Virus record (IMG/VR): IMGVR_UViG_3300025086_000079
Location: 1-40,408 of that record
Direction: 5' to 3' (one strand)
Source of the DNA: a virus
DNA: 40,408 bases
Shown: positions 1-40,408 of the stretch, one piece after another
Position numbering within the stretch: the stretch's first letter is position 1
Layout of the letters: the number at the start of each line of letters is the position of its first letter
Made by a program: the position numbers and the translations under genes
The notes under the pieces: model-generated
What the model saw: the letters and a program-made list of their open reading frames with translations, nothing else
The model's database searches: none
Told to the model about the DNA's origin: nothing

Positions 1-3000
1 CTATGTACTTACATCCTGAAAAAGGGTTGAACGAAGAAGTAATACTCCATGAAGCTACCCACAAAGGGACAGTAGCTAAAGTAAACATCTATGAAAACCA
101 AGACCCAACTAATGAGGGCTTGACTAACAAAGAAGTCGAATCCTTGGACAAACTAAAAAGTCTAATGGAAAAAGCTGAAGCACGGTATAAAGCTAAGGAT
201 AAAGCGGGCACCTTAACAGACACTGACAGAAACTTGTTTAATGCCGGTGCATTCAATGACTTAAATGAATTCATAGCTTACGCAAGAACTAACGAAGCCA
301 TGCAACAGTTCCTTAACGGGGAGCCCAGTAGGGATGGTAAGACCACATTGTTTGGTGAATTCGTAGAGCTGTTGCGCCAACTGTTTAACATACCCTCTTC
401 CCAAAAAGCAGCCTTTATGGAACTCATTAAGGCAAGTGATGCTTTGTTTGTACCCGAAACAGCTGCCAATGCTGGACAAGTATTAGCTGCCAAAAAAATT
501 AGTGACAAGAAAGAGTTCCGTGTCAAAAAAATAGTAGAAGCTATTCGCGATAATATTGGTGGGGCGCGAGGCACCTTGTCCAATATGGGTAAGTTGATGA
601 TGGAAACTAGGGATGGTGAACAGGCTATCAAAAGTTTACGGGAAGCGCTTGGTCGTATGAGTGATTCGGCAGTTGTAGCCATATCCAAAGTGCTTACTAC
701 AACTGATATTACTCGGTGGGTGAATGGTAAATTTGACGCAGTAAGAATAAACAAAGTTATTCAAGAGTTTAACAAACAACGTAACATTGCAATGGGTTTA
801 ATTCACAAACGAATTCAACCTTGGGTAGAGTTTACTAAGAATTTTCCTGCGCAAGCCAAAACTCTCGCGGATATAATGCATAGGTCTACTATATTAAATT
901 TAGATATGGCCGAACATGCCACTGTTGAAGAAGCCATTGCTAATGATGAAGTATTGAATGGGAAGCCCAGTGTAGAAAATCCTGATACACGGGTAGGAGG
1001 GTTGTATGAAGCAGCCGAAAACCCCGACTTATCAGATAGTCAACGAGCACAAATAGATGATGAAATAACACAACGAATTGCTGATATTGAAGCCATGTAC
1101 AGGTTGTGGGACGAAGTGGGTCAAGTAGACAATGGGAAAGCCCATGAAATATATGTTATGGCTAGAGATGCCTATAAAGAAACTTTTCTTAAATACCAAG
1201 AATTATTAATTGAGCATATCAACAACACAACGCAAGACCTAGCACTCCAAGACAAACTCATCAACATGATTACTTTGCAATACCAAAATGCTAAACAATT
1301 AAAAGTATATTTCCCTCTTATGCGTTATGGAAATTTTTGGATTAGGGTGGGTAAGGGTCCAGAAATGGAATTTTATATGCGGGAAACTGCTGCCGAAAGA
1401 GATGAGCTTCTAAATCAAATTGTAGGGGATAGAGACAAAGATGAGTTGATAGGTTCTGGAGAAATAAACATTGGTAACAAATTGCAAGACGGTCAAAAAG
1501 AATTGATGGGCAGCACTGAAGAGTTAAAAGAATTATTTGACTTGCTTGACACTGTGGGCAACTCTCCCCAAGACCGAGCCCAATTAAAAGATAGCATATA
1601 TCAGTTGTATCTAAGGACATTGCCGCCAGGTGCATTACGCCGCAAATTTTTAAACAGGCAAGGTTATACCGGATACAGTGAAGATGCCCTACGTAACTTT
1701 ATAAGTTCGCAGTCTAGTTCTGCTAACCAACTAGCACGGTTTGAATTTATTGCTCCACTTGAAGTTGCCATCGAAGGGGCAAAAGCCAGTGTGGATAGCA
1801 TGACTCCTAGTGAAGGTAAGCTAAAGTATGAAGCTCTTTTTAATGAATTGTCTTCTAGGGCTAGAGCAGAAATCAACCCTGTTATACCTGAAGGTTTTGA
1901 CTTTGGTAAACTCGCCGGTCTGGGTAACCAAGTGGCGTTTGTGTACATGTTGACCTCCCCCAAGTCTGCTCTTATCCAATTTACCCAAGTACCCATAGTG
2001 GGCATACCCACGTTAGTAGCTAGAGGGTACGGTAAGAAAAATGTAATGCGAGTTCTAGGGGGTTACTTAGCTGTTATAAATCGCTTTGGTAAAGACAGCC
2101 CATTGGTTGGTAAAGGTATGTTTGATGATGACGTATCTATCGTTAGTTCCAAATATATCGAAGACCACCCTAACAAAGATCAATTAAAAGCTGGATTTGA
2201 AAGAGCCAGAGATTTAGGCATTCTTAATTTAACTTACAGTGCTGATATAAGTGCTCGAAAAAAATCAGACAGTGATCAGTTCGACAACCTAGGTAAAAAA
2301 AGTTGGCGTGGTTTTGTAGACATGATGGGGTTTCTTTTCCACCATAGTGAACGGTTGTCCCGTGAGATAATGTTTATGTCTGCATTGGAACTAGAGTTAG
2401 ACAGACTCGCACAAACCAACCCTAACCTGAGTCCAGAAGCTGCTCTCAGTGCTGCCACAGAAAAAGCTGTAGAAATTACTTACGAAACTTTATTTAACTA
2501 TACGTTGTATGAAAAGCCCCCAGTAATGAAACACCCTGTAGGTAAAATAGCTACTCAGTTTTTAACGTACCCGTTACAAATGACTTCGTTTTTAGTTCGT
2601 AATTTCTTTGGCACAATATGGCCCACTATTCCCAAGGAAGAAAAGAAAGCTGCTGCCACAAAACTTTTTGGCACCATAGGAATGACTACTTTGTTTGCGG
2701 GTTTAGTAGGTGTGCCTGGGTATACAGCCATGATGGGGATGGCCGAAGGGATACGGGAAGCTCTGAGGCCCGACATGGACGATGAAGATGCTGATATATG
2801 GTATGACGAGAACGATGAAGGTAATCCGCTAGGCAAAAGGAATTTAGACTTGTGGTTTAGAGAATGGTGGATACCCACCATGTTTGGTCCTAATAGTGAC
2901 TTGGCTAGTGTGCTTGGGTTGTCACCAGAAACTGCACAAGGGGTAGCAAGAGGGGTAGAAATGGGCCCCTTATCTGCACTAACAGATTGGAATGTCGGCT

Positions 3001-3668
3001 CCTCCGTAACGCTAGATCATTTGTGGTTCCAAGATAGAGTGCCCTCAGATGATATGAAAGGAGCTTTTACACAATTTTTATTTGATACTTTTGGTGGTCC
3101 TTTAGGGGCTATGGGAGCACAAATAGCGGATGGTATACAGGATGTTAACGAGGGCAATTTTGATAGGGGCTTAGAAAAGTTTGCCCCTGCATTTTTCCGT
3201 GGACCCATGAAAGCTTTTCGAGTATCTCAAGAAGGCAGTGTAACATCCGGGCAACGTGCGCCTATCCTAGATGCAGAGTGGTACACCACGGGTAAGTTGC
3301 TTGGGCAAGCCTTAAATTTCCAACCTACTACAGAGGCTGAAATACAAAAAGCTAATTTTCTAGCCAAACGAATGACAATTGAAATACAACGGGAACGAAC
3401 TAAAGTACTCAACGAAGTTAATTTAGCTTTCGCCAAAGACATGGAGAATTCAACTGCTCGTACACGAGCTAACATTGAGGAAGCTCTAGATGCGGTAGAG
3501 GAATACAACTACCGCAATGCGTTCTACCCCATATCTGGGAACAGTGTAAACCAATCTATAACAGGACGAGCAACTACTAGGGCCGAAGGGGATCAAGGCT
3601 TAGTTGTACCTCAAACGCAGTTAGCTCCGTTCGCTTCTGATTTAGTTAGGCGCAGTAGAGTTAATTAA
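1..3668 (+). CDS. Giant virion protein with N-terminal zincin motif (5' partial)
   Basis: The frame is open at the window edge, so the true start is upstream; the first Met is probably internal. At least 1221 residues are present. A zincin-type H-E-A-T-H motif lies at residues 16-20, with a possible third ligand Glu in NEFIAYAR near residue 89, suggesting a metallopeptidase-like domain. A middle segment (about residues 430-470, KVYFPLMRYGNFWIRVG) resembles the large polyvalent proteins of phages. A hydrophobic, Gly-rich stretch near residues 888-915 could insert into a membrane. The size, and a position next to the tail genes if the genome is circular, suggest an internal virion protein ejected into the host. 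No lytic transglycosylase or polymerase motif is visible. It ends convergently with the leftward genes, sharing a 4-base TTAA overlap. The function is inferred, not shown. Confidence 0.7.
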   Translation, partial: MYLHPEKGLNEEVILHEATHKGTVAKVNIYENQDPTNEGLTNKEVESLDKLKSLMEKAEARYKAKDKAGTLTDTDRNLFNAGAFNDLNEFIAYARTNEAMQQFLNGEPSRDGKTTLFGEFVELLRQLFNIPSSQKAAFMELIKASDALFVPETAANAGQVLAAKKISDKKEFRVKKIVEAIRDNIGGARGTLSNMGKLMMETRDGEQAIKSLREALGRMSDSAVVAISKVLTTTDITRWVNGKFDAVRINKVIQEFNKQRNIAMGLIHKRIQPWVEFTKNFPAQAKTLADIMHRSTILNLDMAEHATVEEAIANDEVLNGKPSVENPDTRVGGLYEAAENPDLSDSQRAQIDDEITQRIADIEAMYRLWDEVGQVDNGKAHEIYVMARDAYKETFLKYQELLIEHINNTTQDLALQDKLINMITLQYQNAKQLKVYFPLMRYGNFWIRVGKGPEMEFYMRETAAERDELLNQIVGDRDKDELIGSGEINIGNKLQDGQKELMGSTEELKELFDLLDTVGNSPQDRAQLKDSIYQLYLRTLPPGALRRKFLNRQGYTGYSEDALRNFISSQSSSANQLARFEFIAPLEVAIEGAKASVDSMTPSEGKLKYEALFNELSSRARAEINPVIPEGFDFGKLAGLGNQVAFVYMLTSPKSALIQFTQVPIVGIPTLVARGYGKKNVMRVLGGYLAVINRFGKDSPLVGKGMFDDDVSIVSSKYIEDHPNKDQLKAGFERARDLGILNLTYSADISARKKSDSDQFDNLGKKSWRGFVDMMGFLFHHSERLSREIMFMSALELELDRLAQTNPNLSPEAALSAATEKAVEITYETLFNYTLYEKPPVMKHPVGKIATQFLTYPLQMTSFLVRNFFGTIWPTIPKEEKKAAATKLFGTIGMTTLFAGLVGVPGYTAMMGMAEGIREALRPDMDDEDADIWYDENDEGNPLGKRNLDLWFREWWIPTMFGPNSDLASVLGLSPETAQGVARGVEMGPLSALTDWNVGSSVTLDHLWFQDRVPSDDMKGAFTQFLFDTFGGPLGAMGAQIADGIQDVNEGNFDRGLEKFAPAFFRGPMKAFRVSQEGSVTSGQRAPILDAEWYTTGKLLGQALNFQPTTEAEIQKANFLAKRMTIEIQRERTKVLNEVNLAFAKDMENSTARTRANIEEALDAVEEYNYRNAFYPISGNSVNQSITGRATTRAEGDQGLVVPQTQLAPFASDLVRRSRVN

Positions 3669-3859
3669 ACTCTCCAGAAACGTATACCCCTAATGTTGTC
3701 TTCGATAACTACTTTAGTAATTATTTTAAATTTAAGTCTTTTAGTTGTTTTCATTATTTCTTGTTTTGCTAAAGATGGATTTAAACACGGAACAAATATA
3801 GAGTAGCCACGCTTAAATGCCTTCCAATTTACCTCGTAATTAACTTGCTCTACTACCAT
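3665..3859 (-). CDS. Small basic conserved phage protein
   Basis: This 64-residue Lys/Arg-rich protein has alternating hydrophobic and basic segments (KRLKFKIITKVV, then IRGIRFWRV). I favour the ATG at 3859 because an AGAGGA sequence sits about seven bases upstream; a GTG one codon earlier is possible. The start lies inside the last codons of the primase-helicase gene, which implies translational coupling at the end of the leftward operon. The pattern resembles short proteins seen next to replication genes in other phages. No function can be assigned; nucleic acid binding is a guess from charge. Confidence 0.65.
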   Translation of the reverse strand: MVVEQVNYEVNWKAFKRGYSIFVPCLNPSLAKQEIMKTTKRLKFKIITKVVIEDNIRGIRFWRV

Positions 3860-6731
3860 CACTTTCCTCTGTGTCTGAAACAGCTACCGTAAACTGCTCA
3901 ATGTCGAAGTTAAAATCAGGATGGGAAGCATCGAATATAAGTGCGTGAACTCCTGGGGAAACAACTTTCATACCTTTGGACATTCTTTTTACAGACGTGC
4001 CTAAGAAAATACCTTGTTGCTTAAGCTTGGCTAAAGTGTCTTTATAGTTAACCTGTAAGTCTACGCAATCATTTTTAAAAGGTTTAGCAGTAATAAATAA
4101 TCTTTTAGTGTCAGGTTCAAAACGATTAATCAATGAGCCTCTAGGGTCTTTGGTTGGCAGCAACGGCATGTGGGTACGTTTATCAGCAGCGTCCTCTACA
4201 ACTAAAGTGTTATCAATGTGACGCAAAACAAAATCTCCAACCACTTGCACGGCGTTGAACGTAGGAGGCGTGGTATCATTGCGAAGCTCATGCAACATGC
4301 TAGTAGCCCAAGCGTAAAGCCGATTCATATCCCAATCTATAAGACCTAACCGTCTAGCAATCAAGCCGCCCGCTATGTTGCAAGAAAGTATGGCTGACCA
4401 AAAACGTTCTCGCTGGGTAAGTTTTAACTCAGTATCAATCTTCCTCTGAATTGCCAACAGCCCTTTAACTATGTCATCAAGGTTTTCTATTAGGTGTTGC
4501 GCATAAATCGGCCCCGCGTGACCGTAATTATTTAAAAGTTGATGGTCGAATAACTCTTTAGCAATATCAGTAGGGATAATTTCAGAGGGTGTGTAATCTA
4601 TCTTGTACTCCAGCAACCGCATTATCTCACCATCAGCGTCCGTTTTATAAGATGCAAGTTTTTCATAAAAGGAAGAATTAGAACTACACAAAGACATATT
4701 CGACCAGTGAGTATAGTTGGCTCGCAGTTCATTAGTTTGTGATTTTACTCGGTGTTTACCGCGTCCTTGAGACATACTGTACGCCAGAACAGAAAAATCT
4801 TTTGCGGGAGTGTTAGTCATCTCATCTACTGTAAAACATAAGTTATTCATCATGCCAAGCTGCATAAGTTTAGCATTAAGAGTGTCAGCAAAATTAGCAC
4901 TCAGGGCTTTAGGATGGCCCATAACACTGTTTACCATGTACAGTATTGTAGATTTTCCGGTACCCGAACTAGGGTGGATTAAATTAAGTATCGCTCCGCT
5001 CTGCCCTACAAACTTAAACAGAGGAGAACCAAAGGCTGTCAACGCAGCAAACGCATGGGGCTCTAACCCTGGCCTACCATAGAGATTAAAAACTTCTTTC
5101 CACTTTTCTAAAGTACCCTTGGGCACCATATGTTTTGCTATATCTTCGGTAAGTGCAGCGGGTGGGCTATGGTACTCCCCATCCGCAGAGTATTCCTTAT
5201 CTCCTACAATAAATTTGCTGTCACCATCTGCCCAACCAAACTGTGTTCTCATCTTCTCTGCCCTCTCCTCATCTTGCCGTTCTGTAATTGAAAGAATTAT
5301 GTACAAATGTAAAAGATCAAATTTCTTACTGCCTGAAATTAAAACTCCATAGGAAGCTAAAGCTTTACGCAATTCTGCCTTTTCGGAAACGTGTACGTTA
5401 GGAATGTTAAATTCTTTTACCCCGTCTTTAGGTAAATGAAGCCTGAACACTACGACATCCCCTAAATTTGGATCTTCCATACGCTTAACCACGTACAAAT
5501 CATTTTTGTAAACTAATGTAGGCTCCGCATCAGAATCTTCAACGCCATCACTATGGTATATACCGTTGGCCTTGCCTCGGAAAAAAGGAAACGGGTAGCT
5601 TGGTGGGGTAAATAAAAGAGGGGGCCCCGCCGAACCGTTGCTCAGTGGGTCTTTTATAAAATCATCGGTAGAAGCAGCGGCAACCCCCTTGCCTAATTTA
5701 ATTGGACCAGTAATCAACCCTTGATGAGGACAACCTTCACAGCCACCAGGGTTGTTCCGTTCAAATTGCTCACACCCATGTGGCCCTTCCGAGTTTTTAG
5801 CTTTTGCATCAGCCGAAGCAAAAGAATATTCAGGGTGTCGCTCAGACATTTTTATAATGGCACTTTCTCGGTCATCGCATTTATTAGCTACGGACAAGGC
5901 ATCGAACCACCTAGGTTCAACAAGGGTTTCTTGGTTAAGGTAGCAATCTAACAGTTGTGCACACCCATCGCCCTTAGCACTACGTTGCATTATCTTCGTA
6001 AACTTAGTTGTAGTGTTGCCGTTATTTGCAGTAGCTAGGTACTCCCCTAATTTAGAAACTCTTTTAAGAGGACTCTCCTTTACACCAAGTAAAGCAGCAA
6101 ATTCCCCAAGGGGTAATTGTTTAGCTTCAAGGGGTTCTCCCAGTGGTTGTACTAACGCAGGTTGTTCCCCTTTAAAATTGTAAGTACCAGGTATACGCAA
6201 AATGCGTGCAACCTCAAAGACAGCGTTGTCTACGTAAAACTTATGAGTTACACAGAGTTCACGTAGCCTCTCAGCAACAGGCTCCCATTGTTCTCGGCTC
6301 ACTTCTTCAGTCAACGCCCAATAAACGTGAAGCCCCCTGCCTGAATCTACAACGATAGGAAGGGGTAAACCAATTAGAGTGCAAAAAGCTTTGAGGGCTC
6401 TAGCTGCGGTAGGTTGGTCAAGGTATCCATCAGGTATTCCAGTAGTAAGATTAGGCTTGGCTTTCTCTTCCCCGCAATCAATATCTAACCAAAAAGATTT
6501 AACAGCACGTACATTGTCTTTTTTACGGTTCGTTTCGGTGGCATATTTGCTCACTGCAAAAAACACATTTCTTTTTTCTGTTACATATTGCGCTGTAAGA
6601 GCATCAACTTCTTTTCGAGTAGCTACAAGCTGTTGCCTAACGTCATCTTTACCTTCTACCTTCTTGATACCTAAAATACAAAACCAACCTTCATCAGGTT
6701 GAACAGTATTTAAAAGATCAAATTCAGTCAT
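3840..6731 (-). CDS. Primase-polymerase / SF3-like helicase fusion
   Basis: This 963-residue protein joins an archaeo-eukaryotic-type primase to a helicase. The primase part shows the metal-binding D83-x-D85 in WLDIDCG, the SGRGLHVYW motif with His135, and D168 followed by RILRIPGTYNF, the usual AEP motif order. A Cys group (C320, C331, C334) may bind zinc. The C-terminal half has a Walker A motif, HPSSGTGKST at 586-595, and a Walker B Asp-Glu at 636-637, as in phage D5/DUF927-like helicases. It would lay primers and unwind DNA for the family A polymerase encoded further upstream in the same leftward block. No Shine-Dalgarno sequence precedes the ATG; a GC hairpin lies there instead. The domain calls are confident; whether the primase also copies DNA is unknown. 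Confidence 0.9.
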   Translation of the reverse strand: MTEFDLLNTVQPDEGWFCILGIKKVEGKDDVRQQLVATRKEVDALTAQYVTEKRNVFFAVSKYATETNRKKDNVRAVKSFWLDIDCGEEKAKPNLTTGIPDGYLDQPTAARALKAFCTLIGLPLPIVVDSGRGLHVYWALTEEVSREQWEPVAERLRELCVTHKFYVDNAVFEVARILRIPGTYNFKGEQPALVQPLGEPLEAKQLPLGEFAALLGVKESPLKRVSKLGEYLATANNGNTTTKFTKIMQRSAKGDGCAQLLDCYLNQETLVEPRWFDALSVANKCDDRESAIIKMSERHPEYSFASADAKAKNSEGPHGCEQFERNNPGGCEGCPHQGLITGPIKLGKGVAAASTDDFIKDPLSNGSAGPPLLFTPPSYPFPFFRGKANGIYHSDGVEDSDAEPTLVYKNDLYVVKRMEDPNLGDVVVFRLHLPKDGVKEFNIPNVHVSEKAELRKALASYGVLISGSKKFDLLHLYIILSITERQDEERAEKMRTQFGWADGDSKFIVGDKEYSADGEYHSPPAALTEDIAKHMVPKGTLEKWKEVFNLYGRPGLEPHAFAALTAFGSPLFKFVGQSGAILNLIHPSSGTGKSTILYMVNSVMGHPKALSANFADTLNAKLMQLGMMNNLCFTVDEMTNTPAKDFSVLAYSMSQGRGKHRVKSQTNELRANYTHWSNMSLCSSNSSFYEKLASYKTDADGEIMRLLEYKIDYTPSEIIPTDIAKELFDHQLLNNYGHAGPIYAQHLIENLDDIVKGLLAIQRKIDTELKLTQRERFWSAILSCNIAGGLIARRLGLIDWDMNRLYAWATSMLHELRNDTTPPTFNAVQVVGDFVLRHIDNTLVVEDAADKRTHMPLLPTKDPRGSLINRFEPDTKRLFITAKPFKNDCVDLQVNYKDTLAKLKQQGIFLGTSVKRMSKGMKVVSPGVHALIFDASHPDFNFDIEQFTVAVSDTEESDGSRAS

Positions 6732-6743
6732 TTACTTTTTTTA

Positions 6744-6759
6744 GGGGGACTGCTCCCCC
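6744..6759 (-). promoter_or_regulatory. GC hairpin just upstream of the primase-helicase start
   Basis: GGGGGA and TCCCCC can pair in a six-base stem with a four-base loop, 12 bases before the ATG at 6731. On the leftward transcript it is followed by UAAAAAAAG and the start codon, with no U-run, so it does not look like an intrinsic terminator for that strand. It occupies the place of a ribosome binding site and may tune translation or mRNA processing. Confidence 0.5.
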
Positions 6760-6787
6760 CAAGTTACCTCGATTCATTTTTATACTT

Positions 6788-7027
6788 TTATGTATTAGGC
6801 TTAAAGGAGTCTAAATATTCTTGGACTTTATCCGACACTGTATGATGAGGTTCACAAACACCCTCAAACCAGTTGTATAAAGTTTGCCTACTAACACCCA
6901 AATGGATAGACACTTGCGCTATAGGCAGATCATGCTTTATGCACAACTTGCCTAAGCGAACACCAAGAGATCTTTTGTTAGCTTTCTTATTTAGTTCTAT
7001 GAGCCGTATGCTGTACCCGTAGCTCAT
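6788..7027 (-). CDS. Small helix-turn-helix DNA-binding protein
   Basis: This 79-residue basic protein carries a HTH segment around residues 35-58 (PIAQVSIHLGVSRQTLYNWF), typical of Cro/CI- and transposase-type HTH folds. It follows the SSB-type gene by three bases and precedes the primase-helicase, so it is made with the replication proteins. It is the only clear candidate regulator of classic type in the window. The palindromes in the promoter at 8939-8961 are a reasonable candidate operator. It could be a transcription regulator or an origin-binding protein. Confidence 0.8.
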   Translation of the reverse strand: MSYGYSIRLIELNKKANKRSLGVRLGKLCIKHDLPIAQVSIHLGVSRQTLYNWFEGVCEPHHTVSDKVQEYLDSFKPNT

Positions 7028-7030
7028 AGA

Positions 7031-7768
7031 TTACTCATCTGCCCACGCAGAGAGGACATCAGCAATTTCATCTTTGGGCGGCGCTGCCTCTTTCTTAACT
7101 TCCTTCTTAACAGGCTCTGCAATAGGGTCTGCGACCACTGGCTCTTTTTTAGGAGCAGGAATAATGTCGTCAGTAGGGAAAAGTTCAGTGGCAGAAGGCT
7201 CATTAGACCCCGTTAGTTCTGCACTTTGGAACCCATCTTCTACTACCTCAAACGGAGAACGCTCTTGCATTGGTACGTACTTAATTACTTGTACCGCACG
7301 TAAACGTAACGAGACACCCCCACCAGTGGATTTGTCACTAGGTCCGTAAGGGTAGAGGGTTACACTTAAATTGACTGTGCTACCTGTAGTCAATAAAAAA
7401 TCAACAGGGAGTGGGGTGTTTTGTGAATCAAACTGTTTAGGGGGTGTAGTCAGCTCGCTGTTGTACGCCCCTTTCAAACTAGCTTTACCTATGAAAAGGC
7501 CATCTTCATCTTGGTTAAAAGGCAATTCCAACGTGTCTGCCCATTTAGGTGTGCGTCTATCTGAATCTGCAAACGCTTTGCTCATAACTTGATACAACTC
7601 TTTAGCCTGGGCATCACTAGCCTTAAACTGTAAAGCATAACTTGCTTGGTCAGCTAACGGGTCACAAGGGACACTTTTCCCTGCTGTAGTATCGTATCTA
7701 TACGTTCTATTTATTCTCGGATAAAGCGCAGATACGTTTTTAATTACATGGTAAATAGGGTCGGACAT
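7031..7768 (-). CDS. Single-stranded DNA-binding protein (DUF2815/gp2.5-like)
   Basis: This 245-residue protein starts with YHVIKNVSALYPRIN, followed by a beta-rich core consistent with an OB fold. It ends in a low-complexity Pro/Lys/Glu region and an acidic tail (DEIADVLSAWADE), the layout of phage SSBs whose acidic tail contacts replication partners. The position between the Cys-rich protein and the primase-helicase fits. Family membership is judged by pattern, so a structural comparison would be the deciding test. A good ribosome binding site (AGGAG) precedes the ATG. Confidence 0.65.
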   Translation of the reverse strand: MSDPIYHVIKNVSALYPRINRTYRYDTTAGKSVPCDPLADQASYALQFKASDAQAKELYQVMSKAFADSDRRTPKWADTLELPFNQDEDGLFIGKASLKGAYNSELTTPPKQFDSQNTPLPVDFLLTTGSTVNLSVTLYPYGPSDKSTGGGVSLRLRAVQVIKYVPMQERSPFEVVEDGFQSAELTGSNEPSATELFPTDDIIPAPKKEPVVADPIAEPVKKEVKKEAAPPKDEIADVLSAWADE

Positions 7769-7786
7769 TATTTTCTCCTGTAAAAA

Positions 7787-8497
7787 TTAACTAAAAGTAA
7801 ACCCCTGCGTTTCAGCAAAGGGAGATTGTTCAGCTACACTGTAGGCTACAACCTGGGTGTAACGTTTTATATCAGGAAGATCTTGGGCGGTCTTAACCAA
7901 CTGCCATTCTTCCTCGCTTACATTGCGTAAAGGTGTAAATAAAAGTTCTATGGCATTGGAGTTAGGGCTGTAACAAACTTTAGTCACAACATTGTCTGGG
8001 TGTTCTCCATTAGACCGTAAGTAAGAAAGGTAACTTTCAAAAGGATGCACATTGCCTTTGCCCTTCCCAAACAAAGACTTAGCCGGTACATTAAATTGAT
8101 AAACATCCCCAGAGGTATCCCCTTCTATGAGGACGGCAAGGCGGCGCATATACCGGCACGCTCTGCTAGACCCCGCACCAGAACCTTTAATATTGTTTTC
8201 GCAATCTGCACAGTTTGGGTGTTGTGGGTCAGGAGTTTCTTTTTCTGGCTTGTCTCCCATGTTTGACCAACATTTAGGTGAAGCGGCAGGTTTACTAGCG
8301 TCATATTTATCTTTGTAAAAAATACGAGACACGCTTGGTAAGGACCAAGTTACAATAATGTTAACGCTGCTATGGAAAGGTTCCCCCTTCTTCTCGCCGT
8401 TAACGACACGCACAAAAGTACCGTTAGTATTAGTCTGAAGCCTCCTCTTAGTAACTCGGGGAGACTCTGCATCGTTGGGGAACGGACTATTTAGCAT
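7787..8497 (-). CDS. Cys-rich conserved phage protein of the replication operon
   Basis: This 236-residue protein has four spaced cysteines (C76, C96, C99, C114) flanking a Gly/Ser-rich loop and the basic RACRYMRRLAVLI, which suggests a zinc site in a nucleic-acid-binding protein. The second half is beta-rich. It overlaps the upstream gene by 11 bases and is followed by the SSB-type gene, so the three are co-translated. Comparable proteins sit next to SSB genes in other phages, often without a name. A role as an SSB paralogue or recombination mediator is possible but not shown. Confidence 0.6.
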   Translation of the reverse strand: MLNSPFPNDAESPRVTKRRLQTNTNGTFVRVVNGEKKGEPFHSSVNIIVTWSLPSVSRIFYKDKYDASKPAASPKCWSNMGDKPEKETPDPQHPNCADCENNIKGSGAGSSRACRYMRRLAVLIEGDTSGDVYQFNVPAKSLFGKGKGNVHPFESYLSYLRSNGEHPDNVVTKVCYSPNSNAIELLFTPLRNVSEEEWQLVKTAQDLPDIKRYTQVVAYSVAEQSPFAETQGFTFS

Positions 8498-8897
8498 TGG
8501 GTTTTCTAACTTGGATAGTATATGCCTTATCGGAGTTAAGACCCGCCGGTAAACTCTCGGGGTTTTCTTCTAAAAATTCTTGCATAGCTTTACTGTTAAT
8601 CCGCTTCTCCAGTACATGCGCAGCGCCTTTGTCTACAATAAAGTCATACATAGCTGCCCAATCGCTAGTCCAATATTTAGTCCTAACAGTACGGTAAAAA
8701 GTACCAAACTCAGTTACAACAGAAGTAGCGTTATGCTCTTTGCAATGATCCAAAAGTAAATCGGACATCATTTTAAATTGCTCTTTAAGAGAGGCAATCT
8801 CTTCTTTGTGTGCAGCTTCCTTCTCGCGTATGGCTTCTCGGATTTTTATGTAGACTTTGACTAACTCGTCTGGAGTAGGTTTGGTAGGTTCATTCAT
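8487..8897 (-). CDS. Coiled-coil phage protein (Gp157/Gam-like pattern)
   Basis: This 136-residue protein has a charged N-terminal helix (residues about 10-50) followed by a conserved-looking core, TEFGTFYRTVRTKYWTSDW and AMYDFIVDKGAAHVLEKR, and a basic tail ending in QVRKPNAK. It is the first gene after the promoter at 8934-8961. The arrangement resembles phage proteins loosely compared with Gp157 or Gam, which act in DNA repair or nuclease control, but I cannot establish that relation by eye. It overlaps the next gene by 11 bases. Confidence 0.6.
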   Translation of the reverse strand: MNEPTKPTPDELVKVYIKIREAIREKEAAHKEEIASLKEQFKMMSDLLLDHCKEHNATSVVTEFGTFYRTVRTKYWTSDWAAMYDFIVDKGAAHVLEKRINSKAMQEFLEENPESLPAGLNSDKAYTIQVRKPNAK

Positions 8898-8933
8898 CGG
8901 TATATCCCGTTGAGTTTTTAAAAAAGGGAAGTA

Positions 8934-8961
8934 AGGATAACACTGTGTTTGACAAAGTCAA
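8934..8961 (-). promoter_or_regulatory. Leftward promoter with two overlapping operator-like palindromes
   Basis: On the minus strand a TTGACT box (8961-8956) is followed after 16 bases by TATCCT (8939-8934), a fair sigma-70 match. Two perfect inverted repeats cover it: TTGAC-AAA-GTCAA at 8949-8961, over the -35 box, and AACAC-T-GTGTT at 8939-8949, over the spacer. It lies in a 66-base gap between the SNF2 gene and the next leftward gene. It would drive the coiled-coil, Cys-rich, SSB, HTH and primase-helicase genes, and the palindromes would suit a dimeric repressor. Confidence 0.6.
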
Positions 8962-8963
8962 GC

Positions 8964-10517
8964 CTACTCGCTTATTTCTTTCCTATAAAGATCTATAATT
9001 TTGTGGTGGTTTAAAATATTGCCCTGGAGCATCTTATACAGCCTTGCTTCTACAGGACTTCCTTGGATGTGCACCACACTCATCCGGTTGTTTTGCCCTG
9101 GTCTATTGATCCTAGCATTAGCCTGTAAGTAAGTTTCAACACTGGTTACTGGGGCGTACCACACCACTGTATTAGCCGCAGTAAGAGTAAGACCATGCGA
9201 AGCTGCTTGGGGTTGGATGAGGAGTACTTTTAAAGTATCTTTGGATTGAAACTCAGAAACAATTTCGCTCCTACGATTAACTGAAACCTTCCCGTTAATG
9301 ACCTCGCATGGGATCTTTTGTTTGACAAGAAACTGCTCCAAAAGTTCGATGGTGTGGGTAAACGGGACAAAAACTAATACCTTATGAGAGGACTCTTCTA
9401 TTACCTCTAAGATAACCTTAAGCCGTGCACTCACATCAAACTCTAAGACTTGCCCATCATCCGTGTACACCGCCCCGCCAGACAACTGCAAAAGTTTATT
9501 CAGTTGAGTAGCAGCATTGACCGCGCTGACTTCCTCCCCCGCAGCGGATAACATCATGTCTTTCTTAAGTTTTTTATAGTACTTGACCTGTTGTGCAGAC
9601 AGGGGCGCTTCTCGCTCCATGTAAGTAACATCTGGCAAATCTAAACATTGGTCCCGCTCAAATCTAATCGCCGGTTGCAACGCTTTATGCACCGTCTGTT
9701 GAGCATCGGGCTTAGGGGCCCATTTATACTGCGTAACCTTGTACATAACCTCATCCCTGAACCTACCGAAATAGTTAGGTATGTTAGTAGGGTTGACTAG
9801 TTTGGCTAACCCGAACGCATCCACCGGAGACTGCGCGGCAGGAGTACCCGTAAGCATCCATAGCCAAGGAGTTTTAGCCACAATATCCCTGAGTATTTTC
9901 CATCGGTTGGTTTGCACATTTTTGTAAGCATTGGCTTCATCAACAACAATTAAATCAAAACCACCAGCTAAAACTTCCTCTTTAATTACCCTAAGCCCAT
10001 CAAAGTTAATGATGACAAACTCAGAACCCGCAGCTAAAATCTTTTTTCTTCGCTCTGCGGTGCCGTGCGCTACGGAACAACTACGATGCATAGCAAACTT
10101 AAACAAATCTTCTTGCCACGCTGATTTCATAATCGACAAAGGGCATAGAACTAATACTCTTTTTATATCACCGCGCTTCATCAAGTAATCTGCCGCCCAT
10201 ATAACAGAAGCTGTTTTGCCGGTACCTTGTTCGTTAAAACAAAAAGCCTTTTTGTTCAAGGTTAAAAAGGAAGAGGTTATTTCCTGGTGCTTAAAAGGGG
10301 TAAGCTTGCCAGACCACTGGTAGTCACGGTTGATGGGGGAAGGGACATTCTGTACTTTTAATTGGCTCAAAGCTTGTGCTTCACGCAACCCCCAATGTAT
10401 AAGCACGTTATAGATATCGCCATCCCTGGAAATCACTTTGCTTTTTTTAATCGCTTCCGTAACCACATGTGGTGTACGAGTGCGTAACATTAAAGCTTTA
10501 TTCTCTATCAATTCCAA
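8964..10517 (-). CDS. SNF2-family DNA helicase/translocase
   Basis: This 517-residue superfamily 2 ATPase has a Q-like motif around Gln78, Walker A EQGTGKT (residues 96-102, Lys101), motif II as DEAN (193-196), motif III MLTGTPAA, and motif VI ANARINRPGQ near the C-terminus. This is the compact SNF2/RapA-like helicase common in phage replication blocks, often paired with a VRR-NUC nuclease as here (15856-16176). It starts with TTG directly after the TAA of the upstream gene, with GAGGG seven bases upstream. It probably remodels forks or recombination intermediates; the exact substrate is unknown. Confidence 0.9.
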   Translation of the reverse strand: MELIENKALMLRTRTPHVVTEAIKKSKVISRDGDIYNVLIHWGLREAQALSQLKVQNVPSPINRDYQWSGKLTPFKHQEITSSFLTLNKKAFCFNEQGTGKTASVIWAADYLMKRGDIKRVLVLCPLSIMKSAWQEDLFKFAMHRSCSVAHGTAERRKKILAAGSEFVIINFDGLRVIKEEVLAGGFDLIVVDEANAYKNVQTNRWKILRDIVAKTPWLWMLTGTPAAQSPVDAFGLAKLVNPTNIPNYFGRFRDEVMYKVTQYKWAPKPDAQQTVHKALQPAIRFERDQCLDLPDVTYMEREAPLSAQQVKYYKKLKKDMMLSAAGEEVSAVNAATQLNKLLQLSGGAVYTDDGQVLEFDVSARLKVILEVIEESSHKVLVFVPFTHTIELLEQFLVKQKIPCEVINGKVSVNRRSEIVSEFQSKDTLKVLLIQPQAASHGLTLTAANTVVWYAPVTSVETYLQANARINRPGQNNRMSVVHIQGSPVEARLYKMLQGNILNHHKIIDLYRKEISE

Positions 10518-11204
10518 TTAACTGCCCTCTTGTTTTATTCTTTTCAGTTCATGTAACCCACGCACGTAGTAATCTTTATAGTTGCCTACCCACTTATTGG
10601 TGCCAAAATGGTCACAAGTATGGGCAATATCCGCGTATACTTTTATATTAGCAGCCCTAAGTTTGTCACATATCTGTATGTCCTCCCCAATCAACCCTCC
10701 ATTAATAATTTGTGTATTACATACCATGCGGTGATTGTCTCCATAAGCCGGGCTCGAATCCCTAAGAACTTGAATAGCGTGTTTTGACAACTTTAAAAAC
10801 CCAGTGCCTATAGCCTCTACTTCTAAAAGTTTTAAAGCTATATTGTAATTGTGTGGTTCAATGTCAGTGGGTCTAATGTTGTAACCCTCTTCGAAAGTTT
10901 TGTTACGCACGGGGATACCAACAACATCCACATCATGGGAAAGAACCGCAAAAAAAGCTTCTGAAGTAAATCCCTGGTCGGAATCAATAAAAACTATAGC
11001 GTCAACCCCCTGTTCATAAGCACAGGTAAACAAACTGTTCCTTGCTATGTGAATCAAAGAATCATACATCCAATACTGAAGAAATAACTCGTATCCGTTT
11101 TCTTGCGCTAACCTAAATATTTCAGCTATGCCGACAGAAAAATCACAACACACTCTGCCATCGTAAGCCGGTACTGCAATCAATATTTTCTTTGTTAGTC
11201 CCAA
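10518..11204 (-). CDS. GT-A-fold glycosyltransferase
   Basis: This 228-residue protein opens with KKILIAVPAYDGRV and has FIDSDQGF with the metal-binding D74-S-D76, the hallmark of GT-A glycosyltransferases that use nucleotide sugars. An ARN motif (54-56) fits the usual nucleotide-binding face. The start is TTG at 11204, preceded by AAAGGG, and overlaps the HNH gene. Its place inside a replication operon, far from the virion genes, makes nucleotide or DNA decoration, or modification of a host component, worth considering, but the acceptor cannot be told from the sequence. No base hydroxylase or hypermodification partner is visible. Confidence 0.75.
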   Translation of the reverse strand: MGLTKKILIAVPAYDGRVCCDFSVGIAEIFRLAQENGYELFLQYWMYDSLIHIARNSLFTCAYEQGVDAIVFIDSDQGFTSEAFFAVLSHDVDVVGIPVRNKTFEEGYNIRPTDIEPHNYNIALKLLEVEAIGTGFLKLSKHAIQVLRDSSPAYGDNHRMVCNTQIINGGLIGEDIQICDKLRAANIKVYADIAHTCDHFGTNKWVGNYKDYYVRGLHELKRIKQEGS

Positions 11205-11872
11205 TTACTTACCCTTTTATTTGTAGTATATCCAGTGGGTAACACGGCCTGTGAACGATGGTCGGTGTTGTAGTAATAACTTTTGCCCACGTTGCAATCC
11301 CTACACAAAACTTGTAAGTTGCTAAAGTACAAAGCAATGTCAGGGCGTTTAATTTTTGGTTGTATGTGATCCCCTTGAATGACAACTCCGTCTGTCTTGT
11401 AATTTCTTCCACATACACTGCAAGCAGCCCCGTATACTTCAAACAATTCACTGCGTAATATTCGCCATCTTTCGTTGTAGTAGCTATTCATTGAGGGGTC
11501 TTTAATGTTATGTGAGGATAAAACCAAAGAAGTTCTGCGTCTTAACTCCTTTAACACTTCCATGTAATGAGCCCCGTTTGCAACGCGCCACCTCACTTCT
11601 TTAAAAATATTCCACTGCCAAGCAAAAATTGAAGTGCCAACCAAAGAGTTATAATTTTTTAAATCAGAACCAGCTACTACAGAAAAATCGTTGAGTAGTA
11701 TTTGCATGTGCGTGGGGAAGTTGTGCCGTACCGAGCGTAAGCTATGCAACATATCTTTCGAAAAAATGTTCCATTCAAACGGGTCATACCGATAAGGGTA
11801 CAAAGAAGTAATAATGCAATAAGGATCTAAAGGGGCGCTACTAAATAAATTAATATCTTTTTTGTTACTCAT
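11195..11872 (-). CDS. HNH endonuclease
   Basis: This 225-residue protein has a C-terminal HNH domain: zinc-binding C151-x2-C154 and C190-x2-C193, catalytic D168-H169, and Asn185 in SNLQVLCRDCN. The N-terminal 130 residues are unassigned. It lies between the PD-(D/E)XK nuclease and the glycosyltransferase in the leftward operon, so it may be a replication or packaging-linked nuclease, or a free-standing homing endonuclease. No interrupted gene or intron is seen nearby to support the homing option. Confidence 0.85.
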   Translation of the reverse strand: MSNKKDINLFSSAPLDPYCIITSLYPYRYDPFEWNIFSKDMLHSLRSVRHNFPTHMQILLNDFSVVAGSDLKNYNSLVGTSIFAWQWNIFKEVRWRVANGAHYMEVLKELRRRTSLVLSSHNIKDPSMNSYYNERWRILRSELFEVYGAACSVCGRNYKTDGVVIQGDHIQPKIKRPDIALYFSNLQVLCRDCNVGKSYYYNTDHRSQAVLPTGYTTNKRVSNWD

Positions 11873-11874
11873 TC

Positions 11875-12537
11875 TTATGTCCTGTTATGCTCACATTCAA
11901 TGACGGGGCAGTACGCACAGAGGGGTCCGGTCTTTGCATTCCAGACTCCTGATTCTTCTGCACCCGCCAAGCGTTCAAGCTCTGGTTCAAAAGTCGCAAA
12001 GTACGAATCGCGCATATCACTAACGTGTTCTTTACGTATTAATTCATTGCAAACCACAAAAGCTAATGCCGATTTAATCTTTTTAACATGAGGGTAGTGC
12101 GTAAAAATAGCAGCAGCCACCGCGTCCAATTGTTTAGTATCAGCATACCGAGTATTTTTCCCAGTTTTATAATCAATGGAAAAAGCAGTATCACCCTGCA
12201 AAATAACTAAGTCTGCCACACCACGCCACCACACATTATCAGCAAAAAACTTTGTAGGTTCATAGCCTTCATCACTTTTAGCTACCCCCAGTTTAACTTC
12301 GCACAGCTTTTCTCCTGGGATAGAAACTAAAGTATTCAAAACATTAGTAAGGAAAGAAAACCGCTGCGGGATGGGAGTAGCAGATGCAATAAAATCTTCG
12401 GCAGCTTTGTGCACTTCTTCCCCATAGATACTTGCTCTACTGCCTTTGTCTTTAACATCGCGCTTAACTTTCAAGTGGTAATACTTTTTAGGGCACTGTT
12501 CGAAAGTTTTAAGGCTGCTGTAAGACCAAGCATTCAT
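11875..12537 (-). CDS. PD-(D/E)XK exonuclease, Cas4/RecB-like
   Basis: This 220-residue protein starts with WSYSSLKTFEQCPKKYY, the N-terminal motif of Cas4/RecB-type nucleases, followed by GEEVHKAAEDF with His, and the catalytic SIDYKTGK (Asp and Lys). The C-terminal cysteines (CAYCPVIEC), with the N-terminal Cys in EQCPKK, fit an iron-sulfur cluster. It would resect DNA ends for recombination. Its start overlaps the stop of the upstream gene as ATGA, showing coupled translation. There is no CRISPR array nearby, so a recombination role is favoured over spacer acquisition. Confidence 0.85.
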   Translation of the reverse strand: MNAWSYSSLKTFEQCPKKYYHLKVKRDVKDKGSRASIYGEEVHKAAEDFIASATPIPQRFSFLTNVLNTLVSIPGEKLCEVKLGVAKSDEGYEPTKFFADNVWWRGVADLVILQGDTAFSIDYKTGKNTRYADTKQLDAVAAAIFTHYPHVKKIKSALAFVVCNELIRKEHVSDMRDSYFATFEPELERLAGAEESGVWNAKTGPLCAYCPVIECEHNRT

Positions 12538-13010
12538 TCCACAACTCGTTTTGACAACTCACCATCAACTAACACTTTTACACGGGCAGAAAAAACTGAA
12601 TCAACTTTACCAGGGGAACCTTTAATAAACTTTACAGGGGAGTTCATAAACGTGTGAGGAGAAACAGCAGCATACACTCGCCAATTTGTATTACGACCCC
12701 CGCACCGCCGAGAAATAATAAAAGGGCCGAGCATTAAGTTAGACCCTAACCACACCTCTAAATCAGTTACGTCACCCTCAGAAAAAGCAAAAATATGAGC
12801 GGCTATAGCACCATATTTCTTTTGGAAATCGCGTTGTGTTTCCGTACCCCCTGCCCCTAATACATACATGAGTCTTTTGTAATGCGTAGGGTGAAGGACT
12901 ACCCTTATTGTTTCACGCGGATCTGCTAAAACCGTTTCATCTACCCTGAGATTAAAACTGTTTACATGGCCTATGTGATTAGTCACCGCACGTACACGAT
13001 GGTCAGACAT
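12534..13010 (-). CDS. Unrecognised replication-block protein
   Basis: This 158-residue protein is rich in beta-forming segments with little low complexity. It is locked between two nuclease genes by one overlap at each end (TAATG at the start, ATGA at the stop), so its stoichiometry should match theirs. No catalytic signature is visible; there is a single Cys (in RRCGGRNTNW). A partner or specificity subunit of the neighbouring PD-(D/E)XK nuclease is one possibility, based on context only. Confidence 0.6.
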   Translation of the reverse strand: MSDHRVRAVTNHIGHVNSFNLRVDETVLADPRETIRVVLHPTHYKRLMYVLGAGGTETQRDFQKKYGAIAAHIFAFSEGDVTDLEVWLGSNLMLGPFIISRRCGGRNTNWRVYAAVSPHTFMNSPVKFIKGSPGKVDSVFSARVKVLVDGELSKRVVE

Positions 13011-13432
13011 TACAATAACCCCATCTTAACTAACTCTTTACGGTTCTTTTCGTGAGCTGCTTTAATCTCTTTCTTATTTTGTCCTTCATACGGGACAGCC
13101 AGCTTTGCTTGGAGAAGGAACTTCGTAATCCATCCCTTTGACGTTTTGATATCTCCCAACCAGCGACCAAACTTTCCCCTTTTTTTCGTTCTAAGGATGT
13201 ATGTTTCTCCAACCTTACATTCCTTCTTGACGCATTCTTTTGCGAGTAACCCATGTAATTTCTCCTCCTTATTTCGAGTGCGAGATTCGGGTGCGTCAAT
13301 TCCAAACAAACGAATATTAACGCCCCTACCATCGTCACCCCTAAGAGTGACACCAAAGCCCAAGTCGATGTCAACACGTAACCCATCACCGTCAGTAACA
13401 GATCGAATAGTACAACTGTATTCATAGAGCAT
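13010..13432 (-). CDS. Staphylococcal nuclease-like (thermonuclease) protein
   Basis: This 140-residue SNase-fold protein has the complete active site: TDGDGL (Asp14, Asp16), IRLFGIDAPE (Arg41, Asp46, Glu49) and GRWLG (Arg90). I choose the ATG at 13432 because AGGAGAGG stands just upstream; an in-frame start at 13498 would add 22 residues inside the preceding gene. No signal peptide is visible, so it should act in the cytoplasm, probably in nucleic acid turnover to feed phage replication. It ends in a TAATG overlap with the next gene. Confidence 0.85.
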   Translation of the reverse strand: MLYEYSCTIRSVTDGDGLRVDIDLGFGVTLRGDDGRGVNIRLFGIDAPESRTRNKEEKLHGLLAKECVKKECKVGETYILRTKKRGKFGRWLGDIKTSKGWITKFLLQAKLAVPYEGQNKKEIKAAHEKNRKELVKMGLL

Positions 13433-13598
13433 GTTCCTCTCCTTTTTTGTGTATGACTGTCTCACGCAGTATTGCTTTCTCAAAGTAATGACATTCAAGG
13501 CAATACCAACCCACTCGTAAACGTGTTTCCATATTCAGCACTTGCTCAGAAGTAGCCTTGCACCTTGGGCAAGTGTTAGTACGCAAATCATCCGTCAT
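13422..13598 (-). CDS. Zinc-ribbon mini-protein
   Basis: This 58-residue protein contains CPRC and CLEC separated by about 22 residues, a classic zinc ribbon. The ATG at 13598 is preferred because GGAAG stands six bases upstream; the in-frame ATG at 13616 has no spacing for a ribosome binding site. It overlaps both the 41-residue gene upstream and the nuclease gene downstream. It may be a DNA- or protein-binding adaptor; the function is unknown. Confidence 0.7.
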   Translation of the reverse strand: MTDDLRTNTCPRCKATSEQVLNMETRLRVGWYCLECHYFEKAILRETVIHKKGEEHAL

Positions 13599-13713
13599 CA
13601 GTGTCTTCCGGTTCATCCTCTAATACGATGACAATCCTCTCCAAAAGTTTAATAAACTTATCAACGTGCTTGTCAGTTGTGTCGTGGTCATCAAGCTCAA
13701 TAGTTATTTTCAT
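13588..13713 (-). CDS. 41-residue acidic protein
   Basis: This short frame begins MKITIELDDHDTTDKH and ends in an acidic tail, EDEPEDTDDG. Its ATG overlaps the TGA of the upstream gene (TGATG), and its end overlaps the zinc-ribbon start, exactly as its neighbours do. That continuity is the main evidence that it is translated. The beta strand plus helix pattern and acidic tail could suit a small protein-binding inhibitor or DNA mimic, but this is a guess. Confidence 0.6.
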   Translation of the reverse strand: MKITIELDDHDTTDKHVDKFIKLLERIVIVLEDEPEDTDDG

Positions 13714-13970
13714 CAGTGTACCGTCCCCGAAGAAGGGCCGTCAGCCATCAACCAAACGTAAGAAACTGTGTCATGTAACATCAACTTAAATAATTCTTGA
13801 TCCATCTCCAGTTCTTTCATCAACATACAAGAGGCGTGCATGTAAGCGGCGCTCAAGGCCATCACTTCTTCCGGTTCTCGGTCAGTGACCGAAGCCATAC
13901 GCGGAGTTAATTCTTCCTCTAATATGTCTAAAACTTTTTTGTTTAAAGAGGTGGGCATTGTTTTTTTCAT
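13713..13970 (-). CDS. Unknown helical protein
   Basis: This 85-residue, mostly helical protein has an acidic N-terminal half (LDILEEELTPRM) and a Met-rich middle (AAYMHASCMLMKELEM). AGGAAT precedes the ATG. It follows the DNA polymerase gene by 50 bases and is coupled to the 41-residue gene downstream. No family is recognised. Confidence 0.6.
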   Translation of the reverse strand: MKKTMPTSLNKKVLDILEEELTPRMASVTDREPEEVMALSAAYMHASCMLMKELEMDQELFKLMLHDTVSYVWLMADGPSSGTVH

Positions 13971-14020
13971 AAATAATTCCTGGTTGTTTTTACATCTTTA
14001 GGTGAATACTTTATTCCCTT

Positions 14021-15856
14021 CTACCCACACTCGCCATAGCTAACTCCAAAACCACCCTCACAATCTAACGGCAATTCAGGAGCCCAACTGGGCCGTACTT
14101 TCATAATCTCTTCAATACGTTTCATGCCTACCTCCACTTCCTGCTCAGGCACAAGACAAGCAATCGCATCATGCACTGTCATCACAACTTTATATTCCTT
14201 TGAAACATTAACTAATTGCTCCCCAATAACAATACGCGCAACTGCTTGGCAAATATTCTCGACAACTTTACCTCCGTAGATACGGGTTGGGACTCTGGAT
14301 TTACCCCGCAAAGTGTCGTATAAAAACTCCCCGCGCCCCGTGTCAGGGTTAATTTCACTGCGTAAATTGGGGTACCGTAAATACAAATTATTAGGTAAGC
14401 GAATTCCTTTTTGCCCCTCTACCACAAGCAGCTCAGGACAGCCCAACGGCATTTGAGTATTAGAAATAATAGCGGCTAACGCATCCCCAGACCTGTGCCA
14501 AAATTCCCTAATGGCGGGGAAAGAAGTGCGGTACGTTTGAATTATGTGTTGGCAATCACCCTGGGACAAAGCAACACCCATAGATTGTAATTGAGCTTGG
14601 AAGCGAACCGCTCCCATCCCATAGCCACACCCAAGCACGGTTTGTTTACCCACGAATCGTTCTTCTTTAGTAACGTCCTCTGTTGACTTGTTGTAGATAG
14701 CAGAAGCCATTATCTTGTAGACATCAGCCCCGCTATCAAAATCACCCACTAAATTTATTTGGTTAGCCAACCAAGCCAGTACCCTAGCCTCTATCTGAGA
14801 TAAGTCACAATCTATAAACCTGTAGCCCTCTGGAGCTAACAGCGCCTTCTTGAGTAACGATCCCCTGGGTAAGTTCTGCATATTTATCTTGCCGTCACCA
14901 CCCCATCGCCCTGTGTGAGCAGCATAATATTTAAGAGGTACCGGAAGTAGCCCACGCTCTGCAATATCGATAAAACGTTGAGTGCGTTTCTCTTCTAATG
15001 TGGACTTGACCCCAAGCCGAGCAGACACCAGGTTCTGAACCTCAATATTGTTGTGGTCCTGCAATAACTTAAGCCCCTCGTCAGTTTTGGCAAAAGCATA
15101 TGTTTCCTTGCCAGTGGTTGGGCTAATCTTTTTGGGGGGTGTTACGCCGTAACTTTCCAAAAGAGCCGCAAACTTAGGGTTGCTCATTAACTCTTTTTGA
15201 TCATGCTCTATCCTCAACATCAAAGACTTTTTATGATCAGCGATTTCAGTAAGATGGTTGTCGAGCAATTGTTTATCAAGTTGTATAGCGGGCTCCGTAA
15301 ACATACGCATGGTCAAGTCTATGAGTTGAAGCTCTATAACAGGGAATCCTTTGGCGAGAATTAAAAATAATTGGTAAGTAAGTTCTGTGTCGTTAATGCA
15401 ATACGACCCATAAGCAGCAAGATCCTCTGCCGAAAAGTCTATCCGAGTCTTGTTGATCGCTTCCAAAACTTCTTTACCCTTGGTGCCCAAACCGTAATGG
15501 GTTGTGAGCGCAGCAAGACTACCCCCCACCTCACCAGTATGAAGAGCCCGCGCCATTGATAAAGTATCTACAATCTTCCTGGGACGAATATCAAAATGCC
15601 AATTGAGTATCGCCATGTCGAACATAGCATTGTGAGCTACGCCTATGGCGTTAGCCCAATCAAACTTGTCCAAAAACTTTTGTGTGTTTTGTTTTGTCCC
15701 AGAGAACCACTCGGTTGGCCCATCATCTACTTTCACACTGACACCGATAACCTCAAACTGCTCGTGTCTTATGTACTCTTCAGTAGTGCAACGCCTCGCA
15801 CCGAGCCCGTAATCAGTGCTGTAGTATGTTTCAAAATCCAAAGTAATAACCTGCAT
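14021..15856 (-). CDS. Family A DNA polymerase with 3'-5' exonuclease
   Basis: This 611-residue replicative polymerase has exonuclease motifs DFET (Asp7, Glu9), AHNAMFD (Asn76, Asp80) and Y152-x3-D156. Polymerase motif A is DLSQIE with Asp351, motif B is R400-x3-K404-x3-L408-x3-Y412, and motif C is VHDA with Asp563. All catalytic residues are present. Leu408 aligns with E. coli Pol I Phe762; Leu at this site has been associated with slower, more accurate copying and temperate phages. There is no 5' nuclease domain. The start overlaps the VRR-NUC stop as TAATG. With the primase-helicase, SSB-type protein and SNF2 helicase it makes a nearly self-sufficient replication set. Confidence 0.95.
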   Translation of the reverse strand: MQVITLDFETYYSTDYGLGARRCTTEEYIRHEQFEVIGVSVKVDDGPTEWFSGTKQNTQKFLDKFDWANAIGVAHNAMFDMAILNWHFDIRPRKIVDTLSMARALHTGEVGGSLAALTTHYGLGTKGKEVLEAINKTRIDFSAEDLAAYGSYCINDTELTYQLFLILAKGFPVIELQLIDLTMRMFTEPAIQLDKQLLDNHLTEIADHKKSLMLRIEHDQKELMSNPKFAALLESYGVTPPKKISPTTGKETYAFAKTDEGLKLLQDHNNIEVQNLVSARLGVKSTLEEKRTQRFIDIAERGLLPVPLKYYAAHTGRWGGDGKINMQNLPRGSLLKKALLAPEGYRFIDCDLSQIEARVLAWLANQINLVGDFDSGADVYKIMASAIYNKSTEDVTKEERFVGKQTVLGCGYGMGAVRFQAQLQSMGVALSQGDCQHIIQTYRTSFPAIREFWHRSGDALAAIISNTQMPLGCPELLVVEGQKGIRLPNNLYLRYPNLRSEINPDTGRGEFLYDTLRGKSRVPTRIYGGKVVENICQAVARIVIGEQLVNVSKEYKVVMTVHDAIACLVPEQEVEVGMKRIEEIMKVRPSWAPELPLDCEGGFGVSYGECG

Positions 15857-16176
15857 TAACTATGCTCCTGAGTTGTATCTACACACCAAGCAATCAACTC
15901 GGGTAGGTTATCCTCATTGACTACAAGCGCAGATCCACCCGCTGTTTGAATCGCAGCAAGTTCTCTTTTCTGCAAGGCCGTGGGTACATTCTTACCCGCC
16001 TTACACTCAATGCCCAAAAACTTCCCGCATAAACAACAAACAATGTCAGGCACACCGCTGCGCCCGTATCCATAAGTCGCGGGAAAAAAGTAGTAAGCGC
16101 CATATGTTTTAAGGATGCTTACCACCTTATTTTTTACTTTCTTTTCTGGAGTTAATGCCACACCCAAGCATAGCAT
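15856..16176 (-). CDS. VRR-NUC domain nuclease
   Basis: This 106-residue stand-alone VRR-NUC (PD-(D/E)XK superfamily) protein has GRSGVPDIV with the catalytic Asp, LGIECKAGK with Glu and Lys, then TALQKRELAAIQTAGG. Phage versions are structure-specific endonucleases, often encoded with SNF2 helicases, and this phage has both. A GTG at 16200 would add eight residues; neither start has a strong ribosome binding site. It is coupled to the polymerase gene by TAATG, consistent with a role at forks or junctions. Confidence 0.9.
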   Translation of the reverse strand: MLCLGVALTPEKKVKNKVVSILKTYGAYYFFPATYGYGRSGVPDIVCCLCGKFLGIECKAGKNVPTALQKRELAAIQTAGGSALVVNEDNLPELIAWCVDTTQEHS

Positions 16177-16203
16177 ATGATTAGACTTTGTCCAATTCAC
16201 TGG

Positions 16204-16413
16204 TTAGAAAGTCGTCATGAAATCAAACACAACCCAAAGCATAATCGCCACTACAGCTACATGTAACAACAACATACCAAGCAACCCGACTCTCCATTTT
16301 TTTGGAGTAGGAGAGCCGTAAATTTTACTTTCTTTGCTCATATCAATACTCACATCTCTTTTGGCAGCTACTCTTCGCGCCGCTTGCATAGTTTTAATTT
16401 GGGCTAGTGTCAT
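16204..16413 (-). CDS. Small C-terminal membrane-anchored protein
   Basis: This 69-residue protein has a basic soluble N-terminal half and one transmembrane segment near the C-terminus (VGLLGMLLLHVAVVAIMLWVV). I prefer the second of two adjacent ATGs because GGGGAG lies five bases upstream of it. The gene overlaps the preceding 54-residue gene by 20 bases. The size and topology would also fit a holin-like or host-membrane-acting protein, but the location among early genes argues against lysis. Confidence 0.6.
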   Translation of the reverse strand: MTLAQIKTMQAARRVAAKRDVSIDMSKESKIYGSPTPKKWRVGLLGMLLLHVAVVAIMLWVVFDFMTTF

Positions 16414-16558
16414 CATTGCTCCCCTTTTTGTTTTCTACAATAAGATACTTAGCGTCACTCGGCCAGTTCTCCACTACGTTTTGCCAATGTTCTACTTGCT
16501 GTAGCATTTGAACAATGTTCGCTTGGACTTGCTCTTTAGTTAGTTTTATTTCACTCAT
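16394..16558 (-). CDS. 54-residue helical protein
   Basis: A short frame starts MSEIKLTKEQVQANIVQ and continues with a Gln-rich amphipathic helix (MLQQVEHWQNVVENW). Its ATG overlaps the upstream TGA as ATGA, with AAGG close by. It ends inside the start of the membrane protein gene. The unbroken overlap chain on both sides is the evidence for expression. No family is recognised. Confidence 0.6.
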   Translation of the reverse strand: MSEIKLTKEQVQANIVQMLQQVEHWQNVVENWPSDAKYLIVENKKGSNDDTSPN

Positions 16559-16773
16559 ATCCTTATCCCATATTTGTTTGCAAATTTTTTAATCATCTCT
16601 GCCGTAAGAGTTTGAACTACACCGACTTCATCTAACACCAACAGTTCTGCATGGTTAGTTATACCTTTCATTTGAACCATGAAATTTTTGCCTTCGTAAA
16701 ATCCCTCCAAAGTATTATCCTGGTTAAGTTCTCTCATTAGAGCCAGCGCCTTATAAAAGCTTAATTTCATCAT
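16555..16773 (-). CDS. Unknown 72-residue protein
   Basis: I place the start at the MMKLSFYKALALM pair because GAGG precedes it inside the end of the previous gene; a longer frame to 16821 lacks a ribosome binding site. The protein has a helix, a beta hairpin around NFMVQMKGITNHAELLVLD, and a C-terminal helix. It overlaps its upstream neighbour by 23 bases. No function can be assigned. Confidence 0.55.
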   Translation of the reverse strand: MMKLSFYKALALMRELNQDNTLEGFYEGKNFMVQMKGITNHAELLVLDEVGVVQTLTAEMIKKFANKYGIRI

Positions 16774-16969
16774 CGTCCTCTTCAGCAAGAATGTCCTGCC
16801 ATCGTTGTTGATCTTTGCCAATAGCTTCTATTGCAGCTTCTTGTGCCTCCCTGGCAGCATTTGTTAACACTTTACGCATCTCAGTGGTATAACTTGGGAA
16901 GCTCTGATAATGCATCAAAGTCTCTTCAGAAATACGCAGGGTGATTTGAACCATAGCTTTCTTACTCAT
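16751..16969 (-). CDS. Ribbon-helix-helix-like small protein
   Basis: In this 72-residue protein, MVQITLRISEETLMHYQSF followed by a helix resembles the strand-helix start of ribbon-helix-helix DNA-binding proteins. The rest is an acidic helix ending in AEEDDDEIKLL. It could be a small regulator that binds operators as a dimer. The similarity is by pattern only, and the family is hard to call at this length. Confidence 0.5.
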   Translation of the reverse strand: MSKKAMVQITLRISEETLMHYQSFPSYTTEMRKVLTNAAREAQEAAIEAIGKDQQRWQDILAEEDDDEIKLL

Positions 16970-17189
16970 TGAAACCCCCTTCTGCTATTACCTCGTAAAC
17001 TTTCTCAGCTATATCATCAATGTCCATTGGGCTGTAACTATCCATCAAAGAATTTCCATCCCCATCCAAAACATCTTCTACACTGATAGCAACACTGCCA
17101 TTACCCATTATGCCTACGTCAGGTTCCGGTGGACCGCTATCTACCTCCACTGACAACCTTGCCCCTTTAAACTCAATGGTATAACTCAT
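16962..17189 (-). CDS. Acidic small protein with DSYSPMD motif
   Basis: This 75-residue, strongly acidic protein has two short beta segments and the C-terminal stretch SYSPMDIDDIAEKVYEVIAE. A similar DSYSPLD stretch ends the protein at 21140-21292. It overlaps both neighbours by a few bases. Its charge would suit a DNA mimic or a host-protein inhibitor; this is inference only. Confidence 0.55.
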   Translation of the reverse strand: MSYTIEFKGARLSVEVDSGPPEPDVGIMGNGSVAISVEDVLDGDGNSLMDSYSPMDIDDIAEKVYEVIAEGGFNE

Positions 17190-17398
17190 TCCAAACTCCC
17201 AATTTTTACACTATGATTATCAAAAGCTATGTCAATATCGTCAACTTCTCGCACTTCGGTAAGCACCGAGCCTACCTTGCCGCGTTCAACATCTTTGGCG
17301 AAAGCTTCCTTAGCTTCCTTCTCAGCTTCCAAAAAATTGTCATTTTTTACTGTGTAATATCCGACCTTCACTTGTCTAACTTTTAAATGAAAACTCAT
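17186..17398 (-). CDS. Unknown 70-residue protein
   Basis: The N-terminal half (HLKVRQVKVGYYTVKNDNF) reads as a beta strand pair, followed by an acidic helix (EAEKEAKEAFAKDVE) and more strands. It joins its neighbours through ATGA-type overlaps on both sides. No known family is recognised. Confidence 0.55.
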   Translation of the reverse strand: MSFHLKVRQVKVGYYTVKNDNFLEAEKEAKEAFAKDVERGKVGSVLTEVREVDDIDIAFDNHSVKIGSLE

Positions 17399-17598
17399 GT
17401 TTTGCCCTCTAAATTCTTAAAGACCTCCAGAACAATTGCTTTAGCCCCCGCATAATCCTTATCTAAATATTTGCGCATCGCGGAACTCCACTTTTTCTGA
17501 GCAGCCTGGTGAATATCATCGCGCATCGGGTATGCTGCAATAGCACTCATGGCATCGCGCAACAATTTTGAAGCTACGTCTGATTCACTTTTTGCCAT
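17395..17598 (-). CDS. Unknown 67-residue helical protein
   Basis: This protein appears all-helical: three amphipathic helices around residues 5-20, 25-45 and 48-62, moderately basic in the middle (AAQKKWSSAMRKYL). It overlaps the preceding gene by 14 bases and the following one by four. No function can be assigned. Confidence 0.55.
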   Translation of the reverse strand: MAKSESDVASKLLRDAMSAIAAYPMRDDIHQAAQKKWSSAMRKYLDKDYAGAKAIVLEVFKNLEGKT

Positions 17599-18001
17599 TT
17601 AACTCAATCTCCTCAATTTTTTTGGATCTAATTTTTAGCTGGTTTTGTATCTGTTTGGGCATCGCCTCCATTCTCTCATCAAAGTAACCACTAGCGGTGA
17701 GCACTCCAACATCGCCATCCTCGCGCAAACTAATACTTGCCCACCCGCCGGGAAACATAGCGTCTTTAATATACAAATCGGGTGAACTACTTTGACCGAG
17801 AGGCCCAAGCTCCACCCCCTCCTCATCTCTAACCATCACCACGGCAACACCCTGCAATACTTGCATTAAAGAGTTGTCTAAAGTTAAAGCTTCGTAGGTC
17901 CAACCATCCGTTTCTTCAGCATTAAGTTTGTCAGCTAACTCGACTGCCACATCAATAGGCATACGCTTGCCGTCTATGCTGCCATCATTTTTTGTATCCA
18001 T
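17585..18001 (-). CDS. Unknown acidic 138-residue protein
   Basis: This is the first gene of the overlapping small-gene chain. GGAGG six bases before the ATG is a strong ribosome binding site. The protein is acidic in its first two thirds and basic at the C-terminus (KIRSKKIEEIELNGKK). No family is recognised. A 188-base stretch without an established gene lies upstream, so a promoter could sit there, but none is obvious. Confidence 0.6.
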   Translation of the reverse strand: MDTKNDGSIDGKRMPIDVAVELADKLNAEETDGWTYEALTLDNSLMQVLQGVAVVMVRDEEGVELGPLGQSSSPDLYIKDAMFPGGWASISLREDGDVGVLTASGYFDERMEAMPKQIQNQLKIRSKKIEEIELNGKK

Positions 18002-18018
18002 AGTATTCCTCCAAGAAA

Positions 18019-18186
18019 TTAAGAGCCCGTAGCGTGGGCCAGCCGCCTGAAACGCACAATCGGAGGACTCATCTCAAGGGATGCGCCACTATTTGCGCTG
18101 ACAGGTGCGGGTGTTTGAGGGCGAATAACTTCCCAACTCACCGCCCGCTGGAGCTGCACTTGAAAAAAAGACAAAGGCAAGTGCAC
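18019..18186 (-). other. GC-rich open frame or structured RNA of unknown nature
   Basis: Between two small-gene blocks a 55-codon frame runs from a GTG at 18186 to TAA at 18019, with no ribosome binding site. Its conceptual product is Pro/Ala/Ser/Arg-rich (for example WEVIRPQTPAPVSANSG) and unlike the acidic neighbours. The base composition is visibly richer in G and C than the flanks. At the upstream end TGCACTTG and CAAGTGCA can form an eight-base hairpin with a long loop. It may be a translated foreign segment, a non-coding RNA or a leftover of an insertion. Confidence 0.35.
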
Positions 18187-18189
18187 TAA

Positions 18190-18441
18190 CTACAAATATT
18201 CTGCCAACGATTCCACCTTGCGTTTCAAGGCAGCTTGCGACCAGTCAAACCCGCTTTTCTTATCGCCGCTGATAGCTTCACAACACGACGACGTTAGGCA
18301 ATACGATTCGACCTCGTCATATTCATCCTCCGAATTGTGAATAAAAAGAACTTCACCGCTCACAGCAAAAGTTAACTCCGCGTCATCCTCAATAGGACAT
18401 CCGCGCTCTCCAAACCAATTTCGTACCTCTTCTTCTGTCAT
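18190..18441 (-). CDS. Unknown acidic protein with paired cysteines
   Basis: This 83-residue protein carries a SYCLTSSCCEAISGDKKSG segment with three cysteines, which could bind metal. The start at 18441 is chosen for GAGGGG six bases upstream; an in-frame ATG at 18471 lies inside the preceding gene without one. This is the last gene of the 18190-21292 accessory block. No family is recognised. Confidence 0.55.
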   Translation of the reverse strand: MTEEEVRNWFGERGCPIEDDAELTFAVSGEVLFIHNSEDEYDEVESYCLTSSCCEAISGDKKSGFDWSQAALKRKVESLAEYL

Positions 18442-18458
18442 AATTGCCCCTCGCAATT

Positions 18459-18788
18459 TCAATTCATCCAACCATCATCATAAACAGCTTCGAGCCCCTC
18501 ATTTTTGAGGTATTCCAAAACAGGCTTGACGGCCCGCTGTGCAGATACATTACCTTGCACAAAATTACAGTGAACTATCGGTAGGTATTCAATGGTGCGT
18601 GCTCGCTTTCGCAGGAAAGGAACTTGAATGCACTTGCCACCACAACAACTCCCCTCATCTAGTTCCCCCTGAGCTTTCCAGGTTTCAAGCCAGAGCGCTT
18701 GAGCCTTATCAATTATGGGTTTCACCTTATCAAGATCCGCTTGCTGATAAGCATTAATGTCGCGTCCAAACGTGTTTACAATTTTCAT
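18459..18788 (-). CDS. Unknown Cys-containing 109-residue protein
   Basis: This protein has a helical N-terminal half, a CCGGKC motif in the middle, and a basic strand region (VPFLRKRARTIEYLPIVHC). The conserved-looking cysteines suggest a metal or redox site. AAGGGG seven bases before the ATG is a strong ribosome binding site of the type repeated through this block. No function can be assigned. Confidence 0.55.
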   Translation of the reverse strand: MKIVNTFGRDINAYQQADLDKVKPIIDKAQALWLETWKAQGELDEGSCCGGKCIQVPFLRKRARTIEYLPIVHCNFVQGNVSAQRAVKPVLEYLKNEGLEAVYDDGWMN

Positions 18789-18797
18789 AATTACCCC

Positions 18798-19265
18798 TTA
18801 AAAGTTATCAAGCCGTCTAATTTGTTGATGAATTTGTCTGAGGTACGGCTTTACAATGGCTCTTTCATCAAGCCACGATTGCATCGCCGCATCCACTTCA
18901 ACCCCTTTAGGCAAACCTCCATACGTATACTTCACCCCGTTTACTTCCACAAAAGACCAATAATCAATGCCATCATCGCAACTTGAGCAGAATGCCCAAG
19001 TGATATCGCACTGGCGATTTTTTACCCCTTCACTGTCGGTTACCTCATGCCAAGCCGATATGAGAAAAGAATCAGTCTCAATTTGATGCTCCCCGCCCGC
19101 CATGTATTCAGTAGCGAAAGCAGGGACACGCGGGCTTTTAAAATCGTACCAATCAAGGACCGGAGGCCCTTTGTAGACCAATTTGTCCTTCTCCCTTCTG
19201 TCGCGGATCTCAATCTCGTAACCCTTTGACAGGCAATAAACGAGCACTTCATTGACTATATTCAT
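18798..19265 (-). CDS. Unknown 155-residue protein
   Basis: A soluble, mixed alpha/beta protein with a central WAFCSSCDDGIDYWSFV stretch holding two cysteines two residues apart, and a basic helical C-terminus (YLRQIHQQIRRLDNF). GAGGAGG precedes the ATG. Its start overlaps the stop of the upstream gene as TAATG. No known family is recognised. Confidence 0.55.
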   Translation of the reverse strand: MNIVNEVLVYCLSKGYEIEIRDRREKDKLVYKGPPVLDWYDFKSPRVPAFATEYMAGGEHQIETDSFLISAWHEVTDSEGVKNRQCDITWAFCSSCDDGIDYWSFVEVNGVKYTYGGLPKGVEVDAAMQSWLDERAIVKPYLRQIHQQIRRLDNF

Positions 19266-19582
19266 TAATCCTCCTCGGTTAGGTATGAATGCTCAGTAAT
19301 ATCTATTACTTTATTAATTGGTAGCCAACTCGCTACCCAAAAATCCAACCCAGACATCTCAAATTTTTGTAAAATATCTAAATCCCTCAAAATAAATCTC
19401 AACTCATAGAAATCTTTGTGAGATATACCGACCTCGACTGAAATCCACGGCCCGGCATTATCTCTGGGGCTGCAATAATGATTCTCACTGGCCTGAACCG
19501 ACAATTCCACACCATTAGATAAAGTAATAAGTCCAACCTTATTGGCAGATTTTAAGTGTTCTTGTAATTCCGATAGTGTCAT
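19265..19582 (-). CDS. Unknown 105-residue protein
   Basis: The protein opens with an amphipathic helix (LSELQEHLKSA), followed by beta segments (VGLITLSNGVELSVQA) and an aromatic, partly hydrophobic second half. GGAGG eight bases upstream supports the start. It sits between the 50-residue membrane protein and the 155-residue protein in the leftward accessory block. No function can be assigned. Confidence 0.55.
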   Translation of the reverse strand: MTLSELQEHLKSANKVGLITLSNGVELSVQASENHYCSPRDNAGPWISVEVGISHKDFYELRFILRDLDILQKFEMSGLDFWVASWLPINKVIDITEHSYLTEED

Positions 19583-19586
19583 TGTT

Positions 19587-19739
19587 TTATCCTCCGAGTA
19601 AAAAAATTATTAATGTTAGGCCCGCGAGTAATCCCAATACCTTCAAATCAAAAACCCGCTTCGATTCATCGGCCCATTTAAACTGGTTGTAGGGATCATG
19701 CTTATTAAAAATGCGCCTGTAAGCGTGCTTCTCGCTCAT
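19587..19739 (-). CDS. 50-residue single-pass membrane protein
   Basis: A short frame starting MSEKHAYRRIFNKHD ends with a clear transmembrane helix (VLGLLAGLTLIIFLLGG). The positively charged N-terminus predicts a cytoplasmic N-side. The ATG overlaps the TGA of the upstream gene as ATGA, and the ribosome binding site of the next gene lies within its last codons. It is the second small membrane protein encoded among the leftward genes, with 16204-16413. Confidence 0.6.
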   Translation of the reverse strand: MSEKHAYRRIFNKHDPYNQFKWADESKRVFDLKVLGLLAGLTLIIFLLGG

Positions 19740-19930
19740 AGTGTTGGGCTCCCATCGACTAACACTTGCACGTCATCCAAAGGAATGGCACGAGTCTCGG
19801 CCATTTTCTGTTTCAAAAATATTAGCTCCTGTGGAGAAGGCATATACCATTTAACCTTGGCCCATTTACACAAACTGGACCAGGAAATATAAAATTTTTC
19901 CCCATTTTGTAGCACTTGAAATTCAATCAT
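19736..19930 (-). CDS. Unknown 64-residue protein
   Basis: The sequence begins MIEFQVLQNGEKFYISWSSL and continues with a basic, Trp-containing stretch (CKWAKVKWYM) and a helix. AAGGGG upstream of the ATG matches the ribosome binding sites of neighbouring genes. A compact DNA-binding fold is possible given the charge and aromatics, but no family is recognised. Confidence 0.55.
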   Translation of the reverse strand: MIEFQVLQNGEKFYISWSSLCKWAKVKWYMPSPQELIFLKQKMAETRAIPLDDVQVLVDGSPTL

Positions 19931-20013
19931 CGCCTTACCCCTTCCGATTTATTGAAACCAAACAATTAACATGGCATAACGCACTCAAAGAATGCGCTAT
20001 GCGCTATCAATCA

Positions 20014-20406
20014 TCACCGCAACAATTTGCCCTGCCGATTTTTCAAATCTAGAGATTCCTTTTCGGCTAAAAGTTTATAAAATATAAACGACACAGAACT
20101 TAACCAGTTACTAGTCTCACTAGTGCCTGGTTTATAGAGCTGAGATAAGGCGCATTGCACCTTGTAGGAATGGCTCGCTTGACCTTCTGAATAGTCGGAA
20201 TAATGCCAGTAAAGCGCCGCCATTAGATCAAACTCGGATGCCTCATAAATTCCATGGGACCAGTCGACCTCAACGTCAACGGCGCCCGCGTACAGCTCGC
20301 AGAGTTCTAATACTTCGAAACCCATTTTCCACCAATTATCATTTGGAGATTCAATCATTTCCGCTATGGTTGAAAGCTTGCTTTCTATTTCTGTTTGTTT
20401 ATTCAT
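20014..20406 (-). CDS. Unknown acidic 130-residue helical protein
   Basis: A mostly helical acidic protein with many aromatics (WKMGFEVLELCELY, ALYWHYSDYSEG) and a basic tail (LKNRQGKLLR). AGGGGTTAATT directly before the ATG is a strong ribosome binding site. An 83-base gap follows it before the next gene, in which I see no further gene. No function can be assigned. Confidence 0.55.
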   Translation of the reverse strand: MNKQTEIESKLSTIAEMIESPNDNWWKMGFEVLELCELYAGAVDVEVDWSHGIYEASEFDLMAALYWHYSDYSEGQASHSYKVQCALSQLYKPGTSETSNWLSSVSFIFYKLLAEKESLDLKNRQGKLLR

Positions 20407-20408
20407 AA

Positions 20409-21131
20409 TTAACCCCTGGCAATTATATTGTTATTGAGAAAATTTGATTTTCTGGAGCCGTGCACCATAATAAAAATATGGCTCGAGCCGTCGCATTTCA
20501 TGCAATCGCGACATTCTAAACCGTGACTATCTGCCAAGCATTCCCGCTCAAATGGGAGCGCTTGCGATTTATCGGTAACGATACGAAATGAGCCATTACC
20601 GGCCGCGTGCGCTTGCTTTGTTTGCTTCTCAGTATCGGTCGATACCTGGCAGAACTGGAGCACGCGCTGATCAAAATTTTTGTGTTTCAATTGGTGAGTG
20701 TATCCAGTGTATGCAATCGCCGTATCAGTGAGATTTTTAAGCACTGAAAAAGGAAGCGCAGCAGGATCTCCATAAGCGCCTAATCGGACTTTGCGTGCTG
20801 CTATGCGCTGATCATGATCAGCTGCAGAATAGACAGGATATTTTCCCGACTTCCACGCCTTATATACTACCGTTGGACCTTGACCGATATTGACGTAGCA
20901 CGCGCCGCCTAGGCTATGGCGATGAGGACAATTCCCACAAATGGCAGTATCCAATTTGCGCTTGCTTGCTTCCAATGGCGCGAGATCCGAGCGCATAATG
21001 TGGAGTTGCATAATATCGCCGGTTTTCAGATTCATACTCTTAAAAATCAAAATGGCGACAATGGGCGAGCCGTCAAGGATCGACGGCCCGCGATATATTT
21101 CTATTCCATTGTATTTATTGGGTTTCATCAT
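20409..21131 (-). CDS. DUF7227-like Cys-rich conserved phage protein
   Basis: This 240-residue protein starts KYNGIEIYRGPSILDGSPIVAI and has CGNCPHR...CYVNIGQGP (C65, C68, C78), RKVRLGAYGDPAALPF, TGYTHQ, and a second cysteine group (ECLADSHGLECRDCMKC) near the C-terminus. I recognise this order from a conserved protein shared by phages and plasmids (family DUF7227 from memory) of unknown function. The two cysteine groups suggest bound zinc or an iron-sulfur cluster. It is the largest gene of the accessory block and close to the leftward promoter, so it is probably expressed early. Confidence 0.7.
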   Translation of the reverse strand: MMKPNKYNGIEIYRGPSILDGSPIVAILIFKSMNLKTGDIMQLHIMRSDLAPLEASKRKLDTAICGNCPHRHSLGGACYVNIGQGPTVVYKAWKSGKYPVYSAADHDQRIAARKVRLGAYGDPAALPFSVLKNLTDTAIAYTGYTHQLKHKNFDQRVLQFCQVSTDTEKQTKQAHAAGNGSFRIVTDKSQALPFERECLADSHGLECRDCMKCDGSSHIFIMVHGSRKSNFLNNNIIARG

Positions 21132-21139
21132 GGGAGCCC

Positions 21140-21292
21140 CTAATCGTTAAAATCTAGAGGTGAATAACTATCTCTAGATATATCTGCTATATCGTCCAGA
21201 GGGCCATCCGCAAGTGAGACGAGATCGCCGGCGAACTGATAACCCCAATCGCTAGCAAAGTTATTGTTAATATCTATTTCTAATTGATCCAT
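21140..21292 (-). CDS. Acidic 50-residue protein, first leftward gene
   Basis: I place the start at ATG 21292, preceded by GGGAA. The longer frame from GTG 21358 would overlap the promoter boxes and has no ribosome binding site. The product is strongly acidic (SLADGPLDDIADI) and ends in DSYSPLDFND, resembling the DSYSPMD stretch of the protein at 16962-17189. As the first early gene, a host-takeover role is plausible but unproven. Confidence 0.5.
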   Translation of the reverse strand: MDQLEIDINNNFASDWGYQFAGDLVSLADGPLDDIADISRDSYSPLDFND

Positions 21293-21337
21293 TGTGATTC
21301 CCGTGTAAGTTAAAAGTTTATTTTGTGTCACGTTTTC

Positions 21338-21366
21338 TATTATCCAGATATGTATCACATTGTAAA
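21338..21366 (-). promoter_or_regulatory. Leftward sigma-70-like promoter
   Basis: On the minus strand TTTACA (21366-21361) and ATAATA (21343-21338) are separated by 17 bases, upstream of the 50-residue gene. One copy of the ACATTGTAAAGCTT repeat (21357-21370) covers the -35 box, so a repeat-binding protein could control this promoter. Confidence 0.5.
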
Positions 21367-21720
21367 GCTTTAAAGTAATTTAATTTGTTTACAAGAGAAG
21401 AAAAGTTTACGCGCTTTCTAACATTGCAAAGCTTAGGAATTACCGAGCCTGGAGAGAAAAAAATAATGTAATGTTATAAAGTAAAGTTTTTTAAGATATA
21501 TATAATACTCGTGAGCTTTTTTTATTGCTTCGAGCCCGAGCCTTGCTAGACATTAAAACCTAGATATACCATTTTTAATTGCTAACATTATTACAATATT
21601 ACAGCCCAATAGGCGCAAGCTTTGTAAGCTTTCTATAATGTAAACTTTTTGAGCCATTGTTTACAACGCACGATTAGTGTATACCGGTGCCCCGTATGTA
21701 TCACAATGTAATACAACCGG
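21357..21720. repeat. AT-rich repeat field, candidate origin or operator region
   Basis: The stretch holds ACATTGTAAAGCTT (21357-21370), ACATTGCAAAGCTT (21421-21434) and an inverted partial copy, AAGCTTTGTAA (21617-21627). It also has repeated TGTATCACAWTGTAA (around 21351 and 21696), several TTGTTTACA/AATGTAAAC words and an isolated TATAAT at 21501-21506 and 21634-21639. There is no gene in it. It separates the leftward and rightward transcription units, the usual place for an origin or shared control region. GC-rich near-palindromes close the field at about 21682-21733. Confidence 0.5.
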
Positions 21721-21737
21721 GCCCCGGTCCCCTGGTA

Positions 21738-21935
21738 TTACTTGGATGATATTCCTAGCGACACAATCAACTCAGCTTGTAAGATCTCCCGTAATATCGC
21801 CATGGATAGTTTAGAGCTCGATTTTATAGGGCCCCCAAATTTGTGGTATACGGGATTAACAGAGCCCACCATATGGGCACCCCACCGAATCAGCAGCAAA
21901 AGTACCAATACCCTTATAATTACTAATCTGCACAT
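21738..21935 (-). CDS. Possible 65-residue membrane protein (doubtful)
   Basis: A minus-strand frame from ATG 21935 has a hydrophobic segment near its start (LVIIRVLVLLLLIRWG) and an amphipathic C-terminal half. No ribosome binding site is seen, and the frame also continues upstream through the C-rich and parS stretch, where coding is unlikely. I list it because the control region is otherwise empty of genes from 21293 to 22106. Confidence 0.2.
   Translation of the reverse strand: MCRLVIIRVLVLLLLIRWGAHMVGSVNPVYHKFGGPIKSSSKLSMAILREILQAELIVSLGISSK
21881..21892 (+). repeat. 12-base direct repeat, copy 1
   Basis: CCCACCGAATCA occurs here and again at 22055-22066. The two copies bracket the parS site, and the second lies in the spacer of the rightward promoter, so the pair may be binding sites for a regulator. 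Confidence 0.5.
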
Positions 21936-22008
21936 TAGATATTCTATTTTTGAAAAACTTACCCCACCCCCTTTGTTTTTTCGACTTCCTCTACAGACCC
22001 CACCCCCC

Positions 22009-22024
22009 TGTTCCACGTGAAACA
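22009..22024 (+). promoter_or_regulatory. parS: Perfect parS centromere site (ParB-binding)
   Basis: TGTTCCACGTGAAACA matches the bacterial chromosome parS consensus TGTTNCACGTGAAACA at every position. parS sites are bound by ParB (Spo0J), a CTPase clamp that loads there and slides along DNA. The site lies in the non-coding control region, 22 bases upstream of the -35 box of the rightward promoter and about 82 bases before the small terminase start. No ParB or ParA gene is visible in the window, so binding by the host protein is the simplest reading. It is the only full site I found here. Confidence 0.85.
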
Positions 22025-22045
22025 CCTCCTTTGGAGTCCCAAAAC

Positions 22046-22074
22046 TTGCACCCACCCACCGAATCACATACACT
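22046..22074 (+). promoter_or_regulatory. Rightward promoter for the packaging and head genes
   Basis: TTGCAC (22046-22051) and TACACT (22069-22074) are separated by exactly 17 bases, 33 bases before the small terminase ATG. The 12-base repeat CCCACCGAATCA (22055-22066) fills the spacer. An AGTAC...GTACT inverted repeat (22086-22100) follows in the untranslated leader. Confidence 0.5.
22055..22066 (+). repeat. 12-base direct repeat, copy 2
   Basis: This is the second CCCACCGAATCA, inside the spacer of the rightward promoter. See the first copy at 21881-21892. Confidence 0.5.
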
Positions 22075-22106
22075 TCGCAAAACCAGTACTGCTAGGTACT
22101 TGCGCG

Positions 22107-22718
22107 ATGGCTGTTGTAAAAATAGAACCTACTAAGGAACACCCCGTCCCTTATGATTTAAGTGACGAAACGCCTTCGACTGTGTTGGATGAGGTAGCCG
22201 TGTCGGCTAACACAGCTGAAACCCAGGTTTCACTAGGGGCACCATTAGAAGTGTCGGCAAAAGATGAGGCCCGCGAGAAGGCTCTCTTAGACGCTGTAGC
22301 GAAAGATCGCAAAATTTCCAATTTAAAAACCCCCACCACCGCTTATGCTGCTGCATCGTTCCTCAGAGCGTATGGTTCGCAATTAGGACTAGACGCAGCA
22401 AGTGCACGTACTGCGATTACTAACAAGTTAATGGAAATAGCCGACTGTGGTGATACCCGGTTTGAACTTAAGGCATTGGAATTATTAGGGAAACACAGCG
22501 ATATTGGATTGTTTACAGAGCGCAGTGAGATAACTATTAACTACAAGAGTCCAGAAGACTTGGAAAATGCGATTAAAGAGCGGGTTAAACGGCTACTTAA
22601 CGCAGATGTGGTGGACGTTGTGCCATTAAATGCAGATCTGGATGAGGAGCTAGGAGTTTTTACAGAGCCCGAAAAGCCTGAGTTAATAGAAGAACTTGAG
22701 GTTGATGCTGGTGAGTAG
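22107..22718 (+). CDS. terS: Terminase small subunit
   Basis: This 203-residue protein precedes the large terminase and overlaps its start. The core (RFELKALELLGKHSDIGLFTERSEITINY, about residues 130-160, then AIKERVKRLL) matches a small-terminase type common in phages. The helical middle would hold the DNA-binding and oligomerisation part; the tail is acidic. I start it at ATG 22107. A frame extending back to 22017 would translate through the control region and is rejected. It should recognise the packaging site, possibly in the non-coding region just upstream. Confidence 0.8.
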   Translation: MAVVKIEPTKEHPVPYDLSDETPSTVLDEVAVSANTAETQVSLGAPLEVSAKDEAREKALLDAVAKDRKISNLKTPTTAYAAASFLRAYGSQLGLDAASARTAITNKLMEIADCGDTRFELKALELLGKHSDIGLFTERSEITINYKSPEDLENAIKERVKRLLNADVVDVVPLNADLDEELGVFTEPEKPELIEELEVDAGE

Positions 22719-24237
22719 TCCCTTGGAAGACATAGCTCTCAAGGATATACCGACCATACTACCTATGTTGTCTCTGCCAGAGCAGGAAAAGCTGTTGGCA
22801 GAGCTAGAGCACTTGGAAGAACTTAAGAAACGTACCTTGATCCAAGATAGGTTTATGAAATTTGTAGAGGCAATGTGGCCTACGTTTATTGCTGGTAGGC
22901 ATCATAGCAGGATGGCATCGGCCTTTGAGCGCGTAGCCCGTGGGGAATGTAAAAGATTAATCATCAACATGCCCCCGCGTCATACCAAGAGTGAGTTCGC
23001 TTCATACCTGTTACCGGCTTGGTTTCTGGGCAAGTATCCGCATAAAAAAGTTATTCAGACCTCGCATACCGCAGAGCTGGCGGTAGGGTTTGGTCGTAAG
23101 GTTAGAAACTTAGTCGATAAACAGACGTACACTGAAGTTTTCCCTGGTTTAGGTTTACAAAGTGATTCAAAGGCAGCGGGACGCTGGAACACCAGTAAGG
23201 GCGGGGATTACTTTGCGATTGGTGTGGGCGGTGCGGTAACTGGTAAGGGCGCAGACTTGTTGATTATTGATGACCCGCACTCAGAACAAGAAGCCGCTTT
23301 AGCTGAGAACAGCCCTGAAATATACGACAAGACTTACGAGTGGTACACATCCGGTCCCCGGCAAAGACTCCAGCCTGGTGGGGCTATTGTTATTGTAATG
23401 ACCCGCTGGTCCCAACGAGATCTTACCGCACAAGTCTTAAAATCTTCCGCACAACGCGGAGGAGAAGAATGGGAAGTCATTGAATTTCCTGCACTTATGC
23501 CCAGTGGGAATCCTCTGTGGCCTGAGTTTTGGCCCCCAGAAGAACTGGCTGCTCTTAAGGAAGAACTGCCTAATTCCAAGTGGATGGCGCAGTACCAGCA
23601 GAACCCTACGTCAGAAGAATCGGCTATTGTAAAAAGAGAGTGGTGGAAGATCTGGGAAGAAGATGAGCCTCCGCAATGCAATTTTGTATTGATGTCCTGG
23701 GATACGGCGTTTGAAAAAACTCAACGTGCTGACTATTCGGCGCTGACAACGTGGGGAGTGTTCTACCAAGATGATGACGCAGGAGCACCACAAGCTAACA
23801 TTATCTTACTTAATGCTTATCGTGAACGAATGGAGTTTCCTAGACTTAAGCAAGTAGCTATTGAAGAGTACAAAGAATGGGAGCCAGACTCTATTATCAT
23901 TGAGAAAAAAGCATCCGGTGCGCCGCTCATTTATGAGATGCGGGCAATGGGAGTCCCGGTGCAAGAGTTTACTCCGACTAAGGGGAATGACAAAATAGCT
24001 AGGTTAAACGCTGTTTCTGACCTATTTGCTTCTGGAATGGTGTGGGCTCCTAACACACATTGGGCTGAAGAAGTAATGGATGAGGTTGCAAGCTTTCCAG
24101 CAGGGGAGCATGATGACTACGTAGACTCTACTTCTATGGCACTTATGCGGTTTAGAAGAGGTGGGTTTGTCAGGCTACCATCAGATGAAGAGGAAGACGC
24201 CCCATACTATAGACGGCGAAGAGGGGGTTTTTATTAG
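22705..24237 (+). CDS. terL: Terminase large subunit (TIGR01630-type)
   Basis: This packaging motor and nuclease is about 510 residues long. Its ATPase has the divergent Walker A PPRHTKS (near residues 90-96), Walker B LLIIDDPH (near 185-192) and VMTRWSQRDL. The C-terminal RNase H-like nuclease has SWDTAF (Asp near 333), IIEKKASGAP (Glu near 400) and GEHDDYVDS (Asp pair near 470). All catalytic positions are present. ATG 22705 and GTG 22711 are both possible starts after GAGG. It overlaps terS at its start and the zinc-ribbon gene at its stop, so the three are coupled. Confidence 0.95.
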   Translation: MLVSSPLEDIALKDIPTILPMLSLPEQEKLLAELEHLEELKKRTLIQDRFMKFVEAMWPTFIAGRHHSRMASAFERVARGECKRLIINMPPRHTKSEFASYLLPAWFLGKYPHKKVIQTSHTAELAVGFGRKVRNLVDKQTYTEVFPGLGLQSDSKAAGRWNTSKGGDYFAIGVGGAVTGKGADLLIIDDPHSEQEAALAENSPEIYDKTYEWYTSGPRQRLQPGGAIVIVMTRWSQRDLTAQVLKSSAQRGGEEWEVIEFPALMPSGNPLWPEFWPPEELAALKEELPNSKWMAQYQQNPTSEESAIVKREWWKIWEEDEPPQCNFVLMSWDTAFEKTQRADYSALTTWGVFYQDDDAGAPQANIILLNAYRERMEFPRLKQVAIEEYKEWEPDSIIIEKKASGAPLIYEMRAMGVPVQEFTPTKGNDKIARLNAVSDLFASGMVWAPNTHWAEEVMDEVASFPAGEHDDYVDSTSMALMRFRRGGFVRLPSDEEEDAPYYRRRRGGFY

Positions 24238-24434
24238 TGGATACCCCAGAGCTTTCGGAAAGGCAGACAATGGTAGCTGCCCGTTTGGCTATTTGTTCGG
24301 GTTGTCCCCAACTGGTTAAAAGTTTACAGATATGTAAGGAGTGTGGCTGTTTTATGCCCGCTAAAGTCTGGTTACTCGATTCGTGGTGCCCGCTGTGTAA
24401 GTGGGGCCAAGAAGAACTTAAAGAGGAAGAATAA
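24237..24434 (+). CDS. Small zinc-ribbon protein between terminase and portal
   Basis: This 65-residue protein holds three CxxC-type groups: CSGC, CKECGC and CPLC. That gives enough cysteines for one or two zinc sites. The GTG start overlaps the terminase TAG by one base, and the stop overlaps the portal ATG, so it is translated at matched levels. Similar zinc-ribbon proteins follow terminase genes in other aquatic phages. It may aid terminase-portal docking, but this is inference. Confidence 0.7.
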   Translation: MDTPELSERQTMVAARLAICSGCPQLVKSLQICKECGCFMPAKVWLLDSWCPLCKWGQEELKEEE

Positions 24435-26926
24435 TGGCAATTGAACGAAGCTTATATGGTATGCCCGAAGGGGAGCAAACACCTTCCTTGGAACCCAGCC
24501 TAGAGATAGAAATAGTAGATCCTGAAATGGTTACTCTTGACGATGGGAGTGTAGAGATAACACTAGTCCCTGACATGGAAGACTCAGACATCGCCAACGC
24601 ACCGTTTGATGCAAATCTTGCAGATTACTTAGATGATGGGCAGTTGAACCAGCTGTCGAGTGAGTTAGTGCAAGCAGTGGATGGGGACGTAGGTTCCCGC
24701 CGTGATTGGGCTGAGACTTTCGTTAAAGGGTTGGAAGTACTGGGGTTTAGTTATGAGGACAGGACTGAACCTTGGGAAAATGCCTGTGGTGTGTATAGCA
24801 CAGTACTGGCAGAAGCGGCGATAAGATTCCAAGCAGAGGCCATGAGTGAGACATTCCCAGCGGCTGGCCCTGTAAAAACGCAGATACTCGGTGAGATGAC
24901 GCGAGAAAAAGAAGATGCAGCTCTGCGCGTTAAGACTGATATGAACTATGAGCTGACTGATGTGATGGTGGAGTACAGGCCAGAGCATGAACGCATGTTA
25001 TACAGCCTGGGACTAGCGGGGTCGGCGTTTAAAAAGATTTACTTTGATCCTAATTTGGATAGACAGACTGCAATCTACATCCCAGCGGAAGATATGATCG
25101 TCCCTTACGGCGCATCTAACCTAGAATCAGCCGAGCGTGTCACTCATGTGATGCGTAAGACTAAGAACGAGATGATAAAACTGCAAGATGCAGGGTTTTA
25201 TCGGGAAGTAGACCTTGGTGATCCGGTATCTTTTACTACAGACATCGAAGAAGCCAAGGCTGAACAGTCTGGAATCTCTCTTTCTGCGGATGATCGCTAC
25301 GCCGTGTATGAAATTCACGCGGATATTGTGATTGACGAGGTAGATGGGGCAGATAAACAGGGCGATGACCTACAACTCGCCAAGCCTTACGTCATTACCA
25401 TTGAAAAAGGCACGGGAACAGTGCTGGCAATACGCCGAAACTGGAACCCTGACGACCCATTGATGCTAAAACGCCAGCATTTCGTCCATTATGTGTACGT
25501 TCCAGGGTTTGGTTTCTACGGATTGGGCCTAATTCACATTATTGGCGGCTATGCACGGGCGGGAACGTCACTTATTCGCCAATTAGTGGACGCAGGTACG
25601 CTATCTAACCTACCAGGTGGCCTTAAATCCCGTGGAATGCGGGTAACTACGGGCGATACTCCCATCGGGCCGGGTGAATTCCGTGATGTGGACGTGCCTA
25701 GCGGGTCAATCCGCGAGAATATCCTCCCATTACCGTATAAAGAGCCAAGTCAGACGTTATTGGCCTTATTAGACAAGATAACCGAAGAAGGCCGCAGATT
25801 AGGGGCTATTTCGGACATGAATATCTCCGATATGAGTGCCAATGCACCTGTCGGAACCACATTAGCTCTGTTGGAGCGTACCTTAAAGCCAATGGCTGCG
25901 GTTCAATCCCGTGTCCACTACGCCATGAAGCAGGAGTTTAAACTGCTCAGAGCAATTATGGCTGAGTACGCCCCAGTAGAATATGGTTACGAGCCTGACC
26001 GTGGTACCCCTCGCGCCCGCCAAGCCGACTATGCCACGGTGGAAGTAATTCCTGTCAGCGACCCCAACAGTAGTACGATGGCACAGCGCGTTGTGCAATA
26101 CCAAACCGTACTACAGATGGCACAGGCTACCCCTCAAATCTATGACCTACCCCAACTGCATAGGCAGATGATTGAGGTCTTAGGGATTAAGAACGCAGAC
26201 AAGCTTGTACCCACTGACGATGATATGGTTCCTGTTGACCCAGTAAGCGAAAACATGGACGCTTTGACAGGATCTCCGATCAAAGCTTTTATGTACCAAG
26301 ACCACCAAGCGCATATTTCTGCCCATCAAGCCTTTATGCAAGACCCAATGATTGCACAGACCATTGGTCAAAATCCGTTAGCTAATCAAATTATGGGTGA
26401 ACTGCAAGCCCATATTGCAGAGCACACAGCCTTTTTGTATAGGCGACAGATAGAAGAAAGGATAGGTGCTCCGTTGCCGCCGGTTAATGAAGAACTAACG
26501 GAAGAGATAGAAGTACAGTTAGCTCAATTACAAGCCACCGCAGCTATACAACTTACTCAAGCACATCAGCAGCAACAGGCTCAACAACAAGCAGAGCAAC
26601 AAGCGCAAGATCCGATAATGCAAATGAAACAAGCTGAGTTGGCATTGAAAGGTGATGAGCAAGAACGTAAGGCTCTGAAGGACGCCGCTGATGTTGCGTT
26701 GGACCAAGAGCGTTTAGCACTTGACACAAAGAAAGCAGAGACAACGGCAATTATTGAAGCTAGTCGCATAGCTGCTCAAAACCAACAAGCTGAAGCTAAA
26801 AACGACTTAGAGGAAGCTAAAGCTATAATTGATTTAACTAAAGCTAAAGGTGAAGAAAAACGAACTAGAGCAGAAGCGCATCGTGATGCGTCTGAAGCCT
26901 ACCGCGATGACCGAGAGGATAGATAA
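24434..26926 (+). CDS. Portal protein
   Basis: This 830-residue protein has the typical podovirus-type portal pattern: an acidic N-terminus, helical WENACGVYSTVLAEAAIRFQAEAMSE, a wing region, and the long clip/stem helices around LLALLDKITEEGRRLGAISDMNI. Its size is close to P22-like portals. The last 140 residues are Gln-, Ala- and Lys-rich coiled coil, probably the barrel inside the head. It forms the dodecameric ring that receives the terminase and head-tail adaptors. Its position after the terminase is standard. Confidence 0.9.
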   Translation: MAIERSLYGMPEGEQTPSLEPSLEIEIVDPEMVTLDDGSVEITLVPDMEDSDIANAPFDANLADYLDDGQLNQLSSELVQAVDGDVGSRRDWAETFVKGLEVLGFSYEDRTEPWENACGVYSTVLAEAAIRFQAEAMSETFPAAGPVKTQILGEMTREKEDAALRVKTDMNYELTDVMVEYRPEHERMLYSLGLAGSAFKKIYFDPNLDRQTAIYIPAEDMIVPYGASNLESAERVTHVMRKTKNEMIKLQDAGFYREVDLGDPVSFTTDIEEAKAEQSGISLSADDRYAVYEIHADIVIDEVDGADKQGDDLQLAKPYVITIEKGTGTVLAIRRNWNPDDPLMLKRQHFVHYVYVPGFGFYGLGLIHIIGGYARAGTSLIRQLVDAGTLSNLPGGLKSRGMRVTTGDTPIGPGEFRDVDVPSGSIRENILPLPYKEPSQTLLALLDKITEEGRRLGAISDMNISDMSANAPVGTTLALLERTLKPMAAVQSRVHYAMKQEFKLLRAIMAEYAPVEYGYEPDRGTPRARQADYATVEVIPVSDPNSSTMAQRVVQYQTVLQMAQATPQIYDLPQLHRQMIEVLGIKNADKLVPTDDDMVPVDPVSENMDALTGSPIKAFMYQDHQAHISAHQAFMQDPMIAQTIGQNPLANQIMGELQAHIAEHTAFLYRRQIEERIGAPLPPVNEELTEEIEVQLAQLQATAAIQLTQAHQQQQAQQQAEQQAQDPIMQMKQAELALKGDEQERKALKDAADVALDQERLALDTKKAETTAIIEASRIAAQNQQAEAKNDLEEAKAIIDLTKAKGEEKRTRAEAHRDASEAYRDDREDR

Positions 26927-27123
26927 TGGCTAAAACTGTCTTTGAAGTATTGGTAGAAAAACTGACTGACCAGAAACGGTCTAGCGAAGACTTTATAAAA
27001 AGCGGCGCAGCTAAAGATTACGCCGATTATAAAGAAGTGTGTGGTGTGCTTCGGGGTCTGGACACCGCATTACGAGAAGTAAATGACCTCTCGCGTATAC
27101 ACATGGAAAACCAAGATGACTGA
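26926..27123 (+). CDS. Small helical head-module protein
   Basis: This 65-residue protein is predicted helical and amphipathic throughout (VFEVLVEKLTDQKRSSEDFI, then YKEVCGVLRGLDTALREV). It starts one base inside the portal stop codon and ends inside the co-chaperonin start. Many phages encode such a short protein after the portal; its role is not known. Confidence 0.7.
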   Translation: MAKTVFEVLVEKLTDQKRSSEDFIKSGAAKDYADYKEVCGVLRGLDTALREVNDLSRIHMENQDD

Positions 27124-27526
27124 AATGACAGCCTTAGAAATCAAACGTAGAGATAAGCTGCAAGAGGAAGAAGTAGCGCAAGAGAAGTTAGATGCCCTTA
27201 TCCCCAAGCCTGTGGGATACAGAGTACTTATTGCGTTGCCTAACGTAGAAGACACTTTTGCTGGTGGTATAGCAAAAGCAGCCAAGACACTCCATGAAGA
27301 GTACATCCTGTCTACGATAGGGTTGGTACTGGACATGGGAGAGCAAGCGTATGCGGATAAAGACCGATTTCCCACTGGTCCCTGGTGTAAACAAGGTGAC
27401 TACGTAATGTTTCGGGCCAATACTGGCACGCGCTTTAAAGTCGGCAAACAAGAGTATCGTCTGATGAATGATGATTCTATTGAAGCTGTCGTTGATGACC
27501 CGAGTGTAATATCTCGCGCAAACTAA
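27116..27526 (+). CDS. GroES-like co-chaperonin
   Basis: This 136-residue protein has a Cpn10-like core: PVGYRVLIALP at the first strand, a mobile-loop-like GGIAKAAKTLHEEY, STIGLVLDMGEQAY, then GDYVMFRANTGTRFKVGKQEYRLMNDDSIEAVV. This is the order of a GroES domain. It would cap host GroEL and help fold the capsid or other virion proteins, as T4 gp31 does. I start it at ATG 27116, overlapping the upstream gene, since an upstream start at 27083 lies deep within that gene. Its place between portal and scaffold supports a head assembly role. Confidence 0.85.
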   Translation: MTEMTALEIKRRDKLQEEEVAQEKLDALIPKPVGYRVLIALPNVEDTFAGGIAKAAKTLHEEYILSTIGLVLDMGEQAYADKDRFPTGPWCKQGDYVMFRANTGTRFKVGKQEYRLMNDDSIEAVVDDPSVISRAN

Positions 27527-27536
27527 GGAGTAACTT

Positions 27537-28562
27537 ATGCCTATCCAGAAAGTAGAATATGAATTTCCTGATCCCGACAAAATAGAAGCTGCTGCTGAAA
27601 TAGAAGTCGAGGCCCCTGAACAAACAACGGATATAGAGGTGGAAGGCGCGGTTGGAAGGGAAGAAATAAAATCACCGCCCCAAGAGAAAAAACCTGAAGT
27701 AGAAATTGAAGTAATAGATGACACGCCTGAAAAAGATAAAGGCAAGGTTCCTTCTACTAACTTTAAAGAAGTAGATGACGAAGAGTTAGAAAGCTATTCT
27801 AAATCCGTAAAGAAACGAATTGGGCAACTAAACAAAGCTACCCATGACGAACGGCGGGCTAAAGAGGCTGCGGAAAGACAACTGGCAGAACTTACGAGAA
27901 TATCTAAGCCACTGTTTGAAGAGAATAAACAACTTAAAAGTCGAGTAGACCGAAGCCAAGAAGCCATGCTTAAGCAAGCTAAGGCATCGGTTGAAGCAGA
28001 AATGCTTGCTGCCAAAAGGCAATACAAAGATGCCTACGAGTCGGGTGATGCAGATGCTATTGTAGCGGCACAAGAAGCTATTACGACTGCTAAGATTAGA
28101 GATGACAAAGTTACTAATTTTAAACGACAACCTTTACAAACCCCTGAAAATGATATAAAAGTACCGCAAAACAATGTTGAGCCCGCACAACCAGCTAAAG
28201 ATCCACGGGCGCAAGATTGGGCTGAAAAAAATACTTGGTTTGGTTCGGACGATGAAATGACAGCGTTCGCTTTAGGTTTAGATTCCAAACTCAAGAAAAA
28301 CGGGATAGACCCGCGAAGTGAAGAATACTACGAGAAAATTAATTCTCGTATGCGAGAAGTTTTTCCAGATAACTTTGATGCGGAGGTTGAAGAAGCCCCT
28401 GCGCAACGCAAGCAAAGCAATGTGGTTGCACCCGCTACGCGGAGCACGAAACCTAACAAGGTTACATTATCGCAAACACAAGTACACCTAGCTAAACGGT
28501 TAGGGGTACCAGTTGAAGAATACGCCAAAAAGGCTGCTGAATTAATTAGGGAGCAAAGGTAA
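27537..28562 (+). CDS. Scaffolding protein
   Basis: This 341-residue, highly charged protein has an acidic disordered N-terminal 85 residues and a long coiled coil (about 85-190, rich in Glu, Lys and Ala). Its C-terminus is basic and helical (SQTQVHLAKRLGVPVEEYAKK), a typical capsid-binding end. The position between the portal and capsid genes is standard for a head scaffold. AAGGAG precedes the ATG. No protease domain is visible, so the scaffold may leave intact or be removed by another enzyme. Confidence 0.8.
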   Translation: MPIQKVEYEFPDPDKIEAAAEIEVEAPEQTTDIEVEGAVGREEIKSPPQEKKPEVEIEVIDDTPEKDKGKVPSTNFKEVDDEELESYSKSVKKRIGQLNKATHDERRAKEAAERQLAELTRISKPLFEENKQLKSRVDRSQEAMLKQAKASVEAEMLAAKRQYKDAYESGDADAIVAAQEAITTAKIRDDKVTNFKRQPLQTPENDIKVPQNNVEPAQPAKDPRAQDWAEKNTWFGSDDEMTAFALGLDSKLKKNGIDPRSEEYYEKINSRMREVFPDNFDAEVEEAPAQRKQSNVVAPATRSTKPNKVTLSQTQVHLAKRLGVPVEEYAKKAAELIREQR

Positions 28563-29005
28563 TGGAAACAAGACTAGACAGAGAATTAGATACTAACGAA
28601 AAGAAAGCCCATAAACCGGCATGGAAGAGGCCAGAGCTTTTACCTGACCCTACCCCGCAAGAAGGCTATACTTTTCATTGGGTTCGCGTTTCTACTAATG
28701 GTCAACCTGACCCTACCAATGTTTCTTCTAAGCTACGAGAAGGCTGGGAGCCGTGCAAAGCCTCAGACCACCCAGAGATTCATCTGGTGAGTATTGAGAA
28801 TGATCGCTTTAAAGACAATATTGTCATGGGCGGTTTAATGCTTTGTAAAGCCCCAAAAGAGCTTGTTGAGGAACGCAGTGCTTATTATCAAGAAACTAAT
28901 GAAGCGCAGATACGTTCCGTAGACAATAATTTAATGCGAGAGTCTGACCCTAGAATGCCAATGTTCAATGAACGGTCTACTAAGGTTACTTTCGGTAAAG
29001 GATAA
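28562..29005 (+). CDS. Conserved head-module protein
   Basis: This 147-residue protein starts one base inside the scaffold stop. It has a charged N-terminal region, a central YTFHWVRVSTNGQPDPTNV with beta character, and GWEPCKASDHPE. I recognise the arrangement from other phages, where it lies between scaffold and capsid genes without an assigned function. It may be a minor head or assembly protein. Confidence 0.7.
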   Translation: METRLDRELDTNEKKAHKPAWKRPELLPDPTPQEGYTFHWVRVSTNGQPDPTNVSSKLREGWEPCKASDHPEIHLVSIENDRFKDNIVMGGLMLCKAPKELVEERSAYYQETNEAQIRSVDNNLMRESDPRMPMFNERSTKVTFGKG

Positions 29006-29020
29006 TTAGGAGATATTCTA

Positions 29021-29623
29021 ATGGCTACAACAGCAACCCCTTATGGGTTAAAGCCTTTGAATGAAATCGGGGGACTTCCGTATGCGGGAGCAACTCGAAA
29101 GCTTCCTATTACTTCTGGCTACAATACTAACCTGTTCTATGGTGCAGTCGTTACGATTGCTACTAACGGTACTATTGAGCTAGTAACTACCAACGGGGAT
29201 AATTCAACACCTTTCCCTGCTGGTACAATAGGCGTATTCATGGGCTGTTCCTACACAGACGCAACGTTGGGTTTTGTTAACCGTCAAATGTGGCCCGCTA
29301 ACACAGTGGCTGATGATGCGTTGGCATTCATCGTAGATGACCCCAACACTTTGTTCCAAGCTCAAGCTGCGGGTATTATTACGCAAACTGACTTAGGGCA
29401 AAATACGCATTTTAACGCGGTACAATCGACTTCTACAGGTAGCACTGCTACAGGTAACTCGAACACTGCGTTAGATGCAACAACCGCTACTACTGCTGGT
29501 TTTGCTTTCCGAATCGTTGACTTTGTTGACGCACCGGGAAGTACAGTTGGTGATGCGTTTACTGATGTGATCGTAAAGTTCAACCCCGGAGCACATTCTT
29601 ACACTAACCAGACAGGTATATAA
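29021..29623 (+). CDS. Head decoration-like protein
   Basis: This 200-residue, beta-rich protein with many Thr, Ala and Gly begins with YGLKPLNEIGGLPYAGATRK. It lies directly before the major capsid gene with a strong ribosome binding site (AGGAG). This is the place of decoration or cement proteins, and the composition fits. The family assignment is by context and pattern; a minor capsid role is equally possible. Confidence 0.65.
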   Translation: MATTATPYGLKPLNEIGGLPYAGATRKLPITSGYNTNLFYGAVVTIATNGTIELVTTNGDNSTPFPAGTIGVFMGCSYTDATLGFVNRQMWPANTVADDALAFIVDDPNTLFQAQAAGIITQTDLGQNTHFNAVQSTSTGSTATGNSNTALDATTATTAGFAFRIVDFVDAPGSTVGDAFTDVIVKFNPGAHSYTNQTGI

Positions 29624-29636
29624 GGAGACTTGAGAT

Positions 29637-30548
29637 ATGGCTATTTCACGAGCGCAACTCCTCAAGGAACTCCTTCCGGGTTTAAATGCCCTGTTTGGCC
29701 TTGAGTATGCAAGATATGGTGAAGAAACTAAGGAAATCTTTGAGACAGAGACTTCTGACCGTTCCTTCGAAGAAGAGGTGAAGTTATCAGGCTTTGGTGC
29801 TGCCCCCGTTAAAAACGAAGGCGCGGCAATTGCTTATGACAACGCCCAGGAAACTTACACAGCGCGTTACGTCAATGAAACGATTGCTATGGGATTCTCA
29901 ATAACTGAAGAAGCTATTGAAGATAACCTGTACGATTCGCTTTCTGCACGTTATACAAAGGCACTAGCTAGAGCGATGGCTTACACCAAGCAGGTTAAAG
30001 GTGCGACTATCCTCAACACTGGTTTTGCTGGTGGCCCTACTTATGGGGACGGCCAGACTTTGTTTTCAACAGCGCATCCACTAGTTTCTGGTGGAACTAA
30101 CGCAAATACTCCAGCTACTGGCGTTGACTTAAACGAGACTTCTTTGGAAGCAGCGGTTATTTCAATAGCAGGTTGGACTGATGAGCGTGGTCTGTTGATT
30201 GCTGCTAAACCTCGTAAGCTTGTAATTCCTCCTGCGTTGCAATTTGTTGCTACACGCTTGATGGACTCTGAGCTTCGGGTTAGCACGGCTGACAATGACA
30301 TCAACGCCATGCGTAATAACGGTACAGTTCCAGAGGGTTTTACAGTTAATAACTATCTGACTGACGGTAATGCGTGGTTCTTGATGACTGACGTGCCAAA
30401 TGGTTTGAAGCACTTTATCCGTACCCCAATGTCTACATCTATGGATGCTGACTTTGATACTGGTAATAGCCGCTATAAAGCCCGTGAGAGATATAGCTTC
30501 GGCGTATCTGACCCACTGGGTGTATACGGCTCGCCGGGTGCTACATAG
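29637..30548 (+). CDS. Major capsid protein (Mu gpT-like)
   Basis: In this 303-residue protein, the core reads like the Mu gpT/HK97-fold capsid group: VNETIAMGFSITEEAIEDNL, SARYTKALARAMAYTK, and FSTAHPLVSGG. The C-terminal half (PRKLVIPPALQFVATRLM, FIRTPMSTSMDADFDTGN) is also typical. AAGGAG seven to nine bases before the ATG and a strong terminator after the stop give a separate, high-output unit, as expected of the most abundant virion protein. No delta-domain or protease is attached. Confidence 0.85.
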   Translation: MAISRAQLLKELLPGLNALFGLEYARYGEETKEIFETETSDRSFEEEVKLSGFGAAPVKNEGAAIAYDNAQETYTARYVNETIAMGFSITEEAIEDNLYDSLSARYTKALARAMAYTKQVKGATILNTGFAGGPTYGDGQTLFSTAHPLVSGGTNANTPATGVDLNETSLEAAVISIAGWTDERGLLIAAKPRKLVIPPALQFVATRLMDSELRVSTADNDINAMRNNGTVPEGFTVNNYLTDGNAWFLMTDVPNGLKHFIRTPMSTSMDADFDTGNSRYKARERYSFGVSDPLGVYGSPGAT

Positions 30549-30589
30549 ACCACCCCTTAAAATCATAATAAGAAGTATGAATGATTTTG

Positions 30590-30613
30590 ACCCCGCCTTG
30601 TGCGGGGTTTTTT
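30590..30613 (+). terminator. Intrinsic terminator after the capsid gene
   Basis: CCCCGC (30591-30596) and GCGGGG (30602-30607) form a six-base GC stem with a five-base loop, followed directly by TTTTTT. It is the clearest rho-independent terminator in the window. It would limit transcription of the downstream tail genes relative to the capsid. Confidence 0.9.
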
Positions 30614-30650
30614 ATTGGGGTACACTTTCTCCACTATCGGGACTAACCCG

Positions 30651-30692
30651 TATATCTGACAGCGCCCGACTGACTTCATGCAGACAGATATA
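30651..30692 (+). promoter_or_regulatory. Inverted repeat in the leader after the terminator
   Basis: TATATCTG (30651-30658) and CAGATATA (30685-30692) are perfect eight-base arms 26 bases apart, with shorter GACAG-like matches inside. It sits between the terminator and the ribosome binding site of the next gene. It could be an operator, an RNA hairpin at the transcript end, or a processing site. No strong promoter is seen between it and the next start codon. Confidence 0.45.
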
Positions 30693-30719
30693 CCTCAACT
30701 CGCATGAGAGGAATTTATA

Positions 30720-31322
30720 ATGGCTAGAACTACTTTTTCTGGGCCTGTCCGGTCACTCAACGGTTTTGTTTCCGCTGGGCCGGGAGCAGCACAAGAAATC
30801 ACTGCTGACAACACTACGTTAGCTCTTTCTATTTTCCCTACTCCTACAGTAGACGCTAGTAATAATCCTACTGGGGCTATTACTCCGGGTAATGCTGGGG
30901 TTATTAATGTCTATGCTTCAACTAATGGAACAGGGGCAGGACAACTTACACTCCCTGCGGTATTGGATACTGTGCCTTCAAGCACTACTCCTCCTACCGA
31001 CCCAACTGCTCCTGACCAACAGAACCAACTAGGTGCTCAGATTGTTGTTATTAGTGGGTTTGACCTTTCTAATGATCTGGTCATTAAACCTTCTGGAGCT
31101 GATGTGTTTACTGGATATGCAATGTCCGTAGATTCAGCAGGACTTACTAAAACATTCCTAGCTACACCGGGTGATACTACATTCACTTGGAATGGCGGTA
31201 CTACTGGTGGTGACGTAGATAGCATTATCAAGTGTACTATTGTTGCTGCGAACACGTGGTACGTAGAAGCGGTATGTTTTGGTGCTGGTGGCGGTGCTGG
31301 TGCTACTCCGTTTAGTGCTTAA
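30720..31322 (+). CDS. Virion structural protein, beta-rich
   Basis: This 200-residue protein is rich in Thr, Ser, Gly and Pro, with a low-complexity middle (VPSSTTPPTDPTAPDQQ). GAGAGGA precedes the ATG. It lies right after the capsid terminator, and its composition fits a head fibre or surface decoration protein. No catalytic motif is present. A Gly/Ala-rich tail (FGAGGGAGATPFSA) ends it. Confidence 0.6.
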   Translation: MARTTFSGPVRSLNGFVSAGPGAAQEITADNTTLALSIFPTPTVDASNNPTGAITPGNAGVINVYASTNGTGAGQLTLPAVLDTVPSSTTPPTDPTAPDQQNQLGAQIVVISGFDLSNDLVIKPSGADVFTGYAMSVDSAGLTKTFLATPGDTTFTWNGGTTGGDVDSIIKCTIVAANTWYVEAVCFGAGGGAGATPFSA

Positions 31323-31347
31323 TACTAACTTTGAGGAGTGAACTATT

Positions 31348-31758
31348 ATGGCTGATGCACTTACAAGCCAAGTAATACAGGATGGTGGGCGCACTGCCAT
31401 CCTTAAATTCACCAATGTCAGTGATGGGTCGGGACAAGCTGAAGCAGCACTTATAGATGTGTCTACTCTTTCTGCCGATCCTGTCACTAAGCAAGCGTGT
31501 ACTGGAGTTACCTTACAAAAGATTACCTTTTCTAACATTGGAATGGGTGTAGAACTTTTGTGGGATGCTACTACTAACGTACCCCTTTTGAACCTCCCTC
31601 AAGATTGGGAAGATACCATTGATTTTTCAGACTTTGGTATCCCTAATAACAGTGGGGCGGGTAGTACTGGGGATATATTAGTGACTACGGTAGGAGCTAC
31701 CGCAGGAGATACGTACTTACTAGTGATTACGGTGACTAAATCGTATGCCAGCGCCTAA
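31348..31758 (+). CDS. Virion structural protein
   Basis: This 136-residue beta-rich protein begins MADALTSQVIQDGGRTAILKF. The order of strands and turns resembles small virion proteins found beside capsid genes in marine phages. GAGGAG upstream supports the start. It overlaps the first basic-protein gene by 14 bases. The role is unknown, probably head surface or head-tail. Confidence 0.6.
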   Translation: MADALTSQVIQDGGRTAILKFTNVSDGSGQAEAALIDVSTLSADPVTKQACTGVTLQKITFSNIGMGVELLWDATTNVPLLNLPQDWEDTIDFSDFGIPNNSGAGSTGDILVTTVGATAGDTYLLVITVTKSYASA

Positions 31759-32041
31759 GAAAAAGGGGACTATGAAAGGCCACACTATTAAAGGTGGTCA
31801 TAAGCGCCCGACTAAATCTGGTGCAGGTATGACCAAGAAGGGTGTGGCTAAATACCGTAAGGACAACCCTGGCTCTAAACTTAAAACAGCCGTTACTGGT
31901 AAAGTGAAGAAGGGCAGCAAGGACGCAAAGCGGCGTAAGTCGTTCTGTGCGCGTTCTGCTGGGCAGATGAAACAATTTCCAAAAGCAGCTAAGAACCCTA
32001 ATTCTAGGCTGCGTCAAGCTAGAAAACGGTGGAAGTGTTAA
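31745..32041 (+). CDS. Lys/Arg-rich DNA-associated virion-type protein
   Basis: This 98-residue, very basic protein has KSGAGMTKKGVAKYRKDN, RKSFCARSAGQMKQFPK and a C-terminal RKRWKC. I recognise this series from small basic proteins of many aquatic phages. It likely binds phage DNA inside the head or helps condense it, but this is inferred from charge. It is the first of seven consecutive basic proteins (31745-33451), with an eighth at 34004. Confidence 0.75.
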   Translation: MPAPKKKGTMKGHTIKGGHKRPTKSGAGMTKKGVAKYRKDNPGSKLKTAVTGKVKKGSKDAKRRKSFCARSAGQMKQFPKAAKNPNSRLRQARKRWKC

Positions 32042-32604
32042 TGCCAAGTAAGACTAAGAAACAAGCTAAATTTATGGCGGCAGTAGCTAACAGCCCTAAG
32101 TTTGCTAAGAAAGCGGGAGTCCCACAAAGTGTGGGTAAAGAGTTTGCTAAAGCAGACAAAGGTAAAAAATTTAAGGAGGGCGGTATGCCTAGTAGAAAAC
32201 ATGACAAAAAGGTTATTCGTAACCTGGATGACGAAATCTATCGGATTGCTCCTAAAGAACGTATGGGTGGGGCTGAAGGTAGAGATGCTCGTCAAGAACG
32301 TTTACGCTTAAATAAAGAAAAACGTTTTGAAAAGAATAGGTTAGACGGTATGGCTGCTGGTGGTAAAGTTAAAAAGCAGGGGTACAATGATCGTTTAGAT
32401 GAGTCTATGGGCGCTAGGAACGGCAAAAAGTCCCAGAGCATGGCTTCTCGTAGAAACGAAAGCAAAGGTATGGAAAAGTCTATGGGTAAAGGCGCGTACT
32501 CAGGCGCTTCTACTATGATGGCTAAAGGCGGTAAGGTAGGCAGTGCTTCAAGCCGCGCCGATGGCATTGCGCGTAAAGGCCATACCCGTGGAAGAATAGT
32601 TTAA
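32041..32604 (+). CDS. Basic virion-type protein, GGK/RADGIA type
   Basis: This 187-residue protein starts with KTKKQAKFMAAVANSPKFAKK and includes AAGGKVKKQGYNDRL and SSRADGIARKGHTRGRIV at the C-terminus, motifs common in marine phage basic proteins. I take ATG 32041, which overlaps the previous TAA (TAATG). It is probably disordered and nucleic-acid-binding. The internal FKEGGMPSR, AAGGKVKK and MAKGGKV units look like repeated modules. Confidence 0.7.
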   Translation: MPSKTKKQAKFMAAVANSPKFAKKAGVPQSVGKEFAKADKGKKFKEGGMPSRKHDKKVIRNLDDEIYRIAPKERMGGAEGRDARQERLRLNKEKRFEKNRLDGMAAGGKVKKQGYNDRLDESMGARNGKKSQSMASRRNESKGMEKSMGKGAYSGASTMMAKGGKVGSASSRADGIARKGHTRGRIV

Positions 32605-32630
32605 CTAGTTGATACTTAAGGAGATATATT

Positions 32631-32747
32631 ATGGTTGGCTTATTTGGCAGACCTGATCCGGGCGAAACAGCAACCCCTAAAGCAAAACCTAAAGCAGAGC
32701 CTAAGAAAGCTGCTCCTAAAAAGACGGTAAAGAAAAAAACTAAGTGA
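32631..32747 (+). CDS. 38-residue histone H1-like basic protein
   Basis: A short frame with a strong ribosome binding site (AAGGAGAT) starts MVGLFGRPDPGETATPK and continues as repeated PK/AP-KK units (KAEPKKAAPKKTVKKKTK), like a histone H1 tail. The Lys/Pro/Ala composition suggests DNA compaction. It is one of the array of basic proteins here. Confidence 0.65.
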   Translation: MVGLFGRPDPGETATPKAKPKAEPKKAAPKKTVKKKTK

Positions 32748-32757
32748 GGTGGCTTGC

Positions 32758-32997
32758 ATGATGAAGTGTCGAGGCATGGGTGTAATGAGCCCAGACAAGA
32801 TGCCGAAAAAAAGCAGGAAACTTAAAAAAGGTGGGTGGATTCAAAAAGCCATAAAGAAACCTGGTGCGTTGCGTAAGCAATTAGGGGTTAAGGCAGGGGA
32901 GAAAATACCTGCTAAAAAACTAAATGCGGCTGCTAAAGAACCAGGAAAACTGGGGCAACGTGCACGTTTAGCTAAAACTTTAAGGGGTATGGCGTAG
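32758..32997 (+). CDS. Basic protein with MMKCRGMG start
   Basis: This 79-residue protein starts with MMKCRGMGVMSPDKMPKK and has many Lys-rich stretches. Its first 24 bases are nearly the same as those of the next gene (22 of 24 bases), indicating duplication of a gene start. The ATG follows GAGG. It is likely a nucleic-acid-binding virion protein, by composition only. Confidence 0.6.
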   Translation: MMKCRGMGVMSPDKMPKKSRKLKKGGWIQKAIKKPGALRKQLGVKAGEKIPAKKLNAAAKEPGKLGQRARLAKTLRGMA

Positions 32998-33171
32998 ATG
33001 ATGAAGTGTCGGGGTATGGGTAGGATTAAGCCCATTGCTTTAAAAAAAGGCGGTTCTACTAAAGATGCTTGCTATCACAAAGTAAAAGCTCAATACAAAG
33101 TGTTTCCGTCTGCTTATGCGTCAGGTGCTATAGCTAAGTGTAGGAAGAAGAAAGCTAGTGGCCGTTCGTAA
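32998..33171 (+). CDS. Basic protein with YHKVK...PSAYASGA motif
   Basis: This 57-residue protein shares the MMKCRGMG start with its neighbour. It then shows DACYHKVKAQYKVFPSAY and ASGAIAKCRKKKA, a motif that I recognise in small proteins of marine phages and some large DNA viruses. It starts directly after the previous TAG. The function is unknown; the charge points to DNA binding. Confidence 0.7.
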   Translation: MMKCRGMGRIKPIALKKGGSTKDACYHKVKAQYKVFPSAYASGAIAKCRKKKASGRS

Positions 33172-33451
33172 AACTAAAAAAGGAGCCGCGTTAAAACGTT
33201 GGTTCAAAGAAGATTGGAAAGACGTAAAAACGGGCAAAGCTTGTGGTCGAAAGAAAGGAGATAAACGTGGAACGCCTTATTGTAGACCTACTAAAAAGGT
33301 GTCGAGTAAAACACCTAAAACGTCAAAGGAAATGACAGCAGCAGAAAAAAAGTCCCGTATAGCGCAAAAGAAACGTTTAGGACAACCGGCAGGTAAACCA
33401 AGAAGAGTAGAGTCTTTACGTAGAAAAAAGGTGGTTAAGAAAAAGAAATGA
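33158..33451 (+). CDS. DUF5872-like basic protein
   Basis: This 97-residue protein carries KGAALKRWFKEDWKDVKTG, KACGRKKGDKRGTPYCRP and a Lys-rich tail, which resemble the DUF5872 pattern recalled from marine viruses. The GTG start overlaps the previous gene by 14 bases. It follows the YHKVK protein, and the two motifs often occur together, which supports a joint function. It is likely DNA-associated. Confidence 0.7.
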   Translation: MAVRKTKKGAALKRWFKEDWKDVKTGKACGRKKGDKRGTPYCRPTKKVSSKTPKTSKEMTAAEKKSRIAQKKRLGQPAGKPRRVESLRRKKVVKKKK

Positions 33452-34017
33452 TTAACCAACAAGAGAAAACTGGAATAGTTACAGAGATTAGAGATTGGTC
33501 TAAACACGTATTAGAGCCACGTAACTCCGAGTTCAATGATATACCTGCGTGTCCTTACGCAAAAACAGCGTGGGAAGACAACAAAGTTGAAGTGGTTTTT
33601 AAGGAAGATAAATCTTATGGGTTACTTTCTAATACTTTAAAAAACTGGAATGAAGACAAGGACTTAGTGATAATAGTAGATACTGATTTTATAAAAAGAG
33701 AAGACAGATTTCATAAATACCATGACATAATTAACAAACGTATTTCTGAAAACTTGTACAAAGACAAAGACTTATGGGTTATGGGATTCCACCCTGACGA
33801 TGACGAACAAGAGTTGCTAGATAGTGAAGATTTTGAACCAGAGACAGACATTGAATATGCACTGGTTTTTGTACAGCGGCTTTCTAAGTTAGAGCAAGCG
33901 GCTGAAAAGCTAAGGTCTGTGGGGTATTACGAGCAATATTTTAAAGAGTATGATGTAGAACCAATGTATAAACTACGTAATAAATTCTATAGGAGATTAC
34001 AAGATGGCAGGTGCTAA
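33448..34017 (+). CDS. Unknown acidic protein among the basic array
   Basis: This 189-residue protein has a net acidic charge and, near its start, HVLEPRNSEFNDIPACPYAK; the rest is mixed alpha/beta with VIIVDTDFIKRED in the middle. It interrupts the run of basic proteins and starts inside the last codon of one. The ACPYA segment is recognisable from other phages, without known function. No catalytic motif can be assigned. Confidence 0.6.
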   Translation: MINQQEKTGIVTEIRDWSKHVLEPRNSEFNDIPACPYAKTAWEDNKVEVVFKEDKSYGLLSNTLKNWNEDKDLVIIVDTDFIKREDRFHKYHDIINKRISENLYKDKDLWVMGFHPDDDEQELLDSEDFEPETDIEYALVFVQRLSKLEQAAEKLRSVGYYEQYFKEYDVEPMYKLRNKFYRRLQDGRC

Positions 34018-34213
34018 AAAGAAAGGTCCAGTTAAGAAACGTAAGATGCGCGGTGGTGGTATGGCAACTACTAAGAAAATGCGTGGTGGTGGTATGGCTA
34101 AAAAGAAAGGCCCAGTTAAGAAAATGCGGGGCGGTGGTATGGCTATGCCAAAAAAGATGCGCGGTGGTGGTATGGCTAAAAAGAAAGGCCCAGTTAAGAG
34201 AAGAGGGCGCTAA
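34004..34213 (+). CDS. RGGGMA-repeat basic protein
   Basis: This 69-residue protein is built of four copies of M-R-G-G-G-M-A separated by K-K-K-G-P-V-K or short linkers. The DNA repeats follow this pattern (units at about 34047, 34080, 34122 and 34158). RGG-like repeats with Lys blocks commonly bind nucleic acids. The ATG overlaps the previous gene, with AGGAGAT upstream. Copy number may vary between relatives because the DNA is repetitive. Confidence 0.7.
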   Translation: MAGAKKKGPVKKRKMRGGGMATTKKMRGGGMAKKKGPVKKMRGGGMAMPKKMRGGGMAKKKGPVKRRGR

Positions 34214-34216
34214 CAC

Positions 34217-34921
34217 ATGGCTACGTCTGGCACTACAGCATTTACAATGGACTTCACAGAAGTTGCTGAAGAAGCCTTTGAACGTGCTGGGCGTGAGCTT
34301 CATTCAGGATATGATTTAAAAACTGCTAGACGCTCTATGAACCTGCTCACTATAGAGTGGGCTAATCGTGGTGTAAATATGTGGACGATTGACGAGGGGT
34401 TTGTAAATCTTGGTCAAGGCACTGCTACTTACAACCTTCCTGCGGATACTATTGATTTACTTGAACAAGTTATCCGTACTAATGAAGGTAGCACTACTCT
34501 ACAGACTGACTTAAATCTTTCTCGAATTAGTGTAGATAATTACGCTTCTATTCCCAACAAACTTACGCAAGGCCGACCTATTCAGTGTTGGATAGACAGA
34601 CTACGTGATCAACCTACCATTACGGTGTGGCCTATCCCTGACCAAGGTACAGTGGGAGCACCTTACTATATAGTTAGGTATTGGCGATTGCGGCGCATAC
34701 AAGACGCGGGTGCTGGAGTGCAGACTCCTGATATGCCATTTAGGTTTTTGCCAGCGTTGGTGGCAGGTTTAGCTTATTACATTGCTACTAAACTGCCTGA
34801 AGGCATGACTAGGTTAGAAATGTTAAAAGCGCAATATGATGAACAATATACATTGGCAGCGGGAGAAGACAGAGAAAAAGCTTCTGAAATGCTTATCCCT
34901 CGCCTATATGGGCCTAGATAG
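34217..34921 (+). CDS. Head-tail adaptor (P22 gp4-like)
   Basis: This 234-residue protein starts with TMDFTEVAEEAFERAGRELH and has TARRSMNLLTIEWANRGVNMWTID, a helical bundle with a beta insertion, and a C-terminal helical region (ALVAGLAYYIATKLP). This is the pattern of the connector adaptor known from P22-like tail accessory factors. It would bind below the portal and receive the tail. Its position before other adaptor candidates fits. Confidence 0.7.
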   Translation: MATSGTTAFTMDFTEVAEEAFERAGRELHSGYDLKTARRSMNLLTIEWANRGVNMWTIDEGFVNLGQGTATYNLPADTIDLLEQVIRTNEGSTTLQTDLNLSRISVDNYASIPNKLTQGRPIQCWIDRLRDQPTITVWPIPDQGTVGAPYYIVRYWRLRRIQDAGAGVQTPDMPFRFLPALVAGLAYYIATKLPEGMTRLEMLKAQYDEQYTLAAGEDREKASEMLIPRLYGPR

Positions 34922-34923
34922 CT

Positions 34924-35577
34924 ATGAGTGAGAGGTTTGCGTCAGGGCAAAATGCGTTAGCAGAGTGTGATGTATGTGGTTTTCAGTACAGGTTACGGCA
35001 GTTAAAACCACTTGTTATAAAAGCAGTGGTTACGGGCATTAAAGCTTGTCCTGAATGTTGGAATCCTGACCAGCCACAGTTAATGTTAGGAACGTTTCCT
35101 GTGAATGACCCACAGGCAATACGTGACCCAAGACCCGATTTTACAGGTTATGCTGAAAGTCGAGCGCGATTACAACCAGCAGACCCTATTTTTGCTTTTG
35201 GGCATGTTGGAGAAGTGTCTATAGTACTTACCACTACTTTAACAGTTACAGTGGCTACAGGCACAAACGTATATGGGACAGGTAATAAGTTTTATATAGA
35301 TGGCGTGGTAAGCCCTACATTAACTTTGTTTGAAGGGAACACTTATAAATTTGATCAGTCAGATGGTACAAATGGCCCACACCCGTTGAGATTTTCAATA
35401 ACTCCAAATGGAACGTGGGGTGGGGGGGTAGAATATACTACCGGAGTCACAACGAATGGAGCACCGGGTAATCCGGGTGCTTATACACAAATAGTAGTAG
35501 CAGCAGGAGCACCTACGTTACACTATTATTGCACTGCTCACAGCGGTATGGGTGGGCAAGCAAACACACCAACTTGA
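34924..35577 (+). CDS. Zinc ribbon plus cupredoxin-like virion protein
   Basis: This 217-residue protein has two parts. The N-terminus has CDVC (15, 18) and CPEC (42, 45), a zinc-ribbon-like module. The C-terminal 100 residues are a cupredoxin-like beta sandwich: NKFYIDGVVSPTLTLFEG, GPHPLRFSIT with His153, and YYCTAHSGMGG with Cys203, His206 and Met209. These are the four ligands of a type-1 copper site, though the His-to-Met spacing is shorter than in plastocyanin. The domain is common in aquatic phage virion proteins. Copper binding is plausible but not proven. It lies between two adaptor candidates, so a virion role is likely. Confidence 0.7.
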   Translation: MSERFASGQNALAECDVCGFQYRLRQLKPLVIKAVVTGIKACPECWNPDQPQLMLGTFPVNDPQAIRDPRPDFTGYAESRARLQPADPIFAFGHVGEVSIVLTTTLTVTVATGTNVYGTGNKFYIDGVVSPTLTLFEGNTYKFDQSDGTNGPHPLRFSITPNGTWGGGVEYTTGVTTNGAPGNPGAYTQIVVAAGAPTLHYYCTAHSGMGGQANTPT

Positions 35578-35589
35578 TGAGGTGAAACA

Positions 35590-35757
35590 ATGGGTAAGAT
35601 TAAAGTTAAAAAGATGCCGGGTGTTAAAGAGTACAACCCTGGTACAAAAGTTAACTCACCAGAACAGTCTTCTGGGCCAGTTAAAACTAGCGGAATAAAA
35701 ATACGCGGTGTTGGTGCAGCAACTAAGGGCATTATAGCTCGTGGGCCTATGGCGTAG
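35590..35757 (+). CDS. 55-residue conserved small phage protein
   Basis: A short frame starts MGKIKVKKMPGVKEYNPGTK and ends with IRGVGAATKGIIARGPMA, a C-terminal pattern I recognise from small proteins in marine phages. GAGGTG precedes the ATG. The protein is basic and Gly-rich. The function is unknown; a virion or assembly part is likely from its position. Confidence 0.65.
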   Translation: MGKIKVKKMPGVKEYNPGTKVNSPEQSSGPVKTSGIKIRGVGAATKGIIARGPMA

Positions 35758-35767
35758 GGAGTGTTAG

Positions 35768-36397
35768 GTGAATTACACCGAGCTTAAAACCAATATACAG
35801 GATATCTGTGAGCAAACGTTTACAGACGATCAGTTGGCTATGTTTACCCAACAAGCAGAGCAAACTATTTTTGCGTCCGTAGATTTACCTGCCATGCGTA
35901 AAAATCAAACAGGTAACATGAGCCTTAACAATAAGTACCTGACGATGCCTTCTAATATACTGTATGTGTATTCTTTAGCTGTTATAGATGGAGCTGGAAC
36001 CTACCATTACCTGCTTAACAAGGACGTTAGTTTTATGCGGGAAGCTTACCCTTTACCTACAGCAACAGGTTTGCCTGTACATTACGGTATATTTGGACAG
36101 ACTACTTTTATCCTGGGGCCAACACCGGATGCGGCGTATCAGTCAGAAATACATTATGCTGAGTACCCGGATTCTATTGTGACGGCAGGAACTACGTGGT
36201 TAGGAACGGAATTTGATTCTGCACTGCTTAATGGGGCTTTGGTGCAAGCTATACGGTTCCAGAAAGGAGAAGGCGATATGATAGCGCTATATGAGAAACT
36301 ATACGCACAAGCTATGCTATTGCTACGTAACCTGGGTGCAGGTAGGTTAGAGACAGACACATATCGTTCAGGAGTAGTAAGAGTAGCTCCTCAATAG
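35768..36397 (+). CDS. Tail or adaptor structural protein
   Basis: This 209-residue protein opens with NYTELKTNIQDICEQTFTDDQ, then has beta-rich segments and a C-terminal helix (ALYEKLYAQAMLLLRNLG). It resembles phage head-tail proteins that follow the gp4-like adaptor. The GTG start at 35768 has a GGGAG upstream. No enzyme motif is present. Confidence 0.65.
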   Translation: MNYTELKTNIQDICEQTFTDDQLAMFTQQAEQTIFASVDLPAMRKNQTGNMSLNNKYLTMPSNILYVYSLAVIDGAGTYHYLLNKDVSFMREAYPLPTATGLPVHYGIFGQTTFILGPTPDAAYQSEIHYAEYPDSIVTAGTTWLGTEFDSALLNGALVQAIRFQKGEGDMIALYEKLYAQAMLLLRNLGAGRLETDTYRSGVVRVAPQ

Positions 36398-36405
36398 GAT
36401 AATTT

Positions 36406-36693
36406 ATGATTGGTACAAAAGGCGGCGCAAAGATAGGAATAGCAACAGCGACTATGGTTTCGGGCCGGGGGTTCACCCCTGAAGAACTTGCAGAGCAAGC
36501 CGTGAACGAAGTGATATCTATAGGCAGTAACTCACACCCTGTTATACAGGCGCAAGCAGAAGCATTTAGAGAAGATATTAGAGGCGTAATGACCAATTAT
36601 TTACGTCAGGCTGTAGCTTCTCATAATACGACATTAACCAACCGTTTTACGGATGCTGGGCATCCTGAACTCGTCAAACTATTAGAGGTCTGA
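36406..36693 (+). CDS. Unknown conserved small virion-module protein
   Basis: This 95-residue protein has a Gly/Thr-rich start, an acidic helix (TPEELAEQAVNEVI), and a conserved-looking C-terminus (MTNYLRQAVASHNTTLTNRF, then DAGHPELVKLLEV). I recognise this C-terminus from aquatic phages. The function is unknown. Confidence 0.65.
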   Translation: MIGTKGGAKIGIATATMVSGRGFTPEELAEQAVNEVISIGSNSHPVIQAQAEAFREDIRGVMTNYLRQAVASHNTTLTNRFTDAGHPELVKLLEV

Positions 36694-36694
36694 T

Positions 36695-37150
36695 ATGGCA
36701 ATTACAATCTCAACTGCAATGCCCACATCGTTTAAAGTTGAACTGATGAAGGGTTTACATAACTTCACCGCAGGGAGCACTACGTTTAAGCTGGCGCTTC
36801 TAACAGCTACTGCCTCTGGTAGTGGTACATACGGTGCAGCTACTACCAACTACAGTGATGTTACTGGCAACAGTGATGAGCTGTCGGGTACAGGATACAG
36901 TGCGGGGGGTAAGCTTCTTACTTCTGTCACGCCTACAGCCGATGGTACAACAGCGATTACTAATTTTAGTGCAGTAACGTGGACTTCCTCTTCGTTTACA
37001 ACGTGTGGAGGGTTGATTTACGACACGACTGATTCTAACTCTGCGTGTGCGGTGTTGAGTTTTGGTGGGGATCAAACAGTAAGTACGGGTGATTTCCAAA
37101 TCCAATTCCCTGCTGCTGCGGCTGCTACTGCGATTATTCGTATAGCGTAA
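36695..37150 (+). CDS. Tail-region structural protein
   Basis: This 151-residue, Thr/Ser/Ala-rich beta protein begins MAITISTAMPTSFKVELMKG. This start and the beta pattern recur in phage tail-region proteins, where it may form part of the fibre base or the distal tail. It starts one base after the preceding stop codon. No motif for an enzyme is present. Confidence 0.6.
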   Translation: MAITISTAMPTSFKVELMKGLHNFTAGSTTFKLALLTATASGSGTYGAATTNYSDVTGNSDELSGTGYSAGGKLLTSVTPTADGTTAITNFSAVTWTSSSFTTCGGLIYDTTDSNSACAVLSFGGDQTVSTGDFQIQFPAAAAATAIIRIA

Positions 37151-37162
37151 TAGGCCACTGCC

Positions 37163-37954
37163 ATGAGTGGATGGGGTCAACGACCTTGGGGTCACAATAG
37201 GTGGGGTGGTCAAGCCTCTACTCTTGTAGACCTCGGTGCAACTTGGGGTGCGCGTGGTTGGGGTACAGGCGCGTGGGGTGCTAATGGCATTTCCGTAGTC
37301 GGTACAGGGGCTGTCGGTACTGTCTCTGTAAACTATACCGCCAACGTTACTCCTACGGGAGTAGAAGGTACAGGCGCAGTAGGGACAGTAGTACTGAACT
37401 ACACCGGGTTGGTTAGACCCACAGGCGTTGAAGGCACAGGCTCTATAGGTAGTGTATCCATTGTACCAAGCTTCAGCTTAACTGGGGTACAAGGGATAGG
37501 CGAAGTAAACGGTGTTAGTACTAACACTAGCGAAAATATTGTACTTAACGGTATAAGCGGAACCGGATCAGTAGGTACAGTCACCTTCAGTATTGGTAGC
37601 GTATTTACTATTCCTAACGGGGTAGCAGGTACTGGCGCTGTCGGTACAGTAACCCCAGCTTACGATTGGTCGTACACGGTTACAGGAGTAGAAGGTACTG
37701 GAGCTGTTGAAGCAGTTACGCCTCTGGTAATAGTTACTCCTACTGGAGTAGGCGCAGTTGGGGCTGTTGGTACAGTTACAGTAAGTTTGAATAGCGTTGC
37801 ATACCCCAACGGGGTTGTAGGTACAGGAGCCATAGGCACTGTTTCAATTAAAGGTTGGAGTTCGATAGACGTTACACAGACACCAAATTGGATTAATATT
37901 AGTTCACCTCAAACCCCTAACTGGGTGGATATAGATACTGACAAAGCGGCATAG
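37163..37954 (+). CDS. Repeat-rich tail protein (G-V-E-G-T-G-A-V-G-T-V)
   Basis: This 263-residue protein has an N-terminus with repeated WG (WGQRPWGHNRWGG), followed by about nine beta repeats of the form G-x-x-G-x-G-A-V-G-T-V separated by 10-20 residues. Such repeats form fibrous beta structures. The C-terminus has two W-pairs (QTPNWINI and QTPNWVDI). It is a good candidate for a tail fibre shaft or a surface protein. The repeats may vary in number between relatives. Confidence 0.65.
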   Translation: MSGWGQRPWGHNRWGGQASTLVDLGATWGARGWGTGAWGANGISVVGTGAVGTVSVNYTANVTPTGVEGTGAVGTVVLNYTGLVRPTGVEGTGSIGSVSIVPSFSLTGVQGIGEVNGVSTNTSENIVLNGISGTGSVGTVTFSIGSVFTIPNGVAGTGAVGTVTPAYDWSYTVTGVEGTGAVEAVTPLVIVTPTGVGAVGAVGTVTVSLNSVAYPNGVVGTGAIGTVSIKGWSSIDVTQTPNWINISSPQTPNWVDIDTDKAA

Positions 37955-37963
37955 GACTTAATT

Positions 37964-39115
37964 ATGGCAACTTATGTAAACAATTTACGACTAAAAGAAA
38001 TTACTACGGGAGATGAGGATGGTACGTGGGGAACCAGTACCAATACGAACCTGGAACTCATTACCGATGCGTTAGGGTACGGCACTAAACAATTTGCGGC
38101 TGACTCTAATGAAACGTTCACTATCCCTGATGCTACAGCCGATGGCGCACGAGCCTTGTATTTGAAGTTTACTTCGGCTGTTTCTCTCACTGGTACACGA
38201 ACTGCCACACTTGGCCCTAATACGGTAAGTAAGATGTGGATGATTGAGAACGCTACCACTGGTGGGCAATCAATCGCTATTAAGCAGGGTTCAGGTGCAG
38301 AAGTCACGATAGGGACTGGAGAAAAAGTATTTGTATACACTGATGGTGCAGGTACGGGTGCAGCGGTATTTAATGCTAATCCTACTGAAGCAGGGGCAGG
38401 AACAGTTAGTTCTGTAGATGTCTCTGGGGGTTCAACAGGGTTAAGTTATAGCGGTGGCCCAATAACCTCGTCAGGCACAATCACTATGGCGGGAACTTTG
38501 GCAGTAGCCAATGGTGGTACGGGGCTTACTAGTTTAGTCAATGCAGATATAGCTTCGGCAACGACTGTAGACCTTACTAGCGCAACGGGTAATGTAGCAG
38601 TAATTACAGGAACAACTACTACGACTGCATTTACCATGACTAAAGGCCAGCAGATGGTACTCATAGCTGCCGCCGCATGGCCCATGACCTTTAACGCCAC
38701 TACGTGCAACATTAATGGTGGTGCTAGTTATACCTGTGCCGCAGGGGATAGGATTTATATAACTAAAGATGACGATGATGTTATCCGGGTTTCAGTAACA
38801 AAACAGGATGGAACCTCAGTTGTAACTGGAGGCCAACCTGATCCTACGCTTACTGGGGTAAGTATGCCTACTATTACATCCGGTCAGTTTATTGTGGCAA
38901 CCGCAGGAAGTATTACCCTTACTTTACCTTCTGGCCCATCGGCTGGTGACTTTGTTATCGTGAAGGATGGTACAGGTGCAGCGGCAACTACTAGTTTTAC
39001 AGTGGCGCGTAACGGGAGCAATATAGCTAGTTCAGCTACTGATTTGACCTTTGACAAGAACTTCGCTGAAATAACAATGACCTACATAAACGGAAGCATT
39101 GGTTGGAGCGTATAA
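37964..39115 (+). CDS. Tail fibre protein
   Basis: This 383-residue protein includes the phage fibre signature GTVSSVDVSGGSTGLSYSGG, followed by TLAVANGGTGLTS, motifs common in tail fibres. The start (VNNLRLKEITTGDEDGTWG) matches virion-attachment ends of fibres. It probably attaches the particle to the host. It is followed at once by another tail gene, whose ATG comes right after the TAA. Confidence 0.75.
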   Translation: MATYVNNLRLKEITTGDEDGTWGTSTNTNLELITDALGYGTKQFAADSNETFTIPDATADGARALYLKFTSAVSLTGTRTATLGPNTVSKMWMIENATTGGQSIAIKQGSGAEVTIGTGEKVFVYTDGAGTGAAVFNANPTEAGAGTVSSVDVSGGSTGLSYSGGPITSSGTITMAGTLAVANGGTGLTSLVNADIASATTVDLTSATGNVAVITGTTTTTAFTMTKGQQMVLIAAAAWPMTFNATTCNINGGASYTCAAGDRIYITKDDDDVIRVSVTKQDGTSVVTGGQPDPTLTGVSMPTITSGQFIVATAGSITLTLPSGPSAGDFVIVKDGTGAAATTSFTVARNGSNIASSATDLTFDKNFAEITMTYINGSIGWSV

Positions 39116-40408
39116 ATGACTAATTTAGCCGATCTGCTGCCAGCAGGTGGCGGTCAAAACAACACAGACTTTGTAGCTGACGGAAACATCTCTTCGGGTG
39201 CGCCTGTCATTCTCACTGCTGCGGGGAAGGCTGCGGAAGTTAGTGAAACTGCTTTTTCCAACGGGTCACCAACAGCTTTTTCAACCACAGCCAGTTTAGA
39301 CGGCTACCCTGCTGCAACGTATGATCCTAACGCTGATAGGATTGTTGTGATTTATCGAGATGCAGACGATGGGTATGTGGGAAAAGCAGTGGTAGGTCAA
39401 ATAAGCGGTAACAGCGTGACCTATGGTACACCTAGCACTTTTTCTGGCAGTAATAGAATATACAACAATATGGTCTGCGCTTATTACCCAGCATTTCAAA
39501 AGATAGCGATTGTATACGCAGATATAGACAACAGCAGTTACATAAGTGGATTAACAGCAACAGTTGATCCTTCCGACAACAGTATTACTTTTGGAACAGT
39601 ACAAGTTGGAATACTCGACACAGGAAATTGGGGTGGGCCAAAGAACCGACCTAGTTTGTCTTACGATACCGCAAACAATAAATTTTTATTGGCTTATATG
39701 AATACTGCGGGAAACGCTAGAGGTGTGATAATTGATGGTACAACCTTTGCAAACTGGGGGACTCCAGCAGATATAGACTCTGGGACAGGGTGGGAATATG
39801 TAACAGCTACGTTTGATTCCAATGTAGGTAAATGGGTTATAGCAGCAGCAGATGCGGGTAGTAATTTAGGTTATCTTTGGTTTGGTTCTGAATTAGCTTT
39901 TCCAACCAACGCTTTCAGCGCGGCCAACCAAACTCAATTTTTAGCGTCACAACCAAAGTATATTAGTTTGGAATACATATCTTCCTTACAAAAATCAATT
40001 TTAGTTTACCAAGATGAAGGTAATTCTGATTACGGAACTTGTAATATTGTTGACTCAAGCGCAGGGTCTAGCTTTACAGTTGGAACAGCCACAACTTTTG
40101 CAACAACCGGAACGATTGATTATACAGGAGTTAATTATACTACTGGGGTTAAAGCACTCATAACCTATGAAGACGGTGGCAATTCAAACAAGGGAACTGC
40201 AAAAGAAGCGACTATAAATGCGTCAGGTAATTCTGTAACTTTTTCTTCTGCTTCAGTTTGGTCTACTTCAAGCGTAGATGTACTTTACCCTGTTTACGAT
40301 CCTGACACCTCACAAGTTTATGTAAACTTCCTAGATGGAAACAATTCTGGAAAAGGGTCTGGAATACTTTTAACGCCAGCATCAACCAACCTAACCTCAA
40401 CCAACCTC
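39116..40408 (+). CDS. Tail fibre/tip protein, 3' partial
   Basis: From ATG 39116, right after the fibre gene stop, a frame runs open to the window end (431 codons). It is beta-rich and Ser/Thr/Gly/Asn-rich, with repeated blocks such as YDPNADRIVVIYRDADDG, YDTANNKFLLAYMNTAG and FDSNVGKWVIAAADAG, about 60-70 residues apart. That spacing suggests a beta-propeller with aromatic and Asp-rich repeats, fitting a sugar-binding receptor tip. The end of the gene is missing. Confidence 0.75.
   Translation, partial: MTNLADLLPAGGGQNNTDFVADGNISSGAPVILTAAGKAAEVSETAFSNGSPTAFSTTASLDGYPAATYDPNADRIVVIYRDADDGYVGKAVVGQISGNSVTYGTPSTFSGSNRIYNNMVCAYYPAFQKIAIVYADIDNSSYISGLTATVDPSDNSITFGTVQVGILDTGNWGGPKNRPSLSYDTANNKFLLAYMNTAGNARGVIIDGTTFANWGTPADIDSGTGWEYVTATFDSNVGKWVIAAADAGSNLGYLWFGSELAFPTNAFSAANQTQFLASQPKYISLEYISSLQKSILVYQDEGNSDYGTCNIVDSSAGSSFTVGTATTFATTGTIDYTGVNYTTGVKALITYEDGGNSNKGTAKEATINASGNSVTFSSASVWSTSSVDVLYPVYDPDTSQVYVNFLDGNNSGKGSGILLTPASTNLTSTNL
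40382..40408 (+). repeat. Short direct repeat at the right end of the window
   Basis: TCAACCAACCT occurs twice (40382-40392 and 40397-40407), encoding T-N-L repeats in the last gene. The window stops here, which may mark an assembly break at low-complexity DNA rather than a real genome end. Confidence 0.6.

Follow-up and report, generated by a model that had tools for sequence, protein, structure and literature searches.

A chromosome-type parS site beside the packaging genes of a podovirus-like phage: a probable loading site for host ParB

Phage-borne partition systems with their own ParA and ParB are textbook knowledge, and P1 and N15 are phage-plasmids that each carry their own ParABS. The ties of ParB to ParA and to condensin are also established. 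Extrachromosomal mycobacterial prophages likewise encode their own ParABS (PMC7157519), and a recent survey of the ParB fold deals with phage ParB-like proteins, in passages that make no mention of orphan sites (PMC12704722). For chromosomes, CTP-gated loading of ParB clamps at parS and their subsequent spreading are established (PMC7022226, PMC7053999). Stolen sites have been described in SGI1 islands, where two parS copies make the island more stable and drive out the helper plasmid (PMC10954446). Papers printing TGTTTCACGTGAAACA, one of the parS variants considered below, concern chromosomes, plasmids, or methods, as judged by their titles, and ParB is not mentioned in two papers on phages related to the one analyzed here (PMC9599517, PMC12753301). 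An orphan host-type parS on a phage was not found in the literature searched, outside which lie most subscription papers and preprints.

The parS site and its surroundings

The window, that is, the whole stretch of viral DNA analyzed, comprises an entire IMG/VR record of 40.4 kb, which is linear and has no end repeats. It is a fragment, since relatives with a similar terminase reach 57–63 kb, and for this reason the absence of ParB was also tested in full-length relatives. The gene content is that of a podovirus-like lytic phage. The leftward arm encodes a primase-helicase, SSB, a helicase, an exonuclease, and PolA, while the rightward arm contains genes for the terminase subunits TerS and TerL, the portal, a GroES-like co-chaperonin, and head and tail proteins. 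TerL (22696..24237, + strand) belongs to the HTVC023P-type family (phrog_38, 4.9e-106), and the small subunit TerS (22107..22718, + strand), which had no PHROG match, was assigned by its position before TerL. The window contains the core set of HTVC023P-type phages, namely terminase, PolA, helicase, and GroES co-chaperonin (core list in PMC9599517). The gene for this co-chaperonin (27083-27526, phrog_3188) lies within the head cluster. A large open reading frame at the extreme left end of the record (3-3668) matched a DarB-like antirestriction protein (phrog_10089). The 18-28 kb portion of the window had no DNA-level match in the phage collection. When 84,980 genomes were scanned with TerL for a possible host, only four matched; these matches lie in MAG bins from several groups that are unrelated, are most likely due to mis-binned contigs, and were given no weight in host assignment. 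A Dehalococcoidia MAG "chromosome" (CP070693.1) with a terminase 80% identical to that of the window's phage family is probably a chimeric assembly.

The two arms are separated by an unstranded intergenic control region of 748 bp (21359..22106), which lies between the early/replication genes and the packaging genes and contains the parS site. The site, TGTTCCACGTGAAACA (22009..22024, + strand), is a near-palindrome that agrees perfectly with the 16-bp host-type consensus TGTTNCACGTGNAACA, which places it within the definition of chromosomal-type parS. The sequence-only reading had reported a perfect match in a single copy, and this is correct: no second copy of TGTTCCACGTGAAACA was found in the window at up to two mismatches, and the next-best match, at 12909, has three. 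The chance expectation for TGTTNCACGTGNAACA, recomputed with first-order composition, was 0.0002 per window, nearly equal to the earlier estimate of 0.0003. The 16-mer at 22009-22024 is genuine, occurs only once in the record, and greatly exceeds chance expectation.

The parS site occupies a slot flanked by two C-tracts, of which CCCCACCCCCC (21998..22008, + strand) is located directly 5' of it; in relatives without parS, the slot between the C-tracts is filled by unrelated sequence. C-rich tracts (CCCCACCCCC) are recurrent in the control region of this family, occurring in the window at 21962-21971 and 21998-22008, and are multiplied upstream of TerS in the relative L167. A second conserved element, TTACTAATCTGCACATTAGATA (21920..21941, + strand), recurs 5' of the packaging genes in most of the relatives inspected, whether or not they have parS, and may be a promoter, an origin, or a packaging element. 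The putative promoter of the packaging operon, TTGCAC-17-TACACT (22046..22074, + strand), starts 22 bp past parS and is kept in the close relatives L237, L156, and L241. It had been called a good promoter; the element is indeed there and is conserved, but it is weak by consensus and falls below the promoter-scan threshold, so that "good" was an overstatement.

Conservation, recurrence, and orphan state of the site

The nearest kin of the window were picked by a TerS scan of IMG/VR. All four close relatives in which the slot is covered have a perfect parS in the corresponding gap before the terminase genes, so the conservation on which the sequence-only reading had made its proposal depend was found. 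These relatives are L236 (TerS 100% identical, site TGTTCCACGTGAAACA), L237 (85%, TGTTCCACGTGAAACA), the single contig designated L156 or L238 (78%, TGTTTCACGTGAAACA), and L241 (78%, TGTTTCACGTGGAACA). The changes in the site are confined to positions 5 and 12, which are free in parS, and the upstream regions as a whole align at 67-71%, with substitutions in the flanks and with indels on both sides, directly at the site. One outer base of parS is mismatched in two more distant relatives (L167 and L185), and two bases are mismatched in L191. Nearly all other loci, with TerS identity below 75%, are without parS in the 700 bp upstream, which indicates that the site is dispensable or replaced in most of the window's TerL subfamily. 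The window groups with L237 and L238 in a single supported clade (99) of the TerL tree, on which parS was gained or lost at least 10 times.

A search of all viral contigs with the parS pattern yielded at least 120 stretches, compared with 34 for a reversed-pattern control. Among the matches listed, the free positions were T/A in 82 sites, C/A in 29, C/G in 27, and other combinations in 7; thus, 138 of these 145 sites have Y..R there, which corresponds to parS usage and not to chance. Sites outside long reading frames made up 66 of the 145 among the matches listed and 8 of 34 in the control (p = 0.02). The window's terminase/portal/capsid family accounted for 24 of the 120 matches listed and for none of the 34 controls (p = 0.002). 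The site precedes TerL, for example, in L006, L013, L040, L051, L055, L083, L090, L091, and L098, and the portal gene in some family members. It is located between the portal and GroES genes in L047, L058, and L115 and after the portal gene in L114, and it may lie far from TerL (-3867 in L044 and +4517 in L114). Since the contigs found in this way were selected for parS, its frequency was judged from terminase-based samples only, and in two of these the TerL queries (L040 and L103) were themselves taken from parS-bearing contigs.

In the L040 clade, a sister clade sampled by TerL, parS precedes TerL by about 90-120 bp (-87 to -110 when counted from the start of the match) in 27 of the 34 informative loci, with 25 perfect copies, and is missing from one subclade (L358-L363) and from L337. 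In the alignment of this clade, parS is the best conserved 16-bp window (0.96 vs 0.59 for the surroundings) and is better conserved than the start of the terminase gene. Both half-sites have changed jointly in L347 and L357, from TTTCAC/GTGAAA to TTCCAC/GTGGAA. The L103 clade, with TerL about 33% identical to that of the window, contained 100 perfect parS sites in 0.80 Mb, where 0.003 were expected and the reversed control gave 0; 99 of the 100 are upstream of TerL. Of the 47 loci in which 2.5 kb or more of upstream sequence is available, 28 contain at least one site and 22 at least two. In L103 and L369-L446, one to five perfect parS sites form centromere-like arrays, mostly in the 2 kb or so that precede TerL. 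Overall, variation among relatives is limited to the free positions, with half-sites changing together, and a few members are off by one base.

Cultured phages were also inspected. Eighteen named phages with a related terminase or polymerase, together about 1 Mb with 0.004 perfect sites expected, included one with a perfect site, four with one mismatch, and 13 with none. The perfect site, TGTTCCACGTGGAACA, belongs to the Pseudomonas aeruginosa phage KPP25 (16588-16603) and is located between the ORF018 stop codon and an intrinsic terminator, upstream of a head gene. It is identical to parS2/parS3 of P. aeruginosa, the sites of that chromosome bound most tightly by ParB, so that the very 16-mer of KPP25 is ParB-bound on the host chromosome (PMC4368675). 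CRPAP1904, a relative of KPP25, is described as lytic (PMC13340246). Three other cultured phages that were checked, all nearly identical to KPP25, also have TGTTCCACGTGGAACA, but the four cultured members of the KPP25 genus are 98% alike and are too similar to demonstrate selection. The site is limited to this genus within its group, since 79 loci with related head proteins (about 60-74% identity) were without it. The cultured Pelagibacter phage HTVC027P, a family member called obligately lytic (PMC12753301), carries CGTTTCACGTGAAACA between genes at 16412-16427, with one mismatch at the outermost base. The match TGTTCCACGTGGAACC in Roseobacter phage CRP-810 lies inside a long gene and is probably due to chance or coding. 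Judging by these sequence comparisons, parS is a selected, recurrent feature of these phages, and the idea of a borrowed host site is supported beyond the original proposal, since it recurs in several phage clades.

The ParB domain PF02195 went undetected in the window and in 13 relatives of up to 73 kb, while positive controls were matched. It was likewise not found in 36 further records of parS-bearing clades, several of them 56-62 kb long, or in 20 more records that included the complete genomes of KPP25, phiR18, HTVC027P, and HTVC023P. ParA (PF13614) was absent from 44 records and tyrosine integrase (PF00589) from 40 records, the window included in both cases; neither a serine recombinase nor a plasmid-type replication initiator turned up in the PHROGs scan of window proteins. 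The remark that no phage ParB was visible thus extends from the record, where neither ParA nor ParB was detected, to its full-length relatives, where none was found. Among 85 distinct parS-bearing viral records scanned, only three contained the ParB_N domain (PF02195), indicating that parS is, as a rule, an orphan.

Probable loading of host ParB and alternative explanations

Since these phages carry parS without its reader protein, they probably borrow the segregation protein of the host. We consider the site to be a centromere (parS) that would load host chromosomal ParB on the phage genome, with a probability of roughly 0.8. Upon entry of the phage DNA, host ParB-CTP clamps would load at parS and slide over the adjoining phage DNA. 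The phage genome would thereby come under the host ParB machinery, plausibly together with ParA and the ParB-recruited SMC condensin, and the phage would need to encode none of it. Binding of ParB to the phage parS in the cell is predicted here from the sequence. Loading of host ParB best accounts for the sequence rule followed by the sites, their recurrence in distant clades at shifting places, their orphan state, and the host-specific variant in KPP25. It is also likely that lytic phages of several aquatic clades and of the KPP25 genus capture the host centromere-binding machinery as a general infection strategy, which would use orphan parS beside packaging or head genes and act through ParB, perhaps with SMC or ParA, on phage DNA.

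The benefit to the phage can be named only tentatively. The likeliest option is that the ParB load positions or organizes replicating phage DNA near the packaging start, and positioning or condensin loading at this place fits single sites beside the terminase genes. A rather unlikely variant is a timer of late genes, in which ParB would spread over the packaging and head genes and keep them off until replication dilutes it. The sites are mostly upstream of terminase or head genes, and native ParB represses promoters adjoining parS3 and parS4 in P. aeruginosa, but stronger silencing requires an excess of ParB (PMC5521831), and some sites are far from TerL (L044, L114). Moreover, parS and the promoter are some 20 bp apart in the window and L237 but nearly 200 bp apart in L156 and L241. 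This variable spacing speaks against a timer, makes a fixed operator of the promoter an unfavored option, and weakens the earlier suggestion that parS silences the nearby promoter as a fixed switch. More doubtful still is a decoy function, in which hundreds of phage parS copies would strip ParB from the chromosome and disturb segregation and division. SGI1 acts in this way on IncC plasmids with its two stolen copies (PMC10954446), and the L103 clade has arrays of up to five sites; however, most phages considered here have a single site, there is little obvious reason for a lytic phage to halt segregation in a doomed host, and a decoy would not require a position near late genes. The likelihood would thus decrease from positioning through the late-gene timer to ParB titration.

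The region upstream of TerS and TerL is the classic neighborhood of pac sites and late promoters. The 16-mer, found there in many members, could therefore be recognized by a phage protein (TerS or a late regulator, for example) as an operator or pac site and resemble parS by convergence. This is improbable, because the site is not tied to the terminase (portal-GroES interval in L047, L058, and L115, after the portal in L114, before a head gene in KPP25), TerS of most relatives works without it, and distant clades share the 16-mer with parS-type variation only, KPP25 having the exact variant of its host. Segregation of an episomal prophage, as proposed by the sequence-only reading, is not favored, because no tyrosine integrase was found and cultured HTVC027P is called obligately lytic (PMC12753301); the other parts of that interpretation, a host-type parS kept in relatives and no phage ParB found, held. 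Chance or contamination with host DNA, whose chromosomes do carry the same site, is practically negligible given the 0.0002 matches expected, the recurrence of the slot in independent contigs where phage sequence flanks it on either side, the low or nil reversed-pattern controls, and the conservation found in relatives.

Significance and comparison with known systems

Orphan parS is of high interest, being conserved, recurrent, and open to direct testing, and KPP25 and P. aeruginosa PAO1, for which parB mutants exist, offer a laboratory pair for a direct test. If host ParB is indeed loaded, the chromosome segregation machinery would join the host systems seized by lytic phages, and 16 bp of DNA without any protein would suffice for this. 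Such loading would also account for the conservation of non-coding DNA in phages related to some of the most abundant marine ones, and the parS variant, matched to a host with ParB, could serve as a host-reading clue in metagenomes. Stolen parS was already known from SGI1; within the literature searched, the orphan chromosome-type parS in lytic-type phages appears to be new, and no phage with a host-type site was encountered there, in line with the earlier remark that it is not a standard phage feature.

The nearest named kin of the window are the HTVC023P-type phages HTVC027P, DSL-LC04, and 023Pt_psg01, with TerL identities of 50-58%, and among the four phages of this type checked, only HTVC027P has the site, with one mismatch. 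Chromosomal parS, exemplified by P. aeruginosa parS2/parS3 (PMC4368675), has the same sequence, exactly so in KPP25, whereas the sites described here are on phage genomes, usually as one copy beside terminase or head genes. P1, N15, and the mycobacterial prophages likewise have a centromere on a phage genome, but it is their own site, served by their own ParA/ParB; the phages analyzed here have a site of the host chromosome type and yielded no ParA/ParB. The SGI1 islands, which hijack the parABS of IncC plasmids (PMC10954446), are similar in being mobile elements with parS-like copies that use the segregation system of another replicon. However, SGI1 is an integrative island that must persist and robs a helper plasmid, while the phages, which have no detectable integrase and some of which are cultured, carry the chromosomal parS consensus.

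Follow-up and report, generated by a model that had tools for sequence, protein, structure and literature searches.

Small basic proteins encoded between the capsid and adaptor genes of a phage genome: a candidate cassette of minor head-associated virion proteins

Main finding

Seven small, strongly basic proteins are encoded between the major capsid protein (MCP) and adaptor genes of a marine phage, in a window of 40,408 bases that makes up a whole viral record. On balance, this array is best read as a late cassette, translated together, whose products are minor basic proteins associated with the virion head that would work like the internal proteins (IPs) of phage T4. Association of the cassette proteins with virions is likely, judging by homologous modules in proteins of purified phage particles; towards a specific mechanism of packaging and ejection we lean only slightly. 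B1, B5 and B6 appear to be single-module versions of Cys-pair basic modules that are fused in the T4-GC119 protein, and B2 is a probable version of an N-terminal module that jumbo phages place on virion proteins. Most likely, the modules have been exchanged between phage groups, and the cassette resembles the T4 IPs in its working, without membership of their family.

Layout of the window and the cassette

The landmark genes of the window and the features of the cassette are as follows.

22696: terminase, landmark gene
24434: portal, landmark gene
27083: GroES-like gene, landmark gene
29637..30548, + strand: MCP, bounding the cassette on the left; match to phrog_371 (major head protein), E 1.6e-23
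30720..31322, + strand: acidic Ala/Gly/Thr-rich protein, assigned by position and composition
31348..31758, + strand: second small acidic protein; overlaps B1 by 14 nt
31745..32041, + strand: B1, 98 aa, net charge +31; DUF6321 basic module
32041..32604, + strand: B2, 187 aa, net charge +29; 43-aa N-terminal module (phrog_16759) and Gly/Lys/Met-rich tail
32631..32747, + strand: B3, 38 aa, net charge +9; Lys/Pro/Ala peptide
32749..32997, + strand: B4, 82 aa, net charge +21; leader MMKCRGMG
32998..33171, + strand: B5, 57 aa, net charge +15; leader MMKCRGMG and phrog_727 module
33158..33451, + strand: B6, 97 aa, net charge +31; DUF5872 basic module; 14-nt overlap with B5
33448..34017, + strand: AC, 189 aa, net charge -12; acidic DUF1415-like protein, accessory insertion
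34004..34213, + strand: B7, 69 aa, net charge +27; KMRGGGMA-repeat protein
34217..34921, + strand: adaptor, right boundary of the cassette; SU10_adaptor (PF24175), E 2e-11
35590..35757, + strand: B8, 55 aa, net charge +9; small basic protein, downstream of the adaptor and beyond the reported interval

From MCP to adaptor, the interval holds the two small acidic proteins, B1 to B6, AC and B7. The coordinates, strand and charge of the array, its place between the capsid and adaptor genes and the acidic protein among the basic ones (33448-34017) are as the initial annotation had them. Its counts needed amendment: the consecutive basic proteins number six (B1-B6, 31745-33451), not seven, the RGGGMA-repeat protein being present but behind AC, and seven of the eight Lys/Arg-rich proteins assigned to the interval lie inside it, the eighth (B8) lying behind the adaptor. 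Net charge per residue ranges from +0.16 to +0.39 across B1-B7 and is at most +0.10 in all other listed genes of the window except B8 (+0.16); the scaffold-region, portal and capsid proteins are acidic. Neighbouring genes overlap by 4 or 14 nt at four junctions (second acidic protein/B1, B5/B6, B6/AC and AC/B7), which points to coupled translation.

The MCP has at least 600 relatives in a scan of viral contigs. The protein at 30720..31322 had no match in a PHROG search and appears to sit where phage DSL-LC04 has its cement protein; that at 31348..31758 is probably a head decoration protein. The region gave no match to named phages by megablast, nothing above cut-off in an NCBIfam search and nothing in an RNA family search. 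Minus-strand ORFs were discounted, as were overlapping frames at 32635 (dN/dS 0.60, vs 0.37 for B3) and 34011.

The basic proteins

B1 is a DUF6321 protein (PF19846; E 1e-12, 48.9 bits against a Pfam cut-off of 28.5), an identity missed in the first reading. It has two invariant Cys and a C-terminal W-K-C, and Cys is the final residue in 80 of 80 B1-type proteins scanned. Its PHROG matches (phrog_10346, 727 and 3477) are all families of long proteins. The AlphaFold model of B1 is mostly helical (pTM 0.45) and had no match in the PDB. B6, previously described as DUF5872-like, does match that family (PF19197; E 9.7e-15, 55.6 bits against a cut-off of 27.5). The only hit of the cassette in a defence library was a weak one, of B6 to part of PDC-M09B, a long model (E 4.8e-4); it was read as the shared basic module, not as a defence protein.

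B5 carries the same MMKCRGMG leader as B4, followed by a module (KDACYHKVKxxYxVxPSAYASGxxxKCRKK) that matches phrog_727 at E 4e-13; its PHROG matches (phrog_727, 38880 and 3477) are again all long-protein families. Searched alone against DUF5872, B5 reached 15.5 bits, under the Pfam cut-off, and was not filed there. Two Cys are conserved in each of the B1, B5 and B6 modules. The true start of B4 may be the ATG at 32758; a match of B4 to Fusello VP2 (E 0.018) lay below the cut-off and was judged compositional. Of 329 basic ORFs in such intervals, 59 contain the motif RG[MFAY]G, whereas shuffled sequences give an expectation of 7.0.

For B2, an alternative GTG start at 32029 is less likely. B3 (PKAKPKAEPKKAAPKKTVKKKTK) is the least certain gene of the cassette; its Shine-Dalgarno sequence is good (AAGGAGATATATT-ATG), and the earlier label of an H1-tail-like protein fits it as a likeness of composition only. 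The RGGGMA repeats reported for B7 are confirmed, with four copies in the window and two or three in close relatives, and its gene contains a 78-nt tandem duplication and 27-nt repeats. A sequence search of solved structures with profiles of B1, the B2 head, B5, B6 and AC returned nothing meaningful.

Selection and conservation among relatives

The cassette genes are real and under purifying selection. Against relatives, sum dN/sum dS was 0.07 for B1, 0.12 for B2, 0.37 for B3, 0.03 for B4, 0.08 for B5, 0.06 for B6, 0.08 for AC, 0.19 for B7 and 0.09 for B8, with 0.03 for the MCP and 0.05 for the adaptor as comparators. In the basic proteins, constraint goes beyond charge and extends to Cys, Trp, Gly, Pro and Tyr residues.

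Co-occurrence in related phages was checked in a sister set of 80 loci with both capsid and adaptor, taken from among the matches listed in the capsid and adaptor scans. Order and strand were kept in 80/80 loci, and every B1-B7 match lay between MCP and adaptor. B1 was present in 60/80 loci, B2 in 59, B6 in 45, B5 in 43, B4 in 19, B3 in 11 and B7 and AC in 6 each, B7 being accompanied by AC every time; B8 was found in 58/80. By a simple ORF chain, relatives have one to seven basic ORFs per interval and a summed positive interval charge of +10 to +186 (median +84). DUF1415-like, glycosyltransferase-like, HNH-like and GIY-YIG-like ORFs were seen by eye in the intervals of some relatives, so the interval is also a site of gene gain. 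The cultured phages HTVC023P and DSL-LC04, whose proteins are 62% (capsid) and 38-43% (adaptor) identical to those of the window, have B1- and B6-type genes in the MCP-adaptor interval, along with B5-like ORFs (by eye).

The acidic protein

AC had been proposed as a chaperone or counter-charge for the basic proteins, a role that finds no support in its relationships, motifs or distribution. It matches phrog_28122 (E 2.9e-25), and DUF1415 (PF07209) matches 13/23 of its homologues (best E 2.7e-6); the window copy itself reaches 17.5 bits, under the Pfam cut-off of 26, and AC would be a distant DUF1415 relative at most. Its invariant residues include C35-P36 and H115-P116, and from these CP and HP motifs it looks like an enzyme. 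It is missing from 74/80 sister loci. The AlphaFold model (pLDDT 84) had no PDB match with E < 0.001.

Fused homologues and virion detection

Homologues of the cassette modules occur in longer phage proteins. In Syn19_101 and the S-E7 GC119 "structural protein", the B6, B5 and B1 modules are fused in a single protein. T4-GC119 is annotated as a structural protein in T4-like cyanophages and lies near gp13-gp16 and terminase genes. Two proteins from wild T4-like contigs, L265 (1076 aa) and L279 (561 aa), end in a B1 module that closely resembles the stand-alone version; their genes immediately precede those for terminase and tail sheath.

In phage S-CREM2, mass spectrometry (MS) of virions purified on CsCl detected gp137 (ORF137 at 108049-109521) by 4 peptides and gp160 (ORF160 at 128342-129235) by 7 (PMC10665884 Table 3), in a dataset that also includes non-structural proteins (PMC10665884). 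B1 is 54% identical over 72 aa to the C-terminus of gp137, which matches DUF6321 at E 3.5e-10. B5 is 82% identical over 33 aa to gp160, to which B6 aligns more weakly; gp160 did not reach the Pfam cut-off for DUF5872, and its N-terminus has a match (E 4.8e-10) to phrog_696, a family with the label major head protein. T4-GC119 would also occur in S-SM1 virions, going by the Syn19 annotation "similar to Synechococcus phage S-SM1 protein", a remark borne by structural genes but absent from petE, PTOX, gnd and zwf.

The 43-aa head of B2 is 77% identical in phiKZ 165.1 and also forms the N-terminus of 121Q_51 and CBB_322; one scan pattern for the B2 head held the initial Met, which in part builds the N-terminal position into that set. 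The N-terminus of CBB_322 matches phrog_16759 at E 1.7e-17, and CBB_322 is a virion protein (30 unique peptides, 43.6% coverage; PMC5259590). CBB numbering is the same in GenBank and in that paper, gene 324 being the type II topoisomerase/gyrase subunit in both. The homologues detected by MS are long fused proteins, and their other parts could place them in the virion. Of the virion chromatin system proposed in the initial annotation, virion association gains indirect support through homologous modules in purified S-CREM2 and CBB virions; the bulk chromatin role is not supported, for the reasons given below.

Likeness to known systems

With T4-GC119 (phrog_727) the cassette shares homologues of B6, B5 and B1, a late structural neighbourhood, strong basicity and homologues in virions. 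The modules of T4-GC119 are fused in a protein of 387-1076 aa, or split over two longer ones, whereas in the window each is a stand-alone gene, in a different order (B1, B5, B6); the three modules in one polypeptide that mark T4-GC119/phrog_727 are here homologous but separate genes. With phiKZ 165.1, CBB_322 and 121Q_51 (phrog_16759, 22033 and 25121) the likeness is the 43-aa module at the very N-terminus, which is followed by a Gly/Lys/Met-rich tail in B2 and by a long acidic body in CBB_322.

The T4 proteins IPI, IPII and IPIII offer a comparison of working: they too are small basic proteins, several per phage, and the T4 internal proteins are known to be basic, present at 360-370 copies for each of three, to bind DNA in low salt and to be ejected (PMC9026906). 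No T4 internal protein family was among the Pfam and PHROG matches of B1-B7, and sequence and fold searches found no relation of the cassette proteins to T4 internal proteins. The window modules are also much more conserved, and their genes adjoin the adaptor. T4 IPs have an N-terminal capsid targeting sequence that is cleaved by the prohead protease; some of the window proteins have shared leaders. Chlorovirus PBCV-1 likewise has several basic virion DNA-binding proteins in a single virus; these have been shown to be DNA-bound, and the window proteins would bind DNA judging by their charge.

Alternative explanations

Several other readings of the array were weighed against that of T4 IP-like head cargo. 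Bulk virion chromatin of the PBCV-1 or adenovirus type, in which the basic proteins would cover and compact the DNA in the head and AC would serve as their chaperone or counter-charge, agrees with the high Lys/Arg content, with two-Cys modules that could cross-link like protamines, with the basic DNA-bound proteins of PBCV-1 virions (PMC3281028) and with the copy numbers of the T4 proteins (PMC9026906), but we consider it improbable. One copy each of B1-B7 supplies +163 against 80,816 genome phosphates, and neutralisation of 10% would take about 50 copies of each protein, of 50% about 250. Normalised spectral counts per observable peptide in S-CREM2 are 0.25 for gp137 and 0.47 for gp160, with 2.4 for the portal and 9.2 for the capsid; the fused homologues would thus be present at roughly 1-3 copies per virion on the portal scale (12 copies) or 25-50 on the capsid scale (~930 copies assumed, the T4 value), to be read as a range only, as counting saturates. 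Relatives differ widely in their summed basic charge (+10 to +186), the sequences are strongly constrained at uncharged residues as well, and AC is DUF1415-like and missing from most relatives. According to one paper, phages typically use cations, some of them polyamines, and there is no evidence for a large share of basic proteins in the neutralisation of phage DNA (PMC3281028). Another proposal, a multi-component phage nucleoprotein in which Cys-paired basic modules condense part of the genome and disulfide-lock it outside the cell in the manner of protamines, is the most doubtful of those considered; the modules would then be interchangeable parts that pass between podo-like, T4-like and jumbo phages, either as single genes or as fused domains.

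The low apparent copy number of gp137 and gp160 would suit neck or head-completion factors that attach to the portal/adaptor ring or to the DNA packaged last and take part in sealing the head without being ejected, as would the constant position of the cassette upstream of the adaptor and that of T4-GC119 beside gp13-gp16 and terminase genes. The modules are too many and too variable in presence among sister phages for such a role, and in P-SSM4 the B5 module has gp41 primase-helicase in its region instead of neck genes; we regard this role as unlikely. Slightly less likely again is an accessory hot-spot whose genes, for effectors acting inside the cell or for proteins that bind nucleic acids, are merely co-transcribed with the late genes, their products being left unpackaged. 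The varying composition of the interval and the DUF1415-like, glycosyltransferase-like, HNH-like and GIY-YIG-like ORFs gathered there in some relatives speak for it; the commonness of B1, B2, B5 and B6, their fixed order and the homologous modules in MS-detected virion proteins speak against it.

Proposed working of the cassette

As T4 IP-like head cargo, the basic proteins would be made late in infection beside the capsid and neck genes and would enter the prohead because its acidic scaffold and portal attract them. The short leaders of B4 and B5 (MMxCRGMG) and the 43-aa head of B2 might serve as packaging tags. Inside the head, the proteins would lie at low to moderate copy against packaged DNA near the neck, contact with DNA being plausible from their charge, and would probably exit with the DNA at infection. 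Incorporation into the particle of the window phage, the site inside the head, DNA contact and ejection are all inferred, and together they would make a system that works like T4 IPI-IPIII and unlike histones. That gp137 yielded only 4 peptides counts against the cargo reading. Apart from B2, each B protein would yield just 1-3 tryptic peptides of 7-30 aa, few enough for a trypsin digest to overlook it.

Significance

The module families abound in marine and freshwater phages, each of three module scans having returned at least 600 matches, yet the only labels they carry are those of DUFs or hypothetical proteins. Named phages that bear the modules infect SAR11, Synechococcus, Prochlorococcus, Pseudomonas and enterobacteria. 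Their link to virion proteins, and the occurrence of the same modules as single genes and as fused domains, turn a set of small ORFs of unknown role into a single testable question, namely what phages pack with their DNA.

Basic modules in other phages and divergence of B1 and B7

Modules of the small basic proteins are part of larger proteins of other phages, which are encoded at the following positions:

L265:1001-4231, fused basic-module protein of 1076 aa on a wild T4-like contig, its C-terminal end a B1 module
L279:21-1706, fused basic-module protein of 561 aa on a wild T4-like contig, its C-terminal end a B1 module
L166:4001-6544, virion protein CBB_322
L164:3343-4236, cyanophage S-CREM2 gp160

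The terminal B1 modules of the two fused proteins are close to the stand-alone form. In CBB_322 the B2-type head is followed, in the body of the protein, by HELQH, possibly a zinc metallopeptidase motif. Residues 17-70 of gp160 were matched to phrog_696 (E 4.8e-10), which is labeled major head protein, and this stretch is a segment that gp160 shares with head proteins.

Median dS of B1 (DUF6321; 31745-32041) was 0.25, lower than in the neighboring capsid (0.56) and B6 (1.24) genes, and this lower synonymous divergence hints that B1 was exchanged recently. The RGGGMA-repeat protein B7 contains a tandem 78-nt repeat (34043-34198), and its RGGGMA unit number varies from 2 to 4 among close relatives.

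Other features of the window

27083-27526, GroES-like co-chaperonin gene between the portal and capsid genes
30589-30609, a hairpin just 3' of the capsid gene that strongly resembles a terminator, its stem of 8 pairs (6 of them GC) being followed by a T-run

The portal-capsid position of the GroES-like gene is kept in relatives and in the cultured phages HTVC023P and DSL-LC04. Overall, terminator matches were not in excess over shuffles. At the window start, the large protein encoded at 3-3668 carries an LPD39 domain (34.7 bits, cut-off 27), with strong similarity to a DarB-like antirestriction family and partial similarity to a virion RNA polymerase family; it is probably an injected polyvalent protein.
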